NCBI RefSeq assembly: GCF_000699445.3
Contig: NC_067202.1
Span: forward strand, 4,743,458-4,807,457
DNA: 64,000 nt
Direction: 5' to 3'
From: Schistosoma haematobium
Taxonomy: Eukaryota > Platyhelminthes > Trematoda > Strigeidida > Schistosomatidae
Within the stretch, counting starts at the first letter, position 1. Every line of letters begins with the position of its first letter. Positions 1 to 64,000 of this stretch are shown here, piece by piece. The notes under the pieces were generated by a model. It saw only the letters and a list, made by a program, of their open reading frames with translations. It did not search any database and was not told the origin of the DNA. Both the position numbers and the translations under genes were made by a program.

Positions 1-107
1 ACGCACTGCTGTGGAGTCCCACAATAGGACGAAACGGCAGTCCAGTGCTTCTAGTTTTTAATGGTGGTCTAACACTAATCGGTTCATGATCTCATTCTAA
101 AACAAAA
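1..107 (+). repeat. HH-SINE-1, 3' half (cut by window edge)
   Basis: The copy starts inside the hammerhead region and runs into the family's 3' tail. Helix I (GCACTG/CAGTGC) and the GGAC-GAAA side are kept. The core reads CTGTGGA instead of CTGAGGA, so the invariant A6 is lost and the ribozyme should be inactive. The tRNA-like head lies outside the window. A much degraded second copy may lie at about 236-300. Confidence 0.75.
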
Positions 108-299
108 AGCACTGAGCTTTCAGACCTCATTAGCCAGAGGCATAATCTCCTGACTACTTAGTCGATATCCATTGGTTAAGATTTATAACCTTGTCATTGA
201 TATTTATTTATAAGTTCAGTCAGTTTGAGATATCCTGGATTCGAACTTCAGTTAAGTTGTGGGTGGGCACTTCTCTAGAGTCTCGAAATTCGATTTAGG

Positions 300-1181
300 G
301 TCCACATACTGATTAATTCAACAGAAAAAAGTTCTTTCAGTGGATATGCTACATATATTTGTCAGAATATTACCATGGTAAGCAAGCAGATTTAGAATAA
401 AAGATTCATGGATTGATTTAGACAACATGAAAAACAGTGTAGTTGTTAGTTTCTTAATTAACATTGTTTTTACGACAAAATGAATCGTCATAAGGTATTG
501 AAAAAAAGTGAGATATCGTGTATGTTAGACTAAAATATCATAAAATCAGGATTATGATATATGAACGGAATTTAGACAACATCATTTTAGCAAAATAATC
601 TACGTCCAGTATAATGGTTATATATTTTCATAGGTTAAATCACGAACTGTTATTAGCTAGATCATTGTTGAAAACTAGTAAGCATTAGATAATTGCTTAA
701 TCCTAGTATGGGACTAGTCAAAAGTAGTCACTTTTGCTTCTACTACCCAAGATCGAATTCATGATCTTGAATCCAGTGTACTAACACTTAACTTTTAGAT
801 CCCTGAAGCGTTATTCAGGATCTCGCATGTTTAACTTTGTCCAAATCACAATACTGTACCATCATTTTGGATTGTCTACACTGGATAACTATCTCACACC
901 CTATATAGTTGAACTCTATTGATCACCATTATATATTTATTAAGAAAACAAGGGGGGGGTTGTTTATTTCATAAGATTGATAACTGAATTTCTTCACAAA
1001 TACAAAAAGAATATATAATATCCATATCATTTACTCCAAAATCACTTTCTTCTGAATGAAAGCAATAGTTCCCCTGCCCCCCCCCAGATAAGTTCCGTTA
1101 GTTATTATGACTGTTAAACTATATTGATTATTTAATTTTAATCATTATTTCGTATTCTATTTTTTTTATTTTAATTTTTAG
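300..1181. other. AT-rich sequence upstream of the first visible exon
   Basis: No gene or clear repeat is seen. The last bases before 1182 are a T-rich tract ending in AG, which fits an intron 3' end. The stretch is therefore probably part of an intron whose upstream exon lies outside the window. Confidence 0.5.
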
Positions 1182-1291
1182 CTTTATCCAGATGTGATAC
1201 TACTTCGTTTACATATTCCACTTATTCCTATCAATGAAGAGAATATAGATCATCTTAAAAATTCTAAAAATTGTTTCAATACTACTATTAA

Positions 1292-1323
<32 letters not shown>

Positions 1324-1601
1324 ATACTGATAGTAATAATAATAGTAATAGTAATAACCCATTAACTACAACAAGTTTACGTCAAATGCGTCTTGGTGTT
1401 AGTGTACGTGAATCTAATTCATCACGAGCAAGTAAATTAAATGAATTATCACAGAATACAATTAAATTAAAAACAAATATAAATAAAAATAATGATAAAA
1501 TAAATCAAATCAATTCATTAACTGATACATCATATATTGCTGATTCTATATATGGTGGTGTAATAGTGAAATGTGTCATAGAAGGTGGAGCTGCACATAA
1601 A
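1182..1601 (+). CDS. PAR-3/Bazooka-like PDZ scaffold, internal exon with first half of the PDZ domain
   Basis: This exon codes for 140 residues in phase 0. It is bounded by a T-rich tract plus AG (1180-1181) and by a GTAAGT donor at 1602. There is no start codon at its head, so upstream exons must lie outside the window. The order fits a PDZ domain: strand beta-1 (LLRLHIPL), a long Thr/Asn/Ser-rich insert, the carboxylate-binding loop (RLGVSVRE), another polar insert, then strand beta-2/3 (GGVIVKCVIEGGAAHK). The loop and the GGAA(x)KDGRL junction resemble the third PDZ of PAR-3, a cortical polarity scaffold that works with PAR-6 and aPKC. The PAR-3 assignment rests on remembered family sequence. 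The PDZ assignment is firmer. Confidence 0.72.
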
Positions 1602-2164
1602 GTAAGTAGCCCTTCCCCTCCCCTCCTTTTTTTCCTTGTTTACAAATGGATTCTACTATTATTTGCATGATATAAATATAAGGAAATCATATCATGAAAT
1701 GTGTATTACACTATAGTCTTATATTATTGATAACATTGTATAATAGAGATGTGAAAAACCTGTGTTATTTCTGGGGGATATTGATGCCATGAATCTCAAA
1801 TCAAATTAACATTCTTTAAAATATATAATTAAGGAAGTAGCTGTGACTATGTGTTATGGGGAAGGTTTCTACTCATTGATAATTTAATAGATAAGATGAT
1901 AGTCAGCTAATATGTGGTTAGTTCTAGGTTTAAAAAATATCTTTGTGTCTACGTAAATTTATGCTACTGAAAGGTAGAGATGACAGAAATTGAAATTATT
2001 ATTAATTCATGTAAAAGTTCTGATTAGGTCATTTTAGATCCTTCTATATGAAAAATGTAATCTATTTAGTGCTACTCTTTATGTGTGTAAGGCATTTTAT
2101 TCTTCATGACCAGAAAACGTCAACACTTCTCCCGTAGTTAATCCTTCTTATGCAGCCTGCGTCC

Positions 2165-2680
2165 AGTAAATTTGTTATATCTGGTCGTAGCAATTGTTAT
2201 GTTTGGTCGTCGCCAATCGATGTGCCGAAAAAGAACGCTGATGTGAAAGTAAGAACATACAAGACTGATATAAGTGAAGATTTATTAACCCCAAAACACT
2301 ATGACGAGGACGAATCGAATCTAGTCTAAAATACACTGGTTTATATATTGATTGTACACCCATTTTGATTAATAATTAGAATTAAATCACATACTCAGTT
2401 ATAACAAATCACTTACTGAGCATAGTTCATGTCAAGTGAATACAAGAATATGGGAAAACAAGCAAACACTACACTGAATGATCCTCATGTTGAATCAACG
2501 GAATACAAGAATATCGTATATTCAACAGGATAAAATATCATACGACAAAAGAAAACAAATAATACAGTGAATGATCATGACACTGAATTAGAATGGATGT
2601 TGAATGTTGAATAAAACTCATAATGAGTAAATCAATCGAAAATTGATTTTTCTTTCCATCATATCAAGCAATAATTAATC
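2165..2680 (+). repeat. Dispersed repeat E
   Basis: This non-coding repeat of about 500 bp has a second copy at 14,838-15,595, where it is split by an HH-SINE-2. The two copies share long stretches, for example the part around 2330-2400 and the end around 2590-2670. Class unknown. Confidence 0.65.
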
Positions 2681-2769
2681 TACTGGGTATAACTCGGGTC
2701 CTAACAAAATTTCAATGATTCGAAGCACCTCCCAATTGTGTTTTTTTATTTCTACTTCTATTAGAATAA

Positions 2770-3085
2770 TTCTCTAAGTCTCCTACATTGCCCGAATGTT
2801 CCATGTTCCAATATTCATTATTGTTTTTGTTGTCAGAAGGGGTATTTGACTGGTGACTTCCAAAGATTCTCGGCTTACATCGTGAGGCGTCATAAATTTT
2901 CTAAATATAAACCTTTATATCCTCAGGGAAGAATTCAGATTGTTTTTTTTTCTGGTTAACGTTATTTTAGCAAGGTTCTTTTCCTCAGGATAGATTTTCT
3001 ACCGCCATTCTCAACTCTCCTTACTTCTGTCTAAGCTTGTGACCGGCAATGGCTCTAGAGGAACTCCAGGTGGAGCTCAGTTAAA
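2770..3085 (-). repeat. SR2-type retrotransposon, isolated 5' end
   Basis: This stretch aligns by eye with the 5' untranslated end of the full-length element at 63,180-63,467, in the same minus orientation. Shared marks are the GAGGCGTCATAA block, the TTTTTTCTGGTTA block and the CTCCAGG-GGAG end. It is clearly diverged and no coding part is left. Confidence 0.6.
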
Positions 3086-3439
3086 TTTACGGAACAGTTT
3101 AACGGAACGATTAACCTTTAAACTATTGAGCCGATACTGATCGACCATTTACTGTTACATTTAACTACCCCACAACTTAACAGTCTAAATTCACTGATCA
3201 CGACTTTTCGTTAGATAAGAGATGATAATTATTAATATAGATGTTAGAGATATGTACCTTAGTTCCTTGCTCAGTGATCCCTAGGGGTCAAGGTGTTCGA
3301 TTTAGACCCTAGGTGATGGGGTCGATCCCTTTAAAAGCTATCATTGATGCTCATCGGTGAAAGGTCTATGAGGAAATAACTGTTTAGTCCCCCCAGGCAT
3401 CCATTGGATACCTAACTTATGTCGATCAGTAATATGATA

Positions 3440-3710
3440 TTGCAAACTGATCAGAAATGGTCAAACGAGAAGGTCACAATCAGAAATGACCTAAAGAAGA
3501 AATGCATATCATTGACTAAGAAATGAATTGACTTTCTGAGGGGTATATATATAAGTATTTGTGCATATTATTCGATAGCCCAATATACTTTCTTCTCCAC
3601 TCTTGTGTTTTCACTGTAGTCAGATGGGGGGTTAGCTTGTAGCACATTGTGTATCAATATCAGATCTCGGTTACTGCTCATCATAACGGTTACTGGAGAC
3701 GTTTCTTCTC
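3440..3710 (+). repeat. Unclassified repeat, two copies in window
   Basis: Around 3535-3710 the sequence matches 45,240-45,420: a short AT stretch, then AGTATTTGTG, then TAGCACAT/TAGCATAA and CAGATCTCGG-like blocks in the same order. No coding potential is seen and the ends are uncertain. Confidence 0.45.
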
Positions 3711-4066
3711 CCCCAGCCATAACATAATATCCTTTTTACTAGCAATAATACTATTAATAATTCAACTACTTCAGAATTTATCTTAATAATTTCATCTTGT
3801 GCTAATACAGTTTAGTAACTTGAACCAATCCACATATGTTTCAGCTTATATATTACACATAACTAACTAAATAACTGATTGATTGATTTTCTTCAAGTGA
3901 TTATTACCTTAAATGCTTATTCTGATGTTTCTTAGTTGTAATTACCATCCAACAAATAAATTTTATTTCTATCATTCATTTTCAATTCTAAGCAACTGGT
4001 TATACACAATATGCATTTCATTATTAGAATTGAAACTTTAGAAATTTAGAAATTGACAGCGTTGGA

Positions 4067-4245
4067 TACCGGCTCAGTGACCTAGAGGTTAGGCGTTCGC
4101 GCGCGTGATCGAAGGTCCAGGGCTCAAGTCCCACCTGCAGAATTGTGGGTAGTCACTACTGAGGAGTCCATACTAGGATGAAACGGTGGTCTATAGCTTC
4201 CAGGTTCTCGATGGAGATCTAGCTTAGATTAGTGAATCCAATTGT
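4067..4245 (+). repeat. HH-SINE-1
   Basis: A tRNA-like head with an A-box (GGCTCAGTGACC) and a degraded B-box is followed by a hammerhead-like core at about 4180-4222 (CTGAGGA ... GAAAC ... GGTC). Helix I no longer pairs well (CACTA against TATAGC), so cleavage is unlikely. It lies in the intron just before the second PDZ exon. Confidence 0.75.
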
Positions 4246-4343
4246 GAAAATACTACAATTTTCATACTGATAAGTTTTTCATTTTTGTTTGTGATGTATA
4301 TACTTAATGGATTAATTTTTATTGTCATCAAATACTAACACAG

Positions 4344-4793
4344 GATGGTCGACTTCAAATCGGTGATGAATTGTTGGAGATTAATGGAGTTGTTTTAGTT
4401 AATGCAAACAATCCATTAAGTTTATTACGTTCTGTTCTACGAAAATTATCTAATACAACTGTAAATTACAATAAAAATTGTGATGATGATGATAATAATA
4501 TGACTACAACTTCAACAAGTGTAACAAATAGAACAACCACGACAATAACAACATCAACAACTGCTTATAGTTCTGTTGCTACTACTGATACTGCTACTAT
4601 TACTACTAGTACCACAAGTAATATTAATTCTATAACAGCTTCACCTACTAAGAAAAATGATCAGAATACAACTTCTAAGTCTACCTTCGACAAAGAAGAT
4701 TCAATGGAAATGTTAGATACAATTCAACCAAAAGTGGTAGATTTATTGATAGCTCGATTAACAAGGCATCGAAGATCTGCATCTGGACACACT
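4344..4793 (+). CDS. PAR-3/Bazooka-like PDZ scaffold, second half of the PDZ domain
   Basis: This phase-0 exon of 150 residues begins right after CACAG and ends before GTAAGT. It completes the PDZ fold with DGRLQIGDELLEINGVVL and the helix LSLLRSVLRKL. A Thr/Asn/Asp-rich insert of about 70 residues interrupts the domain. The last strand is KVVDLLIARLTRHRR, comparable to the IQLIVARR strand of PAR-3 PDZ3. Joining it to the exon ending at 1601 keeps the frame and gives GGAAHK-DGRLQIGDELLE, a typical PDZ core. The TTT(A)-free splice ends and domain continuity make this exon solid even though the inserts look like noise. Confidence 0.78.
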
Positions 4794-4959
4794 GTAAGTA
4801 TTCACAATTTATTTCAATATGTATATATAGTTTTTTCTGGTTAGTGTTCTTTGTAGCAAGGTTGTTCTTTACGGGATGGGGTTGTTGACCCCATGCTCAA
4901 TTCTTCTCCATTACTCGGGTTTGAGACCAGCAGTAACCCCAGAAAAGAAACGGGCGGAG

Positions 4960-5006
<47 letters not shown>

Positions 5007-5706
5007 GTTGGTTGAATAACAATGTGTGGCCCAAACACTGATAACATATTAGATGTTAAATACCTGGATAATCTAGGCTTTATACTCAATGAAAATTATC
5101 AATGAAATTTATCCTACGCTGTGGGTAGGATTATATTATGATTCAGTCTTCCCATATTTGGCTATGAATTTTTGAAGGTGACGAACATCACTCAAACAAC
5201 ATTCTTCATTATCTGAATATAATCTTTTGACGCGATTAAAAAGCGTTCTAACCAAGACTCTTTCCTATAGACCATTACGCTTCATACCAACCTCTTGCAA
5301 TTTAATTCATGATAAGTGTTTGTAAACTTTTTTCCGGTGCAATAATTTCTTTCCCAAGTAATAAGGGCTTGTATAAATTGTTATAGTTTACATTGCTGAC
5401 TGGACCTTAGTTGGACAACTAAGAAGCACTGAAGATCACCCACCAATGATATTGGAAGACAGTTATGCAACATCGTTCATCAGATGGTGCGATTTCTGTG
5501 GATTAAGAGTGACCATTCTCTTCGAGCAGTGAAGGTCTCGAATTCGACTCACTATAGTGGAGTCATGGATTATCACTAGGTAGAATATGCTTTTCAGTGC
5601 CTAATGGCTTTCAAAGCCTAATCAAAAACAATCTTTGACGTAAACTATAAAAATTTCATTTCTGGATATCTTACTTCTATTTTTTGTTTATCTCAATAAA
5701 CTATAG
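4794..5706 (+). other. Second intron of the PDZ gene
   Basis: GTAAGT donor and CTATAG acceptor. It contains an SR2-type 5'-UTR remnant, an (AT)n tract and, at about 5380-5630, a badly degraded HH-SINE-1-like stretch. Confidence 0.7.
4836..5002 (-). repeat. SR2-type 5'-UTR remnant plus (AT)n tract
   Basis: The stretch 4836-4960 matches the first ~130 bases of the full-length SR2-type element (63,330-63,467), including the ACGGGATGGGG block and the GGCGGAGTTA end. It is directly followed by a pure (AT)n microsatellite at about 4961-5002. Confidence 0.6.
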
Positions 5707-6210
5707 CTTGCATCGAACTCCGAGTTTAGTTCAGAAACTTCGACGTCAAGCACTGTACTAACTGCTACACCAAAGTTTTTACCACCTGTCAATAATAAAA
5801 CTAGTTCTGAATCATCATGTATTAGTCAAGAACAATCCATAGACCATCATCATGGTAGTCATCAACATCAACAACATCGTCATCACCATCATCATCATCA
5901 TCATCATCGGCATCATCGTCATTTTTCTCAACCACAACAAAAATGTTACTGTTCAAATCCTTTAACAACTTCATCTTCATTGTCATCATCGCCTTCATCA
6001 ATTACAACAAATCCTACTGAAAGTGAAACACATGTTACTACAATCAATGCTAATGACATACAAAACATGAATAATAACTCTAAAAATAACGAAACACCGA
6101 AAATTAAAGCAGAAATACATTCAGTCAAAGTGGAACAGGAAGATAATGCTACTGATGATGATATTATCATTACTACTAAAACGACTCTCGGAGGTGACTG
6201 TGCCACCTGA
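5707..6210 (+). CDS. PAR-3-like PDZ scaffold, last visible exon and C-terminus
   Basis: The frame runs in phase 0 from the CTATAG acceptor to a TGA at 6208-6210, giving 167 residues. The content is low-complexity: Ser/Thr-rich, then a His-rich run coded by CAT/CAC repeats at about 5845-5930, then Ser-rich and Asn-rich stretches and an acidic end (VEQEDNATDDDIII) finishing with GGDCAT. No domain is recognised. It is accepted because the frame and phase match the previous exon and because the open frame is long for such AT-rich DNA. A possible donor (AAAGTAAGT, about 6244) lies just after the stop, so alternative 3' splicing cannot be excluded. Confidence 0.65.
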   Translation, partial: LASNSEFSSETSTSSTVLTATPKFLPPVNNKTSSESSCISQEQSIDHHHGSHQHQQHRHHHHHHHHHRHHRHFSQPQQKCYCSNPLTTSSSLSSSPSSITTNPTESETHVTTINANDIQNMNNNSKNNETPKIKAEIHSVKVEQEDNATDDDIIITTKTTLGGDCAT

Positions 6211-6478
6211 AATGATTAAATCATAGTTACACAGATTCCTGTAAAGTAAGTCATTTTACCTAAATGATGATACCTTACATTTTTCTATCATAGAGACGAT
6301 TTACAATGCTGTTGATAACTTTGATTATTCAGTGACTCCATATTTGTGACTGGGCTCACTCCACTAATTACCAACTGGTTAGCAGTTGAGCGTATTCTTA
6401 CAGCGACAGAAAAAGGGAGCCTCACATGATCCCCTTTAAATATATATCTATACACATATAACAGTACGATGTTTTATA

Positions 6479-6484
6479 AATAAA
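6479..6484 (+). terminator. Possible polyadenylation signal (AATAAA)
   Basis: This AATAAA lies about 270 bases after the PDZ-gene stop. Such hexamers are frequent by chance in AT-rich DNA, so this is only a candidate. Confidence 0.3.
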
Positions 6485-6754
6485 AGCAAAACTCTAAGGA
6501 AAACATCTATTATTTGAAGGGAATTTACGTCTTGAAGTAACAAAACAATTTTAAGGATCGTTGAAAAATTAAAAGGCATGAAATACTTATTTTTTACCAG
6601 TTTCAAACTTGTCACAATCTCATACATGATGAAACCGAATAAATTTATATCATGTAATGTGAACAATATGGATAAAAATCCTACCGTATTAGCAATAATA
6701 GTAACAATAACAGTAATAAATTTTGTATTATTTGTTTGAATCTTCCACCAATGG

Positions 6755-6962
6755 GATGGCGGCTTGGAGTCGAATAGAAGATGACGTTTCGTCCAGTTCG
6801 AGGCTCTTCAGTTGGATGTACTCGCATCTCAGAGCTAATATTTACTCCAGGACTCGAACCCAGTACCATTTACTTCGAATGAACATCAACTCTGGGATTT
6901 TGGTACATCAAGGTGACAGGTACCAAATAGAACGAAATGCACGTCCCGGATAACACTACTAG
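6755..6962. repeat. Sm-alpha-like SINE, head-to-head pair
   Basis: The left part (to about 6880) is inverted, with a CTCGAACCC B-box complement and the complement of the hammerhead 3' strand (TTTCGTCC). The right part (about 6884-6962) is direct, with a degraded core (GGTGACAGG ... ACGAAATGCACGTCC). Both 3' ends face outward. Neither hammerhead core is intact. Confidence 0.65.
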
Positions 6963-7800
6963 AAAAGGTTAAGATTTACAAACTTCCTTGGTGTACTAAT
7001 TTGAAGTTTTAAATATTTAGGATCATAAAATATTGTAAACTTTTGATGAAAGCGCGCGATTATGTTATAAAGTCTACCTTACATCCGTGGAAAAAACTAT
7101 CATTGAAAGTAGGAGATATGCGTAGTCTAAAGAATTTGATCATAGTTGTTTACAAAGTATTGCTCACACGTCGCAGAACGATCAAGTGAGTAATGCAGAG
7201 GTTAGTTATAGGGTACTACGCAAAGACGGAAATCAGTTGATGGGATTTTGAATCTTTTTTGACTGACGCAGTTAAAGAATATGTTACGCATGTATAACCC
7301 GTACTTATCATAACTCATGATGTTAGCCAGTGTAAAAGTAGGTTAAAAGAAATTCGGTTTAGCCATAACAAAGAGTAATATCAAACTATAAAGTCAGTAA
7401 ATATTGAACAGTACCATGTAGGCAGATGCAGGCTACCTTGTAGGGGTCCGCAAAATAACCGCAATCAGTCGTTGGAGATATTGGGTGATAGGGATGAAAA
7501 TTGATTACAATGACACTCATGCACACTTAACAACATTATTTTGACTTCTTTGGCTATTCATTGTGTTTAAATTCATCTTGTGCAGATGCGATATATCAAC
7601 CTATCTAGCCCAAATTTTTTTAAAGATCTATATTGGTCAGGACTGGCTAATTGATTGATTTATTTGTCACATCATAAAACGCCATGACTAACACCAAGTT
7701 AACTCACTTTACTAATTCATGAAAATTATTTGTATAGTGTAAAAATGATGAGTTATTTGTTAAAATTAACTTTAATAATCGTAATAAACTTAAGCGTTTT
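6963..7800. other. Gene-free stretch, nothing recognised
   Basis: AT-rich sequence without a clear open frame. A stretch at about 7090-7270 weakly recalls the 3' coding part of the second non-LTR family (GATCA-GTGAGTAATG ... GGTACTACGCAAAGACGG) but is too degraded to call. Confidence 0.4.
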
Positions 7801-7804
7801 CACA

Positions 7805-7945
7805 CAAGACCCTAGGTTCAAATCCCATGAGCGGGATCGTGGGTGCGCACTTCTGAGGAGTCACACAATAGGACGAAACGACTATCCAGTGCTTTCAGGT
7901 TTTCTATGTTAATCAACTGACTCATGATATCAACTATTCAAATTG
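7805..7945 (+). repeat. HH-SINE-1, 3' half
   Basis: Starts in the tRNA-like head near the B-box (GGTTCAAATCC), then a hammerhead with an intact CTGAGGA core and GAAAC. The helix I base pair next to the core is mismatched (T against C) and the triplet is ATC. Tail present. Confidence 0.7.
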
Positions 7946-8285
7946 TTTTTCTCAAATAATTTATTTCTTATTTCTTTTTTTCAGACAATTAAGAAAAATG
8001 AATGAAAATTAGTTTTCTAAACGTAATTTTACTTCTATATATTAGAGAATTATTCATTTATGTGAATTATTATTGAAAACTACCTCAATCTCATTATTAT
8101 TACATCATTATTACTATTATTAATACTACTACTACCATTATTCAGTAGTTTGTCGTTTTTTTTAGCTGAAATACAAAAACCGCTCAAATTTACATTTGTA
8201 AACAACGACAATATCAATAACAATAATAATAATGTTATGCTACATTCCCTCTCTTGCCTCGTAACCAAACAAACTCTGTCCTCAG

Positions 8286-8352
8286 AGCTAGCGAGAGAAA
8301 GAGAGAGAGAGAGAGTAAGGGAGAGAGAGAGAGAGAAAGAGTGAGAGAGATC
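8286..8352 (+). repeat. (GA)n-rich microsatellite
   Basis: Purine-only tract of imperfect GA repeats with a few GAAA and TAAGG interruptions. Confidence 0.9.
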
Positions 8353-9012
8353 AAGTGAGTATGTGAGTGAGTGAGGGAGTGAGAGCGATTAGTTTATTCC
8401 ATTGTATAGAAGCCAAAACCATATTTTCTATTATCACAAACTTTTTTCTTTCTTTCTTTCTTTGTTTCTTCCTTTTTATTTGTGAATAATTTCTTTTTCA
8501 AGACAATGACAAAGTGAAAGAAACGAATCCGAAATTGTTGTGACTAATTATTTTCTATTTATTTCTAATATTAAATAGTTATTGTTTATTCAAATCTCAT
8601 CTATTGGCTTGTTTGTTTGTTTGTTTTTTCTAAAACGTATTTCATTCACATTTTCAATATAGAACATTGAATAAGATACTACTTATATTACTAAATCAGC
8701 TCACATTTTTTTATTATGAAGATTTCAAATCAAATTTTAGTTGTGACATATACATACATCATTGGAATAGTTCATGATGATTTGTTGCGTTCTTAGTCGT
8801 GGTGTTAGTGGCAGTGACGGTGGGGTAGTATCTAAGGCTTCGTTCGTTCGTTTTTTTCCTTTTGTTTCTTACTTTCAATTGTTTTTTTCGAATTATATGA
8901 TTGTATAAAATGAATTGATTCTTTTCTTGATTCTCTTATCTCTACACGCAACTTCCTTTTCTTCTTAAATCATTTTTATTATGATTTATTCACATGCAAC
9001 ATATATCGGTTA

Positions 9013-9036
9013 GATGATGATGATGATGATGATGAT
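9013..9036 (+). repeat. (GAT)n microsatellite
   Basis: Eight tandem GAT units. Confidence 0.85.
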
Positions 9037-9426
9037 ATGAAAACCTTAAAAAGAGAAGAAGAAAAGAAATACAACATCGATCAATGTTTTTTTTGTTGTT
9101 GTTGCTATGATCATGTTACTATGACAACAATGATCATCATTAATCTTATTAAGTTCTATTACTCAACTTTTTCCCAAATAAATATGGTCATTTTCAACAA
9201 CAAAAAACAGTAAATAAATAGAAAAGATCATTATTTTTTTGTTTGCTTGATAACATATTCATGACAGAATTTACTTTATCATGTTGTAGATACTGATGTA
9301 AATAATTAAATGATCATTGAATATTTGATTCTAGTCATTTAGTTGTTTTTCATTTTCATATTCAAATAGATTGACAACATTTTTAGTGATTACGTCATTG
9401 CAATAATACTCTATTACATAATAATC

Positions 9427-9427
<1 letters not shown>

Positions 9428-9467
<40 letters not shown>
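9428..9467 (+). repeat. (AT)n microsatellite
   Basis: About 20 uninterrupted AT units. Confidence 0.9.
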
Positions 9468-9470
<3 letters not shown>

Positions 9471-10559
9471 TAATGTATATTCATTTTCTTGAATGAATAT
9501 CGTTGAATGAATGATCATTGAGGTGAGATGATCCATCCAATTTTATCGTTGAATAACAAGTGGTTCTTTTTCATTTCTCTTCTTTTTTCTCTGTTTTTTG
9601 ATACACACAATTATGATTTCCATCGCCCCCCTCCTTTCATGTATATTTCTTATTTCATAACCATTAATAGTAATAAAAATAACAACGATTATAGTTTTAT
9701 GCACAGATATTAAATTTAATTCAAATAAGATTTATGTGAAATATATGAATATCTATTTTATATTGCTCTATTTAAATTTCTTCACAAATATGAAACCCCC
9801 TTTTTTTGTTTGATCTCACTTATTCAATCAACCACCTACCCATTCATTCACTTACTCACTCCCCCACCCAATCAATTAATCACTAACTGTCTATCTCTTT
9901 GAATGTCTGTTGCCTTATTGATTCAAATCATAATTACATGAATTGAATAATTTATTATTTTCTTTGAAAAAAAAATTCAATAATCATTCATTTTTCCTTT
10001 TTTCTTTTTTCTTCATTCGTTATTTATAATATTTACTTACAGAAGAAAAAAAATAAAAGAAGAACAAGAAAATAATTTGTTTTAATGAGAAAGAAAAAAA
10101 AGCAAGATGAGAATTTCACCTTTTCTTTCTCTCTTTCTTCTTCTTCTTTTGTTGTTGTCGTTGTTGTTGTTCGTTTTTTCTTTTTCTTTTTCTTCTTCTT
10201 AACATAAAAAAAAACTTTGTAAACATTCAAATCTAAAAAGAAAACGGTTCTTCCAGATCTTCCTCCCTCTCTCTTTCTCTCTCTTATTAAGTTTTGTTTA
10301 TTATTCTCTTAATTCATACTTCTTTCTATTCGATGAATCTTTTGTTTTGATTTTCTCTCTTTAAAATGTGTACACATGACTCACTTATGTCTATATCATT
10401 ATTCATTGAATACTAAATCAATAAATCAATACCAAGATTATTAAAAAAAATAAACAAATTGATTAAAAAAAATTCAGATTATATAATTAAATATATTATT
10501 GATTAATTATTGATTTTTTTTATTAAAAAGTTTGTATAACGTTGTAGAGATTACTAAGT

Positions 10560-10925
10560 TTTTTTGATTGAGATCATGAACTGATTGATGTTAGACTACT
10601 AGTAAATAACTGGAGGCATTGAACGGCCATTTTGTCCTATTGTGGGAATCCTGAGCAGTGTGCATCCATGATCCTGTCTCGCGTGATTTGAATTCAGGAC
10701 CTATCGGTTTTGCGCGTGAGCGCTTAACCAACTAGACCACTGAGCCAGCTGTCTTCTAACAGTGTTAATGTCTAACTTCAACTAGTCCACGAAATTGAGA
10801 AACACATCCTCTATTGTCATCAGTGAGTTACTATCTCATAACAGATCTGGTTGAACTCCACTGATCACTGCTTCTCACTAGAACTTTAGAATATACCCCT
10901 TGAAGCCAGTCACTAGTGAGCATAT
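10560..10925 (-). repeat. HH-SINE-1, near full unit
   Basis: Read on the minus strand: the upstream unit region with TCACTAGTG (about 10,910), tRNA-like A- and B-boxes (about 10,745 and 10,690), hammerhead region (10,625-10,665) and 3' tail ending near 10,560. The core is mutated (CTCAGGA, ACAAAAT), so it is inactive. Confidence 0.75.
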
Positions 10926-10965
10926 GTTGATTCATATCAGAAGAGGCTTTGTGGATACTAGAATA

Positions 10966-11160
10966 ATTTTAATAGTTGACATATTGAGTCAATTGAAGCT
11001 AAACCACCATGGAAAACCTAGATCGTGGATGCACACTGCTGAGAAGTCTCACGATAGGTAGAAACAGTTGTCTAGTGCTTTCAGGTTTTCCATGGCAGTC
11101 TAGTTTCACTGGACTCATGATCTTAACTATTGAAATCACTATAATATCCACAAAAACCCC
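10966..11160. repeat. HH-SINE-1, head-to-head fold-back copy
   Basis: The 3' tail appears inverted at 10,966-11,022 and direct at 11,083-11,150, around a direct hammerhead region (11,023-11,082). The core reads CTGAGAA, so G8 is lost. Both outer ends are 3' tails. Confidence 0.7.
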
Positions 11161-11164
11161 TTCT

Positions 11165-11950
11165 GATGTTCTATCATAAATTGTGATGTTATAAATGAAA
11201 CTGAAATTATTATTAACACTTTGACTGAGAATTAAAAGAAAAAGATTATTCTCTCAATTGAATAATGGACAGATCATTCGATGATCAACATTATCATGAA
11301 TGAAGGAAAACTAAATTCCTTAAAAAGTCTATGAGATTTTTAATTGAATTTTTACTCTCCCCTCCCCATCCCTTCTATTTAATCTTTGTAGTGTTGGTTA
11401 CTATGTCAAGCCCATATAGCATATTCTAGATTCCGGACAGGCCAATTTATTCATTCTTCTTGAGTCACATTTGGATCTTGTTGATTATTCACTTATCAAC
11501 CCTGACCGTTTTTATATAAGCGTATATGTGTGTGTATACATTTTATCCTACTCATCACATGTTTGTAGCTTAATGTTGTGTGACTATAAATATTGATTAA
11601 CGTTTGATTAAATCCAGTTGACTCGTATGCTTTCTCCACTGAGCGTCATTTCGTTTCGTTCTCTTCTCTTCGTTTCCTTCGCTTCATTCTTCCGATTGCC
11701 TTTCTAGATCAATGAATGTACACAATATATGTATTCGAAAATCCATTCTTGTATCCGTTATTCGCTTATGCGATCTAAGTCAATAATTATATAGGAGGAT
11801 TGATGATATGTATATTTCAATAGCAATCTGAAACGATCAAACTGGAGTCAGATATAGGGTCACAAAAGTGATGAGCCTATCGATAACATCGTCCGATCTA
11901 ATTGACGTATAAATGTATGGTCCAACTAAAATCTCATTAGGTCTTATTAA
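11165..11950. other. Gene-free stretch, nothing recognised
   Basis: AT-rich DNA without open frames or clear repeats. Confidence 0.4.
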
Positions 11951-11954
11951 AATT

Positions 11955-12406
11955 TAAGTTCATGATCTCAATCAAAAACTTAATAATCTCCACAACCCCT
12001 ATACTAGTAATTAACATGTGCTCACTGGTGACTAGCTTCGTGAGGAAATTCTCGGAGTTCTAGTGAGAAGCCGTGACCAGTGGAGTTAATCCATGTCGTG
12101 TAGGGACAGTTATCTACCTCAGTACAATATAAGATGAACGCGCAATTCCGTGGATTGGTTGATGTTAAACACTATCACCAATCGATGCCGGCTCAGTGGT
12201 CCAGTAGGTTAAGCGTTCGCGCTCAAGACCGAAGGCCCTGGGTTTGAATCTCGCCAGCGGGATCGTGAATGGGCACTGCTGTGGAGTCCCACAATAAAAC
12301 GAAACGGCTTTCCGGTGCTTCCAGGTTTCAATGGTGACCTAATATCAATCGGTTCATGATCTCAATCAAAAAACTTAATGATCTCCACAACCCGTATACT
12401 AGTAAA
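11955..12406 (+). repeat. HH-SINE-1, full unit with terminal redundancy
   Basis: The block at 11,958-12,011 (TTCATGATCTCAATC...) recurs at 12,353-12,406, 395 bp downstream. The copy is thus one full unit plus about 54 bp repeated at its end. In order: tail block, a unique 5' region with CACTGGTGACTAG, A-box (GGCTCAGTGG, 12,189), B-box (GGTTTGAATC, 12,240), hammerhead (12,270-12,330, core CTGTGGA, inactive) and tail. Such redundancy fits a tandem or circular RNA template. Confidence 0.75.
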
Positions 12407-12944
12407 TATTCTTTACTCTGATAATCTGTAGAATAAGCAAACCCCCCTTCCGGAATTGCAATAAATTTGCTTAGAATTAACCTAATATTTAAAATATATG
12501 GATTATGGTTAGCGAAGTAATAAAAAAAAACGCTTTGTTTCAATCGGCGTTTGTTAGTTGTATGTATATTTGCATCTCAGTGTTTATCTTTTGCGCATCG
12601 GGACTCGAACCTTGTACTTTTTTATAACTTTAAATGTTAAAGTGTTATCTGATGAGCTACTGGGTCTAAGTATTCACTAACTTGTTCAAACAGTATGATG
12701 TTAACATCGATATTAGTGTGATTTTGATTGATCCCTACATTTCACTATCTATTTCAAAATGTCCACATGATGAAAATCCTCACTGAGCTCAAATACGTCA
12801 ACAATTATCTATCAAAATTTAATCCTTAATACTAACTACGGGATAACATAATGTAATTATATTGCTCAATGAACACAATAGTGACTTTCTGAACTGAGAA
12901 GCTCAATAGAAAATACGTTGCAGTTTGAAACAAAATGTATTACG

Positions 12945-13452
12945 ATTGAGATCATGAACCGATTGATGTTAGACCATCATTAAAAACAAGGAAGCGCTGG
13001 ACGGTTGTTTTGTCCTATTGTGGGACTACTCAGCAGTGAGCATCCACGATCCCACTCGCGGGATTCAAACCCAGGGCCTGCGGTATTGTTTAGTGCTTCC
13101 AGTCTTTCAATTGTGGTCTAACATCAATCGGTTCATGATCTCAATCAAAAACTTAACAGTCTCCACAATTCCATACTGATAATTATCATGTGCTCGCTAG
13201 TGACTAGCTTCACGAGGGAATTCTCGGAGTTTCGTTGAGAAGCCGTGACCGGTGGGGTTAATCCATGTCAGGTAGTGACAGGTATCTACCTCAGTATAAT
13301 GAAAGATTGTTACGCAATATCATGAATTTGCTGAGGTTAGACATTGACACAGTTGGATTTCGACTCAGTGATCTAGAGGTAAAGCGTTCGCCCGCAAGAC
13401 CGAATGCTCTGGGTTGGAATCTCGCGAGGTGGGATCGTGGATGCGCACTGCC
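12945..13452. repeat. HH-SINE-1, head-to-head fold-back copy
   Basis: The inverted part (about 12,945-13,085) runs from tail through hammerhead to B-box. The direct part (13,086-13,452) starts in the tail, passes the TGACTAGCTTC region and the tRNA-like head (A-box near 13,360) and stops abruptly at GCGCACTGCC, where an SR2-type fragment abuts. Confidence 0.7.
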
Positions 13453-13715
13453 ACTGTGTCTGCATCCAATTTTCAGCGCAATGTGTTCTTTGGTCTTCTT
13501 TTTTCCCGTTTCACATCAGGAATCCAAGTTAGCGCTTACTTCGTAATGTAGTTTGGTGATTTCCTCAATGTATGTCCAATCCACTTCCAAGATCTTTTCC
13601 TAATTTCCTTTTCACCTAGAAGTTTGTTTGTTCTTTCCCAAAATAGGCTGTTACTGATGGGATTTGGCCAACAAACATTCACTACCTTACGCAGACAATT
13701 GTTTTCATAGATTGA
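13453..13715 (-). pseudogene. SR2-type retrotransposon 3' coding fragment
   Basis: Complement matches the C-terminal part of the SR2-type ORF (GTGTTCTTTGGTCTTC, TATCC-type blocks, CCCA-GTAGG-TTGTT block). It lacks the TAAG tail and is joined directly to an HH-SINE-1. Confidence 0.6.
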
Positions 13716-14830
13716 CCATTATTGATGAAATTTATATGACTTCAACTAGAAAACAGTTATCCAACGTTAATGTCGTAATTCCTCATGATAAAGCTAAATT
13801 AGTAAAGTGCTTTTTAAAGCTGAGTATAATATTAGTTGTTGTAGCTATTCGTTAACCCTTTTTGATCTAGTGACACTGGTTTGTGAGAATTATGTTTTGA
13901 GGAGTTTCATGAAAAAGGAAGCCCATTAATTGAAGCTTATTCAAATTAATAATACAACTGTCTTAATTATGTTTTAAACAGGCCTGTTTTTATTGTTTGA
14001 ATCTAATTAGAATCAATATCAGTTTGTTGTAGTTACTTTCTTATCCGTACTTGTACGATTTCACTTTATATCAATATGCACCACTGTGAGGACGGCCCAT
14101 TAATGAATTCGAGGTAGCTCTAAGAAGCTCAAGAAGAGTCAAAGACTTTTCACAATCTTCTAGAAGAACATTCCAGAATCTCGACGTGTAGCTTCCCTAT
14201 TAGAGAAATGCTAAAAACCACTGTATGCGGATTAGATAACTATAATGATGATTTCGCTTTTACTATAAACAATAAATATCTGAGAGTTTTGTATCATATT
14301 TGACACTGGAATAGTATTCCTTTTCACTCATCTTCTGTCTTCTCATTTTCAACTTGGAAAGTTCCTACATTCGAGTGCTCAAATTGTACACGGTATATCA
14401 AGAATCTAATTTTAATATATAACAACCACATATATTTAACACTAAAGAACTAAGTAATCATGGTAGATTATCGTTATTTATATGTTTTATTAGAAGCAGA
14501 TAATTCTGATTTGAGGATACCACAGGAAGTACTAAGATAGATGTTTTATGACAATATACGATTCTTTAATTATGTAAACCAGAGATTGAACCCATAACAA
14601 TCCGATCTGCCTGTAAATGAATAACCATCAGTTTAACTTTGAGTGATTTACTTTAAGATTTATGCTCAATAATCATCGTTATTGTTATTTAACATACATC
14701 TACCCATCTATTAACAAGTAAACATTATTAAACCTACATGTTTCATTCTGTCACTTGTTTTTCCAGTTCTCCTTATATATTGAATATTTATTTAATTATT
14801 AAAACATTTCATGAAATAGAATGTTTGTTA
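13716..14830. other. Gene-free stretch, nothing recognised
   Basis: AT-rich DNA without a supported gene or repeat. Confidence 0.4.
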
Positions 14831-15043
14831 GTGTTATATATTCAGTCGTCGCAATTGTTGTGCCGAAAAAAAAACGCTGATCACTTATACTCGGAACGAG
14901 GGATTTAGGCAATTCCCACAATCCGAAAGTAAGATTTATTAGCCCCAAACACTATGACAACGACGAATCACAATAGTCTAAAATACACTGGTTTATATAT
15001 TGATTGTACACCCATTTTGATTAATAATTAGGATTAAATCACA

Positions 15044-15333
15044 CATTGCAACATGATCGATAGCATTCGATCTGCACTAAGAAGGAATTGACACACATGA
15101 CATTGATCACCACCCAGTGATCAACCAATTGTGATTATATCTCAGTCCTACAGGAGGTCAGTCGCGCCTCGGATAGCTCAGTGTTAACATCTCTGACTGT
15201 GAAGCTGGGTGACACGAGATCGAATCCGCCAGGGAGCACCAGTTCCCTCAATATTACAGGTACACCTTGCTGACGAGTGCCAAGTAGCACGAAACCTAGG
15301 TTCAGGGTATCCTGGTGACTACCTCTAACCAAC
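15044..15333 (+). mobile_element. HH-SINE-2 insertion with 45 bp target duplication
   Basis: A 290 bp element lies between two 45 bp direct repeats (14,999-15,043 and 15,334-15,378) that differ at one base. These belong to the host repeat E and are a target-site duplication. Inside: a 5' region (GATCACCACCCAGTGATCA), a tRNA-like head with A-box (GGATAGCTCAGTG, about 15,171) and B-box (GAGATCGAATCC, about 15,214), a hammerhead (15,261-15,310) and a short end ACCTCTAACC. There is no coding sequence, so it must depend on another element's enzymes. The nearly identical duplications and intact ribozyme suggest a fairly recent insertion. Confidence 0.85.
15261..15310 (+). ncRNA. Hammerhead ribozyme (type I) of HH-SINE-2
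   Basis: All core positions are present. Helix I: ACACCTTG (15,262-15,269) pairs with CAGGGTAT (15,303-15,310), with one wobble and one mismatch. CUGACGA is at 15,270-15,276. Helix II is GUGC/GCAC with a six-base loop (15,277-15,290). GAAA is at 15,291-15,294. Helix III is the palindrome ACCUAGGU (15,294-15,301), and the cleavage triplet is GUU (15,300-15,302). Helix III leaves almost no loop, as in Sm-alpha ribozymes, which are thought to work best as dimers. Cleavage activity is inferred. Confidence 0.85.
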
Positions 15334-15769
15334 ATTGATTGTACACCCATTTTGATTAATAATTAGGATGAAATCACATATTCAGTTATAACAAATCACA
15401 GACTGCGAGCATAGTTCATGTCAATGGAATACAAGAATATCTCGTATATTATACAGAAGAAAATATCATACTGGGATAACAGTAACAAATACTACACTGA
15501 ATGATCGTCATGTTGAATCAAAACGGATGTTGAATGTTGAATAAAACTCATAATGAGTAAATCAATCGAAAATTGACTTTTCTTTCCATTATATCAGTTA
15601 CTAGAATAAAATGAAGTGTAAAATTGAATTATAATTGTTTAGTTGAAAGAAGTTTCTCAATTCTATCGGTTATTAATCTATGAATAGCCATGTTGAGAAT
15701 GTTTATATCTATATGTAGCTTTTTTGTTGAGAATACAGTGATTTATATAATACAAGCAAAGATCGATGG

Positions 15770-15935
15770 TAGCTAGTAGTGGAATCTAGAACGTGTGCCA
15801 CTTCGTCCTATTCGAAGCTCATCAGCGTGATGTACATGTATCTCAAAGTTGATATAAAGTATATGACTCGAATCCAGTATCGTTCGCTTCAAACATCATC
15901 AGGTTATTCACTTAGTTACTGAGTCCTGATAGTCA
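15770..15935 (-). repeat. Sm-alpha-like SINE
   Basis: Minus strand: A-box complement near 15,925, B-box complement GACTCGAATCC near 15,870, hammerhead region 15,795-15,845 (core CTGATGA present, but GAAG replaces GAAA). Confidence 0.7.
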
Positions 15936-16084
15936 CTAGCTTGTGCAATAGGGTGAAGTTTAATTTCAGTTGATATTGTTTGTTTGAATCGTTCTATTGA
16001 TGTTTAGGACTGTAGTTGGTCAGTCTCTTATTGGAATATGTGCATACTGTATGTATTGCCTCTATATTGCCTTAATTCACAAGC

Positions 16085-16305
16085 ATTATAAGTAAAGATG
16101 GACTGTATCTAGCAGTGGAATCCAGGACGCTTATTTCGTCCCAAATAGATAATGCGATGGCGTTTGAAGCGAACGCTACTGTGTTAGAGTCCCTAAGTGA
16201 ACTTTAACCTTGATATTCAGGTGCGTCCAGCTGACGAGTCTCAAACGGTACGAAACTCACGTCCTGGATTCCACTGCTAACCAATATCCACCCTTGCGTA
16301 TAATG
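16085..16305. repeat. Sm-alpha-like SINE, head-to-head pair
   Basis: Inverted 3' part at about 16,085-16,151 and direct part at 16,152-16,305. The AGCAGTGGAATCCAGGACG end is mirrored by CGTCCTGGATTCCACTGCT. Outer ends are both 3' ends. The direct half carries a well-preserved hammerhead. Confidence 0.75.
16222..16270 (+). ncRNA. Hammerhead ribozyme (Sm-alpha type)
   Basis: Helix I CGTCCAG pairs with CTGGAT. The core CTGACGA (16,231-16,237), GAAA (16,252-16,255) and cleavage triplet GTC are all present. Helix II has a mismatch and helix III is only about two base pairs. This is the layout of the ribozyme known from schistosome Sm-alpha repeats. Confidence 0.7.
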
Positions 16306-16559
16306 CTTGTGACTTAAGGTAATGTCGAGGCGATCCGTATGGGATGCACATATACCAATAAAAGACTGATCAATTACAGTCCAAACACAACAACTTGAAG
16401 ATGCAAATAAACAATACCATGTGAATTTAAGACCTTGATTAGTTTGTGTCATGTCGGTTTGATGAGTTAGGTTCATTTACACTCGTTAATCAGCTATATC
16501 TTGTTGAATACACATATTTCAAATAAACGTTTTCTATGAAGAATTGAATACTCATTGTA

Positions 16560-16655
16560 GTTATTTGTTTTTGATGGAGTTATGTTCTCCGAGCTAGTTG
16601 GTTTAGTCGTGGAGCTTTCATCGTTCTTCTGAACAACATCATCAGCACAAGTAAA
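16560..16655 (-). repeat. PLE terminal module fragment
   Basis: Matches the arm of the PLE at 24,969-25,837 (blocks TTTTTGATGGAGTT, GTCGTGGAGCTTTC, ATCGTTCTTCTGAAC). Confidence 0.7.
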
Positions 16656-17084
16656 TATTAAAAAGCTGATATTAAACAGTCTGAAAAAGTTCGCACACAT
16701 CAATAAACTGATTTATTTCTTAGTTCATCATGTATTATGAAGTTACTCCCTGTGTAATTTCAATGGAGCCATCAACTCTACTGCCGAATTTTCTATCCAC
16801 TTTGCAAGAAAAATTACTATACTCCGAATCTTGCGCTACACCCGAAGGCCATCTTGCGAATGAAAGTCAATTTTTAGCCTGTTTAAAAATCTGGGTGTTA
16901 TCAAAGGAAGATTCAAAATAGTAAGATGAAGAGAAGGCAAATTTATCACTAGCACCTCTGTTTTAAACTCAAAGAATATTAGAACCAGAAATTAATCTAT
17001 ATGATTATCTAATAGAATAACATCGTCTTCCTCAATACTCCCTTGACGTTTTTGTATGGCTTTAATAGACAAGATCTGAGAGAT

Positions 17085-17590
17085 ATTACTGGTAACTAAG
17101 CTCTGAATAAATTTTTTGTACTATTATGGGACTCCTAAGGAGTATACATCCACGACCACGTCACAGGAGATCAGGTTTAGGAACTACACTCTAGTGTGTA
17201 AACCTTAACCTCTAGACTACTGAGACAAAATCCAATGATCTACATATCTAACCTCAATCACTTCAAGATATTGTGAGACCATCTACAAATGCCTGCAATG
17301 GATGATTCTTTCACACCCGTGATGGTTGAAATCCACTGGTCACAGATTCTCACCTGAATACTGGGAAATAAATCTTGAAGTCATAAGGTTACTGTCAATA
17401 TATAATGCACCATAGGACGCCAAATCAATTATCCAAAAGTCAGGCATTCGAAGTTCCTGGACTTGATCACTTGTGATATGACAGTGGATGTATACTGCTC
17501 AGGCGTCCCATACTAGGACGAAACAATGATCTACTACTTCCTTTTTCAATGTTGATCTGACTAAGACGAGTTCGCGGTTTTAACTAGGAC
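17085..17590. repeat. HH-SINE-1, inverted copy followed by a direct copy
   Basis: Inverted copy 17,085-17,400 (hammerhead remnant, B-box, A-box, 5' region). Direct copy 17,435-17,590 with core CTCAGGC, inactive, and family tail. The two may be one head-to-head insertion with about 35 unexplained bases between. Confidence 0.6.
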
Positions 17591-17819
17591 ATTAATTTCA
17601 GTCGACTAATAGGGCAAAAGGTCAAAGACATTACCCACAATTATTTGTTCCAAACATCTAAAATTGTATTAAGTAACGAAAAACTTGCAAAACGCTTGAA
17701 AAGATTACACTGCTTGATTGTAATTATTAAAGAAAACCGAGAACTTCACTTTTCTTTCATTATTTCTTGTTATTTCACCTTTATCATTCCATAACTTACT
17801 AACCATGAGCTTTTTCTGG

Positions 17820-17985
17820 GGAAAGATGGATAGTGGCTATCAATGGAATCTAGGACGCGCGTTTCGTCTTATTTAGGACTAGTCAACTGGATGTACCAAC
17901 ATGCCAGACTAGTTGATGTTCACTCTGGGATTCGGACTCAGTATCGTTCCGCTTCAAACGTTTAGAAAAGGCTTATGACTTAAGT
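17820..17985 (-). repeat. Sm-alpha-like SINE
   Basis: Minus strand hammerhead region with GACGAAACGCGCGTCC intact but core mutated (TTGACTA), and a weak B-box near 17,935. Confidence 0.65.
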
Positions 17986-18384
17986 CTATATCAAGTCATT
18001 TCACACAGGATGCCTATATGCCAAAAAAGGGACCGATCAATTGCTGTACTAAACCTAAATAACAGTGGGAAGATACACATAAAACAATAACAAGTGAATT
18101 TATTAACCATGACTCACATCAAAATGGTATTTTAATAGGAAGATTATTACATCTATAATTTATACTACTGAATTTTACTAAATAAGTAGGTAATTAAGCT
18201 AAATGAAAATACAAAAAGAAAATCTCACATCAACACGGATGGAAAACACAAAAATAATGCGAAAATATGATTAGTGATCAAACATTCCTGTCGTGATGGA
18301 TATTATCTTCAACAGGTTAATCATCAATACATTAATGAGATAGGGAGTATGTTGTAGCCCAATTAAATCGTAATTCTTTACAAT

Positions 18385-18545
18385 CATAAGAGGCTAGTTG
18401 AGTGCTGAATAACTTAGTGGTAACATCTCTGATTATGAAACGGAGTGACATAAAACAGGATGTGCAGGACGTACTTATTTCCTATAGATTACACGTACAC
18501 TCCACTGACGAGCGCTAAACAGTACGAAATTTAAAATCACTTGGT
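18385..18545 (+). repeat. HH-SINE-2, degraded
   Basis: tRNA-like head (CTTAGTGGTAACATCTCTGA) followed by a hammerhead with CTGACGA and GAAA, but helix II (GCGC against GTAC) and helix III no longer pair. Confidence 0.65.
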
Positions 18546-18639
18546 GTTGTTTATTTGAGTCTTCCCATTGATGTTTAACACTGTAAGTCATCAGTCTCTT
18601 ATTGACATATGTGCATGGTGTACGAATCGCCTCGATATT

Positions 18640-18845
18640 GTCTTAATTTTACAAGCATTATAAGCAAAGATGAATAGTGACTAGCAGTGGAATCTAGGAC
18701 GCAAACGGTACTAAGTTCAAGTCCCATAGTGAACATCAACAAGTCTAGGATGTAAGTACATCCAGTTGACGAGTCCCGAATAGGACGAAACGCGCTCCCT
18801 GTATTCCATTGCTAGCCACTATCCATCTTTGCGTATAGTACGGAA
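18640..18845. repeat. Sm-alpha-like SINE, head-to-head pair
   Basis: Inverted 3' end (18,640-18,715), then direct copy to 18,845. The direct hammerhead has a C3-to-U change (TTGACGA) and a lost cleavage triplet (TCC). Both halves end with the AGATG/CATCTTTGC end facing outward. Confidence 0.7.
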
Positions 18846-19220
18846 TTCGGGTATTGGGTTTCTTGTCAACTAAATGCATATATAAAAAAGAAACTGTAAG
18901 GCTTTTAAAACAAACGCATCTCATTTCTGATTATGTTTCTATAAATGTCGATAATAAACATCTTTCTTGTTATCTTCCTTACCAATGAAGCGTAGATGAT
19001 TAAAATACTTGACAGCTTACGATATTTATGTTTGTTCAATATGCATACTTATATACATAAATTAAGAATAATACATCCAAACGAATAGTATTTCCTCTAA
19101 CATATATGGGAATTTTTATTTGGGTATATGAAAATATTATGCTAATCAAGATTGTTTATGAGCCAATGATCACAACTAAATAATTTGACTAACCTTTACT
19201 AACTATGTTTAATAGTCATT
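18846..19220. other. Gene-free stretch, nothing recognised
   Basis: AT-rich DNA, no supported feature. Confidence 0.4.
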
Positions 19221-19224
19221 TGAC

Positions 19225-19510
19225 GGTTGTGGAGATGGTTAAGTTTAAGATGGTGGTTGGAGGTAGTCAACAGGAAACCCTGGATCTAGGTTTCGTGCTA
19301 CTTGCCATTCGTCAACAAGGTTTACCTGTAATCTTGAGGAAACTGGTGCTCCCTGACGGATTTGATCCTGTGTCAACATCGTGCACGCAATATTGAATCA
19401 CCTAAACTAGTGGTCACATTGCAACTTGGTCAATAGCATTCGATCTGCACTAAGAAGGACCTGACATGCATGACACTGATCACCACGCAGTGATCAATCA
19501 ATTGTGATTG
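19225..19510. repeat. HH-SINE-2, inverted then direct
   Basis: The left part (to about 19,375) is inverted: hammerhead and B-box complement, core TTGACGA. The right part (19,385-19,510) is the direct 5' region, including TAGTGGTCACATTGC and CACGCAGTGATCA. Confidence 0.7.
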
Positions 19511-19514
19511 TTAA

Positions 19515-19800
19515 GTTTCCTTGAAATCATGAACCTATCAATGTTGAACAACCATTGAAAACTTGAAAGCACCAAACGACCATTTTGTCATAGTATAGGA
19601 TTCCTTAGCAATGAGCATTCGCTACTCAGCACGCGATTATCGAACCCAAGATCTTTGGTCATGCGCGTAAACACTTAACCTCTAGACAACTGAGCCGGCG
19701 TATAACGGTATCTAATTTCAATCATTCCATATTGCGCGATCAACCCACACTAGAACGAACCTGTCGTTTAGTGCTTTTTACGTGTATTTTATTCGAGCTG
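19515..19800. repeat. HH-SINE-1, head-to-head fold-back copy
   Basis: Inverted copy 19,515-19,745 (tail, hammerhead remnant, B-box, A-box). A short direct piece of the hammerhead/tail follows (GAACG ... GTTTAGTGC). Confidence 0.6.
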
Positions 19801-20154
19801 ATGTTTGCTAGAACTTCCAAATTCTTAATAATACTAAGTAGGTATTGAAAGTGAAGACAACGATGAGTTGAACTTATCGATGTTCAAATAACTTATCAAG
19901 TGATGGCAGTGGCGTTAAGAGAATTTCACTAATTAAAGCTAGAACAGTGAATGCAGTCACCTTTATAACAGCTAGGAATTCTGACAGAAGCATACGGATA
20001 TGTCTCAGTGTCTTTTGCTTTTTGTAAATATGCGTCCGCTGGTCTTAAACTTAGTCGAATTGATGGCATATAATGTCTGCAACAATTCAGACAAGTATTG
20101 AAAAGCTTACAGATGGCTACCTTCATATTATATTGCACACATTATATTTAATAG

Positions 20155-20515
20155 TTAAATAATTGAATCAGTTAAAGCTGGACCACAATGAAAACCTGGA
20201 AGCACTCGATAGCCGTTTTGTCATCGTATGAAAGTCCTCAGCAGTGAGCATCCATTATCTCGCACGAGGGATCTAAACCGGGAACCTATATATCTCGCGC
20301 GCGAACGGTGTTAATTTCTAACTTCAACCAATCTAAAAAATTTCTCCTTGGTCAACCATTGTCTTCAGTGAGTTACTATCTCACAACAGACCTGGTTAAA
20401 CTTCACTGGACGAAACGGTCATCCAGTGCTTCCAGGTTTCCCATGGTGATCCAGCTCTAATTGACTCATGAATTCACCTATTAAATTACTAAAATCTCCA
20501 TAAAATCCCTTTCCG
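20155..20515. repeat. HH-SINE-1, head-to-head fold-back copy
   Basis: Inverted unit 20,155-20,408. A direct hammerhead 3' strand plus tail (GGACGAAACGGTCATCCAG ...) follows at 20,409-20,515. In the inverted half CTGAGGA is kept but GAAA reads AAAA. Confidence 0.7.
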
Positions 20516-20759
20516 ATTATAAATAAATATCATCACAAATCATTAAATCTTTTTACTATCTAAAACATCCATATGACTACTATGGGGATAAATGAATAAG
20601 CTTTTCCAGCGTTATATATTTCTTAGTTAACTTCATATAGGTATTCGATAAACTATGAATTGTTTAAGTAAGAGGGATTAATACCAGGAACAATTCAGAG
20701 TATCATAAAACTGGTAAAACGTTTACTAACAATCTTTGAATAAATGATAAACCATTTAA

Positions 20760-20968
20760 GTAGTTTTTGATGGAGTTTTGTACACAGAACAAGCTGTGCA
20801 ATGCATATGGAGAAATTCGAACACTTCACTTCTATCTGAAGTTTTTGCTGATGATGTCGTTCAGAAGAGTGATGAAAGCTCCACAACCAAACCATCTAGC
20901 TCAGAGAACAAAACTCCCTCAAAATCATTCACCTGAGCTACAAATCTTCTCCACTATCTCATTTAAGT
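20760..20968 (+). repeat. PLE terminal module fragment
   Basis: Matches the right arm and 3' end of the PLE at 24,969-25,837, from a GAACAAGCTGTG block to an ATCTTCTCCAC-ATCTC end. The left edge (20,762-20,785) is a TTTTTGATGGAGTTTTGT piece in inverted orientation, so it is a fold-back. Confidence 0.7.
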
Positions 20969-21069
20969 AGTATCGTATTGCAGTTTTAACACTCAGTATG
21001 TTTATTATCTAAGAATATTTACTCCATTTTCTTTTATCAGAATACTACTGTTCCGTTTGTGAAATGATT

Positions 21070-21240
21070 TCGTTTTGAGATGGTGTAGACTTTTTGCAGC
21101 TTAGGTGGGTGATTTTGATAGAGTTTTATTCTCTAAGCTGGATGGTTTAGTCGTGGAACTTTCATCATTCTTCTGAACGACATAATCAACACAAACTTCA
21201 AGCAGAAATGAAGTGTTAGCATTTCGAATGATTTCATCAA
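21070..21240 (-). repeat. PLE terminal module fragment
   Basis: Minus orientation of the same module (GGTGTAGACT end, TTTTGATAGAGTTTTATTC, GTCGTGGAAC). A short direct remnant (TTTCATCAAAATCC) closes it on the right. Confidence 0.65.
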
Positions 21241-21284
21241 AATCCTAAATCAATATAAGTTTAACAATCATTGAGAAGCTGAGA

Positions 21285-21780
21285 CCTATGTACAGGTACA
21301 AGGTGGCATCAAATACATATGCACCACACAGATCTGATTTGATCTATGTGAGGGCTGTGATACTGCCCGGGTGACCAAACTGAATTAGATGGTTTTCTTA
21401 GGAGGCCACTCCCCAAGCCTTCGACCTAAAAGTCTAATCCACAATGCAGTGGAGCATCGTAAGGAGATGCAATCCCATAGTAACCGGTGATCAACGATTG
21501 GTTCATACACCATTTGTTCCCATGTGCACTATTGGTTTGGAATCAGAGTTTTCCAACTCCTCTAAGTGGACTCTCCATGTCCACCAACCCGATTACAGCG
21601 CCGAACATTCGCTTTTCGTCCTCTCAATTTCGTAAACAACACCTATTGTACGAGAAGGCAGTGAGTAGGACTTCCCTGTCAGAGGCTATATACACGTGGC
21701 TATGTGAGAGTATTTGGAGAGGGAGAGCGGACTCTCCTCACTCTCAGCCGTACCAGGGTATTTGGAGGCATATAAGTAGC
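21285..21780 (+). repeat. Dispersed repeat F, copy 1
   Basis: About 490 bp, GC-richer than the surroundings. Two more copies lie at 33,228-33,735 and 44,060-44,545. A reading frame in its second half (21,520-21,770) is shared with the 33.4 kb copy, with words such as SGLSMST and QFRKQH. No known domain is recognised. Confidence 0.75.
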
Positions 21781-21974
21781 ATACTCTACAAAGAATCATT
21801 TTTCTTGATACAAATTAATTTATTTATCATGTTCCCCAGAGTTTATTCACCATTTTGTTTTTTTTTTCATAATTATAAATAATTAATTTTGATCAAGTTT
21901 GTTTTGATTTCAATTTTGTTTTTGTTTTTTTAAAAAATGTGCGAATTTCAAATTCGTTTCATTATTGGTTACGG

Positions 21975-22062
21975 TAACGGTGTGTGTGTGTGTGTGTGGA
22001 GGGGGGTTAGGGGTGGTGGCCGTGGTGGTATCCATGGCGGTGGTGGTGGCGGTAGCGGAGTT
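21975..22062 (+). repeat. (GT)n tract followed by G-rich GGTGGT repeats
   Basis: A TG microsatellite (about 21,980-21,998) runs into G-runs (GGAGGGGGGTTAGGGG) and GGTGGC repeats. Four or more G-runs on one strand could form a quadruplex. Confidence 0.8.
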
Positions 22063-22289
22063 ATTTATTTAATTTAAACATTAGAAAATAAGCCAATTGA
22101 ATTTCATTGAATTGAGTATTATCTTTGAAATACAAATACAGATTTGCATATTTATTTATTTATTTTTATCTCAAATGTTTATAAATTTCTATTCAGATAA
22201 ATTGTTTACAAAGAGAATGTTCTTCATTCCTGGTTATCTGATCTGATCAGAATTTGAGAGGGTGGATATTTTTTTTGTTAGATTGTAGT

Positions 22290-24105
22290 AATTAATAATA
22301 GTTGAATTCATTAGTTGATTCAAGGTAGATAACCATAGAGAAGATGGAGGAATTGAATGTCTGTTTCGTCATACTATATGATTCCTTAGAAGTGCTCCAT
22401 TTTTGTTTAACTTCATCATAGACCTATTGATGGAAATAACATTCTCGTCGACTGAATTCTCGGGTATTGATCTCCTTCCAGGAGATCCACCTATCGACTC
22501 AAAATACGCAGATGATATAGTCCTGTTTGGTGAAGACGTTGATAAAATGCAGAGTCTTTTGGTAGCACTAAGCAACAATGCCAGAATGTTTGGAATGCGC
22601 TTCTCTCCCTCTAAATGCAAGTTGTTGCTTCAGGACTGGTCTGCGTTAACACCTGAACTAAGGATAGGGAGTGAAGTAGTCGAACGCGTCGACAACTTCA
22701 CTTATCTTGGAAGTCTGATCAGCCATAATGGGTTGGTGTCTGACGAAATCTGAGCACGGATTCGAAAAGCTCGTTTGGCTTTTGTCAACTTAAGTCACCT
22801 ATGACGAAGACGAGATATCCGTCTATCAATAAAAGGACGAGCATACTGCGTGGCAGTCCGTTCTGTTTTAATTTACGTCAGCGAAACATGGCCATTAAGA
22901 GTAGAAGACACTCGTAAGCTATTAGTATTTGAACACAGATGACTTAGAAATATTGCTGGCTTTTTCTGGGATCACCGGGTAAGTAATAGTGAGGTTCGAC
23001 GCAGGGTATTAGGGAATGATGATGGTAAATCAGTTGATGAGGTTGTGAATCTTCATCGACTGAGATGGTTGTGTCACATATTACGCATGCCCAACCACCA
23101 ATTACCACAGCGCCCAACGCTGAGTGGTATTGGAGACGAGTGGATGAAAGATAGAGGTGGCCAAACCAAAACGTGGCATCAGTGCTTGAAGTCACTAACT
23201 TCTAGTCTGAGCCATGTTATCAGATGCAGACTACTTGGTTGGGGTCCACATTACTATCGTAACCAATGGTTGGAGACTGTGTGTGACATGGCTCAGAATC
23301 GATCACAATGGTGTAGGTGTATACATTCTCTGTCTTCCCTTAAACTATGAGATTAAAATCACTTCATATCTTCCTTTCTACGAACTAATTCTTTCTTCCT
23401 GTACTATATCCTTATATGCAATCTTTCTTTTATATATTACCACCACTGAATTCACTACTTCTATGAATCTGGTGTTCATCTTGTTGTGTTAATGAAGTAT
23501 GGCAGCTAGAACCGATGCATATATGTACCTGGTCCTACGTTGTAGCTGACTGACTGACTGACTTAGAAGTGCTCATTCACGATCTCACACCAAAAAGGAC
23601 TTTAATCTAGGACCTTCGTTTTCTCTAGATCACTGAGTTGGTATTCAAAACTGTTAATGTCTAATTTGAAATATTCTATGAAAATGCATGATCTTTCATT
23701 ATTGCTTCATGTGCACACTAGTGGTTAATTTCCGGGTGGATTTCATGGAGTTCTAGTGAGAAACTGTGACCAATGGAGTTCAATTGTGTTTGTTGTAGAG
23801 GCAGTTACACACTGAATGGTGGACGGTGGTGCAATATCGTGGATTGATTGAAGCTAGACATTTACACCGTTGGATGCTGGCTCAGTGATTTAGAAGCTAA
23901 GCATTTGCTCGTAAGAACAAAAGTCCTGGGTTTAAGCCCCACGTGTGGGATCGTAGATGAACAATGCTGAGGAGTCTCTTACTAGACCGAAACACTTGTC
24001 CAGTGCTTCCAGCTTTTCTATGGTTGTCTAACTTCAACTGACTCATAAATTGGACTGTTAAATTACTAAAATCTGCACAAGAACCACTTCTGATAAATGA
24101 TATTA
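22290..24105. repeat. HH-SINE-1 head-to-head copy split by a non-LTR insertion
   Basis: The inverted half covers 22,290-22,397 and resumes at 23,562 to about 23,700 (tail, hammerhead, head, with A-box complement near 23,630). The direct half is 23,702-24,105 with all parts: 5' region, A-box (GGCTCAGTGATTTAG), B-box, hammerhead at 23,964-24,013 and tail. The direct hammerhead has CTGAGGA, GAAAC and GTC, with an extra C before GAAA, so it may still fold. Confidence 0.75.
22398..23561 (+). pseudogene. Non-LTR retrotransposon (second family), 5'-truncated, with 13 bp target duplication
   Basis: The 1.16 kb insert lies between perfect 13 bp repeats CTTAGAAGTGCTC (22,385-22,397 and 23,562-23,574). 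It starts just before the reverse transcriptase active site (SKYADDIVLF at 22,500) and keeps the thumb/C-terminal part: SPSKCKLLLQDW, NFTYLGSLIS, LRWLCHILRMPNHQLP, GGQTKTWHQC. The frame ends at 23,350 after several in-frame stops (first at about 22,751). The 3' UTR ends in a (TGAC)n tail. The clade is uncertain (RTE- or CR1-like). A second copy is at 35,255-35,965. Confidence 0.85.
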
Positions 24106-24439
24106 AACAATTCGTTTTTTATCGTAGATACTCACCACTTAAATTAAAGGTCACTGATATTTACCTGATATTTTAGGTTATTTATTGAAGTCATTTTGTT
24201 GAACACTCTTTTCTTTTCAATCCCTCATTCACATGATAACCAGGTAAACGGGAATAATTGATCACTATAAACAATAATAAAACGGGTGAGACTACTTCCG
24301 GTACACAGCTTGATTATAAATTATAAACAGGATTGGTTATATATGTCATATTGATGTAGTTCATTATGAAATTCTGATAAATTAGCCAAACTATTATTGA
24401 TATTGGATAGAATTTATTAGATCCATGTAAAATCTTCTG

Positions 24440-24835
24440 CAAAATATACGACTGTTCAGTGGTTCCAGGATTTTAATTAAGAGTTGCTTAACTAAGATCA
24501 CAATTTATTCTATGCCAACAGTAGTCATGTGCTTACTAGTGACTGACTCCTGAAGTTTCAATGAGAAGTTGTGGTCAGTGAAGTTTAATAGTGCCGGATA
24601 TGAGGCAGTTATACACCACAGACGATGAAAAATAGTCGTGCAACATCGTGAATTGATTGAATATAGACATATACACCATTAGGTGTCGGCTTAGCAGTTT
24701 AAAGGTTAAGATCTGCATGTTAGATCAAAAGACCTGGGTTATCCTAATACTAGTGCAAAACAATTGGCTAGTGATTTCTGATTTCTAACTTTGGATTAGC
24801 TAAGATCAGTCCATAAATGAAATTATGAAAGTGTA
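24440..24835 (+). repeat. HH-SINE-1, full unit with hammerhead deletion
   Basis: Tail remnant, 5' region (TGCTTACTAGTGACTGACTC), degraded A-box (24,690), B-box cut at GGGTT, then a jump to ACTAGTGCAAAAC and tail. The CTGAGGA strand is deleted. Confidence 0.65.
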
Positions 24836-24968
24836 GAACAATTAAACAAATGCATGACCATGAAATACATCAAGAATAAAATATGAAAGTAAAAGTTGTC
24901 AATGTTGATAATCAATTAGAAAATAATCTTCGGTTTGAGAAAAGACTACACGTAATAGTCTCCAAAAG

Positions 24969-25837
24969 AGATGGTGGAGAAGATTTGTAGCTCAGGTGAA
25001 TGATTTTGAGGGAGTTTTGTTCTCTGAGCTGGATGGTTTGCTCGTGGAACTTTCATCGTTCTTCTGAACGACATCATCAGCACAAACTTCAGATAGAAGT
25101 GAAGTGTTCGAATTTCTCCATATGCGTTTCACAGCTTGTTCTGTCACCTCGACGTTGATTGGTTCTTATTGACCTTAACTTTGTCATTGTTTACTTCTTG
25201 GTTTTGGTTGTGTCTCCTATTGGTTTGATTTTTGTTCTTATATTTGTGTATAATTTTCCTGATTGGTTGATAAATTGTATCGATTTCAATGTGCTTGTTG
25301 ATTGCTGATTGACCTGAGTGCCAGGCTTCCAAAAGTTCTCTGGTGTTTTTGAAGTTTCCTCTGTCTAAGATTTCTACATTTTTCCAATCGAATGAGTGTC
25401 CGCACTTGTCTACGTGTATTGATATAAGTGAGGAAGTATCATGGCGTTTGACTGCTAACTGATGTTCATGTAAGCGAAGGTGAAGGGGGCGTCTGCTTTG
25501 TCCGATGTAGTGTTTGTCGCAGTTGGCACAATTTATTTTGTAGATGATGTTTGATTTGTCTTCCTTTGTTATTTCATTCTTTGGTTTGCATAGGATTGAT
25601 GGTAGTGATTTTGTTGGTTTGTGTGCCACACCTATCCCGAAGGTTTACAGCAGTCTCGTTTCTGTTTCTGATAAGAACCAATCAACGTCGAGATGTACAG
25701 AACAAGCTGTGAAACGCATATGGAGAAATTCGAACACTTCACTTCTATCTGAAGTTTGTGCTGATGATGTCGTTCAGAAGAACGATGAAAGTTCCACGAG
25801 CAAACCATCCAGCTCAGAGAACGAAACTCCATCAAAA
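24969..25837. mobile_element. Penelope-like element fragment with long inverted arms
   Basis: Two arms of about 165 bp (about 25,010-25,171 and 25,670-25,836) are inverted copies of each other. They flank a GIY-YIG reading frame on the minus strand. An imperfect 12 bp direct repeat (AGTCTCCAAAAG / AGACTCCAAAGG) at 24,957-24,968 and 25,838-25,849 looks like a target duplication. The minus-strand part has the element's 3' end at the left (CATCTC end, near 24,970). The reverse transcriptase is absent, so the copy is 5'-truncated and cannot move by itself. Confidence 0.8.
25144..25629 (-). pseudogene. Penelope-like element GIY-YIG endonuclease domain (fragment)
   Basis: This is the C-terminal part of a PLE protein. 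Visible are the linker AHKPTKSLPSILCKPKNE, then the GIY-YIG nuclease: IIYKINC at residues 28-34, a CxxC pair (CANC, 34-37), KHYIGQSRRPLHLRLHEH (39-56) with YIG at 41-43, and conserved Glu in TRELLEAWHS (about 98-101). The CxxC inside the GIY-YIG module is typical of PLEs. The frame continues upstream of the Met (GIGVAHKPT-like) to a stop, so the Met is not a true start. The reverse transcriptase that should precede it is missing. The last codons lie in the inverted arm. Confidence 0.85.
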
Positions 25838-25999
25838 AGACTCCAAAGGAATTACGTTATGTTACTTTTAAAGCAACATTATAAATAGGTGATCTATACA
25901 AAATCCACATATAACAAGAAAGACTGATCATTTACAGTTCTGGACATAAGTGGAAAGATCCAATCAAGTGATATATATGAATCAAAATCCACTCCACCG

Positions 26000-26195
26000 C
26001 ACAAGCCAGTTAATATCTAGACTCAGTAGGTAAGTGGATAACGCTATGGTGCCTAATGTGAATGTTACTGGATTTGAGTCCATCAGTGCATATCAGCGCT
26101 AGGATGCAGACAAATCCACTAAAAGACGAGTGTCAAGTGGTGCAAAATACGCATCCTGGCCTCACCTGCTAGCCAAAAACAAACTACATTGGTCA
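26000..26195 (+). repeat. Sm-alpha-like SINE, degraded
   Basis: A-box region (GACTCAGTAGGTAAGTGG), weak B-box (GGATTTGAGTCC) and hammerhead remnant (AAGACGAGTGTCAAGTGGTG, ACGCATCCTGG). Core lost. Confidence 0.6.
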
Positions 26196-26889
26196 AGATT
26201 TCCAATTTCAGTTAGTCAATCATCCAAGAGGTCTGGGTTCGACCGCAAGCGAATTGGTGGATATAAACTACTAAGTAGGCATATAATGGGATTAGGTAGT
26301 TGTCCGATGCTTGCTATTTTTCAGTGGTTATCTAATTCCATTCAGTATTTAATATAAAATTACAAATTCGACAGTCAAACCGAATCTGAGATTTAATTCT
26401 TTGAATAGTAATAAGAAACCTTAAGCAGTGCAGTTCAGCTATGTCATCATCAAAGAAATATCACTAATAGTAATGGATGGTGATAGCTGCTGAATGCTAA
26501 TTCGGCGGTCTAACTGCCGGGAAATCTGATAATGAATTTGCATTGCTGAAGAGTTTCATATTAAAACAACACATATGTATAGTTCTAGTCCAGTGGGTAT
26601 GTAACTAAAGTTAGACCACGGATCACAGTACAAATACAGTAATCTCTATTAACACTCCATACTACTAATAAAAAGGATGTTATGAAAGTGGCTTCATGCT
26701 ATAGTTTGTTATGCATGAAACTCAGTTAAGTATAGGTAATTATATCTACTCAGTAAGCCAAATCAAAGTTCGGACAAACTTAGGAATTTGTGAAATATCC
26801 AGTAGATTACTTGATAATCTAGATAATATTAAAACATCGGTTTGACATGAATTAGACTAGTATTTGTCAAATCAATACATTTAGTTTAA

Positions 26890-27465
26890 ATTTGGTGAAT
26901 CTGATAAAGATGTGAAGGTGCGGTCCGCAAAGCAAGAGCAGCATATCTACAATTGAAGAACATCTAAAGCTCAAAACAACCGTCAACCAATACCAAAGTC
27001 AGAATTTTCAATACAAATGTCAAAACAGTTCTACTGTATGGGGTGAAAACTTGGAGAACTACGAAAGTCATCACCCAGAAGATACAAGTGTTTGTTAACA
27101 GTTGTCTATGCAAAATACTTCGGATCCATCAGTTAGACATTATCAGTAACAACCTACTGTGGGAGAGAACAAATCAGATTCCAGTGTAGGAAGAAATCAA
27201 GAAGAAGTGCTGGAAGTGAATATAACACACACTGAGGAAAACACCCAACTGAGTCACAAGGCAAGCTCTTACATGGAATCCTCAAGGCAAAGGAAAAGAG
27301 GAAGACCAAAGAACACATTACGCCGGGAAATGGAGATAGACATGAGAAAAATGAACAAGAATTGGATAGAACTAGAAAATAAGGCCCAGGACAAAGTGAG
27401 TTGGAAAATGCTGGTCGGCGGCCTATTCTCCATTAGGAGTAACAGGCGTAAATAAGTAAGATTCT
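26890..27465 (+). pseudogene. SR2-type retrotransposon 3' end
   Basis: Encodes the C-terminal thumb/tail part (GKARAAYLQLKN-like, [47 protein letters not shown]) and ends with an AAATAAGTAAG tail, the mark of this family's 3' end. It is 5'-truncated and frame-broken. Confidence 0.85.
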
Positions 27466-27529
27466 AAAAATTATATTACCATGCTGATATTAATTAAATA
27501 ATTCTAGTGGTTTTGTGAACCGGTTATTG

Positions 27530-27690
27530 TTTAAGTAGAGTTCCGTTCTCTGAAATTTGTTCTGAGGATGTCATTCAAACGAATGATGAATGCTCCACGA
27601 CCAAACCATCCAGCTCAAAGAACGAAATCCAACCAAAATCATCCATTTGAGCTATAAATCTTCTACAACATCTCATTTATTCTAGTTCGA
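27530..27690 (+). repeat. PLE terminal module fragment
   Basis: Blocks AATGATGAATGCTCCACGA, AACCATCCAGCTCA, CTATAAATCTTCTAC and CATCTC match the PLE right arm. A short inverted piece (GTTCCGTTCTCTG) sits at its left, so this is another fold-back. Confidence 0.65.
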
Positions 27691-27699
27691 AATTAGGAT

Positions 27700-28355
27700 T
27701 ACACTGAAGATTTTAAAATAAAAACAGTAGTATATTTAAACAGAAGGGAACAATAACAACGAAAATTCACGTAAACTATAAATCGAGGCATATGCACAGT
27801 AAACACATTTGCCAATAAGAGACTGATCAATTGCAGTCTTAAACCTCAATGGGAAGATACAAGTGAAACGATACCAAGTGACCTTCTCATCATTTCATAA
27901 GTATGATTGAAAAAATTCATTCTTCTAGTAAGATCAGTCTAAAAGATTGTTGAAGCGCTGTAATTACTGCCACAGATTGAAGTTAATTAAACAAATTCTG
28001 TAAACTAGAACGAACCAGATAAATGTTTCATTCTAATGTAAGAATTATCAACAATACAAACCTATGACCTCAACACAGAGGATTAAGCACATAAATAACC
28101 ATTAATCTTTCAATGAACTCTTAAGTTCTAGGTGACTAATTTTACATCCAGTAATTTATATTTCTATCTTTAATCAACCTGTGAGTGAGTAAGTCATCTA
28201 ATCTCCACATTATTAAAATCCACTGATCACAAGTTCTTGCACAACTTTCAGAAGTTACTTCTTGAAATTAATCTTTAGTCAACATATGATTGATACATCT
28301 AGACAGTGGAATCAACGATATTATTACAACAAAGAAAATATATCAGTTAAAATTT
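27700..28355. other. Mostly unclassified sequence
   Basis: A short Sm-alpha-flank-like block (GACTGATCAATTGCAGTC, about 27,820) is seen. Otherwise nothing is supported. Confidence 0.35.
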
Positions 28356-28359
28356 TGAT

Positions 28360-28640
28360 ATGTACTATTGATATCGGTAGATATAAGTAGCGTGTCATCA
28401 ATCGAAATGAAATACCTGGAGGTGAAAGGTTGACAAAATCAAAGAGAAGAGAACGAACACATTAAATGATTGATGTGCAAACAAAGGAACAATGAAATTC
28501 GAGACGATTGATGGACATTTTGCAAATGAAGAATTAATTGTATGGTTCTCAGATTTTACTAATAGATTCTGTAATTTTGTATTCAAACACATTCGATCGT
28601 TCTCCACTTGTGTTCTCGTTCACTACAGTGTGAGTAGCTA
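28360..28640 (+). repeat. LTR-like repeat G, copy 1
   Basis: Member of a ~280 bp family with ends TGTRGTG...CACTACA. Internal landmarks: GATATAAGTAG, GGAACAATGAAAT, GATTTTACT, GTAATTTTGTATTCAAA, TGTTCTCGTTCACTACA. Confidence 0.6.
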
Positions 28641-28709
28641 GACAAAATATTATGTTAATGGGTTAAAATAAAACCCAAATATCATTACAAACCCTCCATA
28701 ATTACACTA

Positions 28710-28925
28710 CTACTGTAGTATGTGCTACTGATGTCCACAGATATAAGTAGTATGCATCATCAATCGAAAGTAGAGTACCCGGTGGCAGAAGATTAGTAGA
28801 ATCGAAGAGAATAGAATGAGAATATAGAATGATTAATGTAGAAACGAAGGAACAACCAAGACATCAACGATTGATTGACATTTTGCAAATGAAGTATTTA
28901 CTATATACTTTAGTGGTCGGTATTC
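28710..28925 (+). repeat. LTR-like repeat G, copy 2 (3'-truncated)
   Basis: Starts TGTAGTATGTGCTACTGATG and follows the family to about 28,910, where similarity stops. Confidence 0.6.
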
Positions 28926-29099
28926 AATATAATCCTTAAACTTCGTATACAGCTCGTCTTGATAACCGTTCTACATAACGCCTTAACGGTATATTAATCA
29001 GAAGGCAAATACGAAGTGTTGATTACGTTTATTGCGAGACCACACACATATATTCAAATGTACAGATGCGTTAAACAAGCATAGAAGAGTTGCGTCGAA

Positions 29100-29162
29100 A
29101 GGCAAGCGAGCGAGCGAGCGAGAGCCAGAGCGAGACGAGAGGTTGTGTGTGTGTGTGTGTTG
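29100..29162 (+). repeat. (GAGC)n and (GT)n microsatellite
   Basis: GCGAGCGAGC repeats followed by a TG run. Likely neutral. Confidence 0.85.
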
Positions 29163-29810
29163 AATATGAATAACATGGACATATATATACCATGTGAAAT
29201 GAATGAGTAATCGAATCAAATAAGCGGTTAATAATGAAGCTAGCAGGATGAATATATATGAGTAGACGCTAAACAATGTTCAAGCATACGTATTTCATAG
29301 AAGCACAATAATAATAAGAGTACAATAAGTTGTTATAGTGCGGATGACTTTGTCCGCTAAATGAGTTAGCAAAAGGGCTTAACTTAGTTAAATGAGAATA
29401 AACTCAATTGCACGTGAGTCGCTATAATACATCTCAGATATAATGGTTATTTCCCCCCCCCACTTGTATATGCTCGTCCATTACATAATCCATTCAATGG
29501 GTAACAACTCTTATTTTTTTTTTGTTGTTGTTGAGAGAACAAACTACACTGATTAAACAAATCATGGTTCTATCTTCCTTTCCTTTTCTTTTTTTCTTTT
29601 ATATCTTACCTTATGTCTACAAATAAGACACAGTCTAATGTTTGTTTACTTAACAATTACTGAATAATAAATATTTACCAAGTTTAAATAAGTATGAATA
29701 CAATATAGTAATATATAATCAAATCATTAATCCAAACGCAAGATGATTGTAAAAGTTGTACGGATAGACTGTTTTATATAAATGAAATGTATGTTACATT
29801 TTCTGTCTGA
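29163..29810. other. AT-rich sequence, nothing recognised
   Basis: Contains only short homopolymer tracts. Confidence 0.4.
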
Positions 29811-29814
29811 ACAA

Positions 29815-29945
29815 ACATGAGGCAGAGGTTTACGCTGACGTAGCCGTTGTTGTTCTTGTTGTTAAGAAGAACAATGGAAGCTCCATAATTAAACCATTCA
29901 GTTCAGAGAACAAATAACACCAACCTAATTCATCTTCTTCATCAT
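29815..29945 (+). repeat. PLE terminal module fragment, diverged
   Basis: Blocks AAGAAGAACAATGGAAGCTC, TTAAACCATTCAGTTCAGAG and GAACAAAT follow the PLE module order. Confidence 0.5.
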
Positions 29946-30084
29946 CTTGAGGCATAATTTTAATGTGAATGATCATCGGGAGTGAAGAGAAAACATTTTG
30001 TTATGGGAAATTTGTGGTTCATGTAAATATAGAATTCATGAATTTAGATCAATCAAGTCTGTGAAAACAACCAACAATAATAGT

Positions 30085-30545
30085 TAAGTTTTTGATTGAG
30101 ACCATGAAACGATTTATGTTAGATCACCATTGAAAACCTGGAAGCACTGTACGGCCGTTTCGTCCTGTTGTGGAACTCCTCAGCAGTGCTCAACCACGAT
30201 CACGCTCAACATGACCAGTGGAGTTAATCCGTGTCGGGTAGTGACAGTTATCTACCTCAGTACAATAGAAGATGGCCGCGAAATTTTGTGGATTGGTTGG
30301 GGTTAAACATTAACACCATTGGATACCGGCTGGTTCATTGTTTTAGAGGTCAAGAATACGCGCGCGAGATCGAAGGCCCTGGGTTCGAATCCCGCAAGCG
30401 CGATCGTGGATGAGCACTTCTGAGGAGTCCCACATTAAGACAAAATGGCCATCCGATTCTTCCAGGTTTCCAATGGTGGTCTAACATTAATCATTTCATG
30501 ATCTCAGTCAAAAACTTAATAATATCCGCAACCCTATACTGATAA
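30085..30545. repeat. HH-SINE-1, head-to-head fold-back copy
   Basis: Inverted tail-plus-hammerhead at 30,085-30,206. A direct unit at 30,207-30,545 begins abruptly in the ATGACCAGTGGAGTTAATCC region. The inverted hammerhead keeps CTGAGGA, GAAAC and GGCCGT, so it is close to intact. The direct one has GACAAAAT in place of GACGAAAC. Confidence 0.75.
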
Positions 30546-30794
30546 AATAGTTAATATGAATGATCTAACATAAGACTTGTTTAGTATTTGGAAAGTTACC
30601 TTCTTCATTAAAGTGACATTGAAGGTTTTGTCCAGAACGATAATTGAACCTCTACTTTTATACAGTTGAGTTTAGAGAATAAAATATCTCCCACAATTTT
30701 CTAACATTTAAATAGAGTAACCAGTACTGAAGAAACCATGTATTGTCTTTGACTGATTGATTCAAAGGTACTAAGAAATGATGTACGACTAATA

Positions 30795-31070
30795 TGTAGT
30801 GAACAAGAACACAAGTGAAGAGAATCGAATGTAATTGAATACAAAATTACAGAATCTCTCAGTAAAATCTGAGGACAATACAGCAAATACTTCGTTTGAA
30901 AAATATTAATCAATCGTCTCACACTTCATTGTTCTTTCGTTTCTACACTAATTATTCTTTGTTCGCGTTCTCTTCTCTTAGATTTTCTCAACCTTCTGCC
31001 TCCAGCTACTTCACTTTCGATTGGTGATGCTTACTACTTATATCTGTGGACATCAGTAGCACACACCACA
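30795..31070 (-). repeat. LTR-like repeat G, copy 3
   Basis: Complete 276 bp copy with ends TGTAGTG ... CACCACA on the plus strand. No flanking duplication could be recognised. Confidence 0.65.
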
Positions 31071-31149
31071 GTAGTATTGTGAAATTATAGGTATAGAGGA
31101 TTTGTAGTGATAGTTGGGTTTCATTTTAAATCATCAACATACTGTTTTG

Positions 31150-31385
31150 TCAAGTGATCTGAGAACCATACAGTAAATACTTCATTCGTAAAATATCCAT
31201 CAATTGTCTCAAACTTGACTGGTCCTTTTGCAAATATCATCCAATCGTCCCAGACTTCATTGTTTTTGTACTTCTATACCAATTTTCTATCCTCCTCGAT
31301 CTTCTTGAGCTTCTGCTACCAAGCATTCTATTCATGATTACCGTTATATACTACTTATGTCTATATAAGTAGCACACACCACAAA
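31150..31385 (-). repeat. LTR-like repeat G, copy 4 (partial)
   Basis: Follows the family from the TGAGAACCATACAGTAAATA block to CACACACCACA. Confidence 0.55.
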
Positions 31386-31399
31386 CACAGTAGTTGAAA

Positions 31400-31769
31400 T
31401 TATTGATCATCTTTTATACTGAAAACAGAAACGAAAGGTTAACTTCAGTTGTTACGGATATCATGTTTATTGACATTCTACAAATACATGAAGAGTACGT
31501 AAAGAAGCATATTTATGTGCTGTGAAGAAGTAGCTTACATTAAGTTACGAAACGTCAGAAATGCAATATTTCCACCCATTAGAATATAACAAAGAAATGT
31601 TTACTATTATCTCTCCATTCAATGCTCAATTTATTTGAATCTATCACGTTCAACCTTGACATTGATACCGATGGTAACTTTCATTTTAATAGAAAAATGC
31701 ATGATCTAATCTGTACAGTGTCACTTTGAAAAACAAATGGTTTGAATACCGGTCAAGGAATTTTAGAAG
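31400..31769. other. Gene-free stretch, nothing recognised
   Basis: AT-rich, no supported feature. Confidence 0.4.
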
Positions 31770-31781
31770 ACAGATAAGATT

Positions 31782-31946
31782 TTGATGGAGCTTTGTTCTT
31801 TGAGCTGGATGGCTTAGTCGTGGAGCTTTCATCGTTCTTCTGAACGACATCATGATGAAAGCTCCACGACCAAACCATCCAGCTCAGAGAACAAAACTCC
31901 ATCAAAATTATCCACCTGAGCTACAAATCTTCTCCACCATCTCAAA
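31782..31946. mobile_element. Palindromic mini-PLE with 12 bp target duplication
   Basis: The left arm (31,782-31,850) is a near-perfect inverted copy of the right arm (31,852-31,915), with essentially no loop. The right side runs on to the PLE 3' end (CTTCTCCACCATCTC). Direct repeats ACAGATAAGATT flank it (31,770-31,781 and 31,947-31,958). There is no coding sequence. Confidence 0.8.
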
Positions 31947-32289
31947 ACAGATAAGATTGATGATCGAAGTTTTAAGGAATTGAATATTACACACCAAATG
32001 AGATAAGCATTGGTATTGTTTTAACTGTTTACTAAAATGTGTTACATTATTGCAATTGATCGTTGTGTGATCAAGTTGGAAACACTTTGTTTGATGTTCA
32101 TAATTTCACTGTGACTGGACAATACTGTATTGGGTAACAGTGTCAATGAAGTACAATTACAAAGTACAGTTACTCATTGTTGATTTATTGTTATAGACTT
32201 TGCAACAGTTTAGAGAGTAGGTGACAAGTTTCTCTATTTATTATTGATAAGTTATTTGTTAATTTTTTGTCTTTCAGCACATCAAATAT

Positions 32290-32655
32290 CACGTGAACAA
32301 ATCGCCAATCAGAATACGGACTTCTATGACATTGTTCCTGTGCCAAACCAATGACACGTCAACGAACACTAGCAGACTTAAGTTAACTATGAATCCTTAT
32401 TAGTTCTCAATACAGTAAGGTTATCACTTAGACCTGCCCGTTGAGTTCAGAACACAATATTAGTCTCCACTGTATGAATAATATATTTCAGGCATACTTG
32501 GTCCATATATAAGGAGACCGGACCTCATCACACCATAAAATAAAAAATAACAATTATGCAAGATTAAGTCAGCAGTGGCAATGTGTATATGGAAGACTTT
32601 AACCACTAGATAGAAGGTACACTATGAACGGTAAATCGTATAACAGTAGTTAATG
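32290..32655 (+). repeat. Dispersed repeat D, copy 1
   Basis: Shares ordered blocks (ACCTGCCCGTTGAGTTCAGA, ATATGGGTTTATATA-like, ACATCACACCA) with 52,250-52,660 and 59,100-59,516. Possibly an LTR or SINE. No coding potential. Confidence 0.5.
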
Positions 32656-32664
32656 GGTCAAATG

Positions 32665-32998
32665 AAAACATATCATCATCTACTTACTTACGTCTGTTAC
32701 TTCCTGTGGAGGAACATAGGCTGCCTACCAGCAGTCTCCATCCGACCCTGTCCTATACAATCCTTTCCAATTGTTTTCAGTTACTGTTCATCCTTTTCAT
32801 GTCTGCTTCCAATTCTCGACACAGTGTGTTCTTTGGTCTTCCTCCTTTATGTTTCTCTATAGAATTCCAAGTTAGGACTTACCTTGTGATGCAGTTTGGT
32901 GATTTCTTCAATGTGTGTCCTATCCACTTCTAATGTTTTTTCTTAGTTTCCTCTTCAAATGGAGACTGGTTTGTCTTCTCCCACAGTAGGGAACTTAC
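32665..32998 (-). pseudogene. SR2-type retrotransposon 3' end
   Basis: Begins with the complement of the TAAG tail (CTACTTACTTACG) and continues through the C-terminal coding part to the GGGAGAAGACAAACC-like block. Strongly 5'-truncated. Confidence 0.8.
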
Positions 32999-33227
32999 AG
33001 AATCCTAATTCAAATATTCTTATGAATTACAATGGACTAAAATCACTTTATGTGATTGAACATGAATAATTAGAGAGAAAAAATGGTATTATTTCACTCA
33101 TCTAATGGTTATGTGACTAAGTTTTTGAAAAACTATTGTTAGAGAATAAAATTGGCTAGATAGTCATTGTCAATATAGATGAACATTGATATCGCCGATT
33201 TATTTTACTTATTTTAACACTTAGATA

Positions 33228-33735
33228 TTGGTACAAGGAGGCACCAAATTCATATGCACCACACAGATCTCACTTGATATGTGTGAGGGTTGTGATACTG
33301 TCCGGGTACCCAAACCGAAGCAGGTGGTTTTATTAAGAGGCCACACCCGGAGCCTTCGACCTGAAGGTCTGATCCACAAGGCAGTGGAGCATCGTAAGGA
33401 GATGCAGTCCCATGGAAGCCGGCGACCAACGATTGGTTCATATGCCGTTTGTTCCTTCAGGATAATGGAGCCAGCCCATGTGCACCATTGGTTTGGAATG
33501 AGGGTTTTCCAACTCCCCTAAGTGGACTCTCCATGTCCACCGACCCGGTTAAAGCGTCGAACATTCGCTTTTCTTCCATTCAATTTCGTAAACAACACCC
33601 ATTGTACGAGAAGGCAGTGAGTAGGACTTCCCTGTCAGAGGCTATATACGAGTGGCCACATGAGAGCATTTGGATAGGGAGAGCGGACTCTCCTCACTCT
33701 CGGACGTACCAAGGCATTTGGGGGCGATATCGCTG
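33228..33735 (+). repeat. Dispersed repeat F, copy 2
   Basis: Best-preserved copy. An open frame at 33,449-33,736 gives words shared with the 21.5 kb copy (SGLSMSTDP, SIQFRKQHPLYEKAVSRTSL). No start-codon context or known domain is seen. Confidence 0.75.
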
Positions 33736-33884
33736 ATGATCGCTTACTACAATCAGAATTGAATAATACTGTATTGTGACACTGATGTTAGAGTGAAACG
33801 AACTGAAGTACAGTAATTGTTTATTATTAATATGTTATTGAAGATTTGCGTTTCCTTGAAATGACTGTAATATTATTTTAATAG

Positions 33885-34230
33885 TTGAATTTATGAGTAG
33901 ATTTAAGCTAGACCGTCATTGAAAATCTAGGACTCCTCAGTTAGTGCGTATCAACTCAAACCCAGTACCTTCGATCTCATGCGCGAACGCTTAATCTCTA
34001 GACCACAGAGTCAGCATCCAACGGTGTTAGTGTCTAACTTCGATCGATACATGATCGTGCAACCCTTCATTCATTGTCCTCGGTGGATAACTGTCTTTAC
34101 CTGACATGGATTGAACCCCATTAGACACAGCTTCTCTAGGAATTCTAATGGTGGTCTAGCTTATGTCGACTCATAAATTCAACTATTAACGTTACTACAA
34201 TCTCCACAAATCTCCATAATGATATTGTTG
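33885..34230. repeat. HH-SINE-1, head-to-head fold-back copy
   Basis: Inverted unit 33,885-34,130 with a deletion across the hammerhead, then a direct tail 34,131-34,230. Confidence 0.65.
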
Positions 34231-34544
34231 GTGATACAACTGTTAGATTCTATCGCGTTATAGATTTGTCTGTGCTTGGATAATAATCTTTTACAAGTAT
34301 TCTAGTTATTTATCACATACCACTAACTGAGTTTCGGCATTACTCAGTTTTCAAGAACTTTTTAAAAAAAATGGTTTAATCAAAATTAACGTCAAGTCAA
34401 TCTGGTAGCCATTATAAAGCATGGTAAACGGGACTTCTCAACAGTATTTACTCATGATTCATCAATAATTGAGCATAGAACCTCTAAACCTCCTAATGTA
34501 TTTGAACTTTAACGACTTCGCATAAAAAAAACGGATAATCTAAT

Positions 34545-34930
34545 TAAAACCCTATACTGATAATTATCATGTGCTCACTAGTGACTAGTTTCGAGATGGA
34601 TATCCTGAAGTTCTAATGAGAAACTGTAACCAGTGAAGCTAATCCTTGTTGGGTATGATGCAGTTACCCAATGAAAACAATAGAATATGGTCACACAATA
34701 TCGTCGATTGGTTGAAATAAGACAATAACACTGTTGAATGTCAGCTCAGATGTCTAGAGGATAAGTGTTCGCATTCGAGATTATAGGTCTTGAGTTCGAA
34801 TCCTACGTGTGAGATCGTGAATGTGCGGTACTGACGAGTCTTATACTAGAATAAAACAGTCATCTAGTTCTTTCAGGTTTATAATAGTCGTCTCTAACAT
34901 TAATCAACTTTATGATCTCAATTAAATATT
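34545..34930 (+). repeat. HH-SINE-1, full unit
   Basis: 5' region (GTGCTCACTAGTGACTAG), A-box (GCTCAGATGTCTAGAGG), B-box (GAGTTCGAATCC), hammerhead (core CTGACGA, but GAATAAAAC instead of GACGAAAC) and tail. Confidence 0.7.
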
Positions 34931-35254
34931 TATATCAAATAATAAATATAAAATAGGAAATCTTTATTTATTCAGGTCAACCATTTCTAATCATTCAAAT
35001 GTAAATAATAAAGAATAGAATTGTCATAATCATTATTTCATCTTCACATGAACAATTAGATAAACAATTGAAGAGCAAAAAAATGATGATTAAAAATGGA
35101 AATGATCATTATGGATCATCAACACCAAAGGTCGAATGTGATTTACAATTTTTTTTTAGATTTAAATATATTTTTTTTGTTTTTATGTTTTAAATTTGCT
35201 TGTTATCTTATATGATGTGATTAGATAGATGAATAAATGTATTGTGATGTGTAC

Positions 35255-35965
35255 TCAGTCAGTCAGTCAGTCAGTCAGTCAGTAACAACGTAGAACGTCG
35301 TACGTAAATACGTACATCAGTTAGAGTTGCCATACCACATTTGCTCAGAGATGCAGTGGTCGATTCCAATCCCGTAGTGGTAGAGGTAATAAGAGTATAA
35401 GCAGTAATCGGGAAGATTATGGTTTGGAAATGTTATTTATAGAGTATAATCCAGTGAAATAAATTTGGGAAGAGAAAAAAAGAGACAAGGAGGATTCAGG
35501 AGATTAGAATTTGGGAGAACAGAAAGAGTGGATGCACCTGTGCCATTGCAAACGATTTTGAGTCATATAATTCAGGGTCTCTAACCATCGGTTGCTATCA
35601 TCTCGCGGTCCCCAACCAGGTAGCCTACACTTACCAACATGGCTTAGTCCACTTGTCAGTGACTTCATGGACTTGTGCCATGTTTTGGTCTGGCCGCCCC
35701 TAGCTTTCTTCCAACCTACTCCTACACCATAAAACATAGCACGTCGAGGCAGTCGGTGTTTGCGCATACGTAACACATGTCTCAGCCATCTCAACTGATG
35801 AAGTTTCACTACGTCATCAATTGATTTTCCATCCTTACCTAGTACCCGTTTCCTAACAACTGTGTTACTTACTTGATGGTCCCAGGATATACGAGCAATC
35901 TTTCGAAGACACCTATGATCAAATACTAGTAACCTACGACTGTCCTTTTCTCTTACCGGCCATGT
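35255..35965 (-). pseudogene. Non-LTR retrotransposon (second family), 3' end with (CAGT)n tail
   Basis: Same family as 22,398-23,561, in minus orientation. The CAGT tail is at 35,255-35,284 and the coding part is 35,504-35,965. Words: WDHQVSNTVVRKRVLG, LRWLRHVLRMRKHRLPRRAM, GGQTKTWHKSMKSLTSGLSH. This frame is open over the family-specific part, so the copy looks younger than the other. Its 5' edge abuts LTR-like repeat G at 35,966. The open frame continues into G sequence only by chance. Confidence 0.8.
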
Positions 35966-36245
35966 GATGTGTACTACTGATGATGGCAGATATAAGTAGT
36001 TTGTATCAACAATTGAAAGTAAAATGCCGGATTGTAGATGGTTAAGAAGATAGAAGAAAAGAGAATGAGAATAGAGAATGGTTAGTGTGGAAATGAAAGA
36101 ACAATGAAGTGTGAGACGATTGATTAACATTTTATAAATGAATTATTCACTGTATGTTTCTTATAATTGACTAAAACATTCTGTGATTTTGTATTCAAAT
36201 GCATTCAATTATCCCCCTTTTGTGTATTGTCGTTCACTAAAGTGG
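35966..36245 (+). repeat. LTR-like repeat G, copy 5
   Basis: TGTGATGTGTACTACTGATG start and TTGTCGTTCACTAAAG end, with all internal landmarks of the family. Confidence 0.65.
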
Positions 36246-36369
36246 TATTTAATAACGTTTCTAACGTTACTATTGTTTCCAATACAGAGTAATGAAGAAG
36301 GGTTAAGCGTAAAAGAACGCTTTTTACAAAAATGATACCCAGGGATAAAATGTTATACAATCTTAATAC

Positions 36370-36565
36370 TCCAATAAATGGAAACTCGTAACCCAAACGA
36401 CATAATTACAGGCAGATTTCTGTCCGAAAGAATTCAGGAACATTATCCCGTGTTGCTAAGAAGAGGAAGAAACGGCTCAATAAGAAGTTCAATAATTGAA
36501 CACCTTTTGAACACAGGTCACTCAATCAAGACAGACTTTGAATTCATAGTCATCTACAAGGTAAG
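36370..36565 (+). pseudogene. PLE GIY-YIG domain fragment (another subfamily)
   Basis: The frame gives ERIQEHYPVLLRRG, SSIIEHLLNTGHSIKT and FEFIVIYKV, matching the post-YIG part of the 56.8 kb PLE (FFEHVPKSL, SAITKHLLDTGHHVDT, FRVISK). The YIG motif itself is missing, and the frame after IYKV is microsatellite. Confidence 0.6.
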
Positions 36566-36660
36566 AAAAAGACAATTATTTTGCATCTTCTTAGAATGGA
36601 CGAAGTTCAAATGTTTTGATAGAAGAGCATCTCTGCTCATCAGTTCTTGTTTCAATGAAC

Positions 36661-36690
36661 TAATATTATTATTATTATTATTATTACTAT

Positions 36691-36770
<80 letters not shown>

Positions 36771-36771
36771 T
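36661..36771 (+). repeat. (TTA)n-(TAG)n compound microsatellite
   Basis: Uninterrupted trinucleotide repeat of over 100 bp. It creates false poly-Leu/Val and poly-Thr frames. Confidence 0.95.
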
Positions 36772-36779
36772 GAGCTTTA

Positions 36780-37130
36780 TTGAGGTTTATATTTTTGGTA
36801 CAAAATAAAATTCTCAGCACAAAGTATTTGAACAAGTTTCCTTTTCTTATTTCTTGATCAATCCTGACGATAAATATTGAGTGATCATCAGATAGATGTT
36901 ATCAGTTCGAGAATCGACATCTGAATAATGTACGTTCTTTTCAATGCATATTTCCAGACATCACGATGTCTCCGATTGTATGTTTTTGTAACTTGTATAC
37001 CGAAAGATCGTAAACATTTCACAAACACAGTTGAATAGGCTATGTAATTAATTGACATGATGGTCTGTGAAAACAAACAAGAAAACAGATAACTTGTTGA
37101 ATTATCTAGATTGCAGGAATAGGTAGCTCA
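36780..37130. other. Gene-free stretch, nothing recognised
   Basis: No supported feature. Confidence 0.4.
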
Positions 37131-37134
37131 GTTA

Positions 37135-37745
37135 CCCAACTAAGACTACAGATGATGATCGCAGAATGTTGTGAATTAGTTGAGGTTAGAAATTAACATG
37201 GTTGGATGCCGGCTAAGTGGTCTGGAGTGATAAGTCTTGCGGATTGAACGCTATATTCGTCTCCTAAGCTATTCTGTAACCCCCAAGCTAGAACTATACA
37301 GAGAGAAGACTCAAAGTATGAGAGAAGTAGTTTACTCCAAGGGTTTTTATAATATTTTAAATGTCCTTGGGTTGCTAGAAGATTCTGGAATGCTACTAGA
37401 CATAGTAGCAGTGTAGCAGCCAACCAATTAGAGCCTCTCCATGTGACGTTTCGCTTCCTCGATATTTTTGGCTAAGACATCAAGTGAACGCTGACTGGAT
37501 GAAACGATTCTTAGTGTTTCCTGATGCCTGCTTGTCTTTTGTAAGCAATTTTCTGGATCACTCCAACATAGGTCATGCATCTTCGTTCGATACTGAAGGT
37601 CTTGAGTTCTAGGCCCGTGTGAGGGATCGTGGATGTGCACTGCTGAAGAGTCCCAAATTAGGAACAAATAGCCATCCAGTTCTTTAAGGTTTTCACTGGT
37701 AGTCTAATATTTATAGATTCACGATTTCAATAAAATTTAACCATC
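37135..37745 (+). repeat. HH-SINE-1 split by a ~340 bp insertion
   Basis: The unit's head (A-box GGCTAAGTGGTCTGGAG, 37,211) is cut at about 37,238 and resumes at about 37,584 (GATACTGAAGGTCTTGAG ...). The hammerhead is degraded (CTGAAGA, GGAACAAAT). Confidence 0.65.
37239..37579. mobile_element. Unclassified insertion in an HH-SINE-1
   Basis: About 341 bp of non-SINE DNA is flanked by TCTT on both sides (37,235-37,238 and 37,580-37,583), a possible 4 bp target duplication. It has no coding frame of note. Part of it (AAGCTATTCTGT ... CCCCCAAGC) recalls 49,880-49,905. It could be a solo LTR. Confidence 0.45.
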
Positions 37746-37884
37746 TCCACAGGCCCACAGTGAAAAACCAGTTAGTTAGTTTAAAATGTAGATAATGCCA
37801 AATAATATGGTGATCAGTCACATATATTTGATCGTTTTCACATCGCATTGATTCGACATTCAACAAATGACATATGCTTTTGGC

Positions 37885-38290
37885 CAACATAATCGAAAAC
37901 GAGGTAGCACTTAATAGCTGTTTTGTCGATTTCTTGGAAATTCTCAGTCATTCACATGCAAAATCACACTAGAATGGTTTGAACTCAAGACTATCGGCCT
38001 TGTGACAAGCTCCTAAACTCTTGGCCAATGACCCAGCATTCAGTGGTGTACATGTTTATCATAAATCAATCGGTGATATTATACTACATATATGTAGATA
38101 ACTCCCAGCTCAGTCGTCCAGAGATTAAGGACTCACCGCCAATACAAAGGTCCTAAGGCCAGCTTCCTACAGTGGAGTTGTGAGTGCTGAGTAGCTGAAA
38201 ACTCGGGGTGAAACAGATGTCCACTGTTTCCTGGTTTTTATTAGATCTCTAAAACCATTCAACATTTATCTAAAAATGTATAAATTCACC
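37885..38290. repeat. HH-SINE-1, inverted plus direct copies, degraded
   Basis: Inverted remnant about 37,885-38,060 (B-box complement GGTTTGAACTC). Direct remnant 38,098-38,290 (A-box CAGCTCAGTCGTCCAGAG, and a hammerhead with core CTGAGTA). Confidence 0.5.
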
Positions 38291-38651
38291 TATCTAATGA
38301 AATCCATAGAATGGCAAGTTTAAATTAAACTTTGTTTATATATACCTATCATAGGAACCGTTTACTCTTATGACATAAGCAATGAAAACCACAAAAACAA
38401 ACAAACAAACAGACGTTAAACTTCAAAACAAATGATAACAATCAACAAAATGGTAATTTAATATTCAATAAAGTAATTTCATTCTTTACCTTTTCTTGTC
38501 AAAGATTCATTATTAATTATAATAAATGATTAGATAATTATTAGTGATGGTAACATCAACACATGAACTGTTCAGTAGATGACAACCAAGTTAAAATGTA
38601 GAAAACAAAAAAAAAGGAAAATAAGAACTCAAATTAAAATAGTGAGATATT

Positions 38652-38750
38652 GTAGGGGTGGGGTGCGGTAGAGGTGAGGTGAAGTGAGGTGAGGGTGAAG
38701 TCGTGGGGTAGTATGGGGTGGAGAAGGGTGGGGTGGTAGAGAAGGGATAT
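38652..38750 (+). repeat. G-rich GGTGAGGT-type minisatellite
   Basis: About 100 bp of imperfect GGGGTGGGGTG / GTGAGGTGA units, almost free of C. It is a candidate for quadruplex structure. Confidence 0.8.
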
Positions 38751-38954
38751 TGTCATCGATTATATCGTTCATTAATTTGGAATAGAGAGAATGAAAAAAA
38801 ACAATGGGAAAATTGTAAATTTGATTAAATTCTATAGTTGACATTACTTAACAACAATGTTATGACATTTCTTTTAAACAGTAAAAAAGGAATGACCTGA
38901 TTTGTGTGCTCATTTACCAACTACTCATTTGATTGACTAGAAAATGAATATAAT

Positions 38955-39000
38955 AGTTGAGTTCATGAGTCAGTTAAAGCTAGATTACTATGGCCTTTGA
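38955..39000 (-). repeat. HH-SINE-1 tail fragment
   Basis: Only the 3' tail (AATAGTTGAGTTCATGAGTC ... TAAAGCTAGA) is present. Confidence 0.5.
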
Positions 39001-39189
39001 ATTGTAAGCGAATATACAGAGGCTTTTTATTCACAGTTAAGCATTCTCTATGCTGTCTTTTGTCGATTATGTTTTATTTATAAATTCCTCAAAATATCCG
39101 TTTTCCTTCAGAGTTGTGTATAATCCCTTTGTTTCATCTTCAAACGTATTTAGAAGTTAAGCAGATCAATTTAAAGGACTTTTAATGCA

Positions 39190-39490
39190 GGTAAACTACA
39201 ACTAATGTTTTCCACACGTCCAATAATCACTCCGAGTTTGAAAGATAAATTGTCTAGACTAGCCACCTCCTTCTGTATCTAGCAATTCAACTCTTCATGT
39301 GGAGCAAGTTATATTGGCAGATGTTCTAGGAATTTGTACATTCGGGCTCGTGAGAAACTCCTAGTGTGATTAAGCAAAGGTGTAGTCAAAAGGGTTAACA
39401 ACTCCATTTTAACTCATCTATTTTAGACGGGACATACAGCAAATATGGAGCCATCATTCGCAATGAGTTATATTATTATCAGGAATAGTT
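39190..39490 (+). pseudogene. PLE GIY-YIG domain relic
   Basis: With stops ignored, the frame reads MFSTRPIITPSLKDKL, then SSCGASYIGRCSRNLYIR, then ILTHLF-TGHTA. This is the classic order of a PLE endonuclease: linker, CGA-YIGR, Arg-rich helix, H-TGH. Several in-frame stops make it clearly dead. It represents a third PLE subfamily in the window. Confidence 0.7.
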
Positions 39491-39639
39491 CAACTTAACC
39501 ATTAGTTAGTAATAAGAGACTTAATTTCGGTTGATATCATTTGTGTATCCTGTGAAGATTGCCGAGATATACAACTATTATAATAAAAGGTAATTTAGAG
39601 AAGAATGAATGAGGTTAACCATGAGGTTCCAAACTGTTG

Positions 39640-39710
39640 TCTTGTCATGTTTGTGACTCATCAAACTGATGTATCTGCTACATATCAGTGCTGATGTTTG
39701 TATGTCTGGA
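39640..39710 (-). repeat. Sm-alpha-like SINE fragment
   Basis: Short degraded piece (GAGGTTCCAAACTG ... CATCAAACTGATGTATCTGC). Confidence 0.4.
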
Positions 39711-39714
39711 ACTC

Positions 39715-40210
39715 AAAACAACTGTCTGTCAACCAATATCATAGTGAGAATCTTCAATACGAACGTCAGGACAGTTAGTTCTGTTGTAAGGAGCTGAAAC
39801 TCCGAGAACTACTATACCCATCATCAAAAATGTACGGGTATTTATAAATAGCTGTCAATGCAAGATACCCCAGACCCTTTGACAAGATGCTACCAGCAAC
39901 AGCTTTTTGTGGGAGAGAACAAACCGGCTTCCAGCTGAAGAGGGAATTAAGAAGGTTTTCCAGAAGTGGATAGGTCAAATATTAAGGAAATCACCAAAAT
40001 GCATCATGAGGCAAGCCTAACTTGAAATAGTGAAGGGAAATGGAAAAGAGGAAGGCTGAAGAACACACTGCATCGGGAATCGGAAGCAGACATGAAAAGG
40101 ATAAATAGCAACTGGAGATGATTTTTCAGGACAGGGTCGGATGAAGAATGCTGGTGGTCGACCTATGCTCATCCACGAGGGGAAACAGGCATAAGTAAAT
40201 AAGTAATTTG
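39715..40210 (+). pseudogene. SR2-type retrotransposon 3' end (diverged subfamily)
   Basis: Reads into the C-terminal part ([16 protein letters not shown], [17 protein letters not shown]) and ends with CATAAGTAAATAAGTAA. Frame-broken. Confidence 0.8.
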
Positions 40211-40214
40211 AAGT

Positions 40215-40610
40215 AAATAAAACTTCGAAATATATATTCTTTACAAAATTAAACTCTTATTATCCAAGTAACGCTAAACAGATATATATACTGAAAGGAA
40301 TTCAAACGGAGCATTTGAATCTTTTAGAGTAACATGGTTCAACTCCTGTTGACTCTAGAAATGTGAATGAAAGATTAAGGGTGATATTTTAAAATCCATC
40401 AAAACATTGAACATATAAGCTGAACATATTCTTGTTATGAAACATTTCAATAATCTGCCGGTCACAGTATAAAATTAAGAACTTTTCACAATCCTTGATA
40501 TCAACCAACTAGGATGCAGAATAAGTGACTGATCAATTGCAGACCTAAACATCAATGGGAAGATATAAGTAAACAATACATAATGAACTTCAACTTCACC
40601 CAATTACACA
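40215..40610. other. Gene-free stretch, nothing recognised
   Basis: Includes an Sm-alpha-flank-like block around 40,528-40,545 only. Confidence 0.35.
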
Positions 40611-40614
40611 AGCT

Positions 40615-40800
40615 AATGGCTATCAGGAATCAGTAGCTAAGTGGATGACGTGATGGCATTTCAAGTTAACGGTACTGGGTTCGAGTCCTCGAATGAACGT
40701 CAACTGTGGGATGCAGATATATAGGACTGATGAGTCCCAAATAGGACGAAACGCGCATCCTGCATTCTATTACTAGCCACCATCCATCTTTGCTTATAAT
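40615..40800 (+). repeat. Sm-alpha-like SINE
   Basis: A-box (CAGTAGCTAAGTGGATGACG), B-box (GGGTTCGAGTCC), hammerhead at 40,715-40,775 with CTGATGA, helix II GTCC/GGAC, GAAAC and GCGCATC. Helix I is weakened where an insertion separates it from the core. The 3' end is CATCTTTGCTTATAA. Confidence 0.8.
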
Positions 40801-40804
40801 CAAC

Positions 40805-41555
40805 TAATGTGCATATCCAGAATAATTATAGATTGTTAGGCGTTAAAATACTTTATTTTCACAAGTACTACTGACTACTTGTAACAAGATAACCACTGGA
40901 ATTCCTAAACGATGCAAAGGAAGTAAATAAAAGTTAGGGACAAATTTAGATTTTTGCATCCTTTAAAATACGTTGATTTTAGCCACAAATACATTCATTT
41001 GTTTGTTGCTTTTACTCATACTTGACGATTAGTTCAAGAATATCGCACATAAAAGGAATTACTACAAAAACTCACCCTCCTTGTTAAAACTGAACGAATT
41101 TCACATTAAACTTGAACAATCAATTTTATCCTAAATATATGTCACATAGAAAGTACTATACTAGAGTATCATCACACTAAGGCCATACATCCGGGAAAAC
41201 CAGAACCGTATGTTCAAAAGAAATTGGTACAACCATTTGTTCCACCATGGTCTTAATGCCTCATAATTTACTTCCTTTACAGTCATCTACTTCCCCTTGT
41301 ATCTTTTCCATAGATCTTCTGTCGCCAACTAGTTTACTCCTGTTTCTATGATTCTCCTGATTATATTTTATCTTAATTTCAACAATTTATCTTATTATAC
41401 TGTGATATCCGTTGTCGGTTAGAATTTCCCTATTTAACTTCATGATGAAGATTCAAGGCCTTAACAATAAAAGTATTAATAGTTACCCTGACTAAAGAAT
41501 TTTCTTAGTACTCTTGTTTATTCTACCTCACTGCTACCATGTTTAACAGAAGTTT
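40805..41555. other. Gene-free stretch, nothing recognised
   Basis: AT-rich with no supported feature. Confidence 0.4.
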
Positions 41556-41559
41556 ATTA

Positions 41560-41950
41560 TCATTATTGCTCTACTTACTTACTCAATTACTTACTTATTT
41601 ACGCTTGTTAATCCCAATAGACCATAGGTCACCGACCAGTATTAACCAACCAACTCTGACCTGGGACTTCCTGTTTAGTTCTATCCAATTGTTATTCGTT
41701 CTTCTAATATCTATCTCTATTTCTCGGCGTGATGTGTTCTTTAGTTTTCCTCTTCTCCTATGGCATTGTAGATTCCAAGTGATGGCTTGCCTTGTGACGC
41801 AGTTCGGTGCTTGGAGCCTGAAGCCACTCTGGGGCTACTGCCGGTCACAAGCCCGAATAAAAGACGAGGGTTGGGCATGAGGTTAGAGACCCCATCCCGT
41901 AGAAAACTAACTCGCCAAATAAACGCTAACCAGAAAAAATAATTCAAACC
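41560..41950. pseudogene. SR2-type copy with inverted 5' segment (twin priming)
   Basis: 41,560-41,812 is the minus-strand 3' end (complement of the TAAG tail at 41,571-41,603, then C-terminal coding sequence). At about 41,812 it switches to the element's 5' UTR in plus orientation (GGGGCTACTGCCGGTC ... GTTGGGCATG ... AACCAGAAAAAA) until about 41,950. The 5' terminus lies at the inner junction, as expected if a second strand primed internally and copied to the RNA 5' end. Confidence 0.8.
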
Positions 41951-42264
41951 ATTTATTATCATTATTACTGTAATTATTATCATCCTGAAAAATAAGTGTA
42001 AATAGTTGTGATTGTGTAACGAAAAGAGAACTCTTAACTGAACCAATCTTTCTTATTGAATACCTCAATGGGTGTGTTCCGTTTACTTTAAATATGATCT
42101 CACCTTTTCACCTTGTCATAAAGAAATATCGTTCAGTGGAAAACCTACAACAAATGGTCAATATGATAATGAGAATCAGTAACAGTAATTTATATAAATT
42201 TCGAAATTACAATGTTAACATACAAGTCATATTTCTTGCTGTAGATTTAAAATTTGTAACTAAG

Positions 42265-42470
42265 ATTATAAAAGCAAAGATGGATAGTTGCTAGCAGTGG
42301 AATCCAGGACGTGTGTTTCGTCCCATTTTGGACACGTCGGCTGGATATAACTGCATCTCAGAATTGATGTTCACCTTGGGACTCGAACCCAGCACCATTC
42401 GCTTCAAACACCATTACATTATCCATTTAGCTACTGAGTCCATATAGCCACTTGCTTGTTCAATGGGTTG
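42265..42470 (-). repeat. Sm-alpha-like SINE, well preserved
   Basis: Minus strand: A-box complement (TAGCTACTGAGTC, 42,428), B-box complement (GGGACTCGAACCC, 42,379), hammerhead region 42,300-42,350 and the family 3' end at 42,266 (GCAAAGATGG). Core mutated (CCGACGT), but GAAAC and CGTC are intact. Confidence 0.8.
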
Positions 42471-42539
42471 AATTTAAACCCACTTGGTATTGCTTTTGCT
42501 TGTAAGATCATAAAATGATCAAATTTCAACCATACAGGA

Positions 42540-42830
42540 TGTAAGAAAGTTACCCATTGAAGACAATTAAAGATGATCACATAATATGACAGATTGATTG
42601 AAGCTAGACTTATATACTATTAGATCCCAAGTTCATTGGTCTGAAGTTTAAGCATTCAAGCGCGAGACCTAATTTCATGAATCCAATTCCTGGTTGCCGA
42701 GTTGTTGATGTATACTTCTGAAGAATAACATACAAGGAAGAAACAGTTGTCTAAATTCAACTGGTTAATGATCTCAATAATAAATTCAACAATCTCTACA
42801 AATCCATATACATCTGTGTCATAAATCCGA
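42540..42830 (+). repeat. HH-SINE-1, degraded
   Basis: 5' region, A-box remnant and tail are recognisable. The hammerhead is reduced to CTGAAGAAT ... GGAAGAAAC. Confidence 0.6.
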
Positions 42831-43214
42831 AACATTTAACAGTAATCATCATATTTCCGGTAATTTATAAAAAGTCACATATTCAATACTGTTGGTCAAT
42901 GTAGTAACGACACTGTGTCGTTGTGTTTTTTTTTGTTTTTGTATGTGACATGTCGGAATAACGACGGTTACGCAATTCACAATCTCTCAACAACAACAAT
43001 AATAATAATGAGTTGATATGATTTACCGAATGTCGGTTAATCAGATACAGTTGATACATTTGAGTTAATATATGAGTTACATTTAGAAAAATTCAGCTCA
43101 AAAGCTTAATTGTTCTTTTATTATTTGAGTTAATCTAAAATAGTGTTATATAGAAGAGATTTGATATTGTCGAGAAAGAGAGAGAGAGAGTTAGAGAATT
43201 ACATGCAGTAAAAC

Positions 43215-43460
43215 AATTCATATTCATGAATTAGTTAAAGTTAAACATTAACACCACTAGATGCCGGCTCAATGGTCTAAAGTTTAAACGTTCACGCATG
43301 AGACCGATAGGTCCTGGGTTCGAGTCTTGAGAGTGGGAATCGTGAATGTGCACTGCTGAGGAATCCCATAATCGTACGAAACGGCCATTCAGTGCTTCGA
43401 AGTTTTCCATGGTGATCTAGCTTCAACTGATTCATGATCTCAAGTATATAAATTCATATT
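43215..43460 (+). repeat. HH-SINE-1, 3' part with good hammerhead
   Basis: A-box (CCGGCTCAATGG), B-box (GGGTTCGAGTC) and hammerhead at about 43,350-43,403: GCACTG-CTGAGGA ... GAAA-CGGCCATT-CAGTGC. Helix I and the core are intact. Helix II (ATCCC against GTAC) is weakened. Confidence 0.75.
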
Positions 43461-43474
43461 TTGTTTGATATGTA

Positions 43475-43700
43475 ATCTTAATAGTTGAATTTATGAGTCA
43501 TTTGAAAGTAGATCACTATTGTAAACCTGGAAGCACTGGATGGCTGTTTAGTCCTGGTATAGGACTATACACCAGTGTGTATCAATGATCCTGCATCAAA
43601 AATGACTTCAACTCAGAATTATCGGTCTCGCTCACAAATGGTAAGCTTCTAGAGCACTGATCTGGTATCCAACGATAGTAAAGTCTACCTTCAATAGATA
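43475..43700 (-). repeat. HH-SINE-1, degraded
   Basis: Minus copy with tail at 43,480-43,530, GCACTGGATGG helix region, and a B-box/A-box remnant to 43,690. Confidence 0.6.
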
Positions 43701-44059
43701 AAGGCCTATATGTAATTGTTTGTTTTTCTTGTTTGATCTTTAACGCGTAAAATGTTGGTTGAAATTTCATGATCAGTGTAAATCGGAAATACTTGATTCA
43801 TATTTAATGCTTAATACATTCTTATGTTTCATAACATCACGATAGAATTTTAAGTAAACTTTAGTGAACAGATCATCAAATTACTGGTTTTGTATACCAT
43901 TTTTTAACTGAAGAATGTTCTCCTGTTTATCAGATATCATAAAATCATAACTTGTAAAGAATTCAACATGAAGGTCTCAGTTCAAATTTCCACACTAATC
44001 ATAAACATAGAGAGAAAACGTTACCAGTGGTAGTATCATTTATTTATTTAAACACATAA

Positions 44060-44545
44060 ACATTGGTACAAGAAGGCGCCATATAGATATGCACCACATA
44101 CATCATTCAATTTTCGTGAGGGCTTGGATACTGCACAGGTACCCAAACCGAAGCAGGTGGTTTTATTAAGAGGCCACGCCAGGAGCCTTTGACCTAAACG
44201 TCTAATCCACAAGGCAATCGATCGATGTAAGAAGATGCAGTCCTATGGTAGCCGGTGACCGATAATTGATTCGTGCGCAATTTATTTCTTTAGGATCCTG
44301 GAGACCATTTACACAATGGGTTTGGAATCAGGGTTTACCCACTTCCCTAGGTGGATTCTCCGTATCCACCAACCCGTTGAAGGCTCCAAACATTCACTTT
44401 TCGTCCTGTCAATTTCGTAAACAACACCAGTGGTGCGAGAATGCAGTGAATAGGACTTCCCTATCAGTCATTAAACTCACGTAGTCATTTGAGAGCACTT
44501 CGAGAGTGAGAGCTGACTCTCTCCACTCTCGACAGTACTAGGGCA
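44060..44545 (+). repeat. Dispersed repeat F, copy 3
   Basis: Third copy. Its frame at 44,300-44,470 is shorter (words SVSTNP, QFRKQH), with an early break. Confidence 0.7.
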
Positions 44546-44599
44546 CTTGTGGGCCGTGACCAGTGGAGTCCGATCCGTGTAGGATAGAGACAACTGTTG

Positions 44600-45235
44600 A
44601 TATTAAGAACTGAATTATGATCCATCTCTTTTTGCATATTTACATCCTTAGCTGATTGGATCTATATGGTCATCAAGTAAAGAAACTGACAATACTAATC
44701 CCCTATACCCAGTAAATGTAGCTTGATTATAGCAAGTGCATACAATAAATCATAATTTATAAAGAAAAAAACTAACGCGCGTGTGTGGGGGGGGAAGTAT
44801 GTATGGAAACAAAAAAAATTAGTCGATAGTGATATTACATAACCGACTAGAAAGAAAATAAGAAAGGATAATAATCAAATTCTATAAGAACAATGTCAAC
44901 TAGAAAACTTTGCGGTAAATTACTTTCATGTAAAGGAAGTTAGATTGGTGTTACGTATTGAAACATCTATTGTACAGTTTATTTCAAGTTACTGTAAGAA
45001 ATATCCAAAAAAACTCAATAAGTATGTAAGTAAGCATAATTACCACACAGTTTTAGTGTAACTGTAGTAGTTGTTAGATGTTTTTCAAATGAAATTTGAT
45101 GTAGTCTAATGTAAATCAATTAACGAATGAATATTGATATGAAGTACCAATTAGAAGTAGCCTAATGAAATGGTGTATCGATGGTAAATCACAAGTGACA
45201 TAAAGATCAAGTGTATCTGATTAAGTTCAAAATGG
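44600..45235. other. Gene-free stretch, nothing recognised
   Basis: A short HH-SINE-1 5'-region piece (CCGTGACCAGTGGAGTC) lies just before, at about 44,553-44,590. Otherwise nothing is supported. Confidence 0.4.
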
Positions 45236-45239
45236 GTCA

Positions 45240-45415
45240 AGTTCCTAAGGATACAAAGATGATTATTTGATGAGTATTTGTGTATTTCATTCGGTAGTCC
45301 AATAAATTTTCTTTTACTTTTGTATTCTTGTCCAAGTAGTCAGTAAGGTGATTAGTGTGTAGCATAACGCATATCAGTATCAGGTTTCGGACACTGCAAA
45401 TATGACTACCGTTTA
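45240..45415 (+). repeat. Unclassified repeat, second copy
   Basis: Matches 3535-3710 in order. Immediately followed by an inverted HH-SINE-1 tail (45,455-45,515). Confidence 0.45.
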
Positions 45416-45534
45416 TTAATTGGGTGTGAATTGACAAACAATTTAAATTATCGGTATAGGGGTTGTGGAGATTATTAAGTTTTTTGATTGAGATCATCAA
45501 CCGATTGATGTTAGAATCCCGCGTGTACTATATT

Positions 45535-45740
45535 CTGATGTTAGGCAATGTCGTCTCATTTAGATTAGTGGTCACATTACAAATTGACAACGAGAATATT
45601 ACCAGCAAGAATGTGTAGTTACTACTCAGTGGTCATCCCTAAATGTGGTTAGTCACTTTTCGAATGTCTCTATAGTGCTAAGGAAGCCGGATGACGTATA
45701 TTTGAATCCTACAGGTAGGATCAGTTCCTTTGAGACTGCA
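45535..45740 (+). repeat. HH-SINE-2, 5' region and degraded head
   Basis: TTAGATTAGTGGTCACATTAC and CTCAGTGGTCAT blocks. No hammerhead remains. Confidence 0.45.
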
Positions 45741-46194
45741 AAAATAGATTGTTGTCGACCACTTCCAACCTTTAAACGCAATATGAAGTTATTTTTCATT
45801 ACTAAATAATATCGTTAACAGCTTATTTTGTAAACACATAGGCACATGGTAGTTGATTTTTCTCTAGTTTGATAACAAACTGATACATAAAGGATAAACT
45901 AGTGAACACTATGGAGCATTGGACAACTGACTCACCCTAATCTGTGTCTCTCCATCAGTGCGTATCCTTGAGCTCACAAATGATCCAACCCATGGTGTTT
46001 TAGTCTCTTGATTAGCGAGTTGCTTTGAGACCAATCATATTTTTAGCGTCATTTAGTGTTTGATACAACATGGCTATCATAATTTAGAAACCATAGAGTA
46101 AATAAGTCTTACCTGATAAAGTCTAGAACACATTGTCATCAGTGATTGTAAACGTCAGAGAGACATTAGCTATTCAATAGGTTTCTTACACCTT

Positions 46195-46510
46195 TTTGTG
46201 AATACAACACACAGCTTGATGAAAAAGCTTTGTGGTAACGTCCCAGACTGTGAAACTGGGCGATACCCATTCAATTTTACAAACAGATACCAGCTTCTTT
46301 TAAGATGTTAAGTAAGCCTTGTTGACGAGCGCCAAATAGCACGAGATCTAGATCCAAGTTATCCCACTGACTACCTCCAACTACCTCCAACATTAATAAC
46401 GCAAAATAGTGTCACTTAAATTAGTGGCCAGATTATAATTTGATCGATAGAATTTTATCACATGTAAAAGGAGCAGACATGCATGACATAAATCAATACA
46501 CGGTGATCAA
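46195..46510 (+). repeat. HH-SINE-2, hammerhead end running into the next unit's head
   Basis: tRNA-like head (46,225-46,275), hammerhead (TTGACGA, helix II GCGC..., ACGAGATC instead of ACGAAAC), then without a gap a second 5' region (CACTTAAATTAGTGGCCAG ... ACGGTGATCAATCA). This order is that of a tandem or circular template. Confidence 0.65.
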
Positions 46511-46618
46511 TCAGCTGAGAAATAGAGTATTTGAGAATTTGGATGGTAATATAAAAATTGAATTTAAAGTGATTGTAAATTCATACCTAATCAATAAACA
46601 GTAGTCACATTTGTTAGT

Positions 46619-47192
46619 GGGTGGATCTGATGCAGATGTGAAGGCGCCGATCGGAAAAGCAAGAGCAGCATATTTACAACTGAGGAACATCTGGAACTCA
46701 AAACAACCGTCAACCAACACCAAGGTCAGGATTTTCAATACAAGTGTCAAGACAGTTCTACTGTATGGGGCAGAAACCTGGAGAACTACGAAAGTTATCA
46801 TCCAGAAGATATAGGTGTTTATTAACAGTTGTCTACGCTAAATACTTCGGATCCGTTGGCCGGACACTATCAGCAACAACCTGTTGTGGGAGAGAACAAA
46901 CCAGATTCCAGTGGAGGAGAAAATCAAGAAGAATTGCTGGAAGTGGATAGGACACACATTGAGGAAAGCACCTATCTGCGTCACAAGACAAGCCCTCACA
47001 CGGAATCCTCAAGGCCAATGGAGAAGAGGAAGATTAAAGAACCCATTACTCCAGAAAATGGAGATGGACATGAGAAAAATGAACAAGAATTGGATGGAAC
47101 TAGAAAAGAAGGCCCAGGACAGAGTGGGTTGGAGAATGCTGGTCGGCGGCCTATGCTCTATTGGGAGTAACAGGCGTAAGTAAGTAAGTAAA
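46619..47192 (+). pseudogene. SR2-type retrotransposon 3' end with 14 bp target duplication
   Basis: Flanked by TCACATTTGTTAGT (46,605-46,618) and TCATATTTGTTAGT (47,193-47,206). Encodes GKARAAYLQLRNIWNSKQ, FNTSVKTVLLYGAETW and [12 protein letters not shown], with two or more frame breaks, and ends in GTAAGTAAGTAAG. At 46,702 it has TGG where the full-length copy has a stop, which shows that stop is a private mutation. Confidence 0.88.
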
Positions 47193-47209
47193 TCATATTT
47201 GTTAGTACA

Positions 47210-47995
47210 ACTCATACATTCACCGAAAAATTGAGTATAGTAAATATTATTTCAACGTAGAAGGATTGTTGAACCTAGAAAGAAACCTTCAGGTGTAAAC
47301 CTGAGTAAAGCAATCACATGAGCAAATCTTAGTGGTAGAAACCTGGAAGGTCAAGGTGGAGAAGGGTCCAATGATAACAAAAATTGACCATCAGTCAGAA
47401 GATATTAAGTGATACGATAAATAAGAACAGAGATAGGATGTCATACATTGTCGGTTCGATATTTTCAATAATCTGCGAATTAACGTTGTAAAGCAGCTTT
47501 TTATAGTGAAAAGGAATCAACTTAAAACTTCAGACCCTGACCATAGAGAATAGTGTGTTGATCCTTTGGTTCATAGTAAACCTAGAGTTATAACTCCATC
47601 AACCTCGAAGACATCGACTGGTCAAATTGATCAGTGATAAGTGGCTAGCTTCTGTGAAGTACTATCTTCCTTATGATGCCTAAAGTGTTTTTATCATCCG
47701 TCAAAAATCTGAGTGAGAACAAATCCAAAATGGAACGAAAAGCACATCTTCAATTTCACTATTAGCTATATTATATGTATTCTATATCACTTCAAATGAT
47801 GACGAACAATCCTTGGTTTCAATCCTCATCCCAATTCAAAATACTAACTGTTATAATAAAAAGGTAGTTTCAATCCATATTCAAACTGAGACTCATCGGA
47901 TTCTCTTTTAAACATCAACGATTAAAAATTACCGACCCGTAACACTAATTCCCTTAGAATAGTTTATACAAAAGCCATTCAATAATTTACTATAA
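47210..47995. other. Gene-free stretch, nothing recognised
   Basis: No supported feature. Confidence 0.4.
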
Positions 47996-47999
47996 GTTT

Positions 48000-48265
48000 T
48001 TGATGGGGAGCATGGGCCGATTGATATCAGATCACCATTGGAAATCCGAAAGCATTGGCAGTGCACATACCCAATCCTGGATATGGGAATTGAATCCAAG
48101 ACCCTCGGACTCTCTCGAGAACGCTTAAGCTCTAAACCACTAAATCAGCATCTAACAGTGTTAATGTCGAACTTCAAACAATTCGCAACATCACACAACT
48201 ATTTTTCAGCGTCTTCGGTGGGTAAATGCCTCACATTCGACACGAATTGAACTCCACTGGTCGTT
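48000..48265 (-). repeat. HH-SINE-1 with hammerhead deletion
   Basis: Minus copy: tail, helix I strand (AAGCATTGG), then a jump to CAGTGCACAT, so the core is missing. B-box, A-box and 5' region follow. Confidence 0.65.
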
Positions 48266-48454
48266 GTTACTCGATTGGTTATTATCGCCTTTAGTTTCCT
48301 ATATTTATTATGTCCCTGAAGGTCACTGCTTATCAATATGAACGCGGAGTTGTTCCTTCGCCATTTCTCGCCTCTGTATGAAATATTAGGTTATGCATTA
48401 ATTTCAGTTTTCTCTATCTTATATTAGTGGTATTGATTATCAGCACTGAAGTGT

Positions 48455-48620
48455 TATGTTATAAGTAAACACTGGAGACATGTTTCGAGCTAGTGGACAT
48501 TTGTTAATGTGGTACTTTCACAATCCCGAGTGTACCCATGCCCTAATGTGGCATTTGAACTCCACATCACCTAGCCTAAAAAGCAATACCTTAACTATTG
48601 AGCTATCCATAACAAAGTTG
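48455..48620 (-). repeat. Possible further tRNA-like SINE
   Basis: Complement of TGAGCTATCC (A-box-like) and GGCATTTGAACTCC (B-box-like), with ATGTTTCGAGCTAG at the 3' side. It recalls the Sm-alpha layout but is too diverged for a firm call. Confidence 0.35.
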
Positions 48621-48859
48621 AACTTCTCTTAGATTAAAATATTTACAATTGATTGATTCAACCACCTAACATCTCAAATGATGTACTCTTTATCTAGTCA
48701 CTTAGACTAGTGGCTAAATTGACTGAACTTCATCATTAAGAAAGGACTAAAAAGCATCAGATTGATCGCTGTTTAATATTCAGTCTACTGTAAATTTTGT
48801 GTTACACTGTAAATAAGATTAAATATTAGACAAATACTTCAAAAATACTGCATAATGAT

Positions 48860-49055
48860 AAGTAAACAATGTACTGTCAGCTCAGTGATCTAAAGGTTAA
48901 GCGTTCTCGCGTAAAACTGAAGGTGCCGAGTTCGAGACTTTCATGAGGGTACATGGATACACACTACTAATAAGAAACAACCGTCCAGTAATTCCAATAT
49001 TACAATAGTGATCTTACTTAGATCAACTCATGAATTCAACTATTAAAAATTACTA
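48860..49055 (+). repeat. HH-SINE-1, tail interrupted by an SR2-type fragment
   Basis: A-box (GTCAGCTCAGTGATC), B-box (GAGTTCGAGAC), degraded hammerhead, tail to ATTACTAC. The tail resumes at about 49,372 (TTACAATCTACACAAATCC). Confidence 0.65.
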
Positions 49056-49372
49056 CTTACTTAGTTACTTATGCTTGTTGCTCCCAATGGAGCATAGGCC
49101 GCTGACCAGCATCCTCTAACCCACTACATCCGGGGATTTCCTTACAAGTTGTATCCAATTTTTGTTCATTCTTCTCATATCTGTCTTTATTTCTCAGCAT
49201 ATTGTGTTCTTTAGTTTTCCTCTTCTCTTTTGACCTTGAAGATTCCAAGTAAGGTCTTGCCTTGTGACGCAGGTGGATGTTTTCTTCAATGTATTTCCTA
49301 TCCATTTCTAGCACTTCTTCCTGATTTCTTCCTCCACTGAAATCTAATTTGTTCTCTCCCATAGTAGGTTGT
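49056..49372 (-). pseudogene. SR2-type retrotransposon 3' end inserted in an HH-SINE-1 tail
   Basis: Complement of TAAG tail at 49,052-49,070. The C-terminal frame 49,069-49,362 is open but in a shifted frame ([20 protein letters not shown]). Confidence 0.8.
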
Positions 49373-49379
49373 TGTTACA

Positions 49380-49775
49380 ATCTACACAAATCCTCATTCT
49401 GTTTTATATTTTCAACAAAATTTCAATGTTAATAATGGTACAGATATTGAAAACAAAACCAATAGAATGATTGATGTCAAGATGATGTTACTTAGTTATG
49501 TAACTTATTTAATCAAAAAGATCTAAGTGTTCTTAGACAGGTAATTAACTTTGTTAAGTAGAAAAGATTAAGGTATCCGTGACATAATTATTGATAATGA
49601 TCTTATATTTGTTGGATGTTGCTAACTTAGTTCTTTTCCCTAGTGATTATATTGTTTGAATGTTTATATATTAAATTGAAATTTTTGGTATAGCAACTAT
49701 TCTATTCTGATTCGATGCTCATTTCTTTTCTTTTTTTTTACTTGTCAGACACATAAGCCTAAAACATTAGAGTTG
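49380..49775. other. Gene-free stretch, nothing recognised
   Basis: AT-rich. Confidence 0.4.
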
Positions 49776-49779
49776 ATAT

Positions 49780-50000
49780 TGCACTCCAACACTCTGTTAG
49801 GTTCGTTAGGCTTGAATGCTACTACTGATTTGGCTTATTCGGAACGGAACGAAGGATCAAAGATTCAGCGACTCGATAAGCTATTCTGGTCCGTTGTCCC
49901 CAACTCAGATAACTCGATCAAGAAGTCTTGGTAAGACGTAGAACTGTATTCTGCAGGCAATCAGCAGATACCAAGTCCGGTCAGGTCAATCAGGCATACA
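49780..50000. other. GC-richer unclassified block, possible LTR piece
   Basis: About 220 bp with balanced composition in an AT-rich context (ATTCGGAACGGAACGAAGG, GATACCAAGTCCGGTCAGG). It resembles the insertion at 37,239-37,579 over a short stretch. No frame or ends were recognised. Confidence 0.35.
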
Positions 50001-50389
50001 CGTCAAGCTTATTTATACAAATATTTATAATCGATATTGTCATGGTAAAATGTTTTTAAACACTAATCAATAAGTTCATCAATTGACTGCCATTCAAATA
50101 TTTAAACGTTTAATCGATAAAATGAAATCACAAAATATGAGTTTAGGGGATCTATCGTCCCCAAAACACTCAAACTCATTTGTTTCAAGCATTTAACTCT
50201 ATTTAGTTACTTATTTCCATATTGCCATTTATTTGTGCAATGGGTATGAATTTTAATTCAATTTGTCATGATTTGAGTTGTCTTATTATTGATATTTTAA
50301 CAACCTTAGCTACTGAGTTCAAAAAATTGTATCCATGTAAAAGTTTAAGAAATTAAAGTTTTCCACTTTTTGTTTGAAAACAAGTCCTC

Positions 50390-50636
50390 CACGCATGACT
50401 TTAAGGTGTAGTTAGTCACATGAGTTCTATATGATGTTGATGATCTTCTAGGGTACACTATAGTGTTGAAGACGTTTTCATAATGTTCTCCTATCCACAC
50501 TGTTAAACGTCATCTCATAGTTAGTCAATAAAGTTGAAGTATAGTGATGAGTTCCATTCTTTCAATTGATTATTCAACAATGATCCGTAGTGTCGTGATT
50601 TGATCTGTGCACATATGATTTCATCTATTATGTATT
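50390..50636 (-). pseudogene. SR2-type reverse transcriptase core fragment
   Basis: Complement corresponds to 61,200-61,430 of the full-length element (the FIDYEKAFDSVD region and flank). It stops exactly where LTR-like repeat G begins (50,637). Confidence 0.75.
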
Positions 50637-50938
50637 GTAGTGAACAACAACATGAGTGGGCATAACCGAATGTATTTGAACACAAAATTACAGAACATCT
50701 CACTAAAATCTGAGAACCATGAAGTAAATAGATAATTTGCAAAATATCAATCCATCGTCTCAAACTTCACTGTTCCTTTTGAGAATAGCAGTCCATTGTC
50801 TGAGATTTCATTGTTCATACACTTCATACCAATCGCATTCCGTTTCCGTTCTTTCCTTATCGATCTTCCGCTGAAACACATTCTATGCCTGATTACCGTT
50901 ATATACTACTTATATGGATATAAGTAGTTCACACCACA
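50637..50938 (-). repeat. LTR-like repeat G, copy 6
   Basis: TGTAGTGAACAACAACATGA ... AGTAGTTCACACCACA. All landmarks are present with about 20 bp of extra internal sequence. Confidence 0.65.
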
Positions 50939-51149
50939 CCATAAGTCTCATGAGGGTAATCAAATGAAACTAATATCAAACTGGTGGTGCACATTGACAG
51001 ATTTTCTTAAACTCTTGAAACACTGACGCTCAAGGATCATGATGACATTGGATTAGATTGAGGATGTATTGATCATATCTTTACACCCTGTCAATGTTAG
51101 AGGACCACTATACCTTCCGTATGTAAACAATCTTTGTTTTTTCTTGATA

Positions 51150-51560
51150 TCACTACTTACTTACGTCTGTTACTCCTCGTGGAGAAGCTTAGGCTGCTCA
51201 CCAGCACTCGCCATCCAACCCTGTCCTGGGCAATCCTTTCTAAATGTTTCAAGTTGCTATTCATTCTTTTCATATCTGCTTCTATTTCCCGACGTTATGT
51301 GTTCTTTGGCATTCCTCTTTTCCGCTTCCCTTCAGGATCCCAAGTTAACGCTTGTCTTGTGATGCAGTTTGGGGATTTGCGTAATGTATATCCTATTCAT
51401 TTCCATCGTCTTTTCCTAATTTCTTCTTCAGCTGAAAGCTAAATTGTTTTCTTCCACAGTAGGTTGTTGCTAATGGTATCCGGCCATTGGATGTTGAGTA
51501 TCTTGCGTAGATAACTACTTATAAACACCTCTAACTTCTTGATGATGGTTCTTGATATTA
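51150..51560 (-). pseudogene. SR2-type retrotransposon 3' end (diverged subfamily)
   Basis: Starts with CTACTTACTTACGTCTG and extends to the GTAGATAACTACTTATAA block. Same subfamily as 54,381-55,139 (AGGAAATTAAGAAAA-like blocks). Confidence 0.8.
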
Positions 51561-51686
51561 TAGTATATGAATAAATTTTTATGAGAACACTGAAGTAATC
51601 ACTTTCACAAATGTATACCAATAAAGAAATTGTTGAAAACTAGTAAATGATTGATCGGCATATTTTTCATTCTTATTAGTAATTAG

Positions 51687-51967
51687 TGTGGTGTGTGCTA
51701 CTAATATTGACATAAGTAGTAGATGATGTTAGTCGTAAACAGAATGTCTGGCAGCAGAGAGACAAGAGGATCGAACAGTAAAGAATAGAAACAGGATGCA
51801 ATTTGTATGAAAATGCAAGAAAAATGAAGTTTCAGTCATTATGAGACAATTGATGAACACTTTGCAAATTACGTATTTACTAATTGATTGTTAGATTTTA
51901 TTAACCAGTCCTGTAATTTTGTGTTAGATACATTCGATTGTCCCCACCCGTGATCTTGTTCACTACA
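51687..51967 (+). repeat. LTR-like repeat G, copy 7
   Basis: TGTGGTGTGTGCTACTAATA ... GTTCACTACA, 281 bp, complete. Confidence 0.65.
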
Positions 51968-52249
51968 CTAGCAGTATACTATTTAATTACTGACACTGTA
52001 TGAATTAGATTAAACTGCAGAGGACTTCAATGAACTTTATATATGAAAGTCGTTTACATTTTATAACATGATTGTTATCTTTTCTATAGACTGTGTGTGT
52101 GTTTGGTTATATTCTGACTGGATATTGGATTAGATGAAAATTTATCGAGGTTATTTTACGATTATCACTGTAATAAATCATGGGATTTTTGCCCGATCAG
52201 TTTATCACATGATTTGCTCACCAATTACAGTATACGACTTATACAATCT

Positions 52250-52660
52250 TAACACTATGCCAAACCAACGTCCTATCGACCGGTATGAACAGTCTAGAGT
52301 CTTTAACGGTCCTTCTTCCTGACAAGCCTTGCTTGTTGAGTGCAGAATACGAATCTTAGACTCCGCGATATGAATCGTATTTTTTTTAAATATACTGGGT
52401 TTATATACAAGCCAAACAGGTCACATCACACCACAAATTAGCAAATAAGATTTGTACATTGTCAAGCCAAAATGTGGCTGTGATTGCGAAAGACTGTAAT
52501 TAACAAACTGGGTATAAATCATATAATAATAGTCTATAGGTCAAAATAAAATAAGTGGAATGTAGATATACAAAATCTACTATTAATGAATAGTTATACA
52601 ATAAGAAGGTATGTATAATATTAGTCCATAAATAGCTCTTGTAATTTACCTATAATTTAA
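52250..52660 (+). repeat. Dispersed repeat D, copy 2
   Basis: Best-preserved copy (ATATACTGGGTTTATATACA, GTCACATCACACCACAAA, TAGTCCATAAATAGCTC). No coding sequence. Confidence 0.55.
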
Positions 52661-52719
52661 TATTTGCTAAGATAATGGTTATCCGTAAAACGACCTGGTT
52701 ATAAGAGACATAAATGATG

Positions 52720-53010
52720 ATGGCATAGAATGTCGATTGGATACTTTAGACCTAGGTTCCTTGCTAGTTTGTACTCGTCAGCATCGTGTCCTTACCATAT
52801 TGTGTGAGCTTTGGCTTCCAACACGATGCCAACACATGCCATTCAGCTGTATGTTACCACGAAGCTATTATGTCGGATACTGACCACTTAGATGAATGAG
52901 CTTTTTGCGTTGATTGATCACTAATCAGTGACCGATTTCGTGTTCTTCTAGCTCCTAATTTCGATCGAATTCTATTAATTGAGTGATGTGACCACTTGCC
53001 TAGATAACTC
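52720..53010 (-). repeat. HH-SINE-2, near full unit
   Basis: Minus strand: hammerhead at about 52,740-52,800 (core CTGACGA kept, GGAAC instead of GAAAC), tRNA-like head (52,800-52,885) and 5' region (TGATCACTAATCAGTGACC, AGTGATGTGACCACTTG). Confidence 0.65.
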
Positions 53011-53072
53011 AATATTTTATAGACTGTGGTGACCTACATTTATCACGAGAACGTAATTGGTTAAATGGAAAC

Positions 53073-53433
53073 TGTTAGGATGTGCAGAAAAATATACCAA
53101 TAATTATCATGTTAAGTCTAACGGTGGCCTTGGACTTTAAATGTACACTCCCTATTGATCAGTATTTATTTCACCTGTTAACTATTGTACAAATGTTGTT
53201 TCCTATTTTGTGGTACGATGTGCTTTGTTTGGTTGGTATATAAACAGAGTATGTCTGAAATATAATGATTCATATCTCAGAGGCTGTGACTTGTGTTCTG
53301 GACTCAACTGGCTGGGCTAGACAGCGAAGCAGGGCCAATCGGGACTCTAGGTCGTTCATTACGTGTTTATGTGACACTGAATCGATCGATATAACGCTGC
53401 TCCATCTAACCTGCAGTCCCACACGTTACAACA
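53073..53433 (+). mobile_element. Solo LTR with 5 bp target duplication
   Basis: A 361 bp block begins TGTTAGGATG and ends GTTACAACA, so it has the inverted TGTT...AACA ends of an LTR. GAAAC directly flanks both sides (53,068-53,072 and 53,434-53,438), a 5 bp duplication as made by retroviral-type integrases. A TATA box (TATATAAA, 53,237-53,244) sits at a sensible place for the LTR promoter. No primer-binding site or internal region follows, so it is a solo LTR left by recombination. The family (Gypsy or BEL) cannot be told. The small open frames after it are not supported as genes. Confidence 0.78.
53237..53244 (+). promoter_or_regulatory. TATA box of the solo LTR
   Basis: TATATAAA inside the LTR, about 196 bases before its end. 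Orientation agrees with the LTR ends only by inference. Confidence 0.4.
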
Positions 53434-53869
53434 GAAACAATTATTATAATAACCGATTGTACCAGTGATTGTTTTACTGTACTTCTTTGTTTGACTGTAC
53501 AAAAGACATTCTTCCTTCCATTGATTGTGTCCTTGCACACACGTTTGCTCAGTGATTCTGCTTGTAGTCCTTTGTCACGACCTCGGTATTCTTTTGATAC
53601 CACGAGATCGCCAACAAACATATCTTGCTACAACCTCCAATCGCCTTCTGATATCTGGTATGCAACCTTTTTGTAATGGTGATCATATTCAACCACAACC
53701 GCGACTTGACGCCACGCTACAAGACTATGTTTCTATTTTAAGTGAAATTTACCTTCTACCAAACAATAAATTAGTGTCCTTATTTCAGTCGATCAATAGA
53801 GTTTGATCAACCATAAAGGGACTAGACAAAAAGGTAATGGTTTCAACTCAATGATTAGTCGTTTTTCTC

Positions 53870-53960
53870 AAAAACATCTCAGTCCTACAGGAGGTCAGTT
53901 GAGACTCCTACAGCTAAATGGTAACATCTCACATTGTAAAAAATTTTAATATATGATTCA
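53870..53960 (+). repeat. HH-SINE-2 head fragment
   Basis: CATCTCAGTCCTACAGGAGG and GGTAACATCTCACATTG match the SINE-2 head; the rest is missing. Confidence 0.5.
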
Positions 53961-54380
53961 TTCCTTCAATGAACTTTCATCTCATCAAGATTACAGATAC
54001 ATCTTCGTGATTAACACTGTATCCAGTGGTGTTGTTGTTGTCTTTTATTAAATCATTTATCTCTAACCAATTAATTATGAATTGGTTAGCTGATAAAACA
54101 TTTCGTTTCTAAATTTTTTTTCACGCGCCCCCCCTCCCTGTTTCTTCTTAACATTTAAAACACACATTCATTGAATTGACTACAATCCAATTATATAACT
54201 AAACTATACATCAATCAATTGAACAAAATACACTTTCTATTTGTCTTTCCGAAAAGAGACATCTATATTATTGAACTAAAAAAAAGCATAGTTGAAATCT
54301 ATCATCCAATTACTTAATTACGTAACAATTACATTTTGTAATAAGATACTTGTTAATTTATTTTAAATTTTATTGATGAG

Positions 54381-55139
54381 TCGACCAACTCAACTTCATT
54401 GATTATGAAAAGGCATTTGACAGTGTAAAAAGGAGAACGTTATGGAAACTTCTTCGACAACACGGAGAACTGCAATTCAATCACTCTTGATGGTGAAACT
54501 CTGGAAGATGTGGAATTTTTCACATATCTGGGAAGCACCATCGATGAACAAGGTGGTTCGGATGCAGACGCAAAGACGAGGATTGGCAAAGCAAGGGCTG
54601 CATTCCTACAATTGAAGAACATATGAAACTCAAAACAACTGTCTGTCAACTAATATCAAAGTGAGAATCTTCAATACGAACGTCAAGGCAGTCAGTTCTA
54701 CTATACGGAGCTGAAACTTGGAGAACTACAACAACTATCATCAAGAAGGTACAAGTGTTTATAAATGGTTGTCTACGCAAGATACTCAACATCCATTGAC
54801 CGGATACCATTAGCAACAGCCTTCTGTGGGAGAGAATAAACTAGATTCCAGCTGAAAAAGAAATTTGGAAAAGAGGATGGAAATAAGTAGGATATAAACT
54901 ACCGAATTCCTCAAACTGCATCACGAGGCAAGCCCTAACTTGGAATCGTGAAGGGGAGCGGAAAAGAGGAAGGCCAAAGAACACATTACATCGGGAAATA
55001 AAAGCAGATATGAAAAGAATGAATAGCAACTTGAAACAACTAGAAAGGATTGCCCAGGACAGGGTTGAATGGCGAATGCTGGTGAGCAGCCCATGTATTC
55101 CTTCACGACGAGTAACAGGGGTAAGTAAGTAAGTAGCTG
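54381..55139 (+). pseudogene. SR2-type retrotransposon, internally deleted, with 11 bp target duplication
   Basis: TTATTGATGAG flanks it on both sides (54,370-54,380 and 55,140-55,150). It starts in the reverse transcriptase palm (FIDYEKAFDSVKRRTLWK) and jumps near 54,465 to the region after the active site (ITLDGETLEDVEFFTYLGS). It then continues to the (GTAA)n tail, so the FADD motif is deleted. Frame breaks follow. Same diverged subfamily as the 51.2 kb copy. Confidence 0.85.
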
Positions 55140-55149
55140 TTATTGATGA

Positions 55150-55290
55150 GATCTAGATATTGTTACTGATGCATGTTTTGCCATATTTGGGACCTGTCGA
55201 CTAAATGTATCTGCTTTACACAATAGATTTTTACTCCAGGACTCGAACCCAGTATCGTTTGCTTCAAACAATACCACGTCATCCTAATTA
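55150..55290 (-). repeat. Sm-alpha-like SINE, degraded
   Basis: B-box complement (CAGGACTCGAACCC) and a hammerhead remnant (complement of GACCTGTCGACT) on the minus strand. Confidence 0.55.
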
Positions 55291-55299
55291 ACTTCAGTT

Positions 55300-56025
55300 A
55301 GATTCAATTAAACAATATGAAATAATGAGCGAAATTATAATTTAGACTTAAATATTGATTTATTTAAGATTTTTTTATAAAATCAATGTATCAACCAATG
55401 AAAATCAGTTTTGTGTTGAAAAGTACTTGTAATTAGTTCAATACTGATGTTTGGATGGATTAATTCTACCAGGTGAATTCGAACATCAGCTACTTAGTTT
55501 CATCGTTATAGTCATTTTGGAAACCTTGACTTTATTTTTATAAGCTAAGTCATTGTAAACAATGAAGCCTTACAAAAATCCAGTCACATAGAACACTCAC
55601 GTGGTAACGACTATGTATGTTGGTAACATGAGTTCATTTTAGACTAGGAACATCAGTCCTATAGATATCACAGACATATATCCGTGATTTGCACTAACTA
55701 ACATGAAATATAGTACATGGCTTAATAAACATTACTTTTGACCTGGAGGTCAAATCATTTTGACTAACAGTCAGCCACATTACAATGTAATCCGACTGGA
55801 TTCCATTAGTAATAAAGGCACAATATTGATACAAATAGGTTTTCTCGATTTAAAAGAAACGAACTGCACATTAATCAACTTCGATTGCTAGTCACAATTA
55901 AGACGACACTTTAATAATAACTTATAGTTTACATGTAAGGGATTGATCTTTGAAAGTTCACTAAGCAACAATCATTATGTTGATCACTTTCATATTAAAA
56001 TACTACAGTGACATTTTTCTACTGA
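55300..56025. other. Gene-free stretch, nothing recognised
   Basis: No supported feature. Confidence 0.4.
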
Positions 56026-56029
56026 TTAT

Positions 56030-56345
56030 TACTTATTTACTTACTTATGGATGTTACCCATCATGGAAGAGCATAGACCATGCACTAGCATTCTCCATCG
56101 AACTCTATCCTGAGTAGTTCTTTCTATTTGTCCCAGTTTCTATTTGTTCTTTTCATATCCATTTCATATTCCCAAGTCATTGTGTTCCATTGTCTTCCTG
56201 TTTTCCATTTCCCTTCAAGATTCACAATTGTATTATGTCGTAAAATATGAGATGTCTTGTTGTATTTACTTATTTCATTTACGTTTCTTGAAATATGAAA
56301 GATTTCTTCCAAAGTCACTTCATTCATTTCACTCATATTTGGATG
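56030..56345 (-). pseudogene. SR2-type retrotransposon 3' end, old
   Basis: ATTACTTATTTACTTACTTATG tail complement, then C-terminal coding remnants (complement of TGGGAATATGAAATGGATATG). Diverged. Confidence 0.65.
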
Positions 56346-56796
56346 TTATCATTATCACATGACATATTCAGCTGAATTATATTCCATGTACCTTACATGG
56401 CCCTTATAGAGGACTCAATTTTATACAGATCATGTTTATCTGTCAAAATTATTCAAAGTTTCATAACAACTGAATCTTTCAAACTTGCCTTCAACATGAA
56501 ATGACAATAATGATTACTGTAATCATACACTTCATACTTAAAGTATATGAGTTCTTGTGTTAGTACATTCAAAATTAAATATACAATTCCAAGTACCTTG
56601 ACGATTACGTTATACCATACCAGCTTCTTTATCAGGTTTACTTAAGATCAAATCCTTATTTCATACACATAGTTCCCTTTATCATTTTGAAAAGAGTAAG
56701 AACAAAGATTCTAGCAGAATAGAATGAATTCATTTCTATTTCGTAGGTTCTCGTCAGTTGCTTACAACCTTTGATATTTAAAATCATAATTACATA

Positions 56797-57084
56797 ATGG
56801 GTTTGAATTACATTGGCCGAACAGAAGGGAGAGCATATCCTAGATTTTTTGAACATGTTCCAAAAAGTCTCAGAACAAGAGGAGGAAAGATTCTAAATAG
56901 TGCAATCACCAAACATCTCCTTGATACAGGACATCATGTAGATACCTTACAATCCTTTAGGGTGATTAGTAAGCAGCCAAACTCCAGTCTTCTGGAGTTT
57001 GCTGAAGCCGTTGCCATCAGACGTCAAAAACTTGACCTATGTGTTCAAAAGGAGACGGTTATTAATCTTTCCTTGCCTTGGTGA
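56797..57084 (+). pseudogene. PLE GIY-YIG endonuclease domain, C-terminal fragment
   Basis: Residues 4-12 read NYIGRTEGR, the YIG half of the GIY-YIG motif with the following Arg. Then FFEHVPKSL, SAITKHLLDTGHHVDT and SLLEFAEAVAIRRQKLDL, where the conserved catalytic Glu is expected. The frame is open to TGA at 57,082-57,084, followed by family-like 3' sequence. The GIY half and all of the reverse transcriptase are cut off at the arm boundary, so the Met is fortuitous. Function as an enzyme is not expected. Confidence 0.78.
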
Positions 57085-57277
57085 CAAATACTCTTTCGCT
57101 GCATCTTAAGAAGTTTTTTTCTGTTTTACTTAAACTCTTCCTTGCACTTATCAAATCATTGAGTTTTATTCAAACTATCTTTCAAATTATCAGAATGGGT
57201 TTTGTGGAGATTTTTAGAAATTTCACAAGTTGAAATCATGAGCGAATTGAAGCTAGACCACCATAGGAAACCTGGAA

Positions 57278-57325
57278 GCACTGGACGGCCGTTTCGTCCT
57301 AGTACGGGACTCCTCAGCAGTGCGC
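57278..57325 (-). ncRNA. Hammerhead ribozyme of HH-SINE-1 (intact core)
   Basis: Minus strand order: helix I GCACTG / CAGTGC, core CTGAGGA, helix II GTCC...GGAC with a CGTACTA-type loop, GAAA, helix III as the palindrome ACGGCCGT, cleavage triplet GTC. Every conserved position of the type-I hammerhead is present. Helix III has no room for a stable loop, so two copies may need to pair. Confidence 0.88.
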
Positions 57326-57466
57326 ATCCACGAAACCGCCCCCGCGGGATTCGAACCCAGGACCTACTGGCTTCGCGCGCGAGCACTTAACCATTAGACC
57401 ACTGAGCCGGCGTCCAACGGTGTTAATGTCTAACTTCACTCAATCCACGGGGGCGGGTTCGTGGAT

Positions 57467-57516
57467 GCGCACTGCTGAGGAGTCCCATACTAGGACGAAA
57501 CGGCCGTTCAGTGCTT
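57467..57516 (+). ncRNA. Hammerhead ribozyme of HH-SINE-1 (plus copy, GUU triplet)
   Basis: GCACTG (57,469-57,474), CTGAGGA (57,475-57,481), helix II with GTCC/GGAC (57,482-57,496), GAAA (57,497-57,500), ACGGCCGT (57,500-57,507), triplet GTT, CAGTGC (57,509-57,514). GUU is allowed but usually slower than GUC. Confidence 0.85.
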
Positions 57517-57689
57517 CCAGGTTTTCCATGGTGGTCTAGCTTCAATTGGCTCATGATTTCAACTTGTGAAATATCTTTCAAATTATTAATCTGATTTTAT
57601 CAACTGAACTGTACTCATTTTATTCCTATCAATGTTTACTTGTTTCTAGCCGTTTGAACTGTTGTCACAATCAATGTTGTAAAATGTTC

Positions 57690-57693
<4 letters not shown>

Positions 57694-57745
<52 letters not shown>
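57694..57745 (+). repeat. (AT)n microsatellite
   Basis: About 26 uninterrupted TA units; source of false Tyr/Ile frames on both strands. Confidence 0.95.
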
Positions 57746-57748
<3 letters not shown>

Positions 57749-58049
57749 CAATACTCAGTCTATTAAATTTATTTACACCCTTGCTATACTGTACGAATAT
57801 GTCTTCAATATAACTTCCAAACAAACCCTCTCATGTAATTAATTGAAACCCATTATGTAATTATGATTTTAAATATCAAAGGTTGTAAGCAACTGACGAG
57901 AACCTACGAAATAGAAATGAATTCATTCTATTCTGCTAGAATCTTTGTTCTTACTCTTTTCAAAATGATAAAGGGAACTATGTGTATGAAATAAGGATTT
58001 GATCTTAAGTAAACCTGATAAAGAAGCTGGTATGGTATAACGTGATCGT

Positions 58050-58615
58050 TTTTTCAGCGACACTAGTAAGATAATCTTTGAATTGTTTGCATTCATCTAG
58101 TGACAATTCATATAATGAGTGACTTCTCATTAGATATGTTTCATTCCAGTTCAACTAGTCAAGATTTCATAGCATCTATACAGTTAAGTTCACGATGTTT
58201 AAGTGTTTCACCAGTTGAATCAATACACTTTCACATTAGTGCCTTCCAGTAACATTTAATTCATCTCACATTACACTAAAGTAAGTTTGATGATGTAACG
58301 CTGGTGTGGTACTCCTTGATCGTCAGACATTTTAAATGATATGTGATTTATTACTATGAATATATTCTGCACATCACAAGGATATGTCATTAGTGAATAA
58401 ATCAATCTCCATTTACATTCTTCTTTACTTGTTTACATCGACAAACTTATCTTATTCCGTTGTGATAAGTAGAAGTTGGGAGTAATTCACAATCACTGTA
58501 AACAGTCATATAAAAAGCAGAAATCATTACTTAGTTCAAGTGCCAAGTTTGATAAATTAATCTTGCTTCAAAACAAAACAGCTTCATAATTAAACTTTAT
58601 CACATTGCACAGGCT
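58050..58615. other. Gene-free stretch, nothing recognised
   Basis: No supported feature. Confidence 0.4.
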
Positions 58616-58619
58616 TACG

Positions 58620-58810
58620 ACTAACTGAACTCAGTAGCTAATTAGATAACGCTGTGATGTTTGAGAAAAAAACTGTACTGTATTTGAGTCTTGGAATGAA
58701 ATGCAGGTACATTTAGTTGATAAGTATCAAATAGGATGAAACATCATTCTCTATTCAACTCTAAACAATCATCCAACTCTGCTTATAGTGTTTGTGGGTT
58801 AATGGCAATG
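58620..58810 (+). repeat. Sm-alpha-like SINE, degraded
   Basis: A-box (CTCAGTAGCTAATTAGATAACG), hammerhead remnant TTGATAAGTATCAAATAGGA-TGAAAC, and the CATCCAACTCTGCTTATA end. Confidence 0.6.
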
Positions 58811-59099
58811 TCCAGTCAATCTCCACAGGATACATATATATCAAAAAGAGACTCATAGATAACAGTCCTAAACACCAATAATATTCTTCGACTGGTGGAT
58901 TTCAAAGTATTCTTGTACACTTCCTTTAAAGAATAGAGAATATACTGACAGAAAGTGCTGACCACTAGAATAATTTTAATGAATATTCTTTCATAGATAC
59001 TATCATAATAAGCTGCGAGCTATTTACAAGAGGGAAATACATTTGATGATTCATTTACTGTTGTAACTTGTGCTCCTATCAATAATATAACGTAATGAT

Positions 59100-59516
59100 A
59101 CCGCCAATGAGAGAACAATGATTTATCGACCGGATCTGCCTAAACCTGCCTGTTTGAGTCCAGAACACCAATCTTAACCTTTGTGATATGAATCATGTAT
59201 TTCAAATATACTGGGTTTATATACAAACAAAACAAACAATATCACACCACAAAATAGGAAACAACATTTGTACAAGATTTAACCAAATGTGCCTGTGTAT
59301 AAAGGAGATAATAATTGATAGACAGGTCATAACTCAAGAATGAAAAATCCCATAATAATAGTTTATGGGTCAAAATGAAGCTTATAATAAGAGGAAAACG
59401 AATATGAGTAGTTTAGTAGGTTAAGAATTATATAATAAAAATATGCGTGTAGTATTGGTCCATAAATGGGTCCCAAAAGTTACCACTCATTATTCACAAC
59501 GGGATATGGCATTACT
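59100..59516 (+). repeat. Dispersed repeat D, copy 3
   Basis: Shares the ATATACTGGGTTTATATACA and ATATCACACCACAAAATAGG blocks with the 52.3 kb copy. Its last ~115 bp are repeated at 59,945-60,075. Confidence 0.55.
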
Positions 59517-59944
59517 TTACCCACTCCTTTACTGTTCCTTCCACTTGTTATTCATCGTTTTCATGTCTGCTTCCGATTCCCAACATAGTGTGATCTTTGG
59601 TCTTCCTCTTTTCCGTTTCCCTTCACGATTCCAAGTTAGTGCCTGCCTCGTGATGCACTTTGATTATTTCCGTAATGTATTTCCTATCCATTTCTAACGT
59701 CTTTTCTTAATTTCCTCCTCAGTTAGAAGCTGGTTTTTTCTCGCTCACAGTAGTCTGCTGCTGAGAGTTTCTGGTCAACGGATATTGAGTATCTTGAGTA
59801 GACAACTACTTATAAATACTTCTCAATTTTGATGATTGCAATAGTAGCTGTCCAAGTTTTAACTACGTACAGTAAAACTGTTTTGACGTTTGTATTGAAG
59901 ATTGTGTTTTCCATATTAGTTGACAGTTGAAGCCTAGAATAATA
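59517..59944 (-). pseudogene. SR2-type fragment between duplicated host sequence
   Basis: C-terminal coding remnant of the diverged subfamily (GTGATCTTTGGTCTTCCTC block to the GTAGACAACTACTTATAAA block and beyond). The TAAG tail is absent. Confidence 0.7.
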
Positions 59945-60075
59945 GGAACATGAATATGCAAATAGTTTAGCTACTTAAGAGTTATAAAATAAGAATATAT
60001 GTATAGTATTAGTCCAGAAATAGATCCCAACAGTTACCATTCGTTATTCCCATCGGGATATATCATTTATATAAT
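59945..60075 (+). repeat. Duplicated end of dispersed repeat D
   Basis: About 115 bp aligned with 59,395-59,516 at roughly 80 % identity by eye (GAATATG ... TAGTATTAGTCCA ... CGGGATAT). Confidence 0.65.
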
Positions 60076-60248
60076 AAATCTCTTATAACTTATTGAAAAC
60101 GATAGATAATCTTAAGGACTTAAAGTGACCATAATAATTGGGATTATTCCCAACGAATTACAACTCTCCCAAGGTTTAAAAATAGTCATTTAAGCAAATG
60201 ATCATTCATCTCATGCAACAGTAAATACATAGACAAAATGATTTAAAT

Positions 60249-63200
60249 TACTTACTTACTTACTTACGCCTGTTACTCCCAATGGAGTATAGGCCCCCGA
60301 CCAGCATTCTCCAACCCACTCTGTCCTGGGCCTTCTTTTCTAGTTCCATCCAATTCTTGTTCATTTTTCTCATGTCTATCTCCATTTCCCGGCGTAATGT
60401 GTTCTTTGGTCTTCCTCTTTTCCTTTGACCTTCAGGATTCCATGTGAGGGCTTGTCTTGTGACGCAGTTGGGTGCTTCCCTCAATGTGTGTCCTATCCAC
60501 TTCCAGCGCTTCTTCCTGATTTCTTCCTCCACTGGGATCTGGTTTGTTCTCTCCCACAGTATGTTGTTGCTAATAGTGTCCGGCCAATGGATCTGAAGTG
60601 TTTTGTGTAGACAATTGTTAATAAACACCTGTATTTTCTGGATGATGGCTTTTGTAGTTCTCCAGGTTTCTGCCCTATACAGTAGAACTGTCTTGACATT
60701 TGTATTGAAAATCCTGACTTTGGTGTTGGTTGACAGTTGCTTTGAGCTCTAGATGTTCTTCAGTTGTAAATATGCTGCTCTTGCTTTGCCGATCCGCGCC
60801 TTCACATCTGCATCAGATCCACCCTGTTCGTCAATGATACTGCCCAAATACGTAATCGTTTTTACATATTCCAAATCTTCTCCGTCAATTGTGATTGGAT
60901 TGGTGCATTCTGTGTTGTATCGGAGAACCTCGCTTTTCCCTTTGTGTATATTGAGACCTATTGCTGCTGAGGCTGCTGCTACACTGGTCGTCTTCTCCTG
61001 CATTTGTTGTTACGTTTGGGATAGAAGGGCCAGATCATCTGCGAAGTCTAGATCATCCAACTGCATCTTAGATGTCCACTGTATCCCGCGCTTCCCTTCA
61101 GACGTTGACGTCTTCATGATCCAGTCGATCACCAGGAGAAAGAGAAAAGGTAAGAGTAAGCAACCTTGCCTAACACCGGTCTTCACTTTGAACGACTTTG
61201 TCAACTGTCCTCCATGCACGATTTTGCAGTGTAATCCATCATATGAGTTCTGTATGATATTGACTATCTTCTGAGGTACGCCGTAGTGTCGAAGAAGTTT
61301 CCATAGTGTTGTTCTGTCCACGCTATCAAATGCCTTTTCGTAGTCAATGAAGTTGATGTAGAGTGATGAATTCCATTCAATTGATTGTTCCACAATGATC
61401 CGTAGAGTTGCGATTTGGTCTGTACACGATCTATCCTTACGGAATCCTGTCTGTTGGTCACGAAGTTGGGCGTCTACGCAGTCCTTCATTCTGTTTAACA
61501 ATACCCTGTTGAAAACTTTTCCCGGTATTGAGAGAAGAGTGATGCCCCTGTAGTTATCACAGTTGCTGAGATCGCCTTTCTTCGGTATTTTGATCAGAAG
61601 TCCTTCTTTCCAGTCTGTTGGTACTTGTTCCTCATCCCAAATCTTATTGAAGAGAATGTGGAGTATCCTTGCAGCTGCCGCTACGTCTGCTTTTAGTGCC
61701 TCTGCTGGGATGTTGTCTGGTCCTGCTGTTTTGCCACTCTTGATTTGTCTGATGGCCATGCTGATTTCTTCAATTGTTGGTGGGCTAACATTGATTTGGA
61801 GGTCCGTGAGTGCTGCTTCGATGTTGGTTGGGTTCAGTGGAGCTGGTCGATTCAAGAGTTCTTTGAAGTGTTCTACCCACCTGTTTTGTTGCTCTTCAAT
61901 GTTGGTGATTACCTTGCCTTCTTTGCTTTTCACTGGTCGTTCTGGTTTGCGGCGATTTCCAGAGAGTTTCTTTGTCGTGTCATACAATTGTCTCATGTTT
62001 CCTTCTCTTGCAGCCTTTTCCGCCGTCGTTGCTAAATCTTCCACATATTTACGTTTGTCGGTTCTGATGCTCCTCTTCACTTGTTTGTTTATTTCCGTGT
62101 ATTCAGCTTGTGCCTTGGCTTTTTCTGCTCTTGTTCGACTGGTATTGATTGCTGCCTTCTTGTTCCTTCTTTCTTGAATCTTATCCAGTGTATCAACAGT
62201 GATCCATTCCTTGTGATGGTGCTTCTTATGACCCAGGACCTCATGACATGTTGAAGTGATTGCCTCTTTGATCCCCTTCCAGTTGCTCTCCACAGTAGTT
62301 CCTTCTCCATTGAGTAGATCATGAAAGGCCTGGAACTTGTTGCTGAGGTCTATCTTGAATTTGTGGAGTTTGTTAGTATCCTGGAGAAAGGCCGTATTGA
62401 ACTTTTGTGATATTGTCCGCCCCGTTGTCCAGTGTTTCTTGAGTTTCAATTTCATCTTGGCGACCAGTAAGTGATGATCTGATGCTATATCAGCTCCTCT
62501 CTTGGTTCTCACGTCCTCTATAGTCCTCCTGAACGTTTTGTTGATGCAAATATGGTCGATTTGGTTTTGCGTGGTGTGATCCGGTGAAGTCCATGTGGTT
62601 TTGTGTATGCGTTTATGTGGGAATATGGTGCCGCCTATGACCAGCTTATTGAAGGCACATAGATTTGCAAATCTCTCACCATTTTCGTTTCTTTCTCCCA
62701 GTCCGTGTCGTCCCATGATGTCTTCATATCCAGTGTTGTCCGTTCCAACCTTGGCGTTGAAATCTCCCATCAGAATAGTCAGGTCCTTTGTTGGGCACTT
62801 CTCGACTATTGACTGCAGCCTATTGTAGAATTGATCTTTAGCGTCTTCATTATAGTCGTTGGTAGGCGCATAGCATTGGATGATGTTCATTGAAATGCCC
62901 TCTTTCTTTGTTTTAAACGAGGCTTTGATGATCCTTGGTCCATGAGATTCCCATCCTATAAGTGCATTTTGCGCTTGTTTGGACAGCATCAATGCAACTC
63001 CTTGTGTATGTGGTGCATTTTCTTCTTCATGGCAGGAGTATAACAGGAGCTCTCCTGTAGTTAGTCGTTGTTGTCCAACTTGTGTCCAATGTGTTTCACT
63101 GATCCCAAGTACCTCTAGGTTGTATCTTCTCATTTCTGCAGCAATTTGGAAGGCTCTTCCGGTGTCCCATATTGTACGAACATTCCATGTACCTAAATAA

Positions 63201-63467
63201 ATGGTGGCTCTGGTTGTCAAAGGGGCACCGGCCTCGTAACTTTCGAGGGAATTCGGCTTTCATCATGAGGCGTCATAATTCTTCTAAATGAAGACCTTCT
63301 GACTCCCAGGGCAGAGTTTAAAAGGTTTGAATAATTTTTTCTGGTTGGCGTTTTTTTAGCGAGTTAGTTTTCTACGGGATGGGGACGCTAACCCCATGCC
63401 CAACCCTCCTCCTTTATCCGGGCTTGGGACCGGCAGTAGCCCCGGAGGGACTCCAGGCGGAGTTAAA
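60249..63467 (-). mobile_element. Full-length SR2-type (RTE clade) non-LTR retrotransposon
   Basis: Perfect 14 bp repeats AAAATGATTTAAAT flank the element (60,235-60,248 and 63,468-63,481), giving an element of 3,219 bp. On the minus strand it has a 5' UTR of about 200-250 bp, one long reading frame (endonuclease, reverse transcriptase, C-terminal domain), almost no 3' UTR and a tail of TAAG repeats at 60,249-60,267. RTE elements are about this long, have a single enzymatic frame and end in short tandem repeats. It is the likely source type for the many truncated 3' ends in the window. Confidence 0.93.
60260..63220 (-). pseudogene. SR2-type endonuclease/reverse transcriptase polyprotein, two nonsense codons
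   Basis: One frame of about 986 codons is interrupted only by TAA at 61,010-61,012 and TAG at 60,749-60,751, with no frameshift. N-terminal AP-like endonuclease: LGTWNVR (9-15), SETHW (41-45), MGDFN (151-155), IDHI (221-224), SDHHLLV (247-253). Reverse transcriptase: KKGDLSNCDNYRGITLL, FIDYEKAFDSVD (624-635), GVRQGC (682-687), active site FADDLALL (726-733). The C-terminal part has ITYLGSIIDEQGGSD and [23 protein letters not shown] has Leu where LLSP is usual, a third likely lesion. The first stop falls five residues after the active site, so only an endonuclease with a truncated polymerase could be made. The frame opens upstream of 63,220 without an in-frame ATG up to a TGA, so the start is uncertain. 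Confidence 0.93.
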
Positions 63468-63484
63468 AAAATGATTTAAATGGT

Positions 63485-63740
63485 AGCCAATAATTTAAGC
63501 AATCGTCAATTGGGTAACATTCATTTCATATTAGATTCAATAAAGATCATTAAACTGAATAAGAAAATACAATTACTGGATTGGAGTTAGCAAATGCTTA
63601 TGAATAGAACATACCTTGACTTTATAGGATCCAAACCTATAACACTTAATGCTAAAGTGTTTATCAAATTACTGAACTGATTGGTTATATTTCAACATGT
63701 TACATAGAATTTAACCATTAATAAGAATTAGACAAATGTA
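63485..63740. other. AT-rich flank, nothing recognised
   Basis: No supported feature. A weak Sm-alpha-like block may lie at 63,590-63,690. Confidence 0.35.
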
Positions 63741-63744
63741 TTAT

Positions 63745-63935
63745 CTAAACAGTTAATTTCATGAATCGATTTAAACTAGCCCACCATTGAAAGCTTAAAA
63801 GTACTGAATAGCCATTTCGTTCTAGTATGGTAGTGTGGATCCAAGATCTCGTATGTGGGACTCAAATCTAAGACCTTAGATTTCCCTCACGAACACTTAA
63901 CCTTTAGACCACTATGTTAGCATTCAACTATTGGT
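63745..63935 (-). repeat. HH-SINE-1, degraded
   Basis: Minus copy with tail, helix I strand (AGTACTGAATAGCC), GACTCAAATC B-box complement (63,860) and A-box remnant. The CTGAGGA strand is deleted. Confidence 0.65.
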
Positions 63936-64000
63936 TACAATATTATAATGTATAAATATATTTTCATAATAAAAATAACTATTATTAACATATTGGCGTT

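Follow-up and report, generated by a model that had tools for sequence, protein, structure and literature searches.

A hammerhead-bearing insert in Schistosoma haematobium as a probable single-armed copy of a 344-bp retrozyme with Penelope-like junctions

SINE-like satellites carrying hammerhead ribozymes have been known in schistosomes since Sm-alpha (PMC2770079, PMC8490949), and S. mansoni is described as having four hammerhead satellite families with units of 332–428 bp, for one of which a target duplication is suspected (PMC8490949). For animal retrozymes in general, the published conjecture is that Penelope-like elements (PLEs) are a strong candidate for their mobilisation (PMC7229834), and PMC7761336 states that no conserved motif indicates the partner of a retrozyme. 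The PLEs have inverted pLTRs with a tail on one of them and, where duplications are present, these are 8–10 bp long (PMC3846280). As described in PMC11167929, a PLE protein cuts and extends both strands and starts from an AC-rich stem loop within the RNA; hammerhead cleavage is dispensable for the reaction in vitro, hammerhead mutants leaving insertion unchanged.

The elements described here resemble several PLEs, namely Perere-10 of S. mansoni (PMC8293314), Poseidon of Anolis (PMC11167929) and the Penelope of A. vaga (PMC3846280), which likewise occur as tandem and head-to-head copies and for which an optional tail at one end, short duplications, an AC-rich priming region and, in several, a hammerhead are described in the same sources. 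Unlike the PLEs, the retrozyme encodes no protein. Our analysis started from one insert in a 64-kb stretch of S. haematobium DNA (the window, by which we mean the whole of the stretch analysed). We consider it probable, on the evidence of sequence, that a 344-bp hammerhead retrozyme spreads here on the machinery of a co-resident PLE and that this insert is one of its single-armed copies. The locus is composed as follows.

14999–15043, + strand: left copy of the 45-bp target duplication, with one mismatch to the right copy
15044–15333, + strand: the insert, 290 bp, a single-armed copy running from ~343/1 to ~290–292 of the 344-bp unit (blastn against an array monomer of L009)
15334–15378, + strand: right copy of the 45-bp target duplication, with one mismatch to the left copy
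2165–2680, + strand: repE, the uninterrupted paralogue of the target repeat, in which the sequence of the duplication is present once (2347–2391)

With the copies of the duplication included, the left flank aligns to repE at 2272–2391 (91.7% identity) and the right flank at 2347–2451 (91.6%). When the flanks are joined and the 45 bp are counted once, they align through repE with gaps of just 1–2 bases. The first-pass annotation of this DNA had described a 290-bp insert between 45-bp direct repeats differing at one base, and a repeat E that would be continuous without the insert, as it is at 2165–2680; comparison of the two copies and the joined-flank alignment bear out both descriptions. Both 45-bp copies contain AGGAT where repE has AGAAT, which indicates that the duplication was made locally and was not taken from the repE copy. 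The edges of the insert are uncertain by about 2 bp per side, owing to CA and AT microhomology.

The internal features of the insert are the following.

15103–15124, + strand: perfect hairpin TTGATCAC-CACCCA-GTGATCAA, read from the sequence; in two-armed copies the P-type outer end (unit ~91) is situated 3' of this hairpin
15174–15184, + strand: A-box-like sequence, read from the sequence, with one G to T change against the array copy
15218–15226, + strand: B-box-like sequence GATCGAATC, read from the sequence
15264–15308, + strand: type I hammerhead (Rfam RF00163, 39.7 bits, gathering threshold 34) with the triplet GUU, the helix III palindrome ACCUAGGU and a predicted cleavage at 15302/15303, placed by hand

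The core of the hammerhead is complete, as had been noted at first reading and as the Rfam match confirms, though its cleavage triplet is GUU. The same Rfam model gives 46.4 bits on array copies of L013 and 39.6 bits on the dispersed copy L033. Among 66 hammerhead copies compared (up to four changes allowed; taken from the insert and L010–L041, with the arrays L011 and L013 contributing many) the triplet is GUC in most, and a palindromic helix III was flagged in 51 (ACCCGGGU, in place of the ACCUAGGU of the insert). A palindromic helix III would permit a dimeric ribozyme. The same inference is stated for metazoan hammerheads (PMC7761336). In the 344-bp family each unit carries a hammerhead, some copies of which are not intact; scans of viral and prokaryotic contigs gave no hammerhead matches. 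The hairpin stretch, whose loop is AC-rich, folds in its array copy with a z of −4.4. The A and B boxes are called tRNA-like from their likeness to the general consensus of such boxes. They begin 130 bp within the insert and not at its 5' end, the A box is altered, and ARAGORN reported no tRNA in the 64-kb window, the insert locus (L001), L009 or L033, so that the tRNA-like promoter head proposed for the element has to be given up.

A genome search with the insert returned 78 matches (40 of 3356 candidates were scored), many of them spaced by 344 bp. At L009 there are 27.5 tandem copies of a 344-bp unit at 99% identity, and arrays occur also at L011 and L013. The order within the arrays is P segment, tRNA-like boxes, hammerhead, S end and G segment, after which the unit repeats. 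Two more copies of the family were recognised in the window.

46226–46513, + strand: a degenerate old copy with the order tRNA-like part, hammerhead, G segment, P segment, which is permuted relative to the insert (by sequence comparison with it)
19254–19509, − strand: a two-armed (inverted) copy, with insert positions 167–288 and 1–93 on opposite strands, the G segment between them by eye, and flanks of 13 bp with one mismatch

These comparisons show the insert to be part of a retrozyme or satellite-like unit of 344 bp that is repeated in tandem. It is no 290-bp SINE: the phase of the unit is arbitrary and the boxes are internal, and "SINE with a tRNA head" therefore misdescribes the element; its mobility and its hammerhead, which the first-pass annotation had also put forward, stand. 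Like the metazoan non-LTR retrozymes, the family has a type I hammerhead, consists of short units, a few hundred bp long, in tandem, is non-coding and dispersed, and is flanked by duplications longer than 4 bp (PMC7229834). No frame of at least 120 aa (stop to stop) overlaps 15044–15333. The inserted unit does not begin with a tRNA-like head, by which a tRNA-derived SINE is recognised, and S arms elsewhere begin at many positions. Unlike the retrozymes described by Cervera and de la Pena 2020, the 344-bp unit has tRNA-like boxes; circular forms of it are putative.

Among the schistosome satellites, Sm-alpha, Sj-alpha, W25.2, W26.2, W27.2 and W36.2 are similar in having a type I hammerhead with a very short helix III and in occurring both dispersed and in arrays, in several schistosomes, and Sm-alpha also has a tRNA-like part (PMC8490949, PMC2770079). 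The unit length of 344 bp compares, by description, with 332–335 bp (W36.2) or 399–428 bp (PMC8490949). In S. haematobium the 344-bp unit may correspond to one of W25–W27. Six strings of the unit were not found in the literature searched. Window copies that we label Sm-alpha-like by assumption match the insert over 26–36 bp, at the hammerhead only, in a comparison made with these copies.

The junctions were measured in 45 copies. Thirty-three of the loci (L001 and L010–L041) comprise the insert, all other dispersed places of the genome search and two arrays, the L009 array being excluded from the junction counts; the further 12 (L082–L093) were drawn from 20 new dispersed places with preference for those without a listed inverted partner, so that the proportion of single-armed copies should not be read as a frequency. 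Twenty-nine copies are two-armed, with the arms head to head, and 16 are single-armed. In the RNA sense, the outer end of one kind of arm, or S end, falls at unit 292–310 in all 44 S-ended arms, mostly at 296–297 or 302–305. The other outer end, or P end, falls at unit 90–95 in 25 of the 28 P-ended arms, a few bases 3' of the perfect hairpin with the AC-rich loop. L024, which has a P end alone, lies outside the 44, and L018 and L041, which have no P end, lie outside the 28; in these last two of the 29 two-armed copies the second arm stops short of the P end. The positions of the inversion junction vary among the two-armed copies. At L032 550–569 the arm junction is a 20-bp palindrome of hammerhead letters, such as self-priming of the cDNA might leave; for Penelope, self-priming has been inferred from palindromes of this kind (PMC3846280).

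Target duplications were called clean at a score of at least 11, with 4 subtracted per mismatch. By this measure 22 of the 29 two-armed copies have clean duplications, all of 11–16 bp, as against 3 of the 16 single-armed copies (Fisher p 4e-4); among the latter, 13 have none, two have ordinary ones and one is the insert with its 45 bp. Over all 45 copies, clean duplications of 11–16 bp are present in 24, one of 45 bp in one, and nothing scoring at least 11 in 20, seven of these 20 being two-armed. A mismatched-flank control gave 3/135, L030 accounting for two of the three, and an earlier control on the 33 loci gave 3/99; the best repeat of L030 (21 bp, 3 mismatches) is inside the element and was not counted. 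The duplications of old copies may have been lost by decay. L086, which is 98.8% like the array, has no clean duplication. Taken family-wide, the anatomy is Penelope-like, with two fixed outer ends on head-to-head arms and duplications of about 8–16 bp; the insert by itself, having the S arm only and 45 bp, has neither the two-armed plan nor the short duplication.

The insert lacks about 52 bp of the 344-bp unit. Its S end, at unit 290–292, is at the margin of the range of the other copies (294–310), and what sets it apart is the 45-bp duplication together with the missing P arm. It had been called young, for which there is poor support: the two duplications differ at 1 of 45 bases, yet the best relatives of the element, among the 40 of 3356 candidates that were scored, reach 93% identity, and no close subfamily of it was found among them. 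Having no long frame for a reverse transcriptase and a GIY-YIG endonuclease, the insert is not itself a PLE and is at most a non-autonomous partner of one.

A PLE and a second hammerhead family with comparable junctions are present in the window.

24966–25838, − strand: PLE fragment, ends approximate, with a GIY-YIG-like ORF at 25144–25644, two arms placed head to head, a short end and a tail end, and no clean duplication
57191–57571, no strand assigned: a two-armed insertion of a second hammerhead family, with unequal ends and a perfect 15-bp duplication (57176–57190 / 57572–57586)

The frame letters YKI...C..HYIG in the former are presumably the PLE endonuclease motif; Pfam returned no match for the window PLE fragment, two short GIY-YIG-like frames having been run. 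A genome search for the PLE yielded 150 scored places of 5004 candidates. Its identity follows from the long frame in L044, which matches RVT_1, and from homologues that carry RVT_1, with GIY-YIG (PF01541) in 3 of the 120 listed of 1861; a search of solved structures with the PLE protein gave one match only, at E 0.51. Twenty PLE loci were picked as opposite-strand endonuclease pairs, so their two-armed state is by choice, whereas the kinds of end are not. Exactly one short and one tail end were found in 19 of the 20, the other being short/short; the short end reads ...CTCCACCAAAA and the tail end ...CTTCTCCACCATCTC in most. This asymmetry of the tail is as described for PLEs (PMC3846280, PMC11167929). 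The duplications, mostly of 10–16 bp, score at least 11 in 14/20 and at least 10 in 17/20, with 0/100 in the control at 11 or more, and in six more PLE copies, counted without a control, there are duplications of 11–14 bp in five and none that is clean in the window copy. A minimal hammerhead was read by eye in the PLE arm; Rfam reported none in the PLE arm (L060 or L049) at E 0.5. At L049 434–529 a PLE has inserted shortly after a hammerhead copy that scores 60.5 bits and that we take to be Sm-alpha-like.

In the self-comparison of the window, all five self-palindromes of at least 60 bp belong to hammerhead or PLE families. Perfect duplications of at least 12 bp flank two of the nine palindromes or pairs examined in the window, the insertion at 57191–57571 and a solo PLE at 31782–31946 (12 bp); the other seven have 8–13 bp with or without mismatches, no control being attached to these counts. 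Rfam matches to microRNAs below the gathering threshold, mir-750 and mir-44 at 31793–31894 on joined PLE arms and MIR6135 at L060 635–781, are probably artefacts of palindromes.

The retrozyme and the PLE have in common a plan with two arms, the presence of both kinds of end in each insertion, the length of the duplications and nine terminal letters, CCACCATCT, which end 2 bases from the S end of the retrozyme and 1 base from the tail end of the PLE. In the 2178 bases of L060 these nine letters are found once, at the tail end. The score of the shared motif was equalled by 51 of 5000 composition shuffles and by 10 of 2138 overlapping PLE windows (at two internal places), and none of 313 other windows of the unit scored as well against the PLE tail; taken alone, the motif would be modest evidence for the link. 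Nothing notable in common was seen between the P end of the retrozyme and the short end of the PLE. The two ends are about 130 nt apart along the retrozyme unit and about 36 nt apart in the PLE of this genome, so the likeness is one of plan and not of detail. The first-pass annotation had named a Penelope-like geometry as compatible with the length of the duplication. PLE insertions here have mostly 10–16 bp, and the connection therefore cannot rest on that length; what survives is the connection itself, on other grounds. Mobilisation by Penelope machinery is well supported by the junction anatomy, that is, by the two arms, the two fixed ends and the shared terminal motif. The conjecture about PLEs being already published (PMC7229834), it is the junction anatomy and the partner element that we propose from data; the literature searched, most subscription papers lying outside its scope, contains no report of PLE-type junctions for a retrozyme.

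We suggest the following course of events. The PLE reverse transcriptase-endonuclease would take up multimeric transcripts of the tandem copies, or circles derived from them, and would nick both target strands some 11–16 bp apart. Copying would begin inside the RNA, at the S site (unit ~292–310, after CCACCATCT) on one strand and at the P site (unit ~91, after the AC-rich hairpin) on the other, and the joining of the two cDNAs head to head would give the two-armed insertions. In our insert the S arm only would have been made, copying having stopped at unit ~343/1 at a stable fold and the end having been joined through a 2-bp microhomology to the other target strand. With no P arm the second break would be left unfixed, and the duplication, no longer bound to 11–16 bp, could by chance have reached 45 bp. 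That the 45-bp duplication reflects such an S-arm reaction, with a second break not placed by the enzyme, is an explanation drawn from one copy, and we hold it tentatively, as a nearly even call.

In the copied RNA the hammerhead whose cleavage site lies 31–51 nt upstream of the S end would be uncleaved or religated. All 44 S arms cross the cleavage site at this distance from their own end, which implies that the RNA was intact or religated there; this reading through agrees with the failure of hammerhead mutants to alter PLE insertion in vitro (PMC11167929). The hammerhead that follows upstream may determine the 5' end or cause stalling there. Of the 44 S-arm 5' ends, 13 fall no more than 16 nt from the next cleavage site upstream and only six extend further, in a length distribution whose short side is biased by queries that favour long arms, while its long side should not be. 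Since no S arm stops exactly at the cleavage site, stalling at the folded ribozyme could account for the pattern, as could cleavage followed by repair. The insert shares its start at unit 343–1, beside a strong fold (z −5.3), with three more single-armed copies, L020, L023 and L034. Three others at different places (L087, L088, L090) all begin 4–5 nt upstream of the cleavage site, inside helix III. The cleavage site as an exact 5' end was rejected, 0/44 S arms beginning there and these three lying 4–5 nt upstream. A distinct one-unit class that would prove a circular template was also set aside as weak, S-arm lengths from 291 to 398 being nearly continuous.

It is possible, although we would call this speculative, that schistosome hammerhead retrozymes are the "SINEs" of PLEs, made by double priming on uncleaved RNA, either multimeric or circular, at two internal sites that are fixed, with the ribozyme limiting the 5' end of the template; the single-armed copies of about one unit, L033, L039 and L027, could then be footprints of a circular template. 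If the junction evidence holds, the partner of a retrozyme is identified, in a genome with abundant PLE frames, and the double-priming model of PLEs becomes testable on very many short and easily aligned copies.

The best surviving alternative is a SINE moved by an RTE-type LINE of this genome, with inverted arms produced by ordinary twin priming. The window does contain, at 61010–63259, a LINE-like frame in which letters of an endonuclease and of a reverse transcriptase can be read and which we assume to be of RTE type; LINE duplications can be 10–20 bp long, and twin priming produces inversions. The outer end of an arm inverted by twin priming is, however, variable, while here 25 of the 28 P-ended arms have theirs at unit 90–95. 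No LINE family is represented among the five self-palindromes of the window, to which the LINE comparison is confined; the tRNA-like boxes are not 5'-terminal, there is no A-rich or simple-repeat tail at the S ends inspected, and it is the PLE of this genome that has the two-ended plan. We therefore regard mobilisation by a LINE as improbable. Still less probable is the movement of satellite fragments by recombination or as extrachromosomal circles, without retrotransposition: the tandem arrays, and the lack of a clean duplication in 13 of the 16 single-armed copies, would suit it, but the fixed ends and the 11–16 bp duplications of 22 of the 29 two-armed copies speak against it, and the 45-bp duplication looks like the scar of a staggered break. 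A small long-duplication subfamily may exist among the candidates beyond the 40 of 3356 that were scored. A distinct SINE family regularly giving duplications of 30–50 bp, as the first-pass annotation had it, has in its favour the single 45-bp duplication and is very improbable, being refuted for the copies examined by a clean duplication above 16 bp in 1 of 45 and by the outcome named in advance as contrary to it, other copies with short duplications (24) or none (20).

Some minor observations concern other parts of the window. The frames at 1182–1670 and 4308–4844 look by eye like PDZ-domain exons, presumably of a host gene. Rfam places mir-3492 at 22694–22771 on the − strand (56.7 bits), the opposite strand being part of an open frame (22382–22753) with a reverse transcriptase match, and the mir-3492 family may be retrotransposon sequence. 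A Twister-P1 ribozyme (63400–63469, − strand, 69.5 bits) lies just upstream of the 749-aa LINE-like frame at 61010–63259 (− strand), a position consistent with the twister ribozymes reported at RTE 5' ends (PMC7761336).
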